This document shows, piece by piece, positions 1 through 41,236 of a DNA stretch of 41,236 nucleotides. This stretch comes from an uncultured Prevotellaceae bacterium (GTDB lineage: Bacteria > Bacteroidota > Bacteroidia > Bacteroidales > Muribaculaceae), in assembly GCA_900319525.1 (NCBI GenBank), contig ONOU01000036.1, positions 1 to 41,236 on the forward strand. Direction: 5' to 3'. The translations under genes and the position numbers were made by a program. How positions within the stretch are numbered: the first letter of the stretch is position 1; every line of letters begins with the position of its first letter. The notes under the pieces are model-generated. The model ran no database searches, was not told the origin of the DNA, and was given only the letters and a program-made list of their open reading frames with translations.

Positions 1-128
1 ATTGATGTTGTGCTGTTGCTTTTTACTGAAAGCTGCTACTAACGACTCATAAATCTACCCTTAATCGTGTATTGGATGATAGTTGCGGATTTTAGGGTTC
101 ATTAATAACCTTTAGACAACTAGACGTG

Positions 129-1316
129 ATGAAACAGAGATATGATTTTGACCGAGTGATCGACCGCCGTGGCACTGGCAGTGTGATGTATGACCGCTGC
201 AAGGAGATGTTTGGACGTGAAGACCTGCTGCCCCTGTGGGTGGCCGACATGGGCTTTGCCGCCTGTCCCGACATCACCCAGGCGCTGGCCGACCGCATCA
301 CGGGTCACCCCATCTATGGCTACAGCGTGCCACTCGAGGACTACTGGCAATCTATTATCGACTGGCAGCGCGAGCGCAACGGGCTGGAATTCACGACCGA
401 CGAGGCTTGCTTCATTGGCGGCATCGTCAACGGCTTTGGCCTCGCGCTCAATCACTTTACCCGTCCCGGTGACAAAGTGGTCATCCAGGAACCGGTATAT
501 CACCCCTTCAAGATGCTCATTACTGGCAACAACCGCATGGTGGTGAACAACGCCCTGGTGCGCACCGATGACGGTTTTTACCGCATGGACCTTGAGGGGC
601 TGGAGCGCATCTTCGAGCAGGAACAGCCGGCCATGATGGTGCTGTGCAATCCGCACAACCCCATCGGCATAGCCTGGCCAGCCGACGTCCAACGCCAGGT
701 GGCAGCATTGGCCAGGAAGTATGGCGTGGTGGTCTTCAGCGACGAGATTCATGGCGACCTGGTATTGAAGGGGCATTGCCACACGTCGTTTCTCACCGTG
801 AGCGACGACGCCCGTGCCGTGGGCGTGGTGATGGGCGCTCCCAGCAAGACGTTTAATATCGCCGGCATCGTGAGCTCGTGGTGCGTGATCAAGAATCCGG
901 AGCTCAGGAAACCTTTCTTCCATCACCTGGACGCCAACGAGCAGTGCTCGCCCAACTTCCTGTCGATGACGGCGACCCGCGCGGCCTACCGTCACGGGGC
1001 CGAATGGCTGGCACAGTGCCTGGAGTACATCGAGGGCAACATCGACATGGTGGTGGATTACTGCCGTGAGCACATCCCCGGCATCGTGGCCATCAAGCCG
1101 CAGGCCTCGTTCCTCGTGTGGCTCGACTGCACGGGTCTAGGCCTCGAGCATGACGACCTGATTGACCTGTTTGTCAACAAGGCCCGCATCGGCCTGAACG
1201 ACGGCGCGATGTTCGGCAAAGCCGGCAGCGGCTTCATGCGCCTCAACGTGGCCGTGCCGCGCAGCATCCTGACCCAGGCCATGCAACAACTGGCCGACGC
1301 CGTACGACAACTATAG
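129..1316 (+). CDS. MalY/PatB-family PLP-dependent C-S lyase (cystathionine beta-lyase-like)
   Basis: Fold-type I PLP enzyme of about 395 residues, the usual length for MalY/PatB proteins. These cytoplasmic enzymes cleave the C-S bond of cystathionine or cysteine conjugates to pyruvate, ammonia and a thiol. Seen: an N-terminal RRGTGSVMYD and LPLWVADMGF block typical of the family; CNPHNPIG near residue 175 (cofactor Asn); FSDEIHGDL near 205 (Asp for the pyridine nitrogen); and GAPSKTFNIAG near 240, whose Lys should form the Schiff base. A GTG lies directly before the ATG at 129; I chose the ATG. The gene is alone on its strand and converges on the next aminotransferase. Exact substrate is not readable from sequence. 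Confidence 0.9.
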   Translation: MKQRYDFDRVIDRRGTGSVMYDRCKEMFGREDLLPLWVADMGFAACPDITQALADRITGHPIYGYSVPLEDYWQSIIDWQRERNGLEFTTDEACFIGGIVNGFGLALNHFTRPGDKVVIQEPVYHPFKMLITGNNRMVVNNALVRTDDGFYRMDLEGLERIFEQEQPAMMVLCNPHNPIGIAWPADVQRQVAALARKYGVVVFSDEIHGDLVLKGHCHTSFLTVSDDARAVGVVMGAPSKTFNIAGIVSSWCVIKNPELRKPFFHHLDANEQCSPNFLSMTATRAAYRHGAEWLAQCLEYIEGNIDMVVDYCREHIPGIVAIKPQASFLVWLDCTGLGLEHDDLIDLFVNKARIGLNDGAMFGKAGSGFMRLNVAVPRSILTQAMQQLADAVRQL

Positions 1317-1338
1317 ATAAAAGGAAAACAATAAATAC

Positions 1339-1374
1339 AATAAGTACAAGAGCGTGGATGCTCTTGTACTTATT
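1339..1374. terminator. Bidirectional hairpin terminator
   Basis: A perfect 15-bp inverted repeat (1339-1353 with 1360-1374, loop GTGGAT) lies between two convergent genes. It is A-rich on its left flank and followed by TTTGTTC on the right, so it can end transcripts from both sides. It shares an 18-nt sequence at its left edge with the hairpin at 23846-23890. Confidence 0.8.
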
Positions 1375-1409
1375 TTTGTTCTTTTATCAAACGGGGTTGC
1401 GCTTTTGCC

Positions 1410-2603
1410 TTAGGCGAGCTTGGCGAGAGCGGCGGCGATGCGCTTGGCGGCCTCGCGCAGGTTCTCGTCGCTGGTGGCGTAGCTCAGGCGGATGTAGCCC
1501 GGGCAGCAGAAGGCGGTACCGGCCACGGTAGCGACGTGGGCCTCGTTCAGGAGATAGAGGGCCAGGTCGTTGTCATCGTTGATGACGGTGTCGCCATAGC
1601 GCTTGCCATAGTAAGAGTCGATCTTGGGGAAGGCATAGAAGGCTCCGTCGGGCATGTTCAGCTCGATGCCGGGAATCTCCTGCAGCAGGCCCACGATGAG
1701 GTTGCGACGACGCTCAAAGGCCACGCGCATCTCCTCGACACATTCCTGGGGACCGTTATAGGCGGCCTCGGCAGCCTTCTGGGCAATCGAGGAAACGCCG
1801 CTGGTGTACTGTCCCTGCATCTTGTTGACGGCCTTGGACACCCACAGGGGAGCTGCGATATAGCCGATGCGGTAACCCGTCATGGCATAGGCCTTGGACA
1901 CGCCGTTGATGATGACCACTTGCTCCTTGATGGCATCAAACTGGGCCAGCGACTCGTGATGGCCCACGTAATTGATGTGCTCATAGATCTCGTCGGCGAT
2001 GACCATCACCTCGGGATGACGGGCCAGCATGTCGGCGATGGCCTTGAGCTCGTCGCGGGTGTAGATGGCACCGCTGGGGTTGCTGGGCGAGCAGATGATG
2101 ATGAGGCGGGTCTTCGGGGTAATGGCGGCCTCGAGCTCGGCGGCAGTCACCTTGAAGTTCTTGTCCATGCTGGAAGGCAGCAACACGCTCTTGCCACCGG
2201 CCAGGTTGACCATCTGCACATAGCTTACCCATGCGGGTGTGGGGATAATGACCTCATCACCAGGGTTGATCAGGGCCATGATGACGTTGCACAGCTCGTG
2301 CTTGGCTCCGTTGCCAATGACAATCTGGTCGGGGGTATATTCCAGGCCATTCTCACGGCGCAGTTTCTCGCACACGGCCTGACGCAGTGACAGGTAGCCA
2401 GGGACGGGAGAATAGAACGAGAAGTTGTCATCAACGGCCTGCTTGGCAGCAGCCTTGATGTGGTCGGGAGTGAAGAAGTCGGGCTCGCCCACCGAGAGGT
2501 TGATCACGTCCACGCCTTGTGCGCGCAGCTCGCTACTCTTCTGTGACATGGCTAGTGTGGCACTCGGTGCCAGTGCGTTAATTCGGTCCGAAAGTCGGTT
2601 CAT
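1410..2603 (-). CDS. Class I pyridoxal-phosphate aminotransferase (aspartate aminotransferase-like)
   Basis: A 397-residue cytoplasmic aminotransferase of the Iγ/AspC-like group, expected to exchange amino groups between aspartate (or another amino acid) and 2-oxoglutarate. Seen: NLSVGEPDFFTPDHI near residue 35; the cofactor-binding CSPSNPSGAIY near 171; VIADEIYEHI near 201; VSKAYAMTGYRIGY with the Schiff-base Lys at residue 237; and CCPGYIRLSYA near the C-terminus, whose Arg would bind the substrate carboxylate. The start ATG at 2603 gives the standard N-terminus (MNRLSDRINALAPSATLAMS). It has its own promoter at 2672-2703. Substrate choice between Asp, aromatic or branched amino acids cannot be decided here. 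Confidence 0.93.
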   Translation of the reverse strand: MNRLSDRINALAPSATLAMSQKSSELRAQGVDVINLSVGEPDFFTPDHIKAAAKQAVDDNFSFYSPVPGYLSLRQAVCEKLRRENGLEYTPDQIVIGNGAKHELCNVIMALINPGDEVIIPTPAWVSYVQMVNLAGGKSVLLPSSMDKNFKVTAAELEAAITPKTRLIIICSPSNPSGAIYTRDELKAIADMLARHPEVMVIADEIYEHINYVGHHESLAQFDAIKEQVVIINGVSKAYAMTGYRIGYIAAPLWVSKAVNKMQGQYTSGVSSIAQKAAEAAYNGPQECVEEMRVAFERRRNLIVGLLQEIPGIELNMPDGAFYAFPKIDSYYGKRYGDTVINDDNDLALYLLNEAHVATVAGTAFCCPGYIRLSYATSDENLREAAKRIAAALAKLA

Positions 2604-2671
2604 TGTTTTATCAGTTATTAAGTTGTAAGTTTTTAGTTTTTAGTTTTAAGTTAATTAGTTTTTGACCACCG

Positions 2672-2703
2672 CAAAGGTAGCCATTTTTCCTTGACTGGGC
2701 AAA
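2672..2703 (-). promoter_or_regulatory. Bacteroidota-type promoter of the aminotransferase gene
   Basis: Read on the minus strand, TTTG (2700-2703) is followed after 20 nt by TACCTTTG (2672-2679). This matches the Bacteroidota sigma-70 pattern TTTG / 19-21 nt / TAnnTTTG. It would give a leader of about 60 nt, AT-rich and with repeated TTTTAG runs. Confidence 0.7.
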
Positions 2704-2709
2704 TTTTCA

Positions 2710-3672
2710 TCAACTTTCGGCCGCCGGCTTCTCGACTACCCGGCCGTCAACTACCTTGAAGCGGCGGTCAAACTCCTCGCGGGTTCTCTTCCAGCGGTTG
2801 TGGCTCCACAGCCAGTACTGCGGGGCGCGGTTGATGGTCTGTTCCATCAGTTTGAAGTAGGTGTCGGTCAACTCAAACTCGCCCATCGTCGATGGGTCGC
2901 GCGTGATGACCTTGTACTCGCACTGGTAGCGGCCGCGACCCACGCGCTTGACATCGATATAGACAGCGGCTTGGTTCTGGGAGTGGACAATGCGCTCAAT
3001 GCCGGTAAAGACGGGAGTGTCCTGGTTGAGGAAGGTGAGCCAGTGGTGGATATTGTGCCATGTGGGCACCTGGTCGTTGATGTATCCTAGGATGGATGGA
3101 CGTCCCTCACGCTTATTACCGAGTATCCATCGCAGTGTTTCCTTCTTGGCCACACTGTCCGAGCCCATGCGGCCACGGGCCTTGAGCACGACGCGGTCAA
3201 ACACCTCGTTCTCCAGCGGATGGTAGATCTGCCCCATCGCCACGTCATGAACGAGCGGACGCAACCATAGCACCAACGAGGTGACCCACTCCCAGTTGCC
3301 GTAGTGTCCCAGCAGCAGAGCCACCGACTGGCCGCTGTTCAGTATCTCGGCCACCTGCTCGCTGCCCTTGAAGGTCATGCGGCGCATGATGTTCTTGTCG
3401 CTGATGGTGGTATATTTCACGGTCTCGGCAACCAGGTCACACACGTGACGATAGAATTGCCGCTGCAGGGTCTTCAACTCCTTCTCGCTCTTGTCGGGAT
3501 AGGAATTGCGCAGATTCTTCCAGATGACCCGGTGACGGTACCTGAAGACGTAGGCGACCAGCACAAACAGCACGTCGCTGAACAGGTAGTGCAGCCACAG
3601 CGGCAACAGCGACAACGCGTGCCACGTGCCGTAAACCGCCCAAAACGCAATATTGTTCAGCAACTTTTTCAT
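2710..3672 (-). CDS. LpxL/HtrB-family lipid A (lysophospholipid) acyltransferase
   Basis: About 320 residues, matching the late acyltransferases (PF03279) that add secondary acyl chains to lipid A at the inner membrane. Seen: a hydrophobic N-terminus (MKKLLNNIAFWAVYGTWHALSL... region, residues 1-45) acting as an anchor; GHYGNWEW at about 122-129, the HX4E catalytic motif; then a GYINDQVP-like block and QYWLWSHNRWKR near the C-terminus, all typical. A longer reading frame starts 96 nt upstream, but the ATG at 3672 gives the family N-terminus. The stop lies just downstream of the aminotransferase promoter. A long AT-rich leader separates it from the island, and a TACCTTTG box at 3896-3903 could be its promoter. 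Confidence 0.9.
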   Translation of the reverse strand: MKKLLNNIAFWAVYGTWHALSLLPLWLHYLFSDVLFVLVAYVFRYRHRVIWKNLRNSYPDKSEKELKTLQRQFYRHVCDLVAETVKYTTISDKNIMRRMTFKGSEQVAEILNSGQSVALLLGHYGNWEWVTSLVLWLRPLVHDVAMGQIYHPLENEVFDRVVLKARGRMGSDSVAKKETLRWILGNKREGRPSILGYINDQVPTWHNIHHWLTFLNQDTPVFTGIERIVHSQNQAAVYIDVKRVGRGRYQCEYKVITRDPSTMGEFELTDTYFKLMEQTINRAPQYWLWSHNRWKRTREEFDRRFKVVDGRVVEKPAAES

Positions 3673-4174
3673 TAGCGGCAGCGAAAGTACAACAAAAACT
3701 TCATAGCAGCAAGAAAAAGGCACAAAGCCTTCTCGACAGGCCTGAAGATGTGTTACGTCAAAAAGCAAAAGGCCGATTTTGACCCTATTTTTTCAATATG
3801 GTGATATTCAGCAGTTTCGACAGTCCGTCATATCATCAATCAGGTGGGGCGGAACTGTTAACGAATCTAAAAAGCATTTTTCTGTCCTCACAGCGCAAAG
3901 GTATCACACGAGCCATCCCGTGTCCATGTCAAAAAGCGGCAACCGGGCAAAACTTTTTTGCCGAAATCGGCAAGAAAATGGGCAAATTTCATGGATAGCG
4001 GTCGATGGTACCGCATCCTCTGAAACACTTTGAAAATCCTCCGAGAATCTCAAACCTATTCTCAAAATCTCAAAGAATCCTCCCACTTCTTTGAAACTTT
4101 TTCGGATACTTTCAAAGAATCTCACAATACCGGGCTTACTGATGGCTTACACTTCTAATAAGTTCTCTTAGGTA
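3673..4174. other. Gene-free region at the edge of the AT-rich island
   Basis: About 500 nt without a convincing gene. It holds a possible minus-strand −7 box TACCTTTG (3896-3903; the nearest TTTG is 26 nt away, so weak), a small hairpin TTGCCG/CGGCAA (3958-3973), and at about 4020-4130 several imperfect copies of a TTTGAGATTCT-like word on the minus strand. A minus-strand reading frame through these copies (to about 3904) has no recognisable domain. The base composition changes from the GC-rich flank to the AT-rich island here, so this may be the insertion edge. Confidence 0.6.
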
Positions 4175-5533
4175 TCAACTGTCTAAGTGCTTCAATATTG
4201 TAGCATGACATCCTTCTAATATCGAGTTTATTACTGAATGCTGGAGTCCAAAAAATGACAACACACAACACAATAGTAGTAGTCTAAGCCGTTTAGCTTG
4301 ATTTATTAATTGCCAGCCAAACAAGGTTTTCGGCTTTCTCGTTTTAGGTACAAAGTGCGAATAGTAATGCCTTGAATCAACAACGGCTTCAATATTCAAT
4401 TCTAACTTGTTTATTTGTTCCACATCCTCAAATTCTGATAATAGCTCGCTAAGAATGGTGTTAAGCAATGTTTTCTGTTTTTTAGATATGTTATTGCTGT
4501 TTTTATATTCCAAATCACGGAATCTCCACCAAAATCCTTCAATTGCTTGAATGATTACCAAAAAGTCAACACTGCTATAGACCTTTTTTCTTTCCAAGCT
4601 GTCTATTAAATGGGATCGAACTGGGGAAATATTCTCTGGCTCAGAATACCATTTTCTTAATAGATCAGCATAATAATCTTTTATAGTTTGATAATCGAAA
4701 AGGAATCCTGTTGTGCGAACAGCTGTTTGGGCTTTTGTTTTTACATTACCAGCTAGATGGATGATGCTTATGGGATGATAGTATTTCTTGTTATCACATG
4801 TCCAATAGAGTTCATTGTCAAATACGATTATACTAGAACTTTTTACGATGCTTAAAGTCGCCAGAGAAAGGAATTGTTCATAAGTGGTTATATCCCTGAG
4901 TATTTCTTTTATAGATGTCTCTTTTTCTTTTGTTATTTTAAGATAAGTATATTGCTCAATTCTGGGCACTAAATGCATCTCAGAACTATTGAAGTTGACA
5001 TCCTGGGCTATGATAACCGATGTCTTATCATCTACTTGCACCTTTTCAATTACATTCATTTCATTTTGATACTGTGTATCAAATGTGATGTTCATTCGAG
5101 TAGTTTCTTGACTTGACAAAGAGATCGTTATTGCGTTTGGCGGACACCAATGTGAGAGTTCTGGAATCCTGACACATGCACAGTAGTTGCATCTATCGTC
5201 TAAACCATTTATGTGTTTTCCAATAAGCAAGTAGTTAGAACTATAACTCACTAGAGGAAAGGTTGCATTAAAATTTATGTTTGCAAAGCGACTTGAGTGG
5301 AAAAGAGTAATATCCTCACCATCAGATGTTTTTCCAAAAATAACATCCACCACCTTCTGCTTGTTAGAGAAAAGAGCATCTAAAGAGCAGTCAAATCCGC
5401 CGAAAAGTTCTAAAACAATATTATTATTGGGGTCGTATGTTAGAATTCCAGCTATCTTATTCTCAGGGTCTGATGGTAAATACCAATAACCCTTAAGCGT
5501 GATTCTCTCATCTATATTATACTTCTTGCTCAT
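4175..5533 (-). CDS. apeA: ApeA-like HEPN-domain anti-phage protein
   Basis: A 452-residue protein I read as ApeA: a beta-rich N-terminal sensor-like domain (GYWYLPSDPENKIAGILTY near residues 15-33, then ELFGGFD and an HSSRFANI block) followed by a helical HEPN domain. The HEPN signature RX4H is present as R388-HYYS-H393, the expected metal-independent RNase site. Family knowledge: ApeA proteins protect against phages, probably by abortive RNA cleavage. The ATG at 5533 is preferred over an upstream TTG at 5542. It starts only 14 nt after the stop of the large restriction-modification gene, so the two are almost certainly co-transcribed. The gene is AT-rich compared with the flanks. Family assignment is by motif and pattern memory, not by alignment. 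Confidence 0.72.
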   Translation of the reverse strand: MSKKYNIDERITLKGYWYLPSDPENKIAGILTYDPNNNIVLELFGGFDCSLDALFSNKQKVVDVIFGKTSDGEDITLFHSSRFANINFNATFPLVSYSSNYLLIGKHINGLDDRCNYCACVRIPELSHWCPPNAITISLSSQETTRMNITFDTQYQNEMNVIEKVQVDDKTSVIIAQDVNFNSSEMHLVPRIEQYTYLKITKEKETSIKEILRDITTYEQFLSLATLSIVKSSSIIVFDNELYWTCDNKKYYHPISIIHLAGNVKTKAQTAVRTTGFLFDYQTIKDYYADLLRKWYSEPENISPVRSHLIDSLERKKVYSSVDFLVIIQAIEGFWWRFRDLEYKNSNNISKKQKTLLNTILSELLSEFEDVEQINKLELNIEAVVDSRHYYSHFVPKTRKPKTLFGWQLINQAKRLRLLLLCCVLSFFGLQHSVINSILEGCHATILKHLDS

Positions 5534-5547
5534 GTGGTTCAATTCTA

Positions 5548-8500
5548 CTATGGTTCAATAAAGACAGGTGTACCCTTTTCTTTTCCAGGATCAATCTCAA
5601 TTAATTGTTCTATTAAGTGTTGTTTGACCAATAGGCTGAGATCCATTTCAAGAGGGGTGATGTTAAAGGTCATATAGCTCTTTCGCGGATGCTTATTTGG
5701 ATAGTTCATCGCTAAGAGTTCATTTTTATTCATCTCTTTATTGTTGGTAACACTGAATGCCGCCAACTTATCTATATTATCCAGATCATATAATATCAAA
5801 ATTGTTGTATTCTTGAATAAAGGACGTTTTTCTTCCATTGAGCCCGTAGTATTGCCCAACCGAACAGTGTAAAGTCCATTAGAAATAATCCATTTTTGGT
5901 AGTTCTTATCCTTATAACACCCAACAAGGATTGTCTTGTCTCCACCAAAGAAGTCAATGATGGACTGGTCGAAACGATTCCACTTGTAACACTCAAATGG
6001 TTCTGCTGCCATAAGTGTATCAGACTCTATATGTTGATAGCCCTCAGTGGATAAATGCAAGTCAATAGTCTTGTTTTCAGTAATATCATCTCCTTGCTTG
6101 TCATCGTCAATTAGTTCTCGACGTAAGACTGCCTCTTTGCGAACAGCCGCTCCGTCACAAACTTCCTTGAGTGAAGTTATCTCGTCTTCAATTTCTCTGA
6201 TTCTTTCAACAATATTCTTTTGCTCTGACATTGAAGGTAGTGGAATTTCGAGATTAGTCAACATATCTTGATTGAGACTCTTTATATTGGCACCATTACT
6301 TCCAGTTGTAAGGCGTTGCCTAACGTTTGAAGAAGAAAGCATATAATATAAGAACTCACTATTCACTTTGTCTGAAATAATACGTACTCTTATTGAAAAA
6401 CCAGAGAATGTCGTTCGTTCTTTTGGCTCTTCATCAATAAGCATAAAGCGCCCAACCAACTCTCTAGAACCATTAGATCTAACTGTTACAAGATCACCTT
6501 CATGCAGAAGGAAAGCTTCATCAACATCCTCTTGGATTGTTATAGTTTGAATATTATCCCATGATGGTGATTTGTTTTCTTTAAAGTCTGCGACACCAAC
6601 AATCCTTACTACACTTTTGCCGTATGTTGATTTTTTATAATTCAACCCATTCTTAAATTGTGCAATAGTGCCAAGTTTAATACTGTTTCCTTTTATTTCG
6701 CTCACAATGCCACGGATTTCTTCTTTCAATTCATTAATCTTTTCATTTGCCGTATTGGCTTCTTTGTCTATCTCATAACACACAGTTACTATTTTATGCT
6801 GTAACTCTTTTGATGGTACTGGAATTTTTATTTGCTTCAAATCATTTGCATATACGTGAGGTTGGGCTGCTCCTTTTTGCAAATTAAATAGAAGATTTTG
6901 ATTCGCCTTTAAGAAATAATAAATAAAACACGTTTCTTCAAAACTATTACCAATAATTGTACTACAATCAGAAGCAAATATTTTTTCCCGCCAAAAGTTG
7001 ACGTACCCTGCATTTGCACCAGAAGCAGACACTGTAATAACATTTTCTGGACGATTATACTTGTTATGCATATAAGCAAAATCGACACCTCCAGCTACAA
7101 CTTTATATTCCCCTTCTTCTAGTTCTGAAGACGTGATGGCTGTGCCTTTTTGAATTTCACAAATATTCCCTAAGATGTCGACAACAATTCCTTTCTTGTA
7201 TCTTATATCTTCTACTTTTTTGTCCACACTTGTCTTTACCGATAGATTAAAAGCTGTTTTGCTGAAGTCAATCAAATCTGTGAGCCTCGAAAACTGCAAT
7301 AGAGCTTTCTTCTCTCCAATAAAAGGCTTGTCAAAAATAACCTTTCCTGTCCCAAAAGAGAATTTGATACATTTATCCGTAATGTGTTTCCGCAGCGCAT
7401 ACGAGAACTTTGATACGTCGTTATCATCGTCAGGATTGTAAAGCGGTGTTTCAATGTATTTTATTGAATTGATGGCTTGAACGATTTCATTATCTTTATC
7501 CTCATCGTCCTCCGAACCATCAGATTCCAGCACATGACTTGTCAGGTATTTTATGCCCTCTTCACCCTTGCGGTTGCTCCAGTCATAGCCTAAAAATCTG
7601 ACCACCTCTGCTTTATTACTCTTGTCGCCTATCTTCTCGGGAGGCGACTGCAAGATGGCAACTATATTGTTTTCCGTCTGAATATAGACATTAAGCTTTT
7701 TGCATTCAATGTCTTTTGCAAAAGCGACGAACTGTCTTCTATATTCAGCTTCTTCAAGTTGCTTGTAGGCATTGCTTAACAGGAAAAGTGCAAATAGCTT
7801 TTTGTATTCCTTTGATTTTTCCTTTATATCAGCCTTAAAATAGGTGGATTTAACAAACCATTCTTTCTGAATGCTTTTGCTTATGCTACTCTTCTTAAAG
7901 TTAAAGGCATAATCTTTGAAGATGCTTGTTTCTTTGAGGTTTTCGCCAAGAATATCTTCCTGCATAAATGCAAAATACTCATCCTTGGGATAGCCCTGTT
8001 TTAGAATGTAGGAATCTATTGCGCCGCTGGTAGTATACTGGGTGTAATCCTTCTTGGCAATGAAAGTGTGAAGCAATCCTTCAGAGTTTTTCTTCACCTT
8101 CTGGGCAAATAGGATAACGGTATTAGTCCCAGTTGAGCCAAAAGTACGACTATTCATGATTGTTATTGCGAGAATGTTGAAGTTGGCAAAAATGATTTCA
8201 CGAGTTCTTGTATAAATATTTTCGTTGCTAAGTAGTGAACTCGGAAGAATTATACCCATCAGGCCATCTTTTTTCAAAAAATGCAGAGCACGTTCAACAA
8301 AGAAACATTCAATTGCCCTATTTGTGGAATAAGCTTTTTCTTCTACATACTTTGCGAGTTCAAACTGGTCACGGTCTTTTTGCTCCATTGTATTCAAGAA
8401 CCCTTTTACGCTGTATGGGGGATTAGCAATAATGCAATCAAAAGACTCTTTATCAAATCCTTGGTATCTCACATCCATAGTGTTCATAAGACTTAATGAG

Positions 8501-10059
8501 TCTTTAAAAACTATGCGAGAGTCGGGACAACCATTTATGATTGTGGCAATTTTTGCTACCTGGCTCAATGTCTGACTTTTCTCGATTCCATATATTTTAG
8601 CCTTGGGGTAATGCTTTACGAACTCTGTTAGGAAATGTCCTGCTCCACAGGCATAATCCAAAACCTTCACTTTATTGGTGTGTGGAAATTGTGGCAAAGA
8701 ATTGATAATGAAGTTTACAATTGGTAGTGGAGTAAAGAATTGTCCCTCAGTTTGATGTACATTCTTGGAAAGAAGGCCTTCAAACAGGTCACCGAAAAAA
8801 TGGTTAGTTTCGCTTGAGCTCAGATTAATGTCTTGTATGAGGGCTGATATCTTTATAAGAATCTGAAAATTCATTTCAAATTCTTCTCTATTCTCCACAT
8901 CAATGAAGTTGAACTTCTTGATGTTGTAGAACTTCATTTCTTCAAAAAGCTCTTTAATCCCATCAAATAATCCATTCTTAATAGAACGATTTGTGTCTTC
9001 AAAAATCTGTTTAATGTCTTCTTCGTCTTTATTAATAACTTCAACATTAAAAAGCTGTTGCTTTCCCAACTGGTAGAGTTTCAATAAGCGGTTGCAGTAT
9101 TCCTTTGGGGTGTCACGGGCTATCCCTTTAAAATAAAACTGCAAGTCTTCTGGATTGTTAAGTTCATCTGTAATCTTGCAAAGGAACAGATCGATAAGGA
9201 TGTAAAACGAGTGCTCAAAATCTGTGATTGCATGATTCCGTAAAATTGTCGCAAACTCATGGTATATCGGACGTATTTCTGCATGTGATAACCCATTCAA
9301 ATCGTTTATTGTATATTTGAGCTTGCCTACGGAATATGCACTAATATCATCTTCAAAAAGACCTTTTGTTTCAAAGGATTTTCCATAGGTCTGATCCCAT
9401 ACTTCAAAATATTTCCCTTGCGCATTTGCAAATGACTTTGCGTTTTCAAGTTCATTGAGACGTTTTTCATTATCTTTCAGTGTGATAATGTGATTCTTTA
9501 GGATGATTTCTTTTTCTTCATAGTCGGCTGCAAAAAGGACAAGGTTCTGGCAAAGCCCCATTTCATTAACAAGTGGACCAAGATAACTGAACAATTGTCC
9601 ACCGTCTTTTTGCATTAAGTTCCATTCCTTGCTGAACTCAGTACCATAAGTCTTGTTTTCTATCAGAACCAGAGGATTGTATTCTTTATCAAAAACAAGG
9701 ATATCACCATAAGAGGGCTTGTTTACATGCCCGACTTTAAATGCCGGCTCAAACACAATGTGTTTAGGTTCGTACCCCTTCTCTAGTAATAGGTGAACAC
9801 AAACTAGACAGACAAAGTTTTCATTATGGCTAAAATCTAACGTTGTATCTCTATGTATAACGAAACCTTTTGCAAGCTTCTCGTTAGTAGGATACTCCCC
9901 GCTTGCAAAGCTTTCGTCAAGGGGTTCATAGCTAATTTTCTTTGAATTAAAGTTAACTGATATGCTGGCTCCAGTAGAGTATTGTTTCGTCCAGATATTA
10001 TTATTTTCTGTATATCCAAAACTTCTTAGAACTTCTTGTAAGTTGTCTTTTGTAATCAT
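5548..10059 (-). CDS. Fused restriction-modification-specificity protein (type IIG / type I-like, RMS in one chain)
   Basis: A 1503-residue single-chain system. In order: an N-terminal nuclease-like domain with GD119-ILVFD and E134-NK136 (PD-(D/E)XK type, HsdR_N-like); a helical linker; an N6-adenine methylase with a QFFTP start (near 440), SAM motif VLDYACGAGHF (466-476) and catalytic NPPY (546-549); then two HsdS-like target-recognition halves (about 955-1090 and 1125-1290), each ending in IPVPS/IPLPS...Q plus a coiled-coil spacer, implying a two-part recognition sequence. Residues about 1330-1503 form an extra C-terminal domain I cannot name. It would cut unmodified DNA and methylate host DNA. 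First gene of an AT-rich two-gene operon with the ApeA-like gene. Confidence 0.88.
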   Translation of the reverse strand: MITKDNLQEVLRSFGYTENNNIWTKQYSTGASISVNFNSKKISYEPLDESFASGEYPTNEKLAKGFVIHRDTTLDFSHNENFVCLVCVHLLLEKGYEPKHIVFEPAFKVGHVNKPSYGDILVFDKEYNPLVLIENKTYGTEFSKEWNLMQKDGGQLFSYLGPLVNEMGLCQNLVLFAADYEEKEIILKNHIITLKDNEKRLNELENAKSFANAQGKYFEVWDQTYGKSFETKGLFEDDISAYSVGKLKYTINDLNGLSHAEIRPIYHEFATILRNHAITDFEHSFYILIDLFLCKITDELNNPEDLQFYFKGIARDTPKEYCNRLLKLYQLGKQQLFNVEVINKDEEDIKQIFEDTNRSIKNGLFDGIKELFEEMKFYNIKKFNFIDVENREEFEMNFQILIKISALIQDINLSSSETNHFFGDLFEGLLSKNVHQTEGQFFTPLPIVNFIINSLPQFPHTNKVKVLDYACGAGHFLTEFVKHYPKAKIYGIEKSQTLSQVAKIATIINGCPDSRIVFKDSLSLMNTMDVRYQGFDKESFDCIIANPPYSVKGFLNTMEQKDRDQFELAKYVEEKAYSTNRAIECFFVERALHFLKKDGLMGIILPSSLLSNENIYTRTREIIFANFNILAITIMNSRTFGSTGTNTVILFAQKVKKNSEGLLHTFIAKKDYTQYTTSGAIDSYILKQGYPKDEYFAFMQEDILGENLKETSIFKDYAFNFKKSSISKSIQKEWFVKSTYFKADIKEKSKEYKKLFALFLLSNAYKQLEEAEYRRQFVAFAKDIECKKLNVYIQTENNIVAILQSPPEKIGDKSNKAEVVRFLGYDWSNRKGEEGIKYLTSHVLESDGSEDDEDKDNEIVQAINSIKYIETPLYNPDDDNDVSKFSYALRKHITDKCIKFSFGTGKVIFDKPFIGEKKALLQFSRLTDLIDFSKTAFNLSVKTSVDKKVEDIRYKKGIVVDILGNICEIQKGTAITSSELEEGEYKVVAGGVDFAYMHNKYNRPENVITVSASGANAGYVNFWREKIFASDCSTIIGNSFEETCFIYYFLKANQNLLFNLQKGAAQPHVYANDLKQIKIPVPSKELQHKIVTVCYEIDKEANTANEKINELKEEIRGIVSEIKGNSIKLGTIAQFKNGLNYKKSTYGKSVVRIVGVADFKENKSPSWDNIQTITIQEDVDEAFLLHEGDLVTVRSNGSRELVGRFMLIDEEPKERTTFSGFSIRVRIISDKVNSEFLYYMLSSSNVRQRLTTGSNGANIKSLNQDMLTNLEIPLPSMSEQKNIVERIREIEDEITSLKEVCDGAAVRKEAVLRRELIDDDKQGDDITENKTIDLHLSTEGYQHIESDTLMAAEPFECYKWNRFDQSIIDFFGGDKTILVGCYKDKNYQKWIISNGLYTVRLGNTTGSMEEKRPLFKNTTILILYDLDNIDKLAAFSVTNNKEMNKNELLAMNYPNKHPRKSYMTFNITPLEMDLSLLVKQHLIEQLIEIDPGKEKGTPVFIEP

Positions 10060-10335
10060 ATCCTCTTTCTTTTTCTCGCTAACTGAAAAAGTTAGGAGTT
10101 TTATCTGATGTTCTTTGTCCTCACAAAACTTGATAGCTCATTATCTGGCCACTTTTCTTAAGTGGAGCATGTATTTCGATTAATAATGCAGCAGGATCTA
10201 TTTACCTTAATAACCAAACCCCAATGCAGTCCCTGCAGGCCGACCAAAGCCTATATAACCGCAAAGGAGTTTGTTATATCGTTCAACTCTCGGTCTTTTG
10301 CAGGTCAAGAATATAAAATATTCTTGTTCCGGACG

Positions 10336-10343
10336 CAAAGATA
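10336..10343 (-). promoter_or_regulatory. Possible −7 box for the restriction-modification operon
   Basis: TATCTTTG on the minus strand fits TAnnTTTG. No TTTG is found at the right distance upstream. The resulting leader would be about 270 nt, long enough for leader-level control. Confidence 0.4.
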
Positions 10344-10450
10344 AGCATTTTTCTTGAAAAATGGGCATATCACATATCTAATGATTTCACACAATCCCAA
10401 ATCTCACAAAAACGCAAATCTGTAATCCGCTGCAAAATTACCCCATCCCA

Positions 10451-10467
10451 GTGCCATATTTAGGCAC
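10451..10467. repeat. GTGCC-N7-GGCAC inverted repeat
   Basis: A 5-bp-arm inverted repeat (10451-10455 with 10463-10467) upstream of the DUF1016 gene. Its GTGCC/GGCAC core is the same as that of the two intragenic inverted repeats at 11021-11087, hinting at one shared recognition site. Confidence 0.5.
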
Positions 10468-10593
10468 CACGAGCAGCAAAAACCTTAAAAAACGGGGGGC
10501 CTGGGGGGAGGAATATTAGGGGAATTATACAATTCCTTGTGGTTGGGGATGAGAATGAATTCTGAATGTGTTCGGTTAATCAGGATTTTGCAG

Positions 10594-10601
10594 TAATTTT
10601 G
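10594..10601 (+). promoter_or_regulatory. Possible −7 box for the DUF1016 gene
   Basis: TAATTTTG fits TAnnTTTG. A weak TTCG (10571-10574) lies 19 nt upstream in place of TTTG. The leader would be about 65 nt. Confidence 0.4.
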
Positions 10602-10672
10602 CTGGCGCTATGAAGACCCTTCATGGTTGATTCCACATAGCACCTAACAGGAACTCGTAGAACGATGATAAT

Positions 10673-11800
10673 ATGAAACGTAAAAATAATAACGACATCG
10701 CCCCACTTGCCCACAGAGATGAGTTTGAAGTGGTGTATTACATCATATCATCACATCGCAACAAGGTAGTTCAAGTCATTAATAACGAATCGCTATTGAT
10801 GATGTGGGAAATCGGCGGTTTTGTCTCTACCAAAATCAAGACTGCCAGCTGGGGTGATGGTGTCGTTAGGCAATTAGCTGAATATATTTACACAAAGGAT
10901 CCAACGGCTAGAGGATGGAGTTACCGCACCCTCTATAAAATGGTTCAATTCTATGACACCTATTCATCAGAGTCTTTTGCAATGGTGCTCTCACAAGCCA
11001 ATGTGCCTGCATCTGATGAATTTGTGCCATTAAGAACGGCACAAAACAGCGATTTAGAATTTGTGCCATTTGAAATGGCACAAATTCCGAATGTATTGTT
11101 CTGCACCGGATGGACCAATCACCAGATCATCCTGAATAGATGCAAAACCGACCAGGAAAGGTTATTCTACATGCTCTACGCCGGTCGCGAACGGTTACAG
11201 AACAAGGAACTGATTCGCGCCATTAAAACGAATGTCATGGATTCATTACTTGGAGGAAAGAACAGGCAGTCCCAGACCATGGCTAAGACATATCCTTCAT
11301 CTTCAACACTATTCAAGGAAAGAATCTATCTTGACATGTTAGGCTTGCCTCTCAAATATAAGGAATCAAAGCTTCGCAAAGAGATTGTCTCGCACATGAA
11401 AGATTTCATTTTGGAGTTGGGTAAAGATTTCTTATTTATCGATGAAGAGCACCGCATTACCATTGGAGGCAAGACTTTTAAGATAGACCTGTTATTCTAT
11501 CATCGCCTGCTTCAATGCATGGTTGCAATTGAATTAAAAACGACAGAATTCCATCCCAAGGATCTGGGGCAATTAGAGTTCTATCTCGAGGCGCTTGATC
11601 AAGAAGAGAAGCGCCATAACGAGAACCCAAGTATAGGCATCCTGTTATGTAAAGAAGCCGACTTGGAGGTAGTTCGTTACGCGCTCAACAGGAGTATGTC
11701 TCCCACAATGGTGACCCAATATAAAGAGCAGTTACAAGTTGGCGGAGTCATTCAGCGCAGCTTAGTTGAGTTTTGCAAGTTCTTAGGCAACGAGAAATAA
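10673..11800 (+). CDS. DUF1016/YhcG-family PD-(D/E)XK nuclease
   Basis: A 375-residue protein with the two-domain build of the YhcG family: an N-terminal DUF1016_N winged-helix-like part (about 15-105, with LLMMWEIGGFVS and GWSYRTLYKM) and a C-terminal nuclease (about 205-360). Catalytic residues are visible: D272 in FKIDLLFYHR, E287-LK289 in AIELKT, and Q300 in LGQLEFYLEAL. Between them, residues about 111-140 form a repeat-like linker (EFVPLRTAQ, EFVPFEMAQ) encoded by DNA inverted repeats. Family members are often found next to restriction-modification loci, as here; the exact role is not firmly known. It ends 26 nt before a core-like transporter gene of very different base composition. Confidence 0.92.
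   Translation: MKRKNNNDIAPLAHRDEFEVVYYIISSHRNKVVQVINNESLLMMWEIGGFVSTKIKTASWGDGVVRQLAEYIYTKDPTARGWSYRTLYKMVQFYDTYSSESFAMVLSQANVPASDEFVPLRTAQNSDLEFVPFEMAQIPNVLFCTGWTNHQIILNRCKTDQERLFYMLYAGRERLQNKELIRAIKTNVMDSLLGGKNRQSQTMAKTYPSSSTLFKERIYLDMLGLPLKYKESKLRKEIVSHMKDFILELGKDFLFIDEEHRITIGGKTFKIDLLFYHRLLQCMVAIELKTTEFHPKDLGQLEFYLEALDQEEKRHNENPSIGILLCKEADLEVVRYALNRSMSPTMVTQYKEQLQVGGVIQRSLVEFCKFLGNEK
11021..11087. repeat. Two inverted repeats inside the DUF1016 gene
   Basis: Repeat 1: TTTGTGCC (11021-11028) with GGCACAAA (11038-11045). Repeat 2: a perfect 14-bp palindrome (11057-11070 with 11074-11087, loop TGA). Both left arms carry GAATTTGTGCC, so they are also direct repeats. They encode the linker repeats EFVPxxxAQ. 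Confidence 0.75.
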
Positions 11801-11826
11801 AATTTTCACCTTGATAACCACACGCT

Positions 11827-12807
11827 ATGAAGACCATTATCAATTTCTTGAAGAATTGGACGTTGCCCAGCGCGATTGTGTCGGGCACAGTCATCTATCT
11901 GATATTCTACTGGGTTCGGGCCCTGGACCCCGTGAGCGAGGTGATGGAGCCGATTTTTGACACCATCCTGCCGCTGTTCATGAGCCTGATATTGTTCACG
12001 ACATTCCTGCGGGTGGATTTCCACAAGATGCGCCCGGCGATGTGGCACCTGTGGGTGTCGGTGTTCCAGGTGGTGCTGGTGGCGCTGCTGGTGGCACTCA
12101 TCCTGGGCTTTGACATGAAGGGTAAGGACCTGATCCTGATGGAGGGCATCTTGACGTGCGTCATCTGTCCCGGTGCCAGCGCGGCTCCCGTGGTGACGGG
12201 CAAGCTGGGCGGTAACCTGGAGACGATGACCAGCTATGTGTTCCTGAGCAACCTGGTGACCGTCGTGGCCGTGCCCGTGGTGTTCCCGCTCATTGACCAG
12301 GGCGTGGACATCGACTTCTGGAGCGCCTTCTGGATGATCATGTACAAGGTGTTCCTGGTGCTGGTGCTGCCGCTCATCGGCGCCTATCTCGTGAAGCATT
12401 ACCTGCCGCGCGTGCAGCAGCGCCTGGTCGCCATCCAGGACCTGTCGTTCTACATGTGGGGCATCTCGCTGACCATCGTCACCGGTTGCACGGTGAAGAA
12501 TATCATTAACAGCGGAGCTCCCGTGATGTTCCTGGTCACGATCGCGCTGGTGTCGCTGCTCATCTGCCTGGCGCAGTTCGCCGTGGGCCGGTACATTGGG
12601 CACTTCTTCGGCACCGTCATCGAGAGCGGCCAAGGGCTGGGGCAAAAGAACACGGCCTTTGCCGTGTGGATTGCCTACACCTACCTGAGCCCGCTGTCGG
12701 TGGCAGGCCCGGGCTGCTACATCCTGTGGCAAAACGCCATCAACAGCCTGGAAATCTGGCATCACCGCCGCCAGCAGGAGTCTCGCGCTAAGGCGTTAAG
12801 ACGGTAA
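11827..12807 (+). CDS. Bile acid:sodium symporter (SBF)-like transporter
   Basis: A 326-residue inner-membrane protein with about 9-10 hydrophobic segments. It resembles the SBF/BASS superfamily: LPLFMSLILFTTFLRVDF near residue 50, CPGASAAPVVTGKLGGN near 118 (a crossover-type motif), and GQGLGQKNTAFAVWIAYTYLSP near 270 followed by GPGCYILWQN, all typical of this family. The substrate is not known; sodium-coupled uptake of an organic anion is the family expectation. The start ATG at 11827 gives a normal N-terminus. No promoter is evident in the 26 nt after the DUF1016 gene. The hotdog thioesterase gene follows 27 nt later, so the two may form one transcript. Confidence 0.82.
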   Translation: MKTIINFLKNWTLPSAIVSGTVIYLIFYWVRALDPVSEVMEPIFDTILPLFMSLILFTTFLRVDFHKMRPAMWHLWVSVFQVVLVALLVALILGFDMKGKDLILMEGILTCVICPGASAAPVVTGKLGGNLETMTSYVFLSNLVTVVAVPVVFPLIDQGVDIDFWSAFWMIMYKVFLVLVLPLIGAYLVKHYLPRVQQRLVAIQDLSFYMWGISLTIVTGCTVKNIINSGAPVMFLVTIALVSLLICLAQFAVGRYIGHFFGTVIESGQGLGQKNTAFAVWIAYTYLSPLSVAGPGCYILWQNAINSLEIWHHRRQQESRAKALRR

Positions 12808-12834
12808 GGTTTTTTATTATTTTCTACACTTGAG

Positions 12835-13314
12835 ATGAAAAAATTGATCAATCCACACCTTCACAAGGAAGGTTATAACTGCTTCGGGTGCAGCCCGACG
12901 AACGCTATCGGCCTGCATCTGGAATTCTGGGAAGACGGCGAGGAAATTGTCGCCACCTGGGTCCCTAACGTCAATTTTGACGGCTGGGTCGAGACGCTGC
13001 ATGGCGGCATCATCAGCACCCTCATCGACGAGACCGCTTACTGGACGCTCTCGCGCCGGCTGCAACGGGCTGGAGTAACGACAAAACTTGAAGTGAAATT
13101 CCGCCGTCCTGTCTCGACGCGTGACAGCCATGTGACCCTGCGCGGACGATTGACTGGCAACGTGCGCAACTACTACACCGTCCATGTCACCTTGCACGAC
13201 AGCCAGGGGCGCCTGTGCGACGAGGGCGACGTGGTCTATTGCATGTTTGACACCGAACGCTCACGCGAGATGGGCTTCAGCGCCTGCCTCACCGAGGACG
13301 AGGCCCGCGTCTAG
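12835..13314 (+). CDS. PaaI-type hotdog-fold thioesterase
   Basis: A 159-residue single hotdog-domain protein. Seen: N-terminal NCFGCSPTNAIGLHLEFW, common in this PaaI/YbgC-like subgroup; the loop TLHGGIISTLIDETAYW (H56-GG and D65-E66), which holds the acyl-CoA-binding and catalytic region; and VKFRRPV followed by RGRLTG. It would hydrolyse an acyl-CoA thioester in the cytoplasm; the acyl group is not known. It follows the transporter by 27 nt on the same strand. A hairpin overlaps its stop codon. Confidence 0.85.
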   Translation: MKKLINPHLHKEGYNCFGCSPTNAIGLHLEFWEDGEEIVATWVPNVNFDGWVETLHGGIISTLIDETAYWTLSRRLQRAGVTTKLEVKFRRPVSTRDSHVTLRGRLTGNVRNYYTVHVTLHDSQGRLCDEGDVVYCMFDTERSREMGFSACLTEDEARV

Positions 13315-13338
13315 ATTCTCACTTCGTGAGAGGTCTAG
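13311..13338. terminator. Hairpin overlapping the thioesterase stop codon
   Basis: CTAGA (13311-13315) pairs with TCTAG (13334-13338) around an inner TCTCAC-TTC-GTGAGA stem (13317-13331). No T-run follows, so it is only a possible terminator or RNA-protecting structure. Confidence 0.4.
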
Positions 13339-13419
13339 GGTCTAGGGTTTAGGGGGGCTTACGCGAGTAACGAGGATAATGTGTCGCTGGCTGCTGAACA
13401 GGTTGAGTGGACATGAGCA

Positions 13420-15072
13420 ATGATAATGAATTCAAAAATGAAGGAAAAGATGGATAAAACGGAGAATATGGAGAAAGAATTGAACATTGGATTGTCATTC
13501 TCGGGAGGCGGATACCGTGCCGCCACGTTTGACCTGGGTGCGCTGTCGTTCCTGAACAGCATCAAACTGGAGGGCGGACGCACGCTGCTGGAGTGCGTGA
13601 CGGTGCTGGCATCAGTATCGGGAGGCACAATCCCGGCGATGAAGTATATGCTGGCTCAGGCTCATGAGCAGTCTGTCGATGAGATGGTCAAGGAGGTGTT
13701 TAACTTCCTGTGCAATGAAGATCTGGTCGATCGGGCCATGAGCGAGATGAGCGCCCAGAAGGCCAACCCAGACGCCTCACTTATCAAAATCATGGCAGGC
13801 ATCTATGACGAGCGCCTTTTCGGCAATGCCAAGATAGGCGACATCATCAAAAAAATTGATGATCTGAACGTCAAGGACTACACGGCACTGGCCACCGACT
13901 TTGACAACTCGCTGCCGTTCCGGTTCCGCATCTCGAACCGCAAGGGCGTGTTCGGCAACAACAAGCACAGTATTGGGAAAGATGTGGTTCAACACATCAC
14001 GCCTGGCGAGGCGCTGGCCTGCTCATCGTGTTTCCCCAGCGGATTTGAGCCGATGATGTACCCCGACGATTTCCAGGTCTCGAAACGTGAGGACTTCGAC
14101 AAGGCAAGCACTCCGACGTTCGGCATCATGGATGGCGGCGTAGCGGACAATCAGGGCATCGAATCGGTCCTGCTGGCAGAGGAACGCGTGCGCAACAATC
14201 GCAAGGACGAGTCAAGCACCAACAAGGCTCTCGACCTTGTCATCATCAGTGATGTCGCTAGCCCGTACATGAAGGGGTATGCTCCCAGCGAGCACATGCT
14301 GCCCAAGTGCCTGGGTAAGTTGACCCTGGGCCGCCTGCGCAACTACGGCATCATCAGCGAACTGGTCATGCTCGCCCTGACCGTTCTCGCCTATGCGCTG
14401 GGCTGGCAGTTCTGGCTAGGCGTGTTCTCGGTCATCCTGGGCATCGTCACGGCAGGGAACATCCTCGGGTATGTATTGAAAAAGAAGATGTACAAGGCCA
14501 TTGGCAAGACATTTATCGGGAACAGAGCCTCATTTATCAGCCACTTGAAGTTTGCCACCCTCGAGAGCCTGCTGATGAATCGTGCCAAGTCGGTAGTGGA
14601 GATGAGCAGCGTGGTGTTCCTGAAACGCCTGCGCAAGATGAGTTACAGCTCCATCTATAAGGACAGGGAGTGGAAGAACAGGGTCGTGACGAGCACCATC
14701 TATGAACTGCGTCCCGACGAGCAGTGGCAGAAGATGGACAACAATGACACCTTGCCCGATTACCTCGCTCCCAGCGAGGACATGCAGCAGATCAGCCAGC
14801 AAGCCGCCAGCATGGGCACCACCCTGTGGTTCACCGACCAAGAGAAAGCAGAGGGGATGCCCCAGGCCATCTTTGCCTGCGGCCAGTACACGATGTGCTT
14901 CAATCTGCTCAGCTATATCGAGAGTATCGAGAAAGACAATACCAACCTTACCGAAGCCCACGACCTGATCAAGGCCTGCAAGCCGCAACTGCTTGAGGCT
15001 TGGGAAAAGTTCAAGGAAAATCCCCGTTGTATGCTTCCTGAGGAATTCAAGTTACTAAAATTAAAAACTTGA
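13420..15072 (+). CDS. Patatin-like phospholipase with an internal membrane segment
   Basis: A 550-residue patatin-fold hydrolase. Seen: the oxyanion-hole glycines SFSGGGYRA (residues 26-34); the nucleophile elbow ASVSGGT with S67 (a GXSXG variant with Ser in the first position); and DGG at 238-240 with D238 as the second member of the Ser-Asp dyad. Residues about 312-353 form one or two hydrophobic helices in the middle of the chain, after the catalytic domain, so the protein is probably membrane-bound. Family members release fatty acids from lipids. The start is uncertain: several ATGs occur at the N-terminus (13420, 13426, 13438). Its 3' end overlaps the convergent lpxB gene by 12 nt. A defence effector role is possible but no partner sensor gene is next to it. 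Confidence 0.85.
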   Translation: MIMNSKMKEKMDKTENMEKELNIGLSFSGGGYRAATFDLGALSFLNSIKLEGGRTLLECVTVLASVSGGTIPAMKYMLAQAHEQSVDEMVKEVFNFLCNEDLVDRAMSEMSAQKANPDASLIKIMAGIYDERLFGNAKIGDIIKKIDDLNVKDYTALATDFDNSLPFRFRISNRKGVFGNNKHSIGKDVVQHITPGEALACSSCFPSGFEPMMYPDDFQVSKREDFDKASTPTFGIMDGGVADNQGIESVLLAEERVRNNRKDESSTNKALDLVIISDVASPYMKGYAPSEHMLPKCLGKLTLGRLRNYGIISELVMLALTVLAYALGWQFWLGVFSVILGIVTAGNILGYVLKKKMYKAIGKTFIGNRASFISHLKFATLESLLMNRAKSVVEMSSVVFLKRLRKMSYSSIYKDREWKNRVVTSTIYELRPDEQWQKMDNNDTLPDYLAPSEDMQQISQQAASMGTTLWFTDQEKAEGMPQAIFACGQYTMCFNLLSYIESIEKDNTNLTEAHDLIKACKPQLLEAWEKFKENPRCMLPEEFKLLKLKT

Positions 15073-16194
15073 GTGCGCGCTACATATCAGTCTGGCGGCA
15101 GTCATGGTGCACACGTCTGTGCCCAAGCGCTCGGCCAGGCGACGGTAGCCGTCGAGCATGGCGGTGCGCTCTGGGGTGTCGCCGAGCAGGGCGGTCAGGT
15201 GACGGTCGATGCTATCGACGGTGCACAGGTGCATCAGCAGCTCGGGAATGACGGGCTCGTCGGTGATGAGGTTGGGGAGCGTGACGTATTTTCCCGTCAA
15301 CAATTGGCGATAGAAGTTATAGGACCACTTGCTGCCGTTAAAACGGTAGCAGGCAACCTGCGGCGTGCCCAGCAGTGCCGTCTCGAGGGTCGCGGTGCCT
15401 GACGTAACAAGGGCTGCACGGGCATGGTGCACAAGAGGATAAGTGGCATCGCGCAGCACGGGAACGGCTGTCTTGCCCATGACGTCACGATAGAGGCTGT
15501 CGTCGATGCTGGGGGCACCGGCGATCACGGGCTGGTACTCGGGATGGCGGGCCGCAGCCTGGAGCATGAGCGGCAGATTATCGCGTATTTCCCTCACGCG
15601 GCTGCCCGGCACAAGGGCGATAATCGGTTTGCCCGAAAGGCCAAATTCCCCGATGAAACGGTCAAAATCGGGGAAATCCCTGCTGGCTTGCGCCACTTCC
15701 TGCACCGTGGGATTACCCACATAGGTCGCCTTGTAACCATGTTCCTGGTACCAATCGGGCTCAAAAGGCAGAATGCAGTACATGTGATCGACGTAGCGGC
15801 GGATATCCTTGACACGCCACTCCTTCCACACCCACACCTTGGGCGAGATGAAGTAATGCACGGGGATGCCCAGGTTGTGGGCATACTTGGCGACCTTGAG
15901 GTTGAACGACGGGTAGTCGATCAGTATCACGTGGCCGGGGTGCCACTCGTCAATGGAACGGCGTGCCGTACCCAGAAAGCCAAGGATCTTGCCCAGATGG
16001 CGCACCACGTCAGCAAATCCCATGTAGGCCATATCACGATAATGTATAATGGGCTGCGCACCCGCCTGAGCGGCCATGAGGTCACCCCCCAAGAAGCGGA
16101 ATTCGGCCTCGGCGTCAATTTGCTTGATCGACTCGATCAAGTGGGAGGCGTGCAAGTCGCCCGACGCCTCGCCGGCGATAAGGAAGTATTTCAT
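15061..16194 (-). CDS. lpxB: Lipid-A-disaccharide synthase
   Basis: A 377-residue protein close to the usual LpxB length (about 380). It joins UDP-2,3-diacylglucosamine and lipid X to make the lipid A disaccharide at the cytoplasmic face of the inner membrane. Seen: the hallmark N-terminus YFLIAGEASGDLHASHL; MGFADVVRHL; IDYPSFNLKVAKYA; YFISPKVWVWKEWR; and LVPGSRVREI (near 212) of the nucleotide-sugar region, followed by VTSGTATLETALLGTPQV. Its ATG overlaps the folA stop by 4 nt (ATGA), which implies translational coupling. It ends tail-to-tail with the patatin gene with a 12-nt overlap. Confidence 0.97.
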   Translation of the reverse strand: MKYFLIAGEASGDLHASHLIESIKQIDAEAEFRFLGGDLMAAQAGAQPIIHYRDMAYMGFADVVRHLGKILGFLGTARRSIDEWHPGHVILIDYPSFNLKVAKYAHNLGIPVHYFISPKVWVWKEWRVKDIRRYVDHMYCILPFEPDWYQEHGYKATYVGNPTVQEVAQASRDFPDFDRFIGEFGLSGKPIIALVPGSRVREIRDNLPLMLQAAARHPEYQPVIAGAPSIDDSLYRDVMGKTAVPVLRDATYPLVHHARAALVTSGTATLETALLGTPQVACYRFNGSKWSYNFYRQLLTGKYVTLPNLITDEPVIPELLMHLCTVDSIDRHLTALLGDTPERTAMLDGYRRLAERLGTDVCTMTAARLICSAHSSF

Positions 16195-16691
16195 GATAAA
16201 CGGCGTTTTAAGGTGACGAAATCAAACTCATAGGCGTTGCGGTGGTCGCTCTGGTGATGCTCACGGCTCACCTGCTGCCACTCGCTCATGTCCAGTGCGG
16301 GGAAAAAGGCATCGGCACTGGCCCAGCGGGCATGGATCACGGTGAGGTGCAAGACTTCCACGAGCGGCAATGCCAGCTCATAGACCTGCGCGCCGCCGAT
16401 GATATAGACGGTATCTGTCTCAGCGGCCGCGATGGCCTCCTCCACGCTGTGCACGACTGTCACACCAGGATATTGCCAGCCGGCATTGCGGGTGATGACG
16501 ATATTCTGCCTACCGGGCAAGGGGCGGCGTGGGAACGACTCAAACGTCTTGCGGCCCATCACGATGCTGTAGCCCATGGTCACCTGCTTGAAATGGCGCA
16601 TATCGGCTGGCAGGTGACACAACAAGTCGCCCTGGCGCCCTATGGCCCAGTTCTCGTCAACCGCTACTATGGCATGGATTTGCTTGTTCAT
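16191..16691 (-). CDS. folA: Dihydrofolate reductase
   Basis: A 166-residue DHFR that reduces dihydrofolate to tetrahydrofolate with NADPH. Seen: IVAVDENWAIGRQGDLLCHLPADMRHFKQVTMG (substrate and cofactor loop, Met20-loop equivalent), IVMGRKTFESFPRRPLPGRQNIVITR, and YIIGGAQVYELALPL, the NADPH-binding glycine pair. The ATG at 16691 gives the standard N-terminus; a longer frame starting 30 nt upstream adds nothing conserved. It follows thyA by 47 nt in the classic thymidylate-cycle order and overlaps lpxB by 4 nt. Confidence 0.97.
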   Translation of the reverse strand: MNKQIHAIVAVDENWAIGRQGDLLCHLPADMRHFKQVTMGYSIVMGRKTFESFPRRPLPGRQNIVITRNAGWQYPGVTVVHSVEEAIAAAETDTVYIIGGAQVYELALPLVEVLHLTVIHARWASADAFFPALDMSEWQQVSREHHQSDHRNAYEFDFVTLKRRLS

Positions 16692-16738
16692 TGTTCTTTT
16701 GGTTAGCCGTGACGGAGTCACGGCACGGGGGACAATTG

Positions 16739-17533
16739 TTAGACCGAGACCACACCCTTGATGGCGGGCCAGGGATCGTAGCCCTCCAGCGTGAAGTCCT
16801 CGTACTTGTAATCATCGATGCTCTTGACCTCGGGATTGAGCACCATGCGCGGCAGCGGACGCGGCTCGCGCGAGAGCTGTTCCCTGATCTGGTCAAAGTG
16901 GTTGCGGTAGATGTGTGCATCGCCAAAGGTGTGGACAAACTCACCAGGCTCCAATCCCGTCACATGAGCCACCATCATCAGCAACAAGGCATAGGAGGCG
17001 ATGTTGAACGGGACGCCCAGGAACAGGTCGGCACTGCGCTGATACAGTTGCAGGCTCAGTTTACCCTGGGCCACATAAAACTGGAACAGCGAGTGGCACG
17101 GCGGCAGCTTCATCGTGGGCACCTCGGCCACGTTCCAGGCGCTGACCATGATGCGGCGGCTATCGGGCGTATGCTTAATCTGGTCGATGACCTGCGCAAT
17201 CTGGTCAATGGTGCCGCCGTTGCCGTCGGGCCATGCGCGCCACTGGCTACCATACACGGGGCCCAGGTCACCGTTCTCGTCGGCCCACTCGTTCCAGATG
17301 CGCACGCCGTGCTCCTGCAACCAGCGCACATTGGTGTCGCCGCGCAGGAACCACAGCAGCTCATAGATGATGGACTTCAAGTGAACCTTCTTGGTCGTCA
17401 AGAGCGGGAAGCCGTCGGCCAGGTTGCAGCGCAGCTGGTAGCCGAACACGCTGCGCGTGCCCGTCCCCGTGCGGTCCTCCTTGTCCACGCCATTTTCCAT
17501 CACATGACGCACCAGGTCAAGATATTGTTTCAT
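16739..17533 (-). CDS. thyA: Thymidylate synthase
   Basis: A 264-residue ThyA, the same length as the E. coli enzyme. It methylates dUMP to dTMP with methylene-tetrahydrofolate, producing dihydrofolate for the FolA encoded next. Seen: [19 protein letters not shown] with the phosphate-binding Arg near residue 21; [22 protein letters not shown]; catalytic C146 in [32 protein letters not shown]; and HIYRNHFDQ. All active-site blocks are intact. A 37-nt gap separates it from the DUF2752 gene upstream. Confidence 0.98.
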
Positions 17534-17570
17534 TATTTTAGTTGTTAGTTTTAAGTTTTAAGTTGGGTTA

Positions 17571-17942
17571 TCAGTTGAAGATGTTGCGCAGGAGCCACCA
17601 CAACAGGAGTATGGCAAGAAAGAGCCAGATGAGTAACGGGGCATTAAGCCGCGCATACAGGCGAGGATTGCGGATGCGCTGGCCCTCGGCATACAGGCAC
17701 AGCGCGATCCATGGAATGGCGACCAGCAACAGTGCATTGTACCTGAAGGCTCCCACCACATCGCCATGCAACAGGGCATGAATCGCACGCTGGCTGCCGC
17801 ATCCGGGGCATTTGTAGCCCGTCAATGACAGGAAGGTGCAACGCGGAAACACGGCCGATGCCGTGGGATCGAGCGCATAGTAGATGAACCCTAGCACCAA
17901 TAGTACTGCGACCACCAGTGCGATGACGAGTGTGCGGCGCAT
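17571..17942 (-). CDS. DUF2752 membrane protein
   Basis: A 123-residue protein with an N-terminal hydrophobic helix (about 5-25), then the DUF2752 signature PRCTFLSLTGYKCPGCGSQRAIHALLHGD (cysteines in a CPGCG knot), followed by two or three further hydrophobic segments (about 68-83 and 100-120). The function of the family is unknown. It lies 17 nt downstream of the GYF_2-CD225 protein and is probably co-transcribed. CD225-like and DUF2752 proteins often occur side by side in Bacteroidota. Confidence 0.85.
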   Translation of the reverse strand: MRRTLVIALVVAVLLVLGFIYYALDPTASAVFPRCTFLSLTGYKCPGCGSQRAIHALLHGDVVGAFRYNALLLVAIPWIALCLYAEGQRIRNPRLYARLNAPLLIWLFLAILLLWWLLRNIFN

Positions 17943-17959
17943 GGGAGTGCGGCACTACA

Positions 17960-18460
17960 TCATGCGGCGCCTGCCGACATCATCAAGAAGCCCAAGGGCA
18001 AAGACAGGATTCCCAGCACGATTGTGGCAATGCACCACCAGGCTCCCGTCTCGCTGGCACGCTTAGCACCCTCAATGTCGCCCTCACGGTACTTGTTGGA
18101 AACCTTGAGCGCAAAGTAAATGGCCACGATGCCCGTGGGAATACAACACAGCACGGTCGCGATAATGGCCCACACGAGATTGGTGGGCGGACACGGCTCG
18201 GACGGGGCCTGCTGCTCATATCCCTGCGGCTGCTGCACAGCGGCGCCCTGTTGCTCAAGCGACTGCCTTGCAACAACAGGTTCGGCGGCCTGCTCCACCA
18301 TTTCATACGTGCCCTGTAACTCGGGCAGCTGGGTAATCTTCACCCAATCGGCCAGGCCCTCGTGCCAGACGTAGGCTGCCGACGTCAGGCCCAGTTCCTT
18401 CATGCCGTCAATGTCAACGGGGCCATGCTGCACTCCGTTATGATTAATCCAGTATTGCAT
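17960..18460 (-). CDS. GYF_2 (DUF4339) plus CD225/dispanin membrane protein
   Basis: A 166-residue protein. Residues 1-55 form a GYF_2/DUF4339 domain (MQYWINHNGVQHGPVD, then VWHEGLADWVKI), thought to bind peptides or proteins. A Gln/Ala/Pro-rich linker follows (about 56-90), then a CD225-like pair of membrane helices: NLVWAIIATVLCCIPTGIVAIYFA and the second WWCIATIVLGILSLPLGFL, joined by SNKYREGDIEGAKRAS. CD225 proteins are small membrane proteins; the eukaryotic IFITM members restrict virus entry, while the bacterial role is not known. First gene of the minus-strand run that continues to DUF2752, thyA, folA and lpxB. Confidence 0.85.
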   Translation of the reverse strand: MQYWINHNGVQHGPVDIDGMKELGLTSAAYVWHEGLADWVKITQLPELQGTYEMVEQAAEPVVARQSLEQQGAAVQQPQGYEQQAPSEPCPPTNLVWAIIATVLCCIPTGIVAIYFALKVSNKYREGDIEGAKRASETGAWWCIATIVLGILSLPLGFLMMSAGAA

Positions 18461-18488
18461 AATTTTTACTGTTGATTTCAGTTTGTTG

Positions 18489-18496
18489 CAAAGATA
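18489..18496 (-). promoter_or_regulatory. Possible −7 box for the CD225-thyA-folA-lpxB run
   Basis: TATCTTTG on the minus strand fits TAnnTTTG and gives a leader of about 20-25 nt. No good TTTG is found 19-21 nt upstream. Confidence 0.45.
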
Positions 18497-18580
18497 GTAA
18501 TTTTTTTATTTCGCCGCCATACGGGTGGCGTGATTATTCTATATTTCAGCAAAAAACGGTGTTGTTTAAAATTATTTCAT

Positions 18581-18588
18581 TATTTTTG
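18581..18588 (+). promoter_or_regulatory. Possible −7 box for the TIR-MORN gene
   Basis: TATTTTTG fits TAnnTTTG and lies 24 nt before the chosen ATG. The −33 side is weak. Confidence 0.4.
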
Positions 18589-18612
18589 CGCACAGTAACA
18601 ACGCATTTGGGC

Positions 18613-19542
18613 ATGACGCACAACTACGACATCTTCATCAGCTATCGCAGGGATGGCGGCTTCGAGACCGCCAAGCATCTGTATGACCTGCTCACCCAGG
18701 ACGGCTATTCGGTGAGCTTTGACACCGACAACCTGCGTGAGGGCGATTTTGACGCTACTTTGCTCAATCGCATCGGCCGCTGCTCCGACTTCATCCTGAT
18801 TGTTGACAGTCATGCCTTTGACAGGACGCTCGACCCCGACTTCAATCCTGGCGGGGACTGGCTTAGGAAAGAGCTGGCCGAGGCTTTGCGGCAGGGCAAG
18901 AATGTCGTTCCCGTGCTGCTCACCGGCGTTAACGGCTTCCCAGACAACCTGCCTGGAGACATTGCCGGCGTCGCCACCAAGAACGGACCGGAATACAACA
19001 AATACTACTTCGACGAGTTCTACAACCGGCTCAAGGCGTTCCTGCACAGCCAGCCCACGCGGCGACGCGCGTCGTCACACCATAGCCGCTGGATGATTGC
19101 CGCCATTTGCTGCCTGGCCACCCTGCTGCTGGCGGGCTCGTTCTATGTCATGCATGACAGAATACAGCGCGATGCCGTTGCCATGGTCAACGACTCGATA
19201 TGCATCAATCCCGTGATGGGCAAATTCCGTTATACCGGCCCTGTCGATGACGAGGGCCAGCCTCATGGCGAGGGACTGGCCAAGTTTGCACAGGGCGACA
19301 CCTACGAGGGCAACTTTGTCCACGGCACATTCGAGGGCGAGTGCACCTACCTGAACCATGCCGAGGGCGACCGCTTCATGGGCACATACAAGAACAATGC
19401 CCGCGAACAGGGCACCTACGTCTGGCAAGACGGCACCTATTTCACTGGATCGTTTCACAACAATGACGTGTATGAGGGAACCCTCTATGACATCAACGGC
19501 AATGTGCTGCAAGTGTTCACTGAGGGCCAACAAAAACAATAA
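18613..19542 (+). CDS. TIR domain - transmembrane - MORN repeat protein
   Basis: A 309-residue protein. Residues 4-145 are a TIR domain: YDIFISYRRDGG, then FDTDNLREGDF, and DWLRKELAEAL, whose E87 sits where catalytic TIR NADases have their glutamate. Residues 160-179 are a single hydrophobic helix preceded by RRRASSHHSR, so the TIR part should be cytoplasmic and the C-terminus outside. Residues about 205-292 are MORN-like repeats (GEGLAKFAQGDTYEGNF, GTYVWQDGTYFTGSF). TIR domains either consume NAD or act as adaptors; MORN repeats bind lipids or proteins. The ATG at 18613 starts the TIR domain directly; a longer frame from 18472 runs through the promoter region. A small lipoprotein gene follows after 19 nt. 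Confidence 0.85.
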   Translation: MTHNYDIFISYRRDGGFETAKHLYDLLTQDGYSVSFDTDNLREGDFDATLLNRIGRCSDFILIVDSHAFDRTLDPDFNPGGDWLRKELAEALRQGKNVVPVLLTGVNGFPDNLPGDIAGVATKNGPEYNKYYFDEFYNRLKAFLHSQPTRRRASSHHSRWMIAAICCLATLLLAGSFYVMHDRIQRDAVAMVNDSICINPVMGKFRYTGPVDDEGQPHGEGLAKFAQGDTYEGNFVHGTFEGECTYLNHAEGDRFMGTYKNNAREQGTYVWQDGTYFTGSFHNNDVYEGTLYDINGNVLQVFTEGQQKQ

Positions 19543-19561
19543 GAAACAACACTATAGACCG

Positions 19562-19840
19562 ATGAAGACCAAACTGACTAATTTTGTGCTGATGCTGTTC
19601 ACAGCGGGCCTGATGGCCGCTGGTATGGCATCGTGCGCCACGCCGGCCGTAAAAAAGCCCGATATCAGGAAACCCACAAACACACAGGGCTCACAATCAT
19701 CAACCACGGCATCCTCCAGCGCGGGAACGACCACGACCAAACCAAGGGCCAACGCTCAGATGCAAAGCCCTGCTGTCAATCAATACAACGACAGCATCGT
19801 GGTCATTGACAGTGCGGCCGTGCAGCGCAAGGCTCCCTAA
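19562..19840 (+). CDS. Small lipoprotein of unknown function
   Basis: A 92-residue protein with a lipoprotein signal peptide: KTK, then a hydrophobic stretch and GMASC with Cys25 as the lipidation site. The mature part is a low-complexity Ser/Thr/Pro-rich chain (roughly residues 30-65) ending in NDSIVVIDSAAVQRKAP. No domain is recognised. It begins 19 nt after the TIR-MORN gene and is likely co-transcribed, so it may sit in the same envelope compartment as the MORN repeats. Confidence 0.72.
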   Translation: MKTKLTNFVLMLFTAGLMAAGMASCATPAVKKPDIRKPTNTQGSQSSTTASSSAGTTTTKPRANAQMQSPAVNQYNDSIVVIDSAAVQRKAP

Positions 19841-19846
19841 GGAGCC
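19831..19846. terminator. Small hairpin at the end of the lipoprotein gene
   Basis: GGCTCC (19831-19836) pairs with GGAGCC (19841-19846) around CTAA, which includes the stop codon. The T-rich run (GGTTTTTATTTA, about 19871 onward) is 25 nt away, so terminator function is uncertain. Confidence 0.35.
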
Positions 19847-19880
19847 GGCATGACGTAACGCCCGTTGAACCGGTTTTTAT

Positions 19881-20729
19881 TTAGAAGTCGCTGAAGAAGC
19901 GCGGCCTGATGAGCAGGCCAAAACGGATGCGGGAGTGATACTGGTTATAGTCCAGCATGCTCTCGCCATAGCCGTTGTAGTACTGCAGCATGATGAACTG
20001 GTTGGAGTTGTGGTTGATGCGGTAACCCAGCTGGACGATGGTGTTGAAATTCAGGTTCCATCCCTGGCGCTTGACCAGCGTCATGTCGAGCACCCATTTG
20101 TCATCCAGACTCTTGGCCTGGAAACCGGCTTGGGAAACGCCCATATACTTCAGGATATCCCTGTTGTACTTGCCATCGATAATCGGTATCCAGAATTTGG
20201 CGTGTGCCATCAGTATGGGTGAGATGTAGGCCTCGCCAGCCCATGAGATCTTGTTCCAGCTGCGTGAGGCAGTGCCGTCACGGCCGTTGGACTCGTGTTC
20301 CAGCATCATGGTGACTTTGCCGATCAACTGGTTCTTGAGGATGATATAGCGGGAAATGCCGATACCGGGATTGAAATTCAGGTCATGGAACGGCAGCGAC
20401 TGCTCAAACACGTTCCAAATCGCTTTTTGGGAGTAAAACAGGTACAGATAGCTGTGACCGGGCAGCACACTCTTGGTGAGGCGCTGCTGGAAACTGATCT
20501 GGAATTTGACATCGCTGTTGTGCTCTGTGGGTTTGCCGCCCAGCACCGTTCCACCGACAAAGTAGGTGTCCTTAAACAGGCTGAAGTAGGGGCGATTGTC
20601 CAGTTCAGCACGGATGCTGTCGGCAATCTCTTTGCTGGATCGTTCAACGGCAACAATCTGCCCATACACAGGGGCGCACAACCCTGCCAGCATGGCTATG
20701 GCTATCAACAATAAGCGCTTAATATTCAT
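19881..20729 (-). CDS. Outer-membrane phospholipase A (OMPLA-like)
   Basis: A 282-residue protein with a signal peptide (about 1-23, ending PVYGQ) and a beta-barrel pattern of alternating strands. The OMPLA active site is readable: EHESNGRDG and SRSWNK supply H145, S147 and N159, the His-Ser-Asn triad known from PldA, with the Arg-Ser of the calcium site just before. The enzyme hydrolyses phospholipids in the outer leaflet when it dimerises, which helps keep the outer membrane asymmetric. The C-terminus ends in aromatic FFSDF, like a barrel-assembly signal. It has a good promoter of its own and is convergent with the small lipoprotein gene. Confidence 0.9.
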   Translation of the reverse strand: MNIKRLLLIAIAMLAGLCAPVYGQIVAVERSSKEIADSIRAELDNRPYFSLFKDTYFVGGTVLGGKPTEHNSDVKFQISFQQRLTKSVLPGHSYLYLFYSQKAIWNVFEQSLPFHDLNFNPGIGISRYIILKNQLIGKVTMMLEHESNGRDGTASRSWNKISWAGEAYISPILMAHAKFWIPIIDGKYNRDILKYMGVSQAGFQAKSLDDKWVLDMTLVKRQGWNLNFNTIVQLGYRINHNSNQFIMLQYYNGYGESMLDYNQYHSRIRFGLLIRPRFFSDF

Positions 20730-20761
20730 CTTTGTCTAGACTATAGTAATGGTTTGAGGCG

Positions 20762-20792
20762 CAAAGGTAGTGAAAAAAGCCGAATCATCAAA
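20762..20792 (-). promoter_or_regulatory. Bacteroidota-type promoter of the OMPLA-like gene
   Basis: On the minus strand TTTG (20789-20792), a 19-nt spacer and TACCTTTG (20762-20769). The leader would be about 25 nt. Confidence 0.7.
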
Positions 20793-20809
20793 TCTATATC
20801 CACAATATA

Positions 20810-21514
20810 TCAGTGAACCAGCCCCATGACCAGGAACCACAACGGCGGCACCAGCAGCGCGGGCAGCATGTTGAGCACATGGCAGTCCTTGATGCGCAGC
20901 AGCGACAGTCCCGAGCCTGTGATCATCAGGCCGCCCACGATGAGCAGTTCGGCCATCAGCGCCTCGCTCACTGCCGTGCTCGACAGCAGGGCCACACTGT
21001 AGAACAGCCCTTGCCACAGGAACAGCACCGGTGCTGCCAGCAGCATTCCTACGCCATAGGTCGAGCCAAAGATGGTCGCCGTGACCAGGTCGAGCGTGGC
21101 ATTGGTAAACAGGAAGGTATTGTCGCCCTCCAGCGCGCTGATGACGGGTCCCAGCATCGACAACGGGCCGATGCAATAGACCAGCGTGGCAGTCGCCAGG
21201 CCGTCGGCCAGACGTGTGCCCGAGCGGCCTTCCCCACCCTGCTTGCTCTTGCGGTCCACCAGCCGGTGGAAACGTCCGTCGATGTCGAGCGCCACACCCA
21301 CGACGCTGCCGATGGCCATCGCGGCGATAAACAGCACGGGATATTGGCTCTTGGGCAGGTTGGTGACCACCGCGTTCAGGCCGATGGCAAAGCACGCCAG
21401 CCCCAGCGCGTCATACAGCACATTTTTATATTTGTCCTTTATTCCCTTGTGCAGCGCCACCCCGATGAGCGTTCCCGTCACAATGGTGCAGGTGTTGACT
21501 ATCGTTCCAATCAT
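20810..21514 (-). CDS. DUF554 (YdfK/YqgA-like) membrane protein
   Basis: A 234-residue polytopic membrane protein with about 6-7 hydrophobic segments. It starts MIGTIVNTCTIVTGTLIGVALHKGI, the typical DUF554 N-terminus, and contains GLATATLVYCIGPLSMLGPVISALEGD and FGSTYGVGMLLAAPVLFLWQG, also conserved in the family. It sits in the inner membrane; its function is unknown. It is transcribed divergently from the GH89 gene, and its stop lies beside the OMPLA promoter. Confidence 0.9.
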   Translation of the reverse strand: MIGTIVNTCTIVTGTLIGVALHKGIKDKYKNVLYDALGLACFAIGLNAVVTNLPKSQYPVLFIAAMAIGSVVGVALDIDGRFHRLVDRKSKQGGEGRSGTRLADGLATATLVYCIGPLSMLGPVISALEGDNTFLFTNATLDLVTATIFGSTYGVGMLLAAPVLFLWQGLFYSVALLSSTAVSEALMAELLIVGGLMITGSGLSLLRIKDCHVLNMLPALLVPPLWFLVMGLVH

Positions 21515-21545
21515 GAGTCACTCTTCTTTTTTGCTTAATCGACTG

Positions 21546-21553
21546 CAAAATTA
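21546..21553 (-). promoter_or_regulatory. Possible −7 box for the DUF554 gene
   Basis: TAATTTTG on the minus strand fits TAnnTTTG; leader about 25 nt. No clear TTTG at the −33 position. Confidence 0.4.
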
Positions 21554-21588
21554 CTGCATTATTGCACAAGTAATTGCGCATTCTTTGT

Positions 21589-21596
21589 TATTTTTG
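21589..21596 (+). promoter_or_regulatory. Possible −7 box for the GH89 gene
   Basis: TATTTTTG fits TAnnTTTG and leaves a leader of about 30 nt. An ATTG at 21561-21564 is 24 nt upstream, longer than usual. Confidence 0.42.
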
Positions 21597-21631
21597 CACA
21601 AAAAACGTGTACCCCCTATCACTACGACGCA

Positions 21632-23821
21632 ATGATAAAGAGATTGATCATCACTATCATGGCACTGCTCGCGGCTATCACAGCTTACAGTCAAGCCAAT
21701 GACAATACCCGTCAGGCCATGGATTTGGCCCAACGGCTCTCGCCAGTGCTGGCGGCGAAGGTGGAGTTTCATCAAATCGACGCCGAACAGAGGCGGGACG
21801 TGTTTACGCTCGAGAGCCGGGGCGGCAAGGTCGCCATCGGTGGCAATAACGCCGGGGCGATGGCCGTGGGGCTGAACCGCTACCTGAACCGCTACTGCAA
21901 GACGACGGTGTCGTGGTATGCCGACGTGCCGCTGCAATTACCCAAGGTCTTGCCCGATGTGCCCGCTGCCGAACGGGTGACCGCCCGCGTGCCGCAACGC
22001 TTCTTCCTCAACTACTGCACCTGGGGCTACACGATGCCTTTTTGGCAATGGCGGGACTGGGAACGCTTTATCGACTGGATGGCACTGAACGGCGTGAACC
22101 TGCCGCTGGCCATCACCGGGCAGGAAGCGGTGTGGTACAACGTGTGGACCCGGTTGGGCATGAGCGACAAGCAGGTGCGCGACTACTTCACCGGGCCGGC
22201 CTACCTGCCGTGGCACCGCATGGCCAACATCGACGGCTGGTGCGGCCCGATGCCCAAGGAATGGCTCGACGGCCAGACGGCCTTGCAGCAACGCATCGTG
22301 GAGCGGGAGCGCGCGTTGAACATGCGCCCCGTGCTACCCGCCTTTGCAGGGCACGTGCCCGGAGCCTTGCGCGAGCTGTTCCCTGATGCCGACATCCAGG
22401 CCCTGGGAAGTTGGGCGGGCTTTGACGAGCAGTACCGCACCTGTTTCCTCAACAGCGAGGACCCGCTCTATAGCCGCATCCAGCGCCTGTTCCTCGAGGA
22501 GCAGACGCGGCTGTTCGGCACCGACCACATCTACGGCATCGACCCGTTTAACGAGGTGGATCCGCCCAGCTTCGAGCCCGAGTACCTGAACAAGGTCTCG
22601 AAGCACATCTATGAGAGCCTCACCGCCGTCGATCCCCAGGCCGAGTGGCTGCAGATGGCGTGGTTCCTTTACTACCAGCGCAAGGACTACACCCAGGAGC
22701 GCACCCGTGCCATGCTCACGGGCGTACCCCAGGGCAAGATGACCATGCTCGACTACTACTGCGAGTACAAGGAGATGTGGCGCGAGCACGAGGGCTTCTA
22801 CGGCCAGCCGTTCATCTGGTGCTACCTTGGCAACTTTGGCGGCAACACCAACGTGCAGGGCCGCGTCAAGGAGGCGGGACAGCGCATCGAGCGCGCACTG
22901 GCCGAGTGCGGCGACAACCTCGTGGGCATCGGCTCGACGCTCGAGGGCCTGGACGTGCAGCAGTTCCCCTATGAGTACATCCTCGAGAAAGCGTGGGACT
23001 ATGCAAAAACCGACGAGCAGGTCGTCAACGAACTCGCCGACCGCCATGCAGGATGCGAGAGCCAGCCCGCGCGCGACGCCTGGAGGCTACTCTACGACAG
23101 CGTGTTGGACATCACCCCGGGCAACTTTGCGGCACCGCTGCCGTGCTCCTATCCTACCCTGGGCAAGGAGAACCGCCCCGTCAAGTACAAACCGGATGAA
23201 TTGCTTGCCGTGTGGGACCTGCTGCTGGCCCAAGACAAGGTGAGCACCGACGCCATGACCATCGACCTCATCTGGGTGGGACGGCAACTGCTGGGCGACC
23301 TGTTCATGACCGAGAAGCAGGCCATGGACAAGGCTTATGAACAGCGTGACAAGACCGCCTTCTACGCCCACAGCGACTTACTGTATGAAATCCTGTCAGA
23401 CTTGGATATACTGGGCAGTTTCCATCCACAGGCCACACTCGGCCACTGGCTGCGGCAAGCCCGTGACCTGGGGAAGTCGCCACAGGTCAAGGACTACTAC
23501 GAGATGAATGCGCGCCGCCTGATCACCACTTGGGGAGGCAGCCTCAACGACTATGCCTGCCGCAACTGGAACGGCTTGATGTGGGACTACTATGCCAAAC
23601 GCTGGGAAAACTACATCCGCGAACTCACCGTCGCCCTGCTTTCAGGCAAGGACTTTGACGAAGCCCACTACCGTGCTATCACTGACAAATTCCAGGAAAG
23701 ATGGGTCACCAGCACCGAGGAGGTCATCTGCGGGACCAGCGACGACGACATCCTCACCTTCTCCCGCCACCTGCGCGAGAAATACCGCGAGGCCCTCGAC
23801 CACGCCTCACAAAACAACTGA
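21632..23821 (+). CDS. Alpha-N-acetylglucosaminidase (GH89, NAGLU-like)
   Basis: A 729-residue exported enzyme with a signal peptide (about 1-21). Family GH89 removes terminal alpha-linked GlcNAc, for example from mucin or heparan sulfate. Domains in order: a small alpha/beta N-terminal domain (about 25-110), the catalytic barrel (about 120-450) and an all-helical C-terminal domain. Seen: FFLNYCTWGYTMPFWQWRDWERFIDWM region, NLPLAITGQEAVW, DPFNEVDPP with E308, and IGSTLEGLD with E438; these two glutamates match the acid/base and nucleophile positions of GH89. A role in host mucin glycan use in the gut is inferred. It stands alone, divergent from DUF554. Confidence 0.95.
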   Translation: MIKRLIITIMALLAAITAYSQANDNTRQAMDLAQRLSPVLAAKVEFHQIDAEQRRDVFTLESRGGKVAIGGNNAGAMAVGLNRYLNRYCKTTVSWYADVPLQLPKVLPDVPAAERVTARVPQRFFLNYCTWGYTMPFWQWRDWERFIDWMALNGVNLPLAITGQEAVWYNVWTRLGMSDKQVRDYFTGPAYLPWHRMANIDGWCGPMPKEWLDGQTALQQRIVERERALNMRPVLPAFAGHVPGALRELFPDADIQALGSWAGFDEQYRTCFLNSEDPLYSRIQRLFLEEQTRLFGTDHIYGIDPFNEVDPPSFEPEYLNKVSKHIYESLTAVDPQAEWLQMAWFLYYQRKDYTQERTRAMLTGVPQGKMTMLDYYCEYKEMWREHEGFYGQPFIWCYLGNFGGNTNVQGRVKEAGQRIERALAECGDNLVGIGSTLEGLDVQQFPYEYILEKAWDYAKTDEQVVNELADRHAGCESQPARDAWRLLYDSVLDITPGNFAAPLPCSYPTLGKENRPVKYKPDELLAVWDLLLAQDKVSTDAMTIDLIWVGRQLLGDLFMTEKQAMDKAYEQRDKTAFYAHSDLLYEILSDLDILGSFHPQATLGHWLRQARDLGKSPQVKDYYEMNARRLITTWGGSLNDYACRNWNGLMWDYYAKRWENYIRELTVALLSGKDFDEAHYRAITDKFQERWVTSTEEVICGTSDDDILTFSRHLREKYREALDHASQNN

Positions 23822-23845
23822 TATTATTAGGGGAAAACAATAAAT

Positions 23846-23890
23846 ACAAGAAATACAAAATACTGATTTACAATAAATTGTATTTCTTGT
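23846..23890. terminator. Hairpin between convergent genes
   Basis: A perfect 13-bp inverted repeat (23846-23858 with 23878-23890, 19-nt loop) between the GH89 gene and the lipoprotein gene. Its left edge carries the same 18-nt word (23832-23849) as the hairpin region at 1323-1340. Confidence 0.65.
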
Positions 23891-23930
23891 CTTCTATTCT
23901 TTTAAAGCCGTTGTTTCAGTTGTTGTAACG

Positions 23931-24353
23931 TTACGGTTGTTTTTTCAGGTGGTAGGTGTAGATGGTGCCGTCGGCGGCTGTTTTGGTGAAGGTGACGTCA
24001 CTTGATGAGGTGGTGGTGACGGTGAAGTCGTTGTGTGCCTCTAGGCCGGGCATGTCGATGTAATAGACCGTCGGGTCGGGGAAACTGATGGTCATCTTGC
24101 CACCATCTGTTTCTTCCCAGGTGCCAAAACTCTCGACCATCTGCTCATGGCCATAAACATTCGATATCCTGAAGACGTGGCTCTGGAACTGGAAGAAATA
24201 GTCGCCCACAACGGTTCGGGGCGTACCGCCGGCTGTGATCTGCGCGACATGCCAGGTGCCGAACCACGGGCCGATGTCACCGTGATTGCGGGTGCAGGAG
24301 GCCGTCAGCAGCAGGGCGACTAGCGATAAGATATATAATAATGTCTTTTTCAT
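23931..24353 (-). CDS. Lipocalin-like lipoprotein
   Basis: A 140-residue protein with a lipoprotein signal (MKKTLLYILSLVALLLTASC, lipidated Cys20). The mature part has the GTWHVAQIT start and alternating strands of small lipocalin-like Bacteroidota lipoproteins. Ligand unknown. Its ATG overlaps the stop of the Wzi frame by 4 nt (ATGA), so it is the last gene of the glsA/glsB/wzi operon and translationally coupled to wzi. Confidence 0.78.
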   Translation of the reverse strand: MKKTLLYILSLVALLLTASCTRNHGDIGPWFGTWHVAQITAGGTPRTVVGDYFFQFQSHVFRISNVYGHEQMVESFGTWEETDGGKMTISFPDPTVYYIDMPGLEAHNDFTVTTTSSSDVTFTKTAADGTIYTYHLKKQP

Positions 24354-25883
24354 CGTTTCTTGATATTAAAGTCGCCACTATAGGAGATGCCCAACTGGGC
24401 TCCCCAATTGTTGCCGTAGAGCTTGCCGCGGTCGATAGCCACGGTGGCGCCCACCGACAGGCCATCGACCTTGAAGCCACGCAGCCAATAGGAGGCGTAA
24501 TTGACGCTCAAGGCCATCGAGACACGCCTTGCGGTAGGAGGCCTGCAGGAGATAGTGCCACTCGTTGGTGAACCAGCCCTCGATGGCTGCATGGAAGCCG
24601 CGCAGCACGTTGTCGCGGTAGCGCATGTACCCGTCCCTGTTGTAGAGCGGTGACTTGACAAAAGGCGAGCCGATCGACATGCCGCGGCTCTGGTAGCCGT
24701 TGTAGATGTAGTTGTTGTAGTAGTCGTCGGCACCCGAGGAGTGGCTTGTGATGGCGGTGCTGGGATGGTCGTTAGGCGTCCAATGGATGGGACCGCTCTG
24801 GTTGGTGAAGTCGATATACTCGATGACGGCGCCCGAAACGAGGTACGAGCCGTTTTGGCGGAACTCGATGCCCCACAGGCCGTCAAAGCCGTTCATCTTG
24901 CCGATGCCCGAGCCGTCTTCCCACAGCCACTGGGTGTAGGCGCGCAGATGCTGATAGTTGCTCAAGTAGTACTGCAGCGCGATGTCCCAGGTGCCCAGGT
25001 GGTTGCCCTCGACAAACGAGTCGCCCGCACTGTTGCCGCCACTGCCGGCGATAAACGTGCGCCAGAAGGCCTTCAGGTCGGCATCCATCTTGACGGTGCG
25101 GGTCACGTGGCCATTCTCGTAGTAGTCGGCTTTGCCGCCAAACTGGCAGGCCGACTGGGCTCCGATGGTGAACACGACGGGCTGATTAGGGTTGGTGCGG
25201 AAGTGCAGGCTCTTGTAGTGGAGCCACCTGCCCGTGGTAATGAAGTGGTTGTAGTAGTTATAATGGTTCTCGAGCCACTTGTCGTCCAACTCGCGGAAGT
25301 AGCCAAACTCGCCCTGGATTTGCAGCCAGCCCTTGGTGAACGGGATGTTCTGGAAATCGATGAAACCGGCACGCAGGCCCACGGGAGGCCGTGAATTGTT
25401 GCTCCATACCAGATCGCCGCTGCTCAGCAAGCCATCGACGATGGGCGAGGATTTATACGCCTGTCCCGCCACGGCAAAAATGCCGCGGTACTTGGCCGAG
25501 AGATAGGCTTCTTGAATCCATGCCCGGGCAGGATGCTGCTTTTGCACCTCAAACTGGCCATCGCCCACATGGCGCTGATAGCCCGCGCTGGAGGCGTAAC
25601 CGGCCCAGGCAGCGAGCCCCGCGCCCCATGAGAAGCGCTCTCGCTTGTCGATGTTGTGCCGCAAGCTGATGTAGTAGGGCGCCAACTCGCTGTTGCCCGC
25701 GTTGGCCACGATGCCAACGGAGTAAACGTTCTCATTAAAGACCGGCCCGTAGCATTCCAGCATGTAAACCGTGTCGGTCGATTGATCGAGCGAGGTCAGT
25801 GTAGTGCCGGCAGGCTCCTGTGCCATCGCCACAGAGGCGCAGCACAAGGCCAGCAGAAGTGATAATATGGTGTTCTTCACCAT
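24350..25883 (-). pseudogene. Wzi-family capsule assembly protein, frameshifted near the 3' end
   Basis: An outer-membrane beta-barrel of the Wzi family (PF14052), which helps attach or assemble capsule at the surface. It has a signal peptide (about 1-21), and the frame from 25883 reads normally through EWHYLLQASYRK at about 24527. There it leaves the proper frame and continues as an unrelated Arg/Leu-rich tail to 24378. The neighbouring frame continues the barrel (ALSVNYASYWLRGFKVDG..., FDRGEL-like AIDRGKLYGNNWG) and stops at 24350 with a 4-nt ATGA overlap with the next gene, which marks it as the original end. Either a one- or two-base indel (possibly with a small deletion, since the expected GTYD-like stretch is missing) or a sequencing error. 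Confidence 0.8.
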
Positions 25884-25900
25884 TGTATTGATGTCTTTGT

Positions 25901-26839
25901 TTACCGTTCGATGTTTGCCAGATAGGAGTCGATGTGTCGACGTTTTTTCTCGTCGGCGATCTCGTCAAGGTTGATGAGGATGCCCGTCTCCTCAACGTTG
26001 CCGAATTCGCGGTTGATGGCCGTGCCCAGCAAGAGCATCTTGGGCGACAGGCCCATGTAGGCGTTGACCAGCGGCGGGATGTTGATGCCATGATTGCGGA
26101 TAAAGGCGTTCAAGCGCTTGTAGTCCTCGCGGAAGTCGTTGCCGACAAACTGCGCCACCAGTTCGGGGTCATGGTTGCGGGTGCCAGGCAGCGGGTCGAT
26201 GGGCACCACCAGTCCCTCCTTGTCCTCGAAGTAGAGGTTGAGGAAACACAGCAGCATGTCACGGCAGTCTCGCACATAGCTCGGGTACATCGTCATCTTG
26301 CCGAACATGTACTTGACCTGCGGATAAACAATGGTCAATGCCCCCAGTCCGTCCCACAGGTTATCGAGTGCAAACAATGCCCGCACGCCCTCGCGCGTCG
26401 ATTGGTACTCAGGACGCACAAACGAGCGTCCCAGCTCGATGGTCACGGGCAGTATCTCGTCCAGGAAACGCCCGCTAAAGCGGAACAGATGCCCCGTGGC
26501 AATGCGCGGCACGTCATTCTCCACTTTCACGTCCCAGCCACCGATAAAGCGGTAAGCCCCAATGATTTCCTTCTTGTCGGGGTTCCACACCAGCAACTGC
26601 TGGCACGGCGGGTCCATCAGGTCAAACTCGTCAATATCACAGGCCTTGCCGGTGCCCCCCCCCGCGGCGCGGAAGGTGATTTCACGCAGTCGGCCGATTT
26701 CGCGCATCGTGTGGGGAGCATTGTGGGCCGTGACCACGTAAATCTCGTTGTCGGCCTTGTTGGTGTGACGCAGCAGGCGCTCGCTGGTGAGTTCCTGCTC
26801 GATAAGTTGGACGGGAATAGGATCAATAATCGGTTCCAT
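25901..26839 (-). CDS. glsB: GNAT-type N-acyltransferase, glycine/ornithine-lipid synthesis (GlsB/OlsB-like)
   Basis: A 312-residue acyltransferase of the hemolysin/OlsB type. In Bacteroides thetaiotaomicron GlsB makes N-acyl-3-hydroxy-acyl glycine, the first step to glycine and serine-glycine lipids. Seen: MREIGRLREITFRAAGGGTGK and DIDEFDLMDPPCQQLLVWNP, then IGAYRFIGG, IELGRSFVRPEYQ and the C-terminal PPLVNAYMGLSPKMLLLGTAIN block typical of this family. The GGG stretch is encoded by a run of nine G (C on the plus strand). It lies 9 nt after the PlsC-like gene, the partner acyltransferase, in the same operon. Substrate is inferred from the pairing. Confidence 0.8.
   Translation of the reverse strand: MEPIIDPIPVQLIEQELTSERLLRHTNKADNEIYVVTAHNAPHTMREIGRLREITFRAAGGGTGKACDIDEFDLMDPPCQQLLVWNPDKKEIIGAYRFIGGWDVKVENDVPRIATGHLFRFSGRFLDEILPVTIELGRSFVRPEYQSTREGVRALFALDNLWDGLGALTIVYPQVKYMFGKMTMYPSYVRDCRDMLLCFLNLYFEDKEGLVVPIDPLPGTRNHDPELVAQFVGNDFREDYKRLNAFIRNHGINIPPLVNAYMGLSPKMLLLGTAINREFGNVEETGILINLDEIADEKKRRHIDSYLANIER
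26655..26663. repeat. Nine-base homopolymer C(G) tract inside glsB
   Basis: A run of nine C on the plus strand (nine G in the coding strand) encodes part of the conserved AAGGGTGK motif. Such tracts slip during replication, so it could act as a phase-variation switch or be a sequencing trouble spot. Confidence 0.7.
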
Positions 26840-26848
26840 AGGGCGTTT

Positions 26849-27685
26849 CTATCGGTTTGTAGCCTGTGAGGCCATATTTATTACTATATCACGCAGTCGG
26901 GCCGCCTCCTGCTTGGGCCGTGAGGCATCAAGAGCGGTCCAGGGAATGGGCTCGCCGATGACCACCTGCAAGGTGTCACCGCACTTCTTGACCATCTCCC
27001 TGGGCAGGAAGATGAGCTCGATATTGAACTTGATACCCAACCGCTTGCGCCACTTGGCGAAGCGGTAGAAGAAACGGGTGTTTTGGGCATTGAAAAAGAT
27101 GGGCACAATGTCGCGCTGGTAATTCACGGCATGCACCACGGCAGCCTTTTGCCAGGGCAGGTCGGCGATGGAGCCGTCGGGCTGCATGCGCGAGCACAGG
27201 CCAGCAGGGAAGGTGATGAACTGGCTGTCGCTCTTCAAGGCCTGCTCGATACCGGCAGCGGCAGCGCGCGACTGGCTGCCGTACTTGTTCACGGGCAGGA
27301 ACACGCCACGCAGGGGCTCGACAGCCATGAGCAGGTCGTTGACCAGAAACTTGATCTTGTGGCCATAATGGTTGCCCAGCAACGAGATGAGCACCAGTCC
27401 GTCAAGGCCACCCAGCGGATGGTTGGACACAAACATGTAGCGTCCGTCCTCAGGCAGGTGGTCCAGCCCCGTTGCGTTGAAGGTGATGTGCATCTCGTCG
27501 AGTGCCGCAGTTGCAGCATCCACGCTGTCCTTGTCGGCCATCTTGACGAGAATCGCGTTGAGCTGGTCCTGGCAGATCGTGCGTTCAAGCCAGCGCACAA
27601 CAAACCGCGGGATGTACCTGTAGTGTCGCGGAAGCCGTTCCCGCAACACCTTATCGACATCTATTTTCATCGGACCATGGCTCAT
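26849..27685 (-). CDS. glsA: PlsC-like acyltransferase (GlsA-like partner of GlsB)
   Basis: A 278-residue acyltransferase of the PlsC/LPLAT type, expected to add the second acyl chain by O-acylation. Seen: MFVSNHPLGGLDGLVLI, where the usual HX4D catalytic motif appears as HX5D; FLVNDLLMAVEPLRGVFLPVNK; and FPAGLCSR, which stands in the place of the FPEG motif. The first ATG (27685) is kept; an in-frame ATG at 27670 (MKIDVDKVL) is equally possible. It is the first gene of the operon glsA-glsB-wzi-lipoprotein. The symbol rests on its pairing with the GlsB-like gene. Confidence 0.78.
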   Translation of the reverse strand: MSHGPMKIDVDKVLRERLPRHYRYIPRFVVRWLERTICQDQLNAILVKMADKDSVDAATAALDEMHITFNATGLDHLPEDGRYMFVSNHPLGGLDGLVLISLLGNHYGHKIKFLVNDLLMAVEPLRGVFLPVNKYGSQSRAAAAGIEQALKSDSQFITFPAGLCSRMQPDGSIADLPWQKAAVVHAVNYQRDIVPIFFNAQNTRFFYRFAKWRKRLGIKFNIELIFLPREMVKKCGDTLQVVIGEPIPWTALDASRPKQEAARLRDIVINMASQATNR

Positions 27686-27715
27686 TGCTCAGCGTAATCA
27701 TTGTATTTAACTTAC

Positions 27716-27723
27716 AAAGTTAC
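27716..27723 (-). promoter_or_regulatory. Possible −7 box for the glsA-glsB-wzi operon
   Basis: TAACTTTG on the minus strand fits TAnnTTTG. The leader would be about 25 nt to the 27685 start. The nearest TTTG (27749-27752) is 25 nt upstream, longer than usual. Confidence 0.45.
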
Positions 27724-27762
27724 ACCTTTTGACTGAAAAAGGAAGAGCAAAAGCCCAAAAAT

Positions 27763-27793
27763 TTGCCCAACAAAGCAAAAAGTTATACTTTTG
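27763..27793 (+). promoter_or_regulatory. Bacteroidota-type promoter of the polytopic membrane protein gene
   Basis: TTTG (27763-27766), a 19-nt spacer and TACTTTTG (27786-27793). Because it lies inside the longest open frame, the true start must be downstream (27841). Confidence 0.75.
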
Positions 27794-27840
27794 CCACCGA
27801 AACAGGCCACAGCCCCAATTCAACTAATAAACTAGCACAC

Positions 27841-29328
27841 ATGAGAAGCGGAATGACAATGCCCAAACTATTGATGCTGCTTGCCGAGGTAATCGCCCTG
27901 GCAATCCTCGCTGTTGCCGCATCATCCCACTTTGGCCTTGCCGACGGCGCCCGCATCACGGGTGCCTATCTGACCGCTTACCTCATACCCCGAGTGATTC
28001 TCACCCGCGCACGGGGCACCTCGACTGCTGCCGTGGCCATCCTGCTGGTGGCGGCGATCGTGCTCATGTACATCGACTTCACCAAACTCGAGAGATGGAC
28101 ACTATTTGACGGTTTCAGCCTGGAGATGCCCAACATCAAGGGCGATGCCCGTACCTACTACAAGTGGGCGCTCAACAAGTATGACGGCCGTGTTGACCCC
28201 ATCACGGTCATCTATCCCGGTTATCCGATGATCATGCTGACGCTGTGGAAGCTACTGGGCGTCAACGTCGTGTGGCCACAGGCGCTGAACATATCGTGCA
28301 CGCTATCGACCATCGCCCTCACGGGCATGACAACCCGCCGGCTGCTCTCGCACCGGGTAAACATGTCACCGCAAGCGCTGGTGGTTGCGGGCATGGCCAT
28401 CACCTGCCTGCTGACCCACTTCCTCGTCGTGAGCATCATGCTGCTCAAGGAGGGTGTGGTCGCGCTGGCGGTTTCCATGACCGGCTTCTCCCTGGCGTCG
28501 ATGGCGGCAAGCGACAGCGAGCGGCATCATGCCGTGCGCGATGTCATCCTGATTATCGCGGCCTGTGCTCTGCTCGCGGTCATTCGCACGACATTCCTGT
28601 ATTTTATCGCCATCGGTGTGATCGTGATGACACTGCCCCGCTGGCGCCGTGACTGGCGCATGGGACTCGCGATGATGGCCATCATCGCCGTCGCACTGGT
28701 TGTGGGAGCGATGATGTCAACCCATGCCTTTGACCGTCACGTCGAGGTGGCTGGTGGCGGATGGAACATGCAGCGCTTCTATGTTGACTCCGAGTCCCAA
28801 TTATTCTATCACGATGTGCTCAACTACTACTTCCTGCGGCCGTTCTGGTACAAGGCGCTCATGCTGCCGTTGACACTGTCGGTACAGTTTGTCATTCCCC
28901 TACCCTGGAGCTATTACGAGACCTCCTCGCTGATCAACACCTTTTCCCGCATGACCTACACCTGGTATCTGGTGGGTGGCACGGCTCTGTTCTACTATCC
29001 AGTGATGTCGTGGCGTCGCGGCGACGACAACCTGGGAGCCTGGCCCTGGTGGGGCGCCTTGTCATTTGCCGCCATCGCATGGGTCATGGCCGGCTCTGTG
29101 GCCCGGTATGTCACGCCCATCCAGCCGCTGTTTGTCCCGGTGGCGCTGTTTGTGGTGTGCCGCCTGCGCGAGGGGCACTGGCGCCGCGCCTTCGGCACAT
29201 GGGCCATCTGCCTTGTGCTGATTATTGCTGTGGCGTTATTGTTCTGCCTCGAGATCCAGCAGGCCACCATCTCCAAGTGGTTGGGCACCCAGTCGCTTGT
29301 CAATTACATCAAGGGTCTCCCCTATTGA
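27841..29328 (+). CDS. Polytopic membrane protein, possibly a GT-C-fold glycosyltransferase
   Basis: A 495-residue inner-membrane protein with about 11-12 hydrophobic segments. It resembles GT-C/ArnT- or EpsG-like enzymes in layout: a first loop with acidic D102 in PNIKGDARTYYKWA after two or three helices, then YPGYPMIMLTLWKLLG and many helices, ending with a short tail. Such enzymes move a sugar from a lipid carrier. I cannot prove the family, and no catalytic motif is decisive. The ATG at 27841 is chosen since the promoter occupies the longer frame. It is divergent from the glycine-lipid operon. Confidence 0.7.
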   Translation: MRSGMTMPKLLMLLAEVIALAILAVAASSHFGLADGARITGAYLTAYLIPRVILTRARGTSTAAVAILLVAAIVLMYIDFTKLERWTLFDGFSLEMPNIKGDARTYYKWALNKYDGRVDPITVIYPGYPMIMLTLWKLLGVNVVWPQALNISCTLSTIALTGMTTRRLLSHRVNMSPQALVVAGMAITCLLTHFLVVSIMLLKEGVVALAVSMTGFSLASMAASDSERHHAVRDVILIIAACALLAVIRTTFLYFIAIGVIVMTLPRWRRDWRMGLAMMAIIAVALVVGAMMSTHAFDRHVEVAGGGWNMQRFYVDSESQLFYHDVLNYYFLRPFWYKALMLPLTLSVQFVIPLPWSYYETSSLINTFSRMTYTWYLVGGTALFYYPVMSWRRGDDNLGAWPWWGALSFAAIAWVMAGSVARYVTPIQPLFVPVALFVVCRLREGHWRRAFGTWAICLVLIIAVALLFCLEIQQATISKWLGTQSLVNYIKGLPY

Positions 29329-29478
29329 TGTTTTTCCCGCAACCGTTTGTCGTTTATTTTTCCCCTTTTGTCGTCTGGTGGAGGGTGCTTATCGTTTTTC
29401 GGCATCAAGCCGCTTAAACCAGACCTCGCGGTACGGGTCTAAGAGTCAAGAAATATCCACCATTAAAACTTGACGACA

Positions 29479-30156
29479 ATGAAAAAGACGTTATTACTCA
29501 GCCTGCTTTGCATGATACTCGCCATGCCCGCCATGGCACAACCGGGCTACCGATATGGTTACAATCCCCGCATCCAGACGGTGGGACGTCACGGCAACGA
29601 GTATGTCGCTTGGCACCGCTACTACTTCGGACTGCGTGTGGGCATGAACGCCTCCCACGTGAGCAGCGACAGCCCGCTGCTGGACGGCAGCAGCGTGAAG
29701 ACGGGTCTGAACATCGGCTTTGCCGCCGGCACCCAGCTCACCTACCGTGCACCGCTATTCATCGAGAGCGGACTGTATTATACCCAAAAGGGCGGCAAGA
29801 GCGGCAAGGGCCAGGACAAGTTCACCTACGACCTCAACTACCTGGAACTGCCCGTACTCATCAAGTACAAGCACTTTGTGGGCAACCAGACGAGCATTCA
29901 GCCCTATGCGGGCGGCTACCTGGCCGTGGGCACCGACGGCAATATCAAGAACTACGGCACCAGGACAGCATTCAGCTCGTTTGAGGACGGATACTTCCAG
30001 CGCATGGATGGCGGTCTCAAGATCGGTTGCGGCGTGGGATTCAACATGCTCTACCTGGATGCCTGCTACGACATCGGCCTGGCCAATATCGGCCAGAGCA
30101 ACTTCGACGACACGCACAATGGATGCTTCACGATAAACGTTGGTGTGAATTTCTAA
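29479..30156 (+). CDS. Outer-membrane beta-barrel (porin family, PF13568-like) protein
   Basis: A 225-residue protein with a signal peptide (MKKTLLLSLLCMILAMPAMAQ, about 20 residues). The mature chain has alternating strands (YYFGLRVGMNASHV, FIESGLYYTQKGGK, NYLELPVLIKYK, IQPYAGGYLAVG) and ends in NVGVNF, a terminal aromatic like barrel proteins. This is the pattern of the small Bacteroidota OMP_b-brl_2 barrels, whose function is usually unknown. The ATG at 29479 is preferred over an upstream TTG at 29470. About 150 nt separate it from the membrane protein gene; no strong promoter was recognised there. Confidence 0.82.
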   Translation: MKKTLLLSLLCMILAMPAMAQPGYRYGYNPRIQTVGRHGNEYVAWHRYYFGLRVGMNASHVSSDSPLLDGSSVKTGLNIGFAAGTQLTYRAPLFIESGLYYTQKGGKSGKGQDKFTYDLNYLELPVLIKYKHFVGNQTSIQPYAGGYLAVGTDGNIKNYGTRTAFSSFEDGYFQRMDGGLKIGCGVGFNMLYLDACYDIGLANIGQSNFDDTHNGCFTINVGVNF

Positions 30157-30255
30157 GGGAAAAACGTGATTTCTGGGTGGCGCGTGCCACTTTATCACAC
30201 CGAGTGACACGCGCATTTTCTCGAACAAGAATGAATGTTTTACAAAAAAACTTCT

Positions 30256-30263
30256 TACATTTG
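30256..30263 (+). promoter_or_regulatory. Possible −7 box for the Tyr-rich lipoprotein gene
   Basis: TACATTTG fits TAnnTTTG; leader about 30 nt. No clear TTTG at −33. Confidence 0.45.
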
Positions 30264-30298
30264 CATCAGATTATTAACCAACTAAACTCAATTGCGCT

Positions 30299-30820
30299 AT
30301 GAAAAAGTTATACTTCTACCTGATGACGGGGCTCCTGGCCATCACGATGGCCTCATGCAGCAACTGGGAGTCACCTTATTATATCGAAGACATCGTGGGT
30401 AGCTGGGTGTCGGAATATGGCAGTGACGGCTACGGCGAGTATGATATCCGTGGATATGACGTCGTCCGCTATGACTTCTACAGCAACTATACCGGCCGCT
30501 ACACCTACTACTCGTCATTCGGTCTGGACTATGTGGACTTCGATTGGGAGACCCGTGGCAACCGACTCTTCATCCGCTACTATGACGGCGACTACGAGAA
30601 CCTGTACTACGGCTTCGACCGCTACGGATACCTGATTCTCGCTCTCGACAGCCACTTCTATCGCTACACGGCCTACGCTCCCGGCGGACGCTACTATGAG
30701 CCCGCCAAGCAGCTCGACAAGACGACCGAGTCACAGTCCACTGGCGACCTGGTCACCAAGCGAGAGGCCGTCAAGATCAAGTCCCTGTCACGCGGCGTCA
30801 AAGCACGCGCCGAGGAATAA
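30299..30820 (+). CDS. Tyrosine-rich lipoprotein of unknown function
   Basis: A 173-residue protein with a lipoprotein signal (MKKLYFYLMTGLLAITMASC, Cys20). The mature part (GSWVSEYGSDGYGEYDIRGYDVVRYDF region) is very rich in Tyr, Asp and Gly, with short repeating patterns such as YDxY and a likely small beta-sandwich or lipocalin-like fold (GSW start). The basic C-terminus (REAVKIKSLSRGVKARAEE) differs from the rest. No family is recognised with confidence. A strong terminator follows. Confidence 0.75.
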   Translation: MKKLYFYLMTGLLAITMASCSNWESPYYIEDIVGSWVSEYGSDGYGEYDIRGYDVVRYDFYSNYTGRYTYYSSFGLDYVDFDWETRGNRLFIRYYDGDYENLYYGFDRYGYLILALDSHFYRYTAYAPGGRYYEPAKQLDKTTESQSTGDLVTKREAVKIKSLSRGVKARAEE

Positions 30821-30854
30821 ATCGGACACAAACATAAAAGATAGCTAATAGCAG

Positions 30855-30891
30855 GTCCCGGAGGTTTCACTTCCGGGACTCGCTTTTTTTA
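30855..30891 (+). terminator. Intrinsic terminator
   Basis: A 10-bp GC-rich stem (30855-30864 with 30870-30879, one G-T pair, loop TTTCA) is followed by a run of seven T (30884-30890). Classic rho-independent form, serving the Tyr-rich lipoprotein gene. Confidence 0.9.
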
Positions 30892-30935
30892 TGCAACATG
30901 TAAAGAAGCTGGACTAGGAAGATGTCAATGCACCC

Positions 30936-31580
30936 TCAGCCCCTGCAGACGTCAAGCATGAGTGAGCGGAATGTGGATGAGACGCGGGTGAGGAGGGCAT
31001 CAGGTGTGAGCCCCAGTGCTTGAGCCACGAGGGTGGCGACATCGGTGATGGTGACGTTGCTGTCGTCGGTCTCGATGAGGAGGCGGTTGAGCGGTGTGGC
31101 GCGCAGGGCTTCGGCATTGAAGCGCGGCCCATAGGACAGGTAACAGCCCGCGTCGAGCAGGGTGCGGGCCACATGGGCGTTCCCCCTCATGCCATGGATG
31201 ATGAGGGTGACGTCATCCAACCTGGCCTGGTGGCGGGTGGCAAGTATATCCTGGGTCGCCCTGACGTTGTGCACCACCACGGGCAAACCCAAGTCATGCG
31301 CCAGCTGCATGTGGCGCAGAAGTGCGGCACGCTGGACCTCCAGTGCAGCGCCCCGCAGGCGGTCGATGCCGGTCTCGCCGATGGCCAGTACCTGTGGATG
31401 ACGGGCACATTGGGCCAGCAAAGCAAAGTCCTCGTCGTTGAGGCGGTCCACCTCGTCCCACGGGTGGAATCCCACTGAATAGAACAATCCCGGCTGCGGG
31501 TCAAAGCGTCGCGGATCGACCGAGATGAGCGCCGCAGCGGCATCTTGCCGGTGGGTATGGCTATCAGTAATGTGTATCAT
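30936..31580 (-). CDS. tatD: TatD-family metal-dependent hydrolase
   Basis: A 214-residue TIM-barrel hydrolase, slightly shorter than typical TatD (about 250-260). Metal-binding residues are visible: HTH (8-10 region), GFHPW, IGETGID, VVVHN and LIIHG, and LLIETDD near the C-terminus. TatD enzymes have DNase activity and take part in DNA repair or decay. Its ATG overlaps the yidD stop by 4 nt. It is the last visible gene of the LOG-DUF4271-hemD-rnpA-yidD-tatD run. Confidence 0.9.
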
Positions 31581-31840
31581 GGCACGGGATCATAACCGCT
31601 GCCGCCCCAGGGATTGCACCGCAGGATGCGCCACACGGCCAGCGCCAGCCCCTTGAAGGGTCCATGCTTGCGAATGGCCTCGATGGCATAGTGGCTGCAC
31701 GTGGGCGTGAAACGGCATGTGGGGGGAGTGAGCGGGGAGATAAAGCGCTGGTAAAAACGGATGGGCTGGATCAACAACCAGCCGATGCCGTTTAACACCT
31801 TGCAGCATACGTGCGCCATCAAATCGAGAATCTTCATCAT
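31577..31840 (-). CDS. yidD: Membrane protein insertion efficiency factor YidD
   Basis: An 87-residue protein with the family signature: [50 protein letters not shown] and GGSGYDPVP. YidD helps the YidC insertase at the inner membrane. It follows rnpA with ATGA overlap (31837-31840), the usual rnpA-yidD order, and its stop overlaps the tatD start. Confidence 0.96.
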
Positions 31841-32253
31841 TTTGCAGGTTTGTTGTCGGCAGGTGGTTGCTGGTCGGCGGCCGCTTGGGCGATGCGCGTG
31901 AGCAGCGAGATGACTTTCTCGTTAATGACGCTATAGGGCGCCAAGTTGCTATCCAGATAGACAAAAGCGATGTCCACACCCCAGCCCGTCTGCTCGAGCG
32001 GTTGCTGCAGCAGCTCACGGCGGTTGAGCCTGTAGGCCTCGCGCACGCGGCGTCGCAGCGTTACCCGCCCTACAGCCTTGCGCACACGCTTCTTGGGGAT
32101 GGAGATGAGGAACTGCACAGGATGCTCCCCCCGGGGGCGCAACCTGTAGGCCGCGCGCAAGGGGAACGCCATCAGCGATTTACCCTCGCCAAAGAGCGTC
32201 TGCACCGACGTGCGGTGGCACAGTTTCTCGTCTTTTTTCAGCTTATAATCCAT
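31837..32253 (-). CDS. rnpA: Ribonuclease P protein component
   Basis: A 138-residue basic protein that assists the RNase P RNA in tRNA 5' processing. Seen: [50 protein letters not shown] (the RNR-type RNA-binding helix, here RRR), and FVYLDSN. It starts at the ATG 32253; the frame runs 33 nt further upstream without conserved residues. The C-terminal tail ([15 protein letters not shown]) is extra. No rpmH is beside it, as is common in Bacteroidota, where rnpA follows hemD. Confidence 0.94.
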
Positions 32254-32331
32254 ATCTGGCTGCGAAATTACAAAAAAATGGGGCACGCCACATGACGTCC
32301 CCCTAAAAAATACCTTTGAGAGCGAAAAACA

Positions 32332-33405
32332 TTATTTCGCCGCCTTCTTGGCAGCTTCGGCCTTAGCCTTGCGTGTAGCAGCCGCTTTCTTGGCAGCGTC
32401 CGAACGCTTGGCGGCAGCAGCCTCGGCTGCTTCGGCCTTGGCCTTGCGGGTGGCAGCGGCCTTCTTGGCGGCAGCCGAACGCTTGGCAGCGGCGTCCTCC
32501 TCGGTAGTCACGGCAGCGACAACCTTTGTGGCCTCTTCGGCCTGCTTGGCCTTGCGGGTAGCGGTAGCCTTCTTGGCAGCAGCCGAACGCTTGGCGGCAG
32601 CGGCCAGACGCTCCTTCTCGATGCGAGCGGCCTCTCGTGCGGCTTTACGCTCCTGTTTCTCCTCCTCGGCACGTTCCTTCTTCAAGAACTGCTCAATGGC
32701 ACCAGCCATCGAGGGTGCTTCGGGAGTGATGGTGACGTCCACCTTGATGCCAGCTTTCTCGGCAGCCTCGAGCGTGGTCTGTCCCATTGCGGCAATGACA
32801 ACGTTGCGCTCCTTGTAGTCGGGGAAGTTGGTCGTGTAGGACTTGATGCCCGCCGGGGTGAAGAACACCAGCATGTCATAGTCCAGTGTCTCGCCCGGCT
32901 TGAAGTCGTTGCTCACTGTGCGGTACATCACAGCCTTGACATACTTCACCTTGTTGTTGTCCAGAACGACAGCCTTGTCGTTGTGCACATCGCTCACGGG
33001 CATAAGGTAGGTCTCCTTGTGGTGCTTGGCGATGATGGGAATCAGGTCTTCCATGAGTCCCGTCTCGCTATAGAATATCTTGCGCTTGCGATAGATGACA
33101 TACTTCTGCAGGTAATGGGCAACGGTCTCGCTGACGCAGAAATACTTCAACGTGTCGGGGACATTGTAACGCAGTTCCTTGCACAGGCGGAAGAAATGAT
33201 CGATTGCCGTGCGGGCCGTCAAGATGATAGCCGAGTAATCGGGTACGTTGATTTTAGATTGTCTAAACTCACGTGAAGTAAGTCCCTCCACTTTGATAAA
33301 AGGCCTGAAAACAACCTCTACACCATATTTCTTCTCCAGATCGAAGTAAGGAGATTTTTCAGATGTCGGTCTTGGTTGAGAAACCAGAATCTTCTTAATG
33401 CTCAT
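32332..33405 (-). CDS. hemD: Uroporphyrinogen-III synthase with an Ala/Lys-rich repeat tail
   Basis: A 357-residue protein. Residues 1-242 are HemD, the enzyme that closes hydroxymethylbilane to uroporphyrinogen III, as in Bacteroidota (SIKKILVSQPRPTSEKSPY, LTARTAIDHFF, VFFTPAGIKSY, AMGQTTLEAAEKAGI). Residues about 243-357 are a tail of Ala, Lys, Arg and Glu. It contains three near-identical repeats of the type AKRSAAAKKAAATRKAKAEA (271-290, 307-326, 332-351), which look like the lysine-rich tails of histone-H1-like proteins. The tail is probably helical or disordered and may bind nucleic acid; this is inference. Its ATG overlaps the DUF4271 stop by 1 nt (TAATG). A TACCTTTG box inside DUF4271 (33487-33494) could be an internal promoter. 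Confidence 0.9.
   Translation of the reverse strand: MSIKKILVSQPRPTSEKSPYFDLEKKYGVEVVFRPFIKVEGLTSREFRQSKINVPDYSAIILTARTAIDHFFRLCKELRYNVPDTLKYFCVSETVAHYLQKYVIYRKRKIFYSETGLMEDLIPIIAKHHKETYLMPVSDVHNDKAVVLDNNKVKYVKAVMYRTVSNDFKPGETLDYDMLVFFTPAGIKSYTTNFPDYKERNVVIAAMGQTTLEAAEKAGIKVDVTITPEAPSMAGAIEQFLKKERAEEEKQERKAAREAARIEKERLAAAAKRSAAAKKATATRKAKQAEEATKVVAAVTTEEDAAAKRSAAAKKAAATRKAKAEAAEAAAAKRSDAAKKAAATRKAKAEAAKKAAK
32353..32595 (-). repeat. Repeats encoding the HemD tail
   Basis: Three copies of a roughly 60-nt unit encode the Ala/Lys repeats (residues 271-290, 307-326 and 332-351). They are separated by spacers of about 48 and 15 nt. The DNA repeats share GCAGCCGAACGCTTGGC-like words on the plus strand. 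Confidence 0.75.
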
Positions 33406-34274
33406 TAGATATGAATAGACTGTAAAATACCACTAATCCAATAGGTTAGCTCCGCCACAAGGGCTAAAGGCACCATTTCGACGGCGCAAAGGTACAACAA
33501 AAAATAGACAATCGATGACAAATTGCCATAAAAAATTCTAAAACCCTTGAAAACGAAGATAAGCCTTGCTACCAAATACAATGATGCGGCAACCGTCAAT
33601 AGCAATTTGCCACTCGCCGGATAGAGCATCAACAGCACCATCACGGGCAGCAGCACCAAGCCCAAGAAGGACTGGCAGGCCTTGAAGCCGTCGATCCACA
33701 ATTTAGCGCCCACGTTGTCGAGGAAAGTATATCCCAACAGCTTGTAAACCAGCCACTGAACGACATAGAATCCCAGCGCCAAGGCACTATAAGACGCCAC
33801 GTGCAGGAAGACGCCATGCTGTAACGACGGCGCCATGGCGGGACTCAACAACTGCATGGCAAAGTAGAGGATAAATCCCTCAACAATGCACGTGTTGGCC
33901 ACCAGGGCGGCCTGGATGCTGGTCTCGTTGACCGTGTGGTCCTCAAACAGATTCTCGCGTCGCCGCGTCGAGAACATGTAATGAAAGAAGTTCTCGATAT
34001 ACTTGTGGCCCGTGTGGTAGCTCAGCGCAACAGCGAGCACTCCCAGCAACAGCAGCACCATCGACGGCGTGTCGTGCAGCGGCGAGCGGGCAACAGGCTG
34101 GGCCTCGCCTGCAGCAGGAACCTCCATCACGGGCAGGCCGTTCATCGTACCCAGCACCGAATCGGCTGCAGCGGCCGTGGGAAAACCGTCCAGGTACTGA
34201 GGGGCATAGTAAGCCTCCTCCAGGCTGTCGGCAGTCACGGTCAAGGTATCGGCTATGTGGGCAGTTGCAGGCAT
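33405..34274 (-). CDS. DUF4271 membrane protein
   Basis: A 289-residue protein with a soluble N-terminal part (about 1-70) and then about 7 hydrophobic segments. It carries the ENFFHYMFSTRRRENLFEDHTVNE block typical of DUF4271, which sits upstream of hemD in Bacteroidota. Function unknown; inner membrane. An alternative TTG start at 34286 exists, but the ATG at 34274 is more likely. It lies 8 nt after the LOG gene and runs into hemD with a 1-nt overlap. Confidence 0.85.
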   Translation of the reverse strand: MPATAHIADTLTVTADSLEEAYYAPQYLDGFPTAAAADSVLGTMNGLPVMEVPAAGEAQPVARSPLHDTPSMVLLLLGVLAVALSYHTGHKYIENFFHYMFSTRRRENLFEDHTVNETSIQAALVANTCIVEGFILYFAMQLLSPAMAPSLQHGVFLHVASYSALALGFYVVQWLVYKLLGYTFLDNVGAKLWIDGFKACQSFLGLVLLPVMVLLMLYPASGKLLLTVAASLYLVARLIFVFKGFRIFYGNLSSIVYFLLYLCAVEMVPLALVAELTYWISGILQSIHI

Positions 34275-34282
34275 AAAGCGTG

Positions 34283-34870
34283 TCAATACTTGGATTCAAA
34301 CTCAACTGCAGGGCCCTCGTCGGCAAGCAGGGCGATGGCCTGTGCGGGCGTGTCGGCAACCTGCCACAGCAAGCGGTGCGACCCCTTCATGAATCCCTCG
34401 TTAACGGCATGGTCCAGTAGCGCCAGCAGCGCGTCATAGTAGCCGAGCGTGTTCAGGATAATCACAGGATGCTTCACCAGCCCCAGCTGCCGCCATGTGA
34501 GCGTCTCAAGCAGTTCCTCGAGGGTTCCCACACCACCAGGCAGTGCAATCACGGCATCGGCCATGTCGCTCATCATCTGTTTGCGCTGGTGCATGTCGGC
34601 GGTGACAATGACGTCCTCGAGCCTGCTATAGAGCCAGCCTTTATCGACCATAAACTTGGGAATGACTCCAGTGACCATGCCACCGGCATCCAACGCTCCA
34701 TCGGTCACGGCACCCATGAGTCCCACGGCACCACCACCGTTCACACAGCGCCAGCCCTCGCGGGCCAGCAGAGTTCCCAACTCGCGGGCATCCTCCAGAT
34801 AGCGCTTGTCAATATTGGCGCTCGATGCAGCAAACACAATGACGTTGCCTCTAATGTTCTCTTGTTTCAT
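34283..34870 (-). CDS. LOG-family (TIGR00730) protein
   Basis: A 195-residue Rossmann-fold protein of the lysine-decarboxylase-like LOG family. Members with the same motif act as nucleoside-5'-monophosphate phosphoribohydrolases (cytokinin-type release of a base). Seen: VIVFAASSANIDKRYLEDA, NGGGAVGLMGAV, R96-K97 in MHQRKQMM, and PGGVGTLEE at 111-119, the phosphate-binding motif PGGxGTxxE. The ATG at 34870 is just after the −7 box, so the mRNA may be nearly leaderless. First gene of the DUF4271-hemD-rnpA-yidD-tatD run. Confidence 0.9.
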   Translation of the reverse strand: MKQENIRGNVIVFAASSANIDKRYLEDARELGTLLAREGWRCVNGGGAVGLMGAVTDGALDAGGMVTGVIPKFMVDKGWLYSRLEDVIVTADMHQRKQMMSDMADAVIALPGGVGTLEELLETLTWRQLGLVKHPVIILNTLGYYDALLALLDHAVNEGFMKGSHRLLWQVADTPAQAIALLADEGPAVEFESKY

Positions 34871-34875
34871 GGCCG

Positions 34876-34883
34876 CAAAGGTA
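34876..34883 (-). promoter_or_regulatory. −7 box of the LOG gene
   Basis: TACCTTTG on the minus strand. It lies only 5 nt before the ATG, which would give a leaderless or very short-leader mRNA. The −33 element is not evident. Confidence 0.5.
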
Positions 34884-34982
34884 ATATTTTTTTGGCTAAC
34901 TCTTGCCCACAATTTTGGGGTGTCTAGAGCAAAATGCACCAATTATGACACTTCACCGCTGGTGTGCTGTATAAAAAAGTAT

Positions 34983-34990
34983 TACCTTTG
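34983..34990 (+). promoter_or_regulatory. −7 box of the phosphatase pair
   Basis: TACCTTTG on the plus strand; leader about 25 nt. No clear TTTG 19-21 nt upstream. It mirrors the LOG −7 box, so the 150-nt gap holds two divergent promoters. Confidence 0.5.
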
Positions 34991-35018
34991 CGGCAAGAAA
35001 CATAATTAAATACCCGAT

Positions 35019-36317
35019 ATGAGACGAATTATAACCATTGTGGCCATCGTCACGGCGTTCACTTGCTGGATGACAGCGGGCGTGCGAGAGGATTTCAAGG
35101 CCAACCCCAAGTTGAGTGCCAACAATTATCAGGCCTACCCCACTACAGGCTTCCCGGCACTGACGGCAGCTCCCGCGGGCTACGAGCCATTCTTTATCAA
35201 CCACTACGGTCGCCACGGCAGCCGCTGGCTCATCAACGAGAAGAAATACACCTATCCCTTGCAGATGCTGGAAAAGGGCGAGCGCAACGGCAAGCTCACG
35301 CGCCGCGGCCAGGAGGTGCTCGACGTTCTGCGCCAGGTGCATCAGGCCAGCAAGGGGCGCCTGGGAGAGCTGAGCGACATCGGCCACGAGCAGCACCAGC
35401 AGATCGCGCGCCGCATGTTCAACAACTTCCCGCAGGTGTTCAAGGACGGGGCACCGGTACGGGCCCGTTCGACGGTGGTCATCCGCTGCATCCTCTCGAT
35501 GCAGAACGAGGTTGATGTGCTATCATCGCTCAACCCGCGATTGAAGATCACCACCGACGCCAGCCAAGCCGAGATGTACTACATGAACTACAGCGACTCG
35601 GTCGTTAAGCCCCTGCGCGCCAGCATGGACGAGAAGCGCAAGCACTACCTCAACAAGTGGCTCAACCCCAAGGGGATGATGAAGAAGCTGTTCACCGACC
35701 AGAAGTTTGTCCGCGACAGCATCGACGACGGCCGCAAGATGATGCTCTACCTCATGGAGGTGACGGGCAACATGCAGAGCCACCACCAGTTTGAGCAGGT
35801 GAACCTGTATGACCTGTTCAGCGATGACGACATCTACAGCGTGTGGCGCTACAACAATGCCAGCTGGTACATCACCTCGGGCGAGACACCGCTCACGCAG
35901 TGCCGCGTCGATTACATGGAGGCCAACCTGCTGCGCAACTTCATCGAGGACGCTGACCGTGCCATCACCAGCGCCGAGCCGGCTCCGGGAGCGTCGCTGC
36001 GCTTCGGCCACGAGAGCGTGGTGCTGCCCCTGTGCTGCCTGATGGGCCTGAACGGTGCCGACTACCGCACCACCGACCTCGAGACGCTGGACAAGTACTG
36101 GCAGACCTACAAGATTTTCCCCATGGCGGCCAATATCCAGTTCATCTACTTCCGCAAGGCGGGCAGCGACGACATCCTGATGTTGCCGCTCCTGAACGAG
36201 CGCGAGGCTACCCTGCCCGTTCAGACCGATGTCGCCCCCTACTACCACTGGAGCGACGTGCGCGACTACTTTATCAACAAACTTTTAAGTCAACCCTTCA
36301 TCAACCCGAACAAATGA
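35019..36317 (+). CDS. Histidine acid phosphatase (MINPP/phytase-like, clade 2)
   Basis: A 432-residue exported protein with an N-terminal signal-like hydrophobic stretch (about 4-20). Clade 2 of the histidine phosphatases (PF00328) cuts phosphate from inositol phosphates or other esters. The active site is visible: NHYGRHGSR with R65-H66-G-S-R69, and FGHES with H331-E332 as the catalytic His/acid pair. Conserved LSDIGHEQHQQIA and RSTVVIRCILSMQNE blocks are shared with the next gene. Its stop overlaps that gene's ATG by 4 nt. Substrate is inferred from family only. Confidence 0.88.
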   Translation: MRRIITIVAIVTAFTCWMTAGVREDFKANPKLSANNYQAYPTTGFPALTAAPAGYEPFFINHYGRHGSRWLINEKKYTYPLQMLEKGERNGKLTRRGQEVLDVLRQVHQASKGRLGELSDIGHEQHQQIARRMFNNFPQVFKDGAPVRARSTVVIRCILSMQNEVDVLSSLNPRLKITTDASQAEMYYMNYSDSVVKPLRASMDEKRKHYLNKWLNPKGMMKKLFTDQKFVRDSIDDGRKMMLYLMEVTGNMQSHHQFEQVNLYDLFSDDDIYSVWRYNNASWYITSGETPLTQCRVDYMEANLLRNFIEDADRAITSAEPAPGASLRFGHESVVLPLCCLMGLNGADYRTTDLETLDKYWQTYKIFPMAANIQFIYFRKAGSDDILMLPLLNEREATLPVQTDVAPYYHWSDVRDYFINKLLSQPFINPNK

Positions 36318-37633
36318 AACGCATCACATTATATCTGCTGGCAGCCGTTGCCTGCCTGTCGCTGAGTGCTATCAACCCTGTCACGCAGGTGAAGGGCAAC
36401 TTTGACCGCTCGGCCAGCAACCACTATGCTTACCCCTACGGCACCGACGCCGCAATTCCGGCACTGACCGCAGCCCCAGCGGGCTATGAGCCCTTCTATA
36501 TCGACCACTATGGCCGTCACGGCAGCCGCTGGCTCACTAACGGCAAGGTGTATGCTTATCCAGTCAAGGCGTTGCGCGATATTAAAGAGGCAGGGATGCT
36601 CAACCAGCTGGGAGAACGCCTGCTGCAGGCACTCACGCGCATCAACGATGCAGCACAGCAGCGCGCTGGTGACCTAAGCGACATCGGCGCCGAGCAGCAC
36701 CAGCAGATTGCCGAGCGCATGTACCGCAACTTCCCCGAGGTATTCCAGGGCGATGCCCGCGTGGACGCGCGCTCGACGGTCATCATCCGCTGCATCCTAT
36801 CGATGCAGAACGAGACGATGACCCTGCGCTCGCTCAACCCGCAACTGCGCATCACCACCGACGCCAGTTACCACGACATGTACTACATGGGCTGGGGCTA
36901 TGGCGAGGACACCCTGGCCAACGACCTGCGCAAGAGCGTGGACCCGATTATGGACAAACTGTATGCCCAGCATGTGCATGCCGACAGTTTTGTCGGCCAG
37001 TTGGTCAACGACAAGTTGTGGGCCCACCACCATGTTAATGGCGGGAAACTGATGCGTGACGTGTTTGACATCGCCGGTTCGTTGCAGGGACATCACCAGT
37101 TTGAGGACATCAACCTGTACAACTATTTCTCCAATGAGGAACTTTTTGAACTCTGGCGCTTGAAGAACATTTACTGGTATATCCATTGGGCCAATGCACC
37201 CCAGAACGGCAACCGTATGCCCTTTATCGAGCGTGCCCTGCTGCGCAACATGATCGCCACTGCCGACGAGGCCATCGCCACGGGCGAACGCGGAGCCTCG
37301 CTGCGCTTCGGCCACGAGACGTGCGTGCTGCCCCTGGCCTGCCTGCTTGAGATTGACAACGTGAACTACAGCTGCGACGACCTGGAGACCCTGCATGAGC
37401 ACTGGCAGGACTACAACATCATCCCCAAGGGCTGCAACATCCAGATGGTGTTCTACCGCCCCGTGGGGACAACCGGCAACCGTGCCGACGACATCCTGGT
37501 CAAGGTGCTGTTCAACGAGCACGAGGCCACACTGCCCTTCACGCCCGTCACCGGCCCCTACTACCGCTGGAGCGATCTCAAGACCTACTACGAGCGCAAG
37601 CTCGACACGGTCATCGACTGGACCGTGAAGTAA
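36314..37633 (+). CDS. Histidine acid phosphatase, tandem paralogue
   Basis: A 439-residue exported protein with a signal peptide (MKRITLYLLAAVACLSLSAI) and the same layout as the gene before it: DHYGRHGSR with R68-H69-G-S-R72, then LSDIGAEQHQQIAERM, RSTVIIRCILSMQNE, and FGHET with H334-E335. The pair is a tandem duplication with clear divergence, so the two may prefer different phosphate esters. It starts at 36314; an upstream frame of 282 nt runs over the end of the first gene and is not coding. A large inverted-repeat element follows its stop. Confidence 0.88.
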   Translation: MKRITLYLLAAVACLSLSAINPVTQVKGNFDRSASNHYAYPYGTDAAIPALTAAPAGYEPFYIDHYGRHGSRWLTNGKVYAYPVKALRDIKEAGMLNQLGERLLQALTRINDAAQQRAGDLSDIGAEQHQQIAERMYRNFPEVFQGDARVDARSTVIIRCILSMQNETMTLRSLNPQLRITTDASYHDMYYMGWGYGEDTLANDLRKSVDPIMDKLYAQHVHADSFVGQLVNDKLWAHHHVNGGKLMRDVFDIAGSLQGHHQFEDINLYNYFSNEELFELWRLKNIYWYIHWANAPQNGNRMPFIERALLRNMIATADEAIATGERGASLRFGHETCVLPLACLLEIDNVNYSCDDLETLHEHWQDYNIIPKGCNIQMVFYRPVGTTGNRADDILVKVLFNEHEATLPFTPVTGPYYRWSDLKTYYERKLDTVIDWTVK

Positions 37634-37651
37634 CCCCGTCGGCCCGACGTA

Positions 37652-37798
37652 CCTCACGCTAAGCCGCTAAGTCGCTAAGTATTATAAGTTATTGCTCGCA
37701 AGGGGCTCGCAATCATTGCCGCCGATGAGACGACAAAAAAATGCGAGCCCCTTGCGAGCAATCATAAGACCTTCGCGGCTTAGCGGCTTAGCGTGAGG
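37652..37798. repeat. Composite inverted-repeat element
   Basis: About 147 nt between convergent genes. Outer arms: perfect 20-bp match 37652-37671 with 37779-37798, extendable to 28 bp with two mismatches (37652-37679 with 37771-37798); they are built of 8-nt units like CGCTAAGC. Inner arms: perfect 21-bp match 37691-37711 with 37742-37762, loop 37712-37741 ending in seven A. It can fold into one long stem and may end transcription for both neighbours, or be a small mobile or REP-like element. Confidence 0.85.
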
Positions 37799-37824
37799 CC
37801 CAAGGGGGAGGGGCGTGAGGCAAG

Positions 37825-39072
37825 TCAGGGCAGGAGGGAGCGGTAGATGTCGTGGTAGCGCTGGGCGGCGACGGGCTCGGCATAGGTGGCGATAGCCGAT
37901 TGGCGGGCCTGTTGGCTCAAGGTGGCCAAGCGGTCGTCGTTGAGGCACCAGGCTATACCCTGCGCAAAATCGATGCTGTCGCAATAGTCGGCGACATAGC
38001 CGTCCTGCTTGTGGGAAATCATCTCGGGGATGCCGCCCACGTTAAAGCCCACACAAGGCGTGCCGCACGACATGGCCTCGACAATGGTGTTGGGCAGGTT
38101 GTCTTGTAACGAGGGTGTGACAAACAGATCAGCCGCACTGTAGAGCTGGGCGATTTCGGTCTCGTTGCTCAGGTAGTTGACGGGATAGACAGGCAAAGGC
38201 AGGGCTGACTTGACCTCCTGGGCGTCACCACCCAGCACGACAACGCCGAGATGGTCGGGCAAGGAGGGATGATGCTTACTGATATGCTCACAGGCCTCGG
38301 CCAGGTAGCGGAAACCCTTGCGCTCGTCGGTGATGCGCTGGGCGCCAAAGAGAATCAGCTTTTTGTCTGTCGGCAAGTTGAAGTGATGGCGGGCTTCCTG
38401 CTTGCCAATCGGTGTAAATACGTCAGTATCAATGGCGTTAGGGATGTTAGTGACGGTGTGGCCCTGTGTCAGGGCGCTCTGGCGTGCCATATCGGCCATC
38501 CAGCGGCTACAGCCCACAAAAGTGATGTTCCGGCCCTCATACATGGCCCGCTTGCGGTCGAAAACTCGCCGTGCCAGGTCACACTTACCCTTCAGCATCG
38601 GGCAATGCTCGCACTGAGTACGGTACTTTTCACACATGCCCGAATAGTGGCAGATACCCGTGAAATACCACTGGTCATGCAAGGTCACCACCACAGGCTT
38701 GCCACTGGCAAGGATGCGTTCAAGATTATTGAGCGACAGGAATCCCTGGTTGACCCAATGCAGATGGATGACGTCGGCCTGCTTGAACTCGTCCATCACA
38801 GTGATGTCGGTGCCCGCATTGGCGATGTCCACCTGGAAAATGCCCTTCTTGTTCAAATTGTTGGCCAGCCAGATGACGCCGCGCTCCCACAGGAAGTTGG
38901 CCTTGAGTTTCCATGACCGGGGGATGTTCACAACGTCGGGCGCATCGGTCTTGCGGTCACGCACAAGCATCCGCGCCTCGACACCGTTATGGTTCAAGGC
39001 ATGCAGCAGACGGTTGGCGGCAATCGCCGCTCCTCCGGTTCTCTCGGCAGTATTGACAATCAGTACCCGCAT
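37825..39072 (-). CDS. GT4-family glycosyltransferase
   Basis: A 415-residue GT-B-fold transferase. Seen: the N-terminal MRVLIVNTAERTGGAAIAANRL (glycine loop), VIHLHWVNQGFLSL, VVVTLHDQWYFTGICHY, a Cys-rich CEKYRTQCEHCPMLKGKC insertion seen in WcaC-like members, NIPNAIDTDVFTP and the donor-site block PSLQDNLPNTIVEAMSCGTPCVGFNVGGIPEMI (EX7E-type). It would add a sugar in capsule or O-antigen-type glycan synthesis. The longer frame runs 204 nt upstream through the R1 element, so the ATG at 39072 is right. No other glycan-cluster genes are beside it. Confidence 0.9.
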   Translation of the reverse strand: MRVLIVNTAERTGGAAIAANRLLHALNHNGVEARMLVRDRKTDAPDVVNIPRSWKLKANFLWERGVIWLANNLNKKGIFQVDIANAGTDITVMDEFKQADVIHLHWVNQGFLSLNNLERILASGKPVVVTLHDQWYFTGICHYSGMCEKYRTQCEHCPMLKGKCDLARRVFDRKRAMYEGRNITFVGCSRWMADMARQSALTQGHTVTNIPNAIDTDVFTPIGKQEARHHFNLPTDKKLILFGAQRITDERKGFRYLAEACEHISKHHPSLPDHLGVVVLGGDAQEVKSALPLPVYPVNYLSNETEIAQLYSAADLFVTPSLQDNLPNTIVEAMSCGTPCVGFNVGGIPEMISHKQDGYVADYCDSIDFAQGIAWCLNDDRLATLSQQARQSAIATYAEPVAAQRYHDIYRSLLP

Positions 39073-39082
39073 ATTCCAATAA

Positions 39083-39090
39083 CAAAAGTA
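39083..39090 (-). promoter_or_regulatory. −7 box of the glycosyltransferase gene
   Basis: TACTTTTG on the minus strand, 10 nt before the ATG. The dyad element R1 lies directly upstream in the −33 zone. Confidence 0.5.
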
Positions 39091-39130
39091 CAAAAAGTTA
39101 CATGGATGTAAGTTACATGGATGTAACTTT
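39089..39130. repeat. Dyad element R1 (TTACAT-NN-ATGTAA tandem)
   Basis: A 42-bp element made of two overlapping 14-bp palindromes TTACATNNATGTAA. It matches the element at 40314-40355 at 39 of 42 positions in the same orientation. It abuts a −7 box, so it looks like an operator for a dimeric regulator. Confidence 0.8.
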
Positions 39131-39148
39131 ATTTGAAGATGGATAATT

Positions 39149-40279
39149 CTAATTATTATATTCTTGATTGAACCACAGCTGGAAAATCGGGTCCACAAAG
39201 GCAAACCGCTGACCCCGTTGCTCAATGTAATCCTTGTCTTGAAGGATGCGCTTGTTGCGAGCGATGGTATTGGCATTGCCCATGGCGTACAGGCGCTTGG
39301 TCTCGTCGGCAGCGAACTGGTATCTGTGATCGTTCACAGCCCGAAGCATGGCTTTTTGGCTGGCCGTGAGCTGCTCAACATCATTTTGAAACATCGGTGC
39401 ATTGGTGTCTATCAAGCGTTGCAACGATCGGTTAAAGATTTCCTCGGTCACCTCGGCATCGGTGGAGTTCCAAATGAAGAAACTCAACTGTTGTACATAC
39501 CACGAGTGACATTGGGTGATGTCGCAAATGCGTTTGGCAAACTCTATTGAGATGCTTTTCCCTGTGCGTTCAAAAGCCTTAACAATAAATTCTACCCAAT
39601 AACGCTCATCAATTTTCTTGAGCCAAATGACTTGCCCAAAACGATAGAACGGTTTTGCAGAGTCATTAAAAATCTCTGTCATCATGTGGCGCTTGCTGCC
39701 ATACAAGCAGTAGGACACATTGTGCTGTTGTTGCCACACCGAGCGCATTTTTCCTTCCATGTCGGGGTATTGCGGGATGTTGGCCAGTTGCTGGAACTCA
39801 TCGATGCACACGATGATTCTCAGCCCCTTGGCTGCAGCGATTTTCTCGGGCAGTTCCAGAATTTCCAGTTTGTCTTTCTCTTGAGGCTGGAAACGCAGGT
39901 CAAAAGTGACAAACTCGGTCACTTTGTCCCTGATTACCAGTTGAGGAACGGCGCCTGTAAGGAATTTCTTCATTTCCTCAATGCCCCTCTTGAAACGCGA
40001 TGCAGCGCAGGTCATGACACGGCTGGCAAACACACGGTAGAACTCGGCCTCGGTGCTGATGCTGAAGGCGTCGATGTAGCACACGCGCACGTTCTTGTTC
40101 TCGGCCATCAGCTCCTCGCCCACGGCCTTGACCAGCGATGACTTGCCCCAGCGCCGAGGGGAAATGAGCATCACATGGATGCCCGACAAGAGCAGCTGCT
40201 TGAGCAATGCCCTGTCCTCCACCCGGTCGATAAAATTCTCTTTCTCGGCCAGCGATCCAAATTGAAATGGTGCCTTCAT
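39149..40279 (-). CDS. AAA-type ATPase (archaeal-ATPase/PF01637-like) with C-terminal winged helix
   Basis: A 376-residue P-loop ATPase. Seen: the N-terminal FGSLAEKENFIDR; a Walker A variant SPRRWGKSSL with K46; a Walker B IIVCIDEFQQL with D160-E161; a sensor-like YGSKRHMM; and a C-terminal winged-helix region (about 300-370) ending LWFNQEY. Such STAND-like/ArchATPase proteins are common in Bacteroidota; their roles are mostly unknown, with defence or mobile-element links suggested. It is bordered on both sides by near-identical 42-bp dyads (R1 and R2), and R2 covers its own promoter. Confidence 0.87.
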   Translation of the reverse strand: MKAPFQFGSLAEKENFIDRVEDRALLKQLLLSGIHVMLISPRRWGKSSLVKAVGEELMAENKNVRVCYIDAFSISTEAEFYRVFASRVMTCAASRFKRGIEEMKKFLTGAVPQLVIRDKVTEFVTFDLRFQPQEKDKLEILELPEKIAAAKGLRIIVCIDEFQQLANIPQYPDMEGKMRSVWQQQHNVSYCLYGSKRHMMTEIFNDSAKPFYRFGQVIWLKKIDERYWVEFIVKAFERTGKSISIEFAKRICDITQCHSWYVQQLSFFIWNSTDAEVTEEIFNRSLQRLIDTNAPMFQNDVEQLTASQKAMLRAVNDHRYQFAADETKRLYAMGNANTIARNKRILQDKDYIEQRGQRFAFVDPIFQLWFNQEYNN

Positions 40280-40307
40280 TTACTTAATGACTATTGGTTG
40301 TCGGCTG

Positions 40308-40315
40308 CAAAGATA
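40308..40315 (-). promoter_or_regulatory. −7 box of the ATPase gene
   Basis: TATCTTTG on the minus strand; leader about 25 nt. Dyad element R2 takes the place of the −33 region. Confidence 0.55.
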
Positions 40316-40355
40316 CAAAAAGTTACATGAATGTAAGTTACATCAATGTAACTTT
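40314..40355. repeat. Dyad element R2 (TTACAT-NN-ATGTAA tandem)
   Basis: The second copy of the 42-bp element (39 of 42 identical to R1, changes at the variable NN positions of the palindromes). Since the changes leave both palindromes intact, the dyad symmetry itself seems kept. Confidence 0.8.
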
Positions 40356-40383
40356 TTTCATTATCATGCCCATAATTGAAGAA

Positions 40384-40417
40384 TTAAGGCGCCTCCCGCA
40401 ACGGGATAGCGCCTTAA
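40384..40417. terminator. Hairpin downstream of pckA
   Basis: TTAAGGCGC (40384-40392) pairs with GCGCCTTAA (40409-40417), with an inner TCCCG/CGGGA stem. It lies about 40 nt after the pckA stop on the minus strand. The minus-strand 3' flank is not T-rich, so termination is likely but not classic. Confidence 0.5.
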
Positions 40418-40455
40418 ATTCAGTCTAAAAATGCGATGATATTTTCTCTTGAGGA

Positions 40456-41236
40456 TCAGAGTTGGGGACCAGCGGCCACGAGAGCCTTGCCTGCCTCGTT
40501 GTCCTCATACTTCACAAAGTTCTTGATGAAGCGGCCTGCCAGATCCTTAGCCTTCTCTTCCCACTGTGCAGCGTCGGCATAGGTGTCGCGGGGATCAAGG
40601 ATACCGCTGTCAACACCCTCGAGCTGGGTAGGAACCACGAAGTTGAAGAAGGGGATCACCTTGGTGGGCGCCTTGTCGATGCTGTGGTTCAGGATGGCAT
40701 CAATGATACCGCGGGTGTCGCGAATCGAGATGCGCTTGCCAGTGCCGTTCCAGCCCGTGTTGACCAGATAAGCCTTGGCACCGCTCATTTCCATGCGCTT
40801 AACGAGTTCCTCGGCATACTTTGTGGGATGCAGCTCCAGGAAAGCCTGGCCAAAGCAGGCGCTGAAGGTGGGAGTGGGCTCGGTAATGCCGCGCTCGGTA
40901 CCGGCGAGCTTGGCAGTGAAACCGCTCAGGAAGTAGTACTTGGTCTGCTCGGCATCGAGAATCGAAACGGGAGGCAGCACACCAAATGCGTCGGCACTCA
41001 AGAAGATCACCTGCTTGGCAGCGGGAGCGTGGCTGATGGGGCGCACGATGTTCTTGATGTGGTAGATGGGGTAGCTCACGCGGGTATTCTCGGTCACGCT
41101 CTTGTCGGCGAAGTCGATCTTGCCCTCGGCGTCAACGGTGACGTTCTCGAGCAGGGCGTCGCGATGGATGGCGTTGTAGATGTCGGGCTCGGCGTCCTTG
41201 TCCAGGTTGATGACCTTAGCATAGCAGCCACCCTCA
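40456..41236 (-). CDS. pckA: Phosphoenolpyruvate carboxykinase (ATP), partial (5' end outside the window)
   Basis: The C-terminal 259 residues of ATP-type PEPCK, which turns oxaloacetate into PEP with ATP; in Bacteroidota it also works in the reverse, CO2-fixing direction toward succinate. Seen: [19 protein letters not shown] (continuing past the window edge), [64 protein letters not shown], and [18 protein letters not shown]. The frame stays open to the edge, so an apparent start at 41097 (GTG) is internal. The P-loop and first metal site lie outside. Stop at 40456. Confidence 0.96.

What the first reader, a model, noticed from the sequence alone, without database searches (positions are those of the whole stretch)
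4175..10059. Two-gene defence operon: fused R-M-S protein plus ApeA-like HEPN RNase
A 1503-residue nuclease-methylase-double-TRD protein is followed after 14 nt by an ApeA-like protein with an intact RX4H site, in an AT-rich island. ApeA is known mainly as a stand-alone system. Tight coupling suggests a layered design: restriction first, then suicidal RNA cleavage if restriction is blocked. Seen: order, spacing, motifs. Inference: functional link.
Basis: partly seen in the sequence, partly recalled or inferred. Interest (0 to 1): 0.75.

Follow-up and report, generated by a model that had tools for sequence, protein, structure and literature searches.

The report
Restriction enzyme paired with suicide RNase
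A gut bacterium carries, on one inserted DNA segment, a gene for an all-in-one DNA-cutting defence enzyme followed at once by a gene for a predicted RNA-cutting suicide protein; such partnerships have been proposed before, and this exact pair turned up in no other genome sampled, so it is a modest but testable example.

Summary
On the minus strand, a 1503-aa single-chain R-M-S enzyme (5548-10059; nuclease, adenine methylase, two target-recognition domains) is followed 14 nt later (5 nt if TTG is the start) by ApeA (4175-5542; ApeA_NTD1 + HEPN_Apea). The RX4H site is aligned in 39 of 40 homologues. Both genes lie in an AT-rich insert; 6 of 8 same-genus stretches show an empty site and none of the 8 holds either gene.

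The exact pair was found in no other sampled genome, and the closest relatives of each gene lack the other. But ApeA recurs beside R-M genes: 6 of 18 genome loci have a same-strand R-M gene within 100 nt (Shedu control 1 of 17, p=0.052, method biased towards ApeA). Two of these are type IIG enzymes of another class. The theme and the 'second line' model were published in 2013 (PMC3710099).

Many ApeA homologues stand alone (no adjacent R-M gene in 13 of 13 plasmid and 8 of 9 viral loci), so ApeA probably senses infection itself. A cited 2026 preprint title says deoxydinucleotides activate ApeA; restriction could therefore feed it. That link is untested.

The parts
3698..10587 (.). AT-rich inserted unit; its only ORFs over 90 aa are the R-M-S gene and ApeA
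   Evidence: Homology to empty same-genus sites stops at about 3697 and resumes at 10588 (promoter copy) and about 11819; empty in 6 of 8 stretches; ORFs; GC 0.35-0.38 from 4001 to 10000
5548..10059 (-). Single-chain R-M-S enzyme, 1503 aa, type IIG, AloI-like layout (nuclease-methylase-TRD-TRD)
   Evidence: PADLOC REase_MTase_IIG PDLC03624 834 bits; Pfam N6_Mtase, Methylase_S in two stretches; RM.BsaXI best solved relative, 1.3e-63 with the profile of 8
9583..9750 (-). PD-(D/E)XK nuclease motif, residues 104-159 (E104, D119, E134-N-K136, Q155, Y159)
   Evidence: E104, D119, [ED]134, K136, Q155, Y159 kept in 8 of 8 proteins; HSDR_N_2 weak, 2e-4, below cut-off
8071..8805 (-). N6-adenine methylase domain, residues 419-663; NPPY at residues 546-549 (8413-8424)
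   Evidence: Pfam N6_Mtase 3e-31; N-P-P kept in 8 of 8, Y in 7 of 8
6724..7173 (-). First target-recognition domain, residues 963-1112
   Evidence: Pfam Methylase_S best stretch
6154..6681 (-). Second target-recognition domain, residues about 1127-1302
   Evidence: Two Methylase_S stretches in Pfam, the second without printed coordinates; bounds from PADLOC type I specificity models
5551..6111 (-). C-terminal extension of the R-M-S protein, residues 1317-1503, no known domain
   Evidence: 0-1 residues beyond 1316 in 7 of 7 aligned relatives; no match in plasmids, none convincing in PDB (best E 0.12), none in the loci held then
4175..5542 (-). ApeA-like protein, 455 aa from TTG 5542 (452 aa from ATG 5533)
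   Evidence: Pfam ApeA_NTD1 8e-37, HEPN_Apea 5e-12; PADLOC PDC-S58 177 bits
4649..5494 (-). ApeA_NTD1, beta-rich putative sensor domain, residues 17-298
   Evidence: Pfam; mostly strands in a model of mean pLDDT 78.6; sensor role is inference
4244..4555 (-). HEPN_Apea domain, residues 330-433
   Evidence: Pfam 46.8 bits, cut-off 24.4; helical in the model
4355..4372 (-). RX4H site R391-HYYS-H396
   Evidence: R and H aligned in 39 of 40 ApeA homologues
5534..5547 (-). 14-nt gap between the R-M-S stop codon and the ApeA ATG
   Evidence: Sequence

Best explanation
This is a two-gene anti-phage cassette carried on one horizontally acquired insert. The first gene makes an AloI-like single-chain type IIG enzyme that methylates host DNA and, if it works as AloI does, cuts unmodified DNA on both sides of a bipartite site. 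The second gene is probably on the same transcript and makes ApeA. ApeA's N-terminal beta-rich domain is the likely infection sensor and its C-terminal HEPN domain the likely RNase that stops the infected cell. ApeA most likely acts as a separate, self-triggered second layer that benefits from being expressed with the R-M enzyme. It is less likely to be a toxin held inactive by that enzyme. Shown: gene content, motifs, spacing, the insert, and repeated ApeA/R-M neighbourhoods. Inferred: co-transcription, RNase activity, abortive action and any trigger.
For: Domains and motifs. Spacing and strand. The insert. ApeA beside R-M genes elsewhere: hsdM-hsdS-apeA-hsdR with 4-nt overlaps in the same genus (L016); hsdM-hsdS-apeA, two genes, hsdR on a viral contig (L056); inside a type I operon in L036; a different type IIG enzyme 10 nt upstream in L068 and 33 nt downstream in L039; a methylase 18 nt upstream in L067. 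Self-triggering (inference): 0 of 13 plasmid and 1 of 9 viral ApeA loci have a same-strand R-M gene within 100 nt.
Against: The exact pair was found in one genome only. The window ApeA's nearest relatives (L006, L007, 52% and 49% identity) and the nearest R-M-S relative (L040, 60-62%) lack the partner gene in the DNA held. The R-M adjacency of ApeA is only borderline against a Shedu control (6 of 18 versus 1 of 17, one-sided p=0.052), within 10 kb it is not significant (9 of 18 versus 6 of 17, p=0.30), and over all 40 ApeA loci it is not significant (7 of 40 versus 1 of 17, p=0.24). Detection favoured ApeA, because the R-M reference proteins came from ApeA loci. Foldseek gave no match at E<=0.001.
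Confidence: 0.5

Rival explanations
1. Restriction-fed ApeA. Cutting by the R-M-S enzyme, followed by host exonucleases, produces deoxydinucleotides that bind ApeA_NTD1 and switch on the HEPN RNase. Suicide then follows successful or overwhelmed DNA destruction, not blocked restriction.
For: [quoted passage not shown] AloI-like and BcgI-like enzymes cut on both sides of their site (PMC3874165 passages). Deoxydinucleotide-specific nucleases exist in genomic islands, 41.9% of their genes within 10 genes of known defence genes (PMC11706625 passages). ApeA recurs beside unrelated DNA-cutting systems.
Against: The preprint itself could not be read, so which ApeA it used and how closely it resembles this one are unknown. 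No ligand pocket was tested here. Standalone ApeA must be fed by other DNA breakdown. PMC11706625 does not mention ApeA or HEPN.
Confidence: 0.2
2. PrrC-like guard. The R-M-S protein binds ApeA and keeps it off; a phage anti-restriction factor releases it.
For: Described for PrrC/PrrI and proposed for R-M-linked HEPN proteins in general in a survey that lists ApeA among the R-M-embedded families (PMC3710099). Tight spacing. The unmatched C-terminal extension could be a docking domain (inference).
Against: Homologues without an R-M neighbour are common. The R-M partners differ in kind: type I, Eco57I-like IIG, AloI-like IIG, N6_N4 methylase. PrrC has an ABC ATPase regulator; none was detected in ApeA.
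Confidence: 0.13
3. Co-carriage only. Two independent defence genes share an insert and perhaps a transcript without acting on each other.
For: The exact pair is not conserved in the samples. Defence genes cluster anyway: 6 of 17 Shedu loci have R-M-like genes within 10 kb, and one sits inside a type I operon (L115).
Against: The insert's only ORFs over 90 aa are these two, 14 nt apart. R-M linkage of ApeA changed several times on the tree: 7 changes, at least 3 forced by well-supported branches; that label also includes L036, L037 and L070, where the R-M genes are not adjacent on the same strand.
Confidence: 0.17

Closest known systems
HEPN/R-M couplings, ApeA family entry (Anantharaman et al. 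2013, PMC3710099)
   Same: ApeA-NTD1/HEPN protein, family listed as embedded in R-M operons; R-M-linked HEPN proteins proposed as second line of defence
   Different: There the ApeA note is for epsilonproteobacteria; here Bacteroidota, with an AloI-like single-chain type IIG partner. The gene-neighbourhood figure of that paper was not seen
ApeA (Gao et al. 2020, paper itself not read; from passages of PMC7699616 and recall)
   Same: HEPN protein of the same name, in a defence system
   Different: Not compared by sequence here; this one sits directly behind an R-M gene
PrrC with PrrI (passages of PMC3710099)
   Same: R-M system plus HEPN RNase in one locus
   Different: PrrC has an ABC ATPase and works with type Ic hsdMSR; here no ATPase was detected and the R-M enzyme is one chain
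AloI/PpiI/TstI/CjeI single-chain type IIG enzymes (passages of PMC3874165)
   Same: Nuclease, gamma methylase and two TRDs in one chain
   Different: AloI class about 1250 aa; here 1503 aa with a 187-residue extension. No direct sequence comparison with AloI was made
PADLOC candidate PDC-S58
   Same: Window ApeA matches this model, 177 bits
   Different: The R-M-S gene matches a separate PADLOC model (REase_MTase_IIG); that PDC systems are untested single-protein candidates is recalled

Membership tests
ApeA / PDC-S58 | ApeA_NTD1 N-terminal domain | tested here: met
   PF18862 127.6 bits, cut-off 25.5
ApeA / PDC-S58 | HEPN_Apea C-terminal domain with RX4H | tested here: met
   PF18739 46.8 bits, cut-off 24.4; R391 and H396 aligned in 39 of 40 homologues
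ApeA / PDC-S58 | HEPN fold by structure | tested here: inconclusive
   Model pLDDT 78.6, pTM 0.80, helical C-terminal half; Foldseek found nothing at E<=0.001; the second aligner was unavailable
ApeA / PDC-S58 | RNase activity and phage protection | not testable with these tools
   Needs bench work
AloI-like single-chain type IIG | PD-(D/E)XK nuclease at the N-terminus | tested here: met
   Motif residues kept in 8 of 8; Pfam HSDR_N_2 itself is below cut-off
AloI-like single-chain type IIG | Gamma N6 methylase followed by two TRDs in one chain | tested here: met
   layout as described in PMC3874165
AloI-like single-chain type IIG | Sequence relationship to AloI itself | not tested
   AloI sequence not compared; nearest solved relative is RM.BsaXI
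AloI-like single-chain type IIG | Cleavage on both sides of a bipartite site | not testable with these tools
   Needs purified enzyme
PrrC-like guarded anticodon nuclease | ABC ATPase regulator fused to HEPN | tested here: not met
   No ATPase family in ApeA at E<=1 in Pfam
PrrC-like guarded anticodon nuclease | HEPN protein held inactive by the R-M complex | not testable with these tools
   Needs binding and toxicity tests

The most novel reading that the evidence does not exclude
The pair is a restriction-fed suicide circuit: an AloI-like enzyme that excises short DNA pieces supplies the deoxydinucleotide signal that its co-expressed ApeA reads. The repeated recruitment of ApeA beside unrelated R-M classes would then reflect one shared chemical link (DNA breakdown products) rather than protein-protein guarding.
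Probability: 0.18. Interest if true: 0.75.

Novelty: new member of a known kind. Interest (0 to 1): 0.38.

Why it matters
How suicide RNases such as ApeA are triggered next to restriction systems is an open question. This cassette needs only two genes. It separates two concrete models, release when restriction fails and feeding by restriction products, and inactivating the nuclease would help to tell them apart.

Tried and rejected
A first AlphaFold model with 4 sequences was unusable (pLDDT 37.8); a second with 13 gave pLDDT 78.6. Foldseek on that model gave 466 matches at E<=10 and none at E<=0.001; the 50 listed name no HEPN protein, so I make no fold claim. YhcG (10673-11800) was considered as a third operon gene and rejected: it is divergent, and a short duplication of the resident gene's start (16 nt, 94% identical) flanks it. 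The 187-residue extension gave no convincing homologue; alone it was not searched against whole genomes. Bacteroidota-type -7 strings (recalled consensus) were found on the minus strand at 10343 and 10440, without the -33 element I looked for, so nothing is claimed. Viral scans with the single window proteins found no relative, and phage records had no match.

Limits of the counts. The genome samples (198, 393, 101, 395) overlap and all but the genus one were drawn from larger groups. Different queries and cut-offs were used. The R-M-S search was run on the family and order samples only, and scored at most 2 candidates per genome. Several ApeA loci lie near contig ends (L006, L007, L008, L038, L039, L066, L069 and, among viral ones, L059, L060, L064), so R-M neighbours may be missed. 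L008 and L017 are the same contig and were counted once. For plasmids, 13 loci were read, chosen by hand as one per species: 8 from the 45 records, 4 from the 12 and 1 from the 2; 32 of the 45 are Enterococcus, represented by one. Of the 45, 5 were not listed and not read, the 2 Klebsiella ones among them. About 6 kb or less was held on each side of plasmid loci. The empty-site test used 8 of the 30 genomes with a left-neighbour match, chosen among the best matches.
Full report
What is there. The window lies in a draft genome of 54 contigs. Its family is Muribaculaceae by inference: a same-family genome, G070, has a 9378-base contig that corresponds to the named record CAMWIJ010000080.1 of an uncultured Muribaculaceae bacterium. 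On the minus strand, 5548-10059 encodes a 1503-residue protein and 4175-5542 a 455-residue protein. The second can start at ATG 5533, 14 nt after the stop codon of the first, or at TTG 5542, 5 nt after it. GC content per kb is 0.35-0.38 from 4001 to 10000, 0.40-0.44 from 10001 to 12000, and 0.47-0.63 elsewhere.

The first protein. Pfam finds N6_Mtase (3e-31) and Methylase_S (1e-30, two stretches), with a sub-threshold HSDR_N_2 match. PADLOC gives a type IIG enzyme model 834 bits over residues 1-1316. In an alignment of 8 proteins the nuclease residues E104, D119, E/D134, K136, Q155 and Y159 are all kept, N-P-P of the NPPY is kept in 8 of 8, and its Y in 7 of 8. A profile of these 8 matches RM.BsaXI (1.3e-63) and type I S subunits among solved structures. 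This nuclease-methylase-TRD-TRD chain is the layout that the review PMC3874165 (passages read) gives for AloI and CjeI, about 1250 aa, which cut on both sides of a bipartite site. AloI itself was not compared. The window protein has 187 further residues (1317-1503) where the other 7 have 0 or 1. No homologue of this extension was found in plasmids or in the loci then held, and none convincing in the PDB.

The second protein. ApeA_NTD1 (127.6 bits, cut-off 25.5) and HEPN_Apea (46.8, cut-off 24.4) are both met; PADLOC calls it PDC-S58. In 40 homologues the R and H of RX4H are aligned in 39; the exception, L084, has gaps there. An AlphaFold model from 13 sequences has mean pLDDT 78.6 and pTM 0.80, with a strand-rich N-terminal and a helical C-terminal part. 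Foldseek against the PDB gave no match at E<=0.001, so the HEPN assignment rests on sequence.

The insert. I took 8 same-genus stretches around the left neighbour gene, out of 30 genomes with a match. In 6 of them (L127-L130, L132, L134) window positions near 3697 and near 11820 are joined over 50 to 420 nt. In L131 the left flank is there, but the right-hand gene is not found in the roughly 9.5 kb held beyond it; in L133 the right-hand gene lies some 7 kb away and the other way round. None of the 8 holds ApeA, the R-M-S gene or YhcG. The resident promoter region and first codons of the right-hand gene occur at 10588-10621, and the start again at 11823-11838, with YhcG (10673-11800) between them. 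The simplest reading is that the R-M-S/ApeA unit (about 3698-10587) and YhcG are separate insertions. The only ORFs over 90 aa in the first unit are the two genes of the finding.

Is the pair conserved? Not in what was sampled. ApeA was found in 5 of 198 family genomes, 5 of 393 order genomes, 2 of 101 genus genomes and 8 of 395 phylum genomes, each count including the window's own. R-M-S relatives at E<=1e-60 were in 4 of 198 and 10 of 393, again with the own genome; at most 2 candidates per genome were scored there. Only the window's own genome is in both kinds of list. None of 13 other R-M-S loci, in 12 genomes, has an ApeA hit in the DNA held; 9 of the 13 include sequence beyond the 3' end. 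The nearest ApeA relatives, L006 (52%) and L007 (49%), have no R-M gene detected in the DNA held; L006 follows a DndH/HerA-like ATPase gene by 7 nt.

Is ApeA with R-M genes in general a theme? Yes, within limits. Of 18 genome loci, 6 have a same-strand R-M gene within 100 nt: the window; L014 (hsdS piece, 43 nt); L016 (hsdM-hsdS-apeA-hsdR, 4-nt overlaps, same genus); L039 (a type IIG enzyme 33 nt downstream); L067 (a methylase 18 nt upstream); and L068 (a type IIG enzyme 10 nt upstream). Three more have type I genes nearby: L036 on the same strand with other genes between, L037 and L070 on the opposite strand (identities). The other 9 have no R-M hit in the DNA held. One of 9 viral contigs (L056) has the type I arrangement. 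Of 13 plasmid loci 0 have an adjacent R-M gene; 2 (L075, L083) have an HsdR-like hit further off, and L083 also has an annotated restriction endonuclease about 2 kb away. Genome loci differ from plasmid and viral ones (6 of 18 versus 1 of 22, p=0.024). The type IIG enzymes of L068 and L039 are related to each other (23% over an 815-column alignment) but match the window enzyme only over the methylase core, so at least two classes of type IIG enzyme lie beside ApeA. On the tree of 40 ApeA proteins the R-M label (10 rows) needs 7 changes, at least 3 of them forced by well-supported branches; 26 of 500 shuffles are as low, so there is some clustering, and several branches are long and unsure.

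Control. With the same script, 1 of 17 Shedu loci has a same-strand R-M gene within 100 nt, and 6 of 17 have one within 10 kb. Fisher one-sided p is 0.052 (6 of 18 versus 1 of 17), 0.30 (9 of 18 versus 6 of 17) and 0.24 (all 40 ApeA loci, 7, versus 1 of 17). The R-M reference proteins came from ApeA loci, which favours ApeA. The enrichment is therefore suggestive, not established.

Mechanism. Many ApeA proteins have no R-M neighbour, including those on plasmids and viral contigs. A protein that works alone must carry its own trigger, which argues against a model in which the R-M enzyme is the only brake. The 2013 HEPN survey (PMC3710099; abstract, passages and section 10 read) lists ApeA in R-M operons of epsilonproteobacteria and proposes, by analogy with PrrC, that R-M-linked HEPN RNases are released when restriction is neutralised or overwhelmed. 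A 2026 preprint, known to me only by its title in the reference list of PMC13405049, reports that deoxydinucleotides activate ApeA. Nothing here tests which is right. I put most weight on a self-triggered second layer, less on specific feeding, co-carriage and guarding.

Novelty. The kind (HEPN RNase coupled to R-M) and the ApeA-with-R-M theme are published. The search for type IIG with HEPN and related words listed 15 of 117 papers, none with ApeA and a type IIG enzyme in its title; apart from PMC3710099 and passages of PMC3874165 they were not read, and the 2013 neighbourhood figure was not seen. Searches for ApeA showed no such paper by title. I call it a new member of a known kind.

Noticed in passing
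window 10588-11838: The promoter region and first codons of the resident gene at 11827-12807 occur at 10588-10621, and the start is repeated at 11823-11838, with YhcG/PDC-S02 (10673-11800) between: probably a separate insertion at a start codon that may have taken over the resident promoter.
   Followed up: partly
window 5551-6111: The 187-residue C-terminal extension of the R-M-S enzyme has no recognised relative in the searches made.
   Followed up: partly
L019:5350-6453 and L039:6746-7204: YhcG-like genes also lie within about 1.1 kb of type IIG genes in two other genomes.
   Followed up: no
L056:4805-14112: A viral contig carries hsdM-hsdS-apeA, two further genes and hsdR, the core closely matching the same-genus locus L016.
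   Followed up: no
L065:8173-11956: Kinase gene (PD-T4-6-like) 15 nt before ApeA, and a PD-T4-1-like gene 13 nt after it: a three-gene same-strand cluster.
   Followed up: no
L072:5986-8950: On a Bacillus subtilis plasmid record, the ApeA-like gene lies just upstream of the annotated aimR and aimP genes of a phage lysis-lysogeny system.
   Followed up: no
L071:6791-14183: A divergent ApeA-like gene sits 10-11 nt from each neighbour within a run of PSCyt/DUF1501 genes, an unusual place for a defence gene.
   Followed up: no
L014:9673-14828: ApeA next to an hsdS piece, with another hsdS-like piece and an hsdS on the opposite strand, which could be an invertible specificity locus.
   Followed up: no
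L115:2148-9901: A Shedu gene lies between hsdS and hsdR of a type I operon, with 20- and 10-nt gaps.
   Followed up: no
L131:1-9549: At the same chromosomal site this relative has the left flank but no right-hand gene in 9.5 kb: another insert or a rearrangement there.
   Followed up: no
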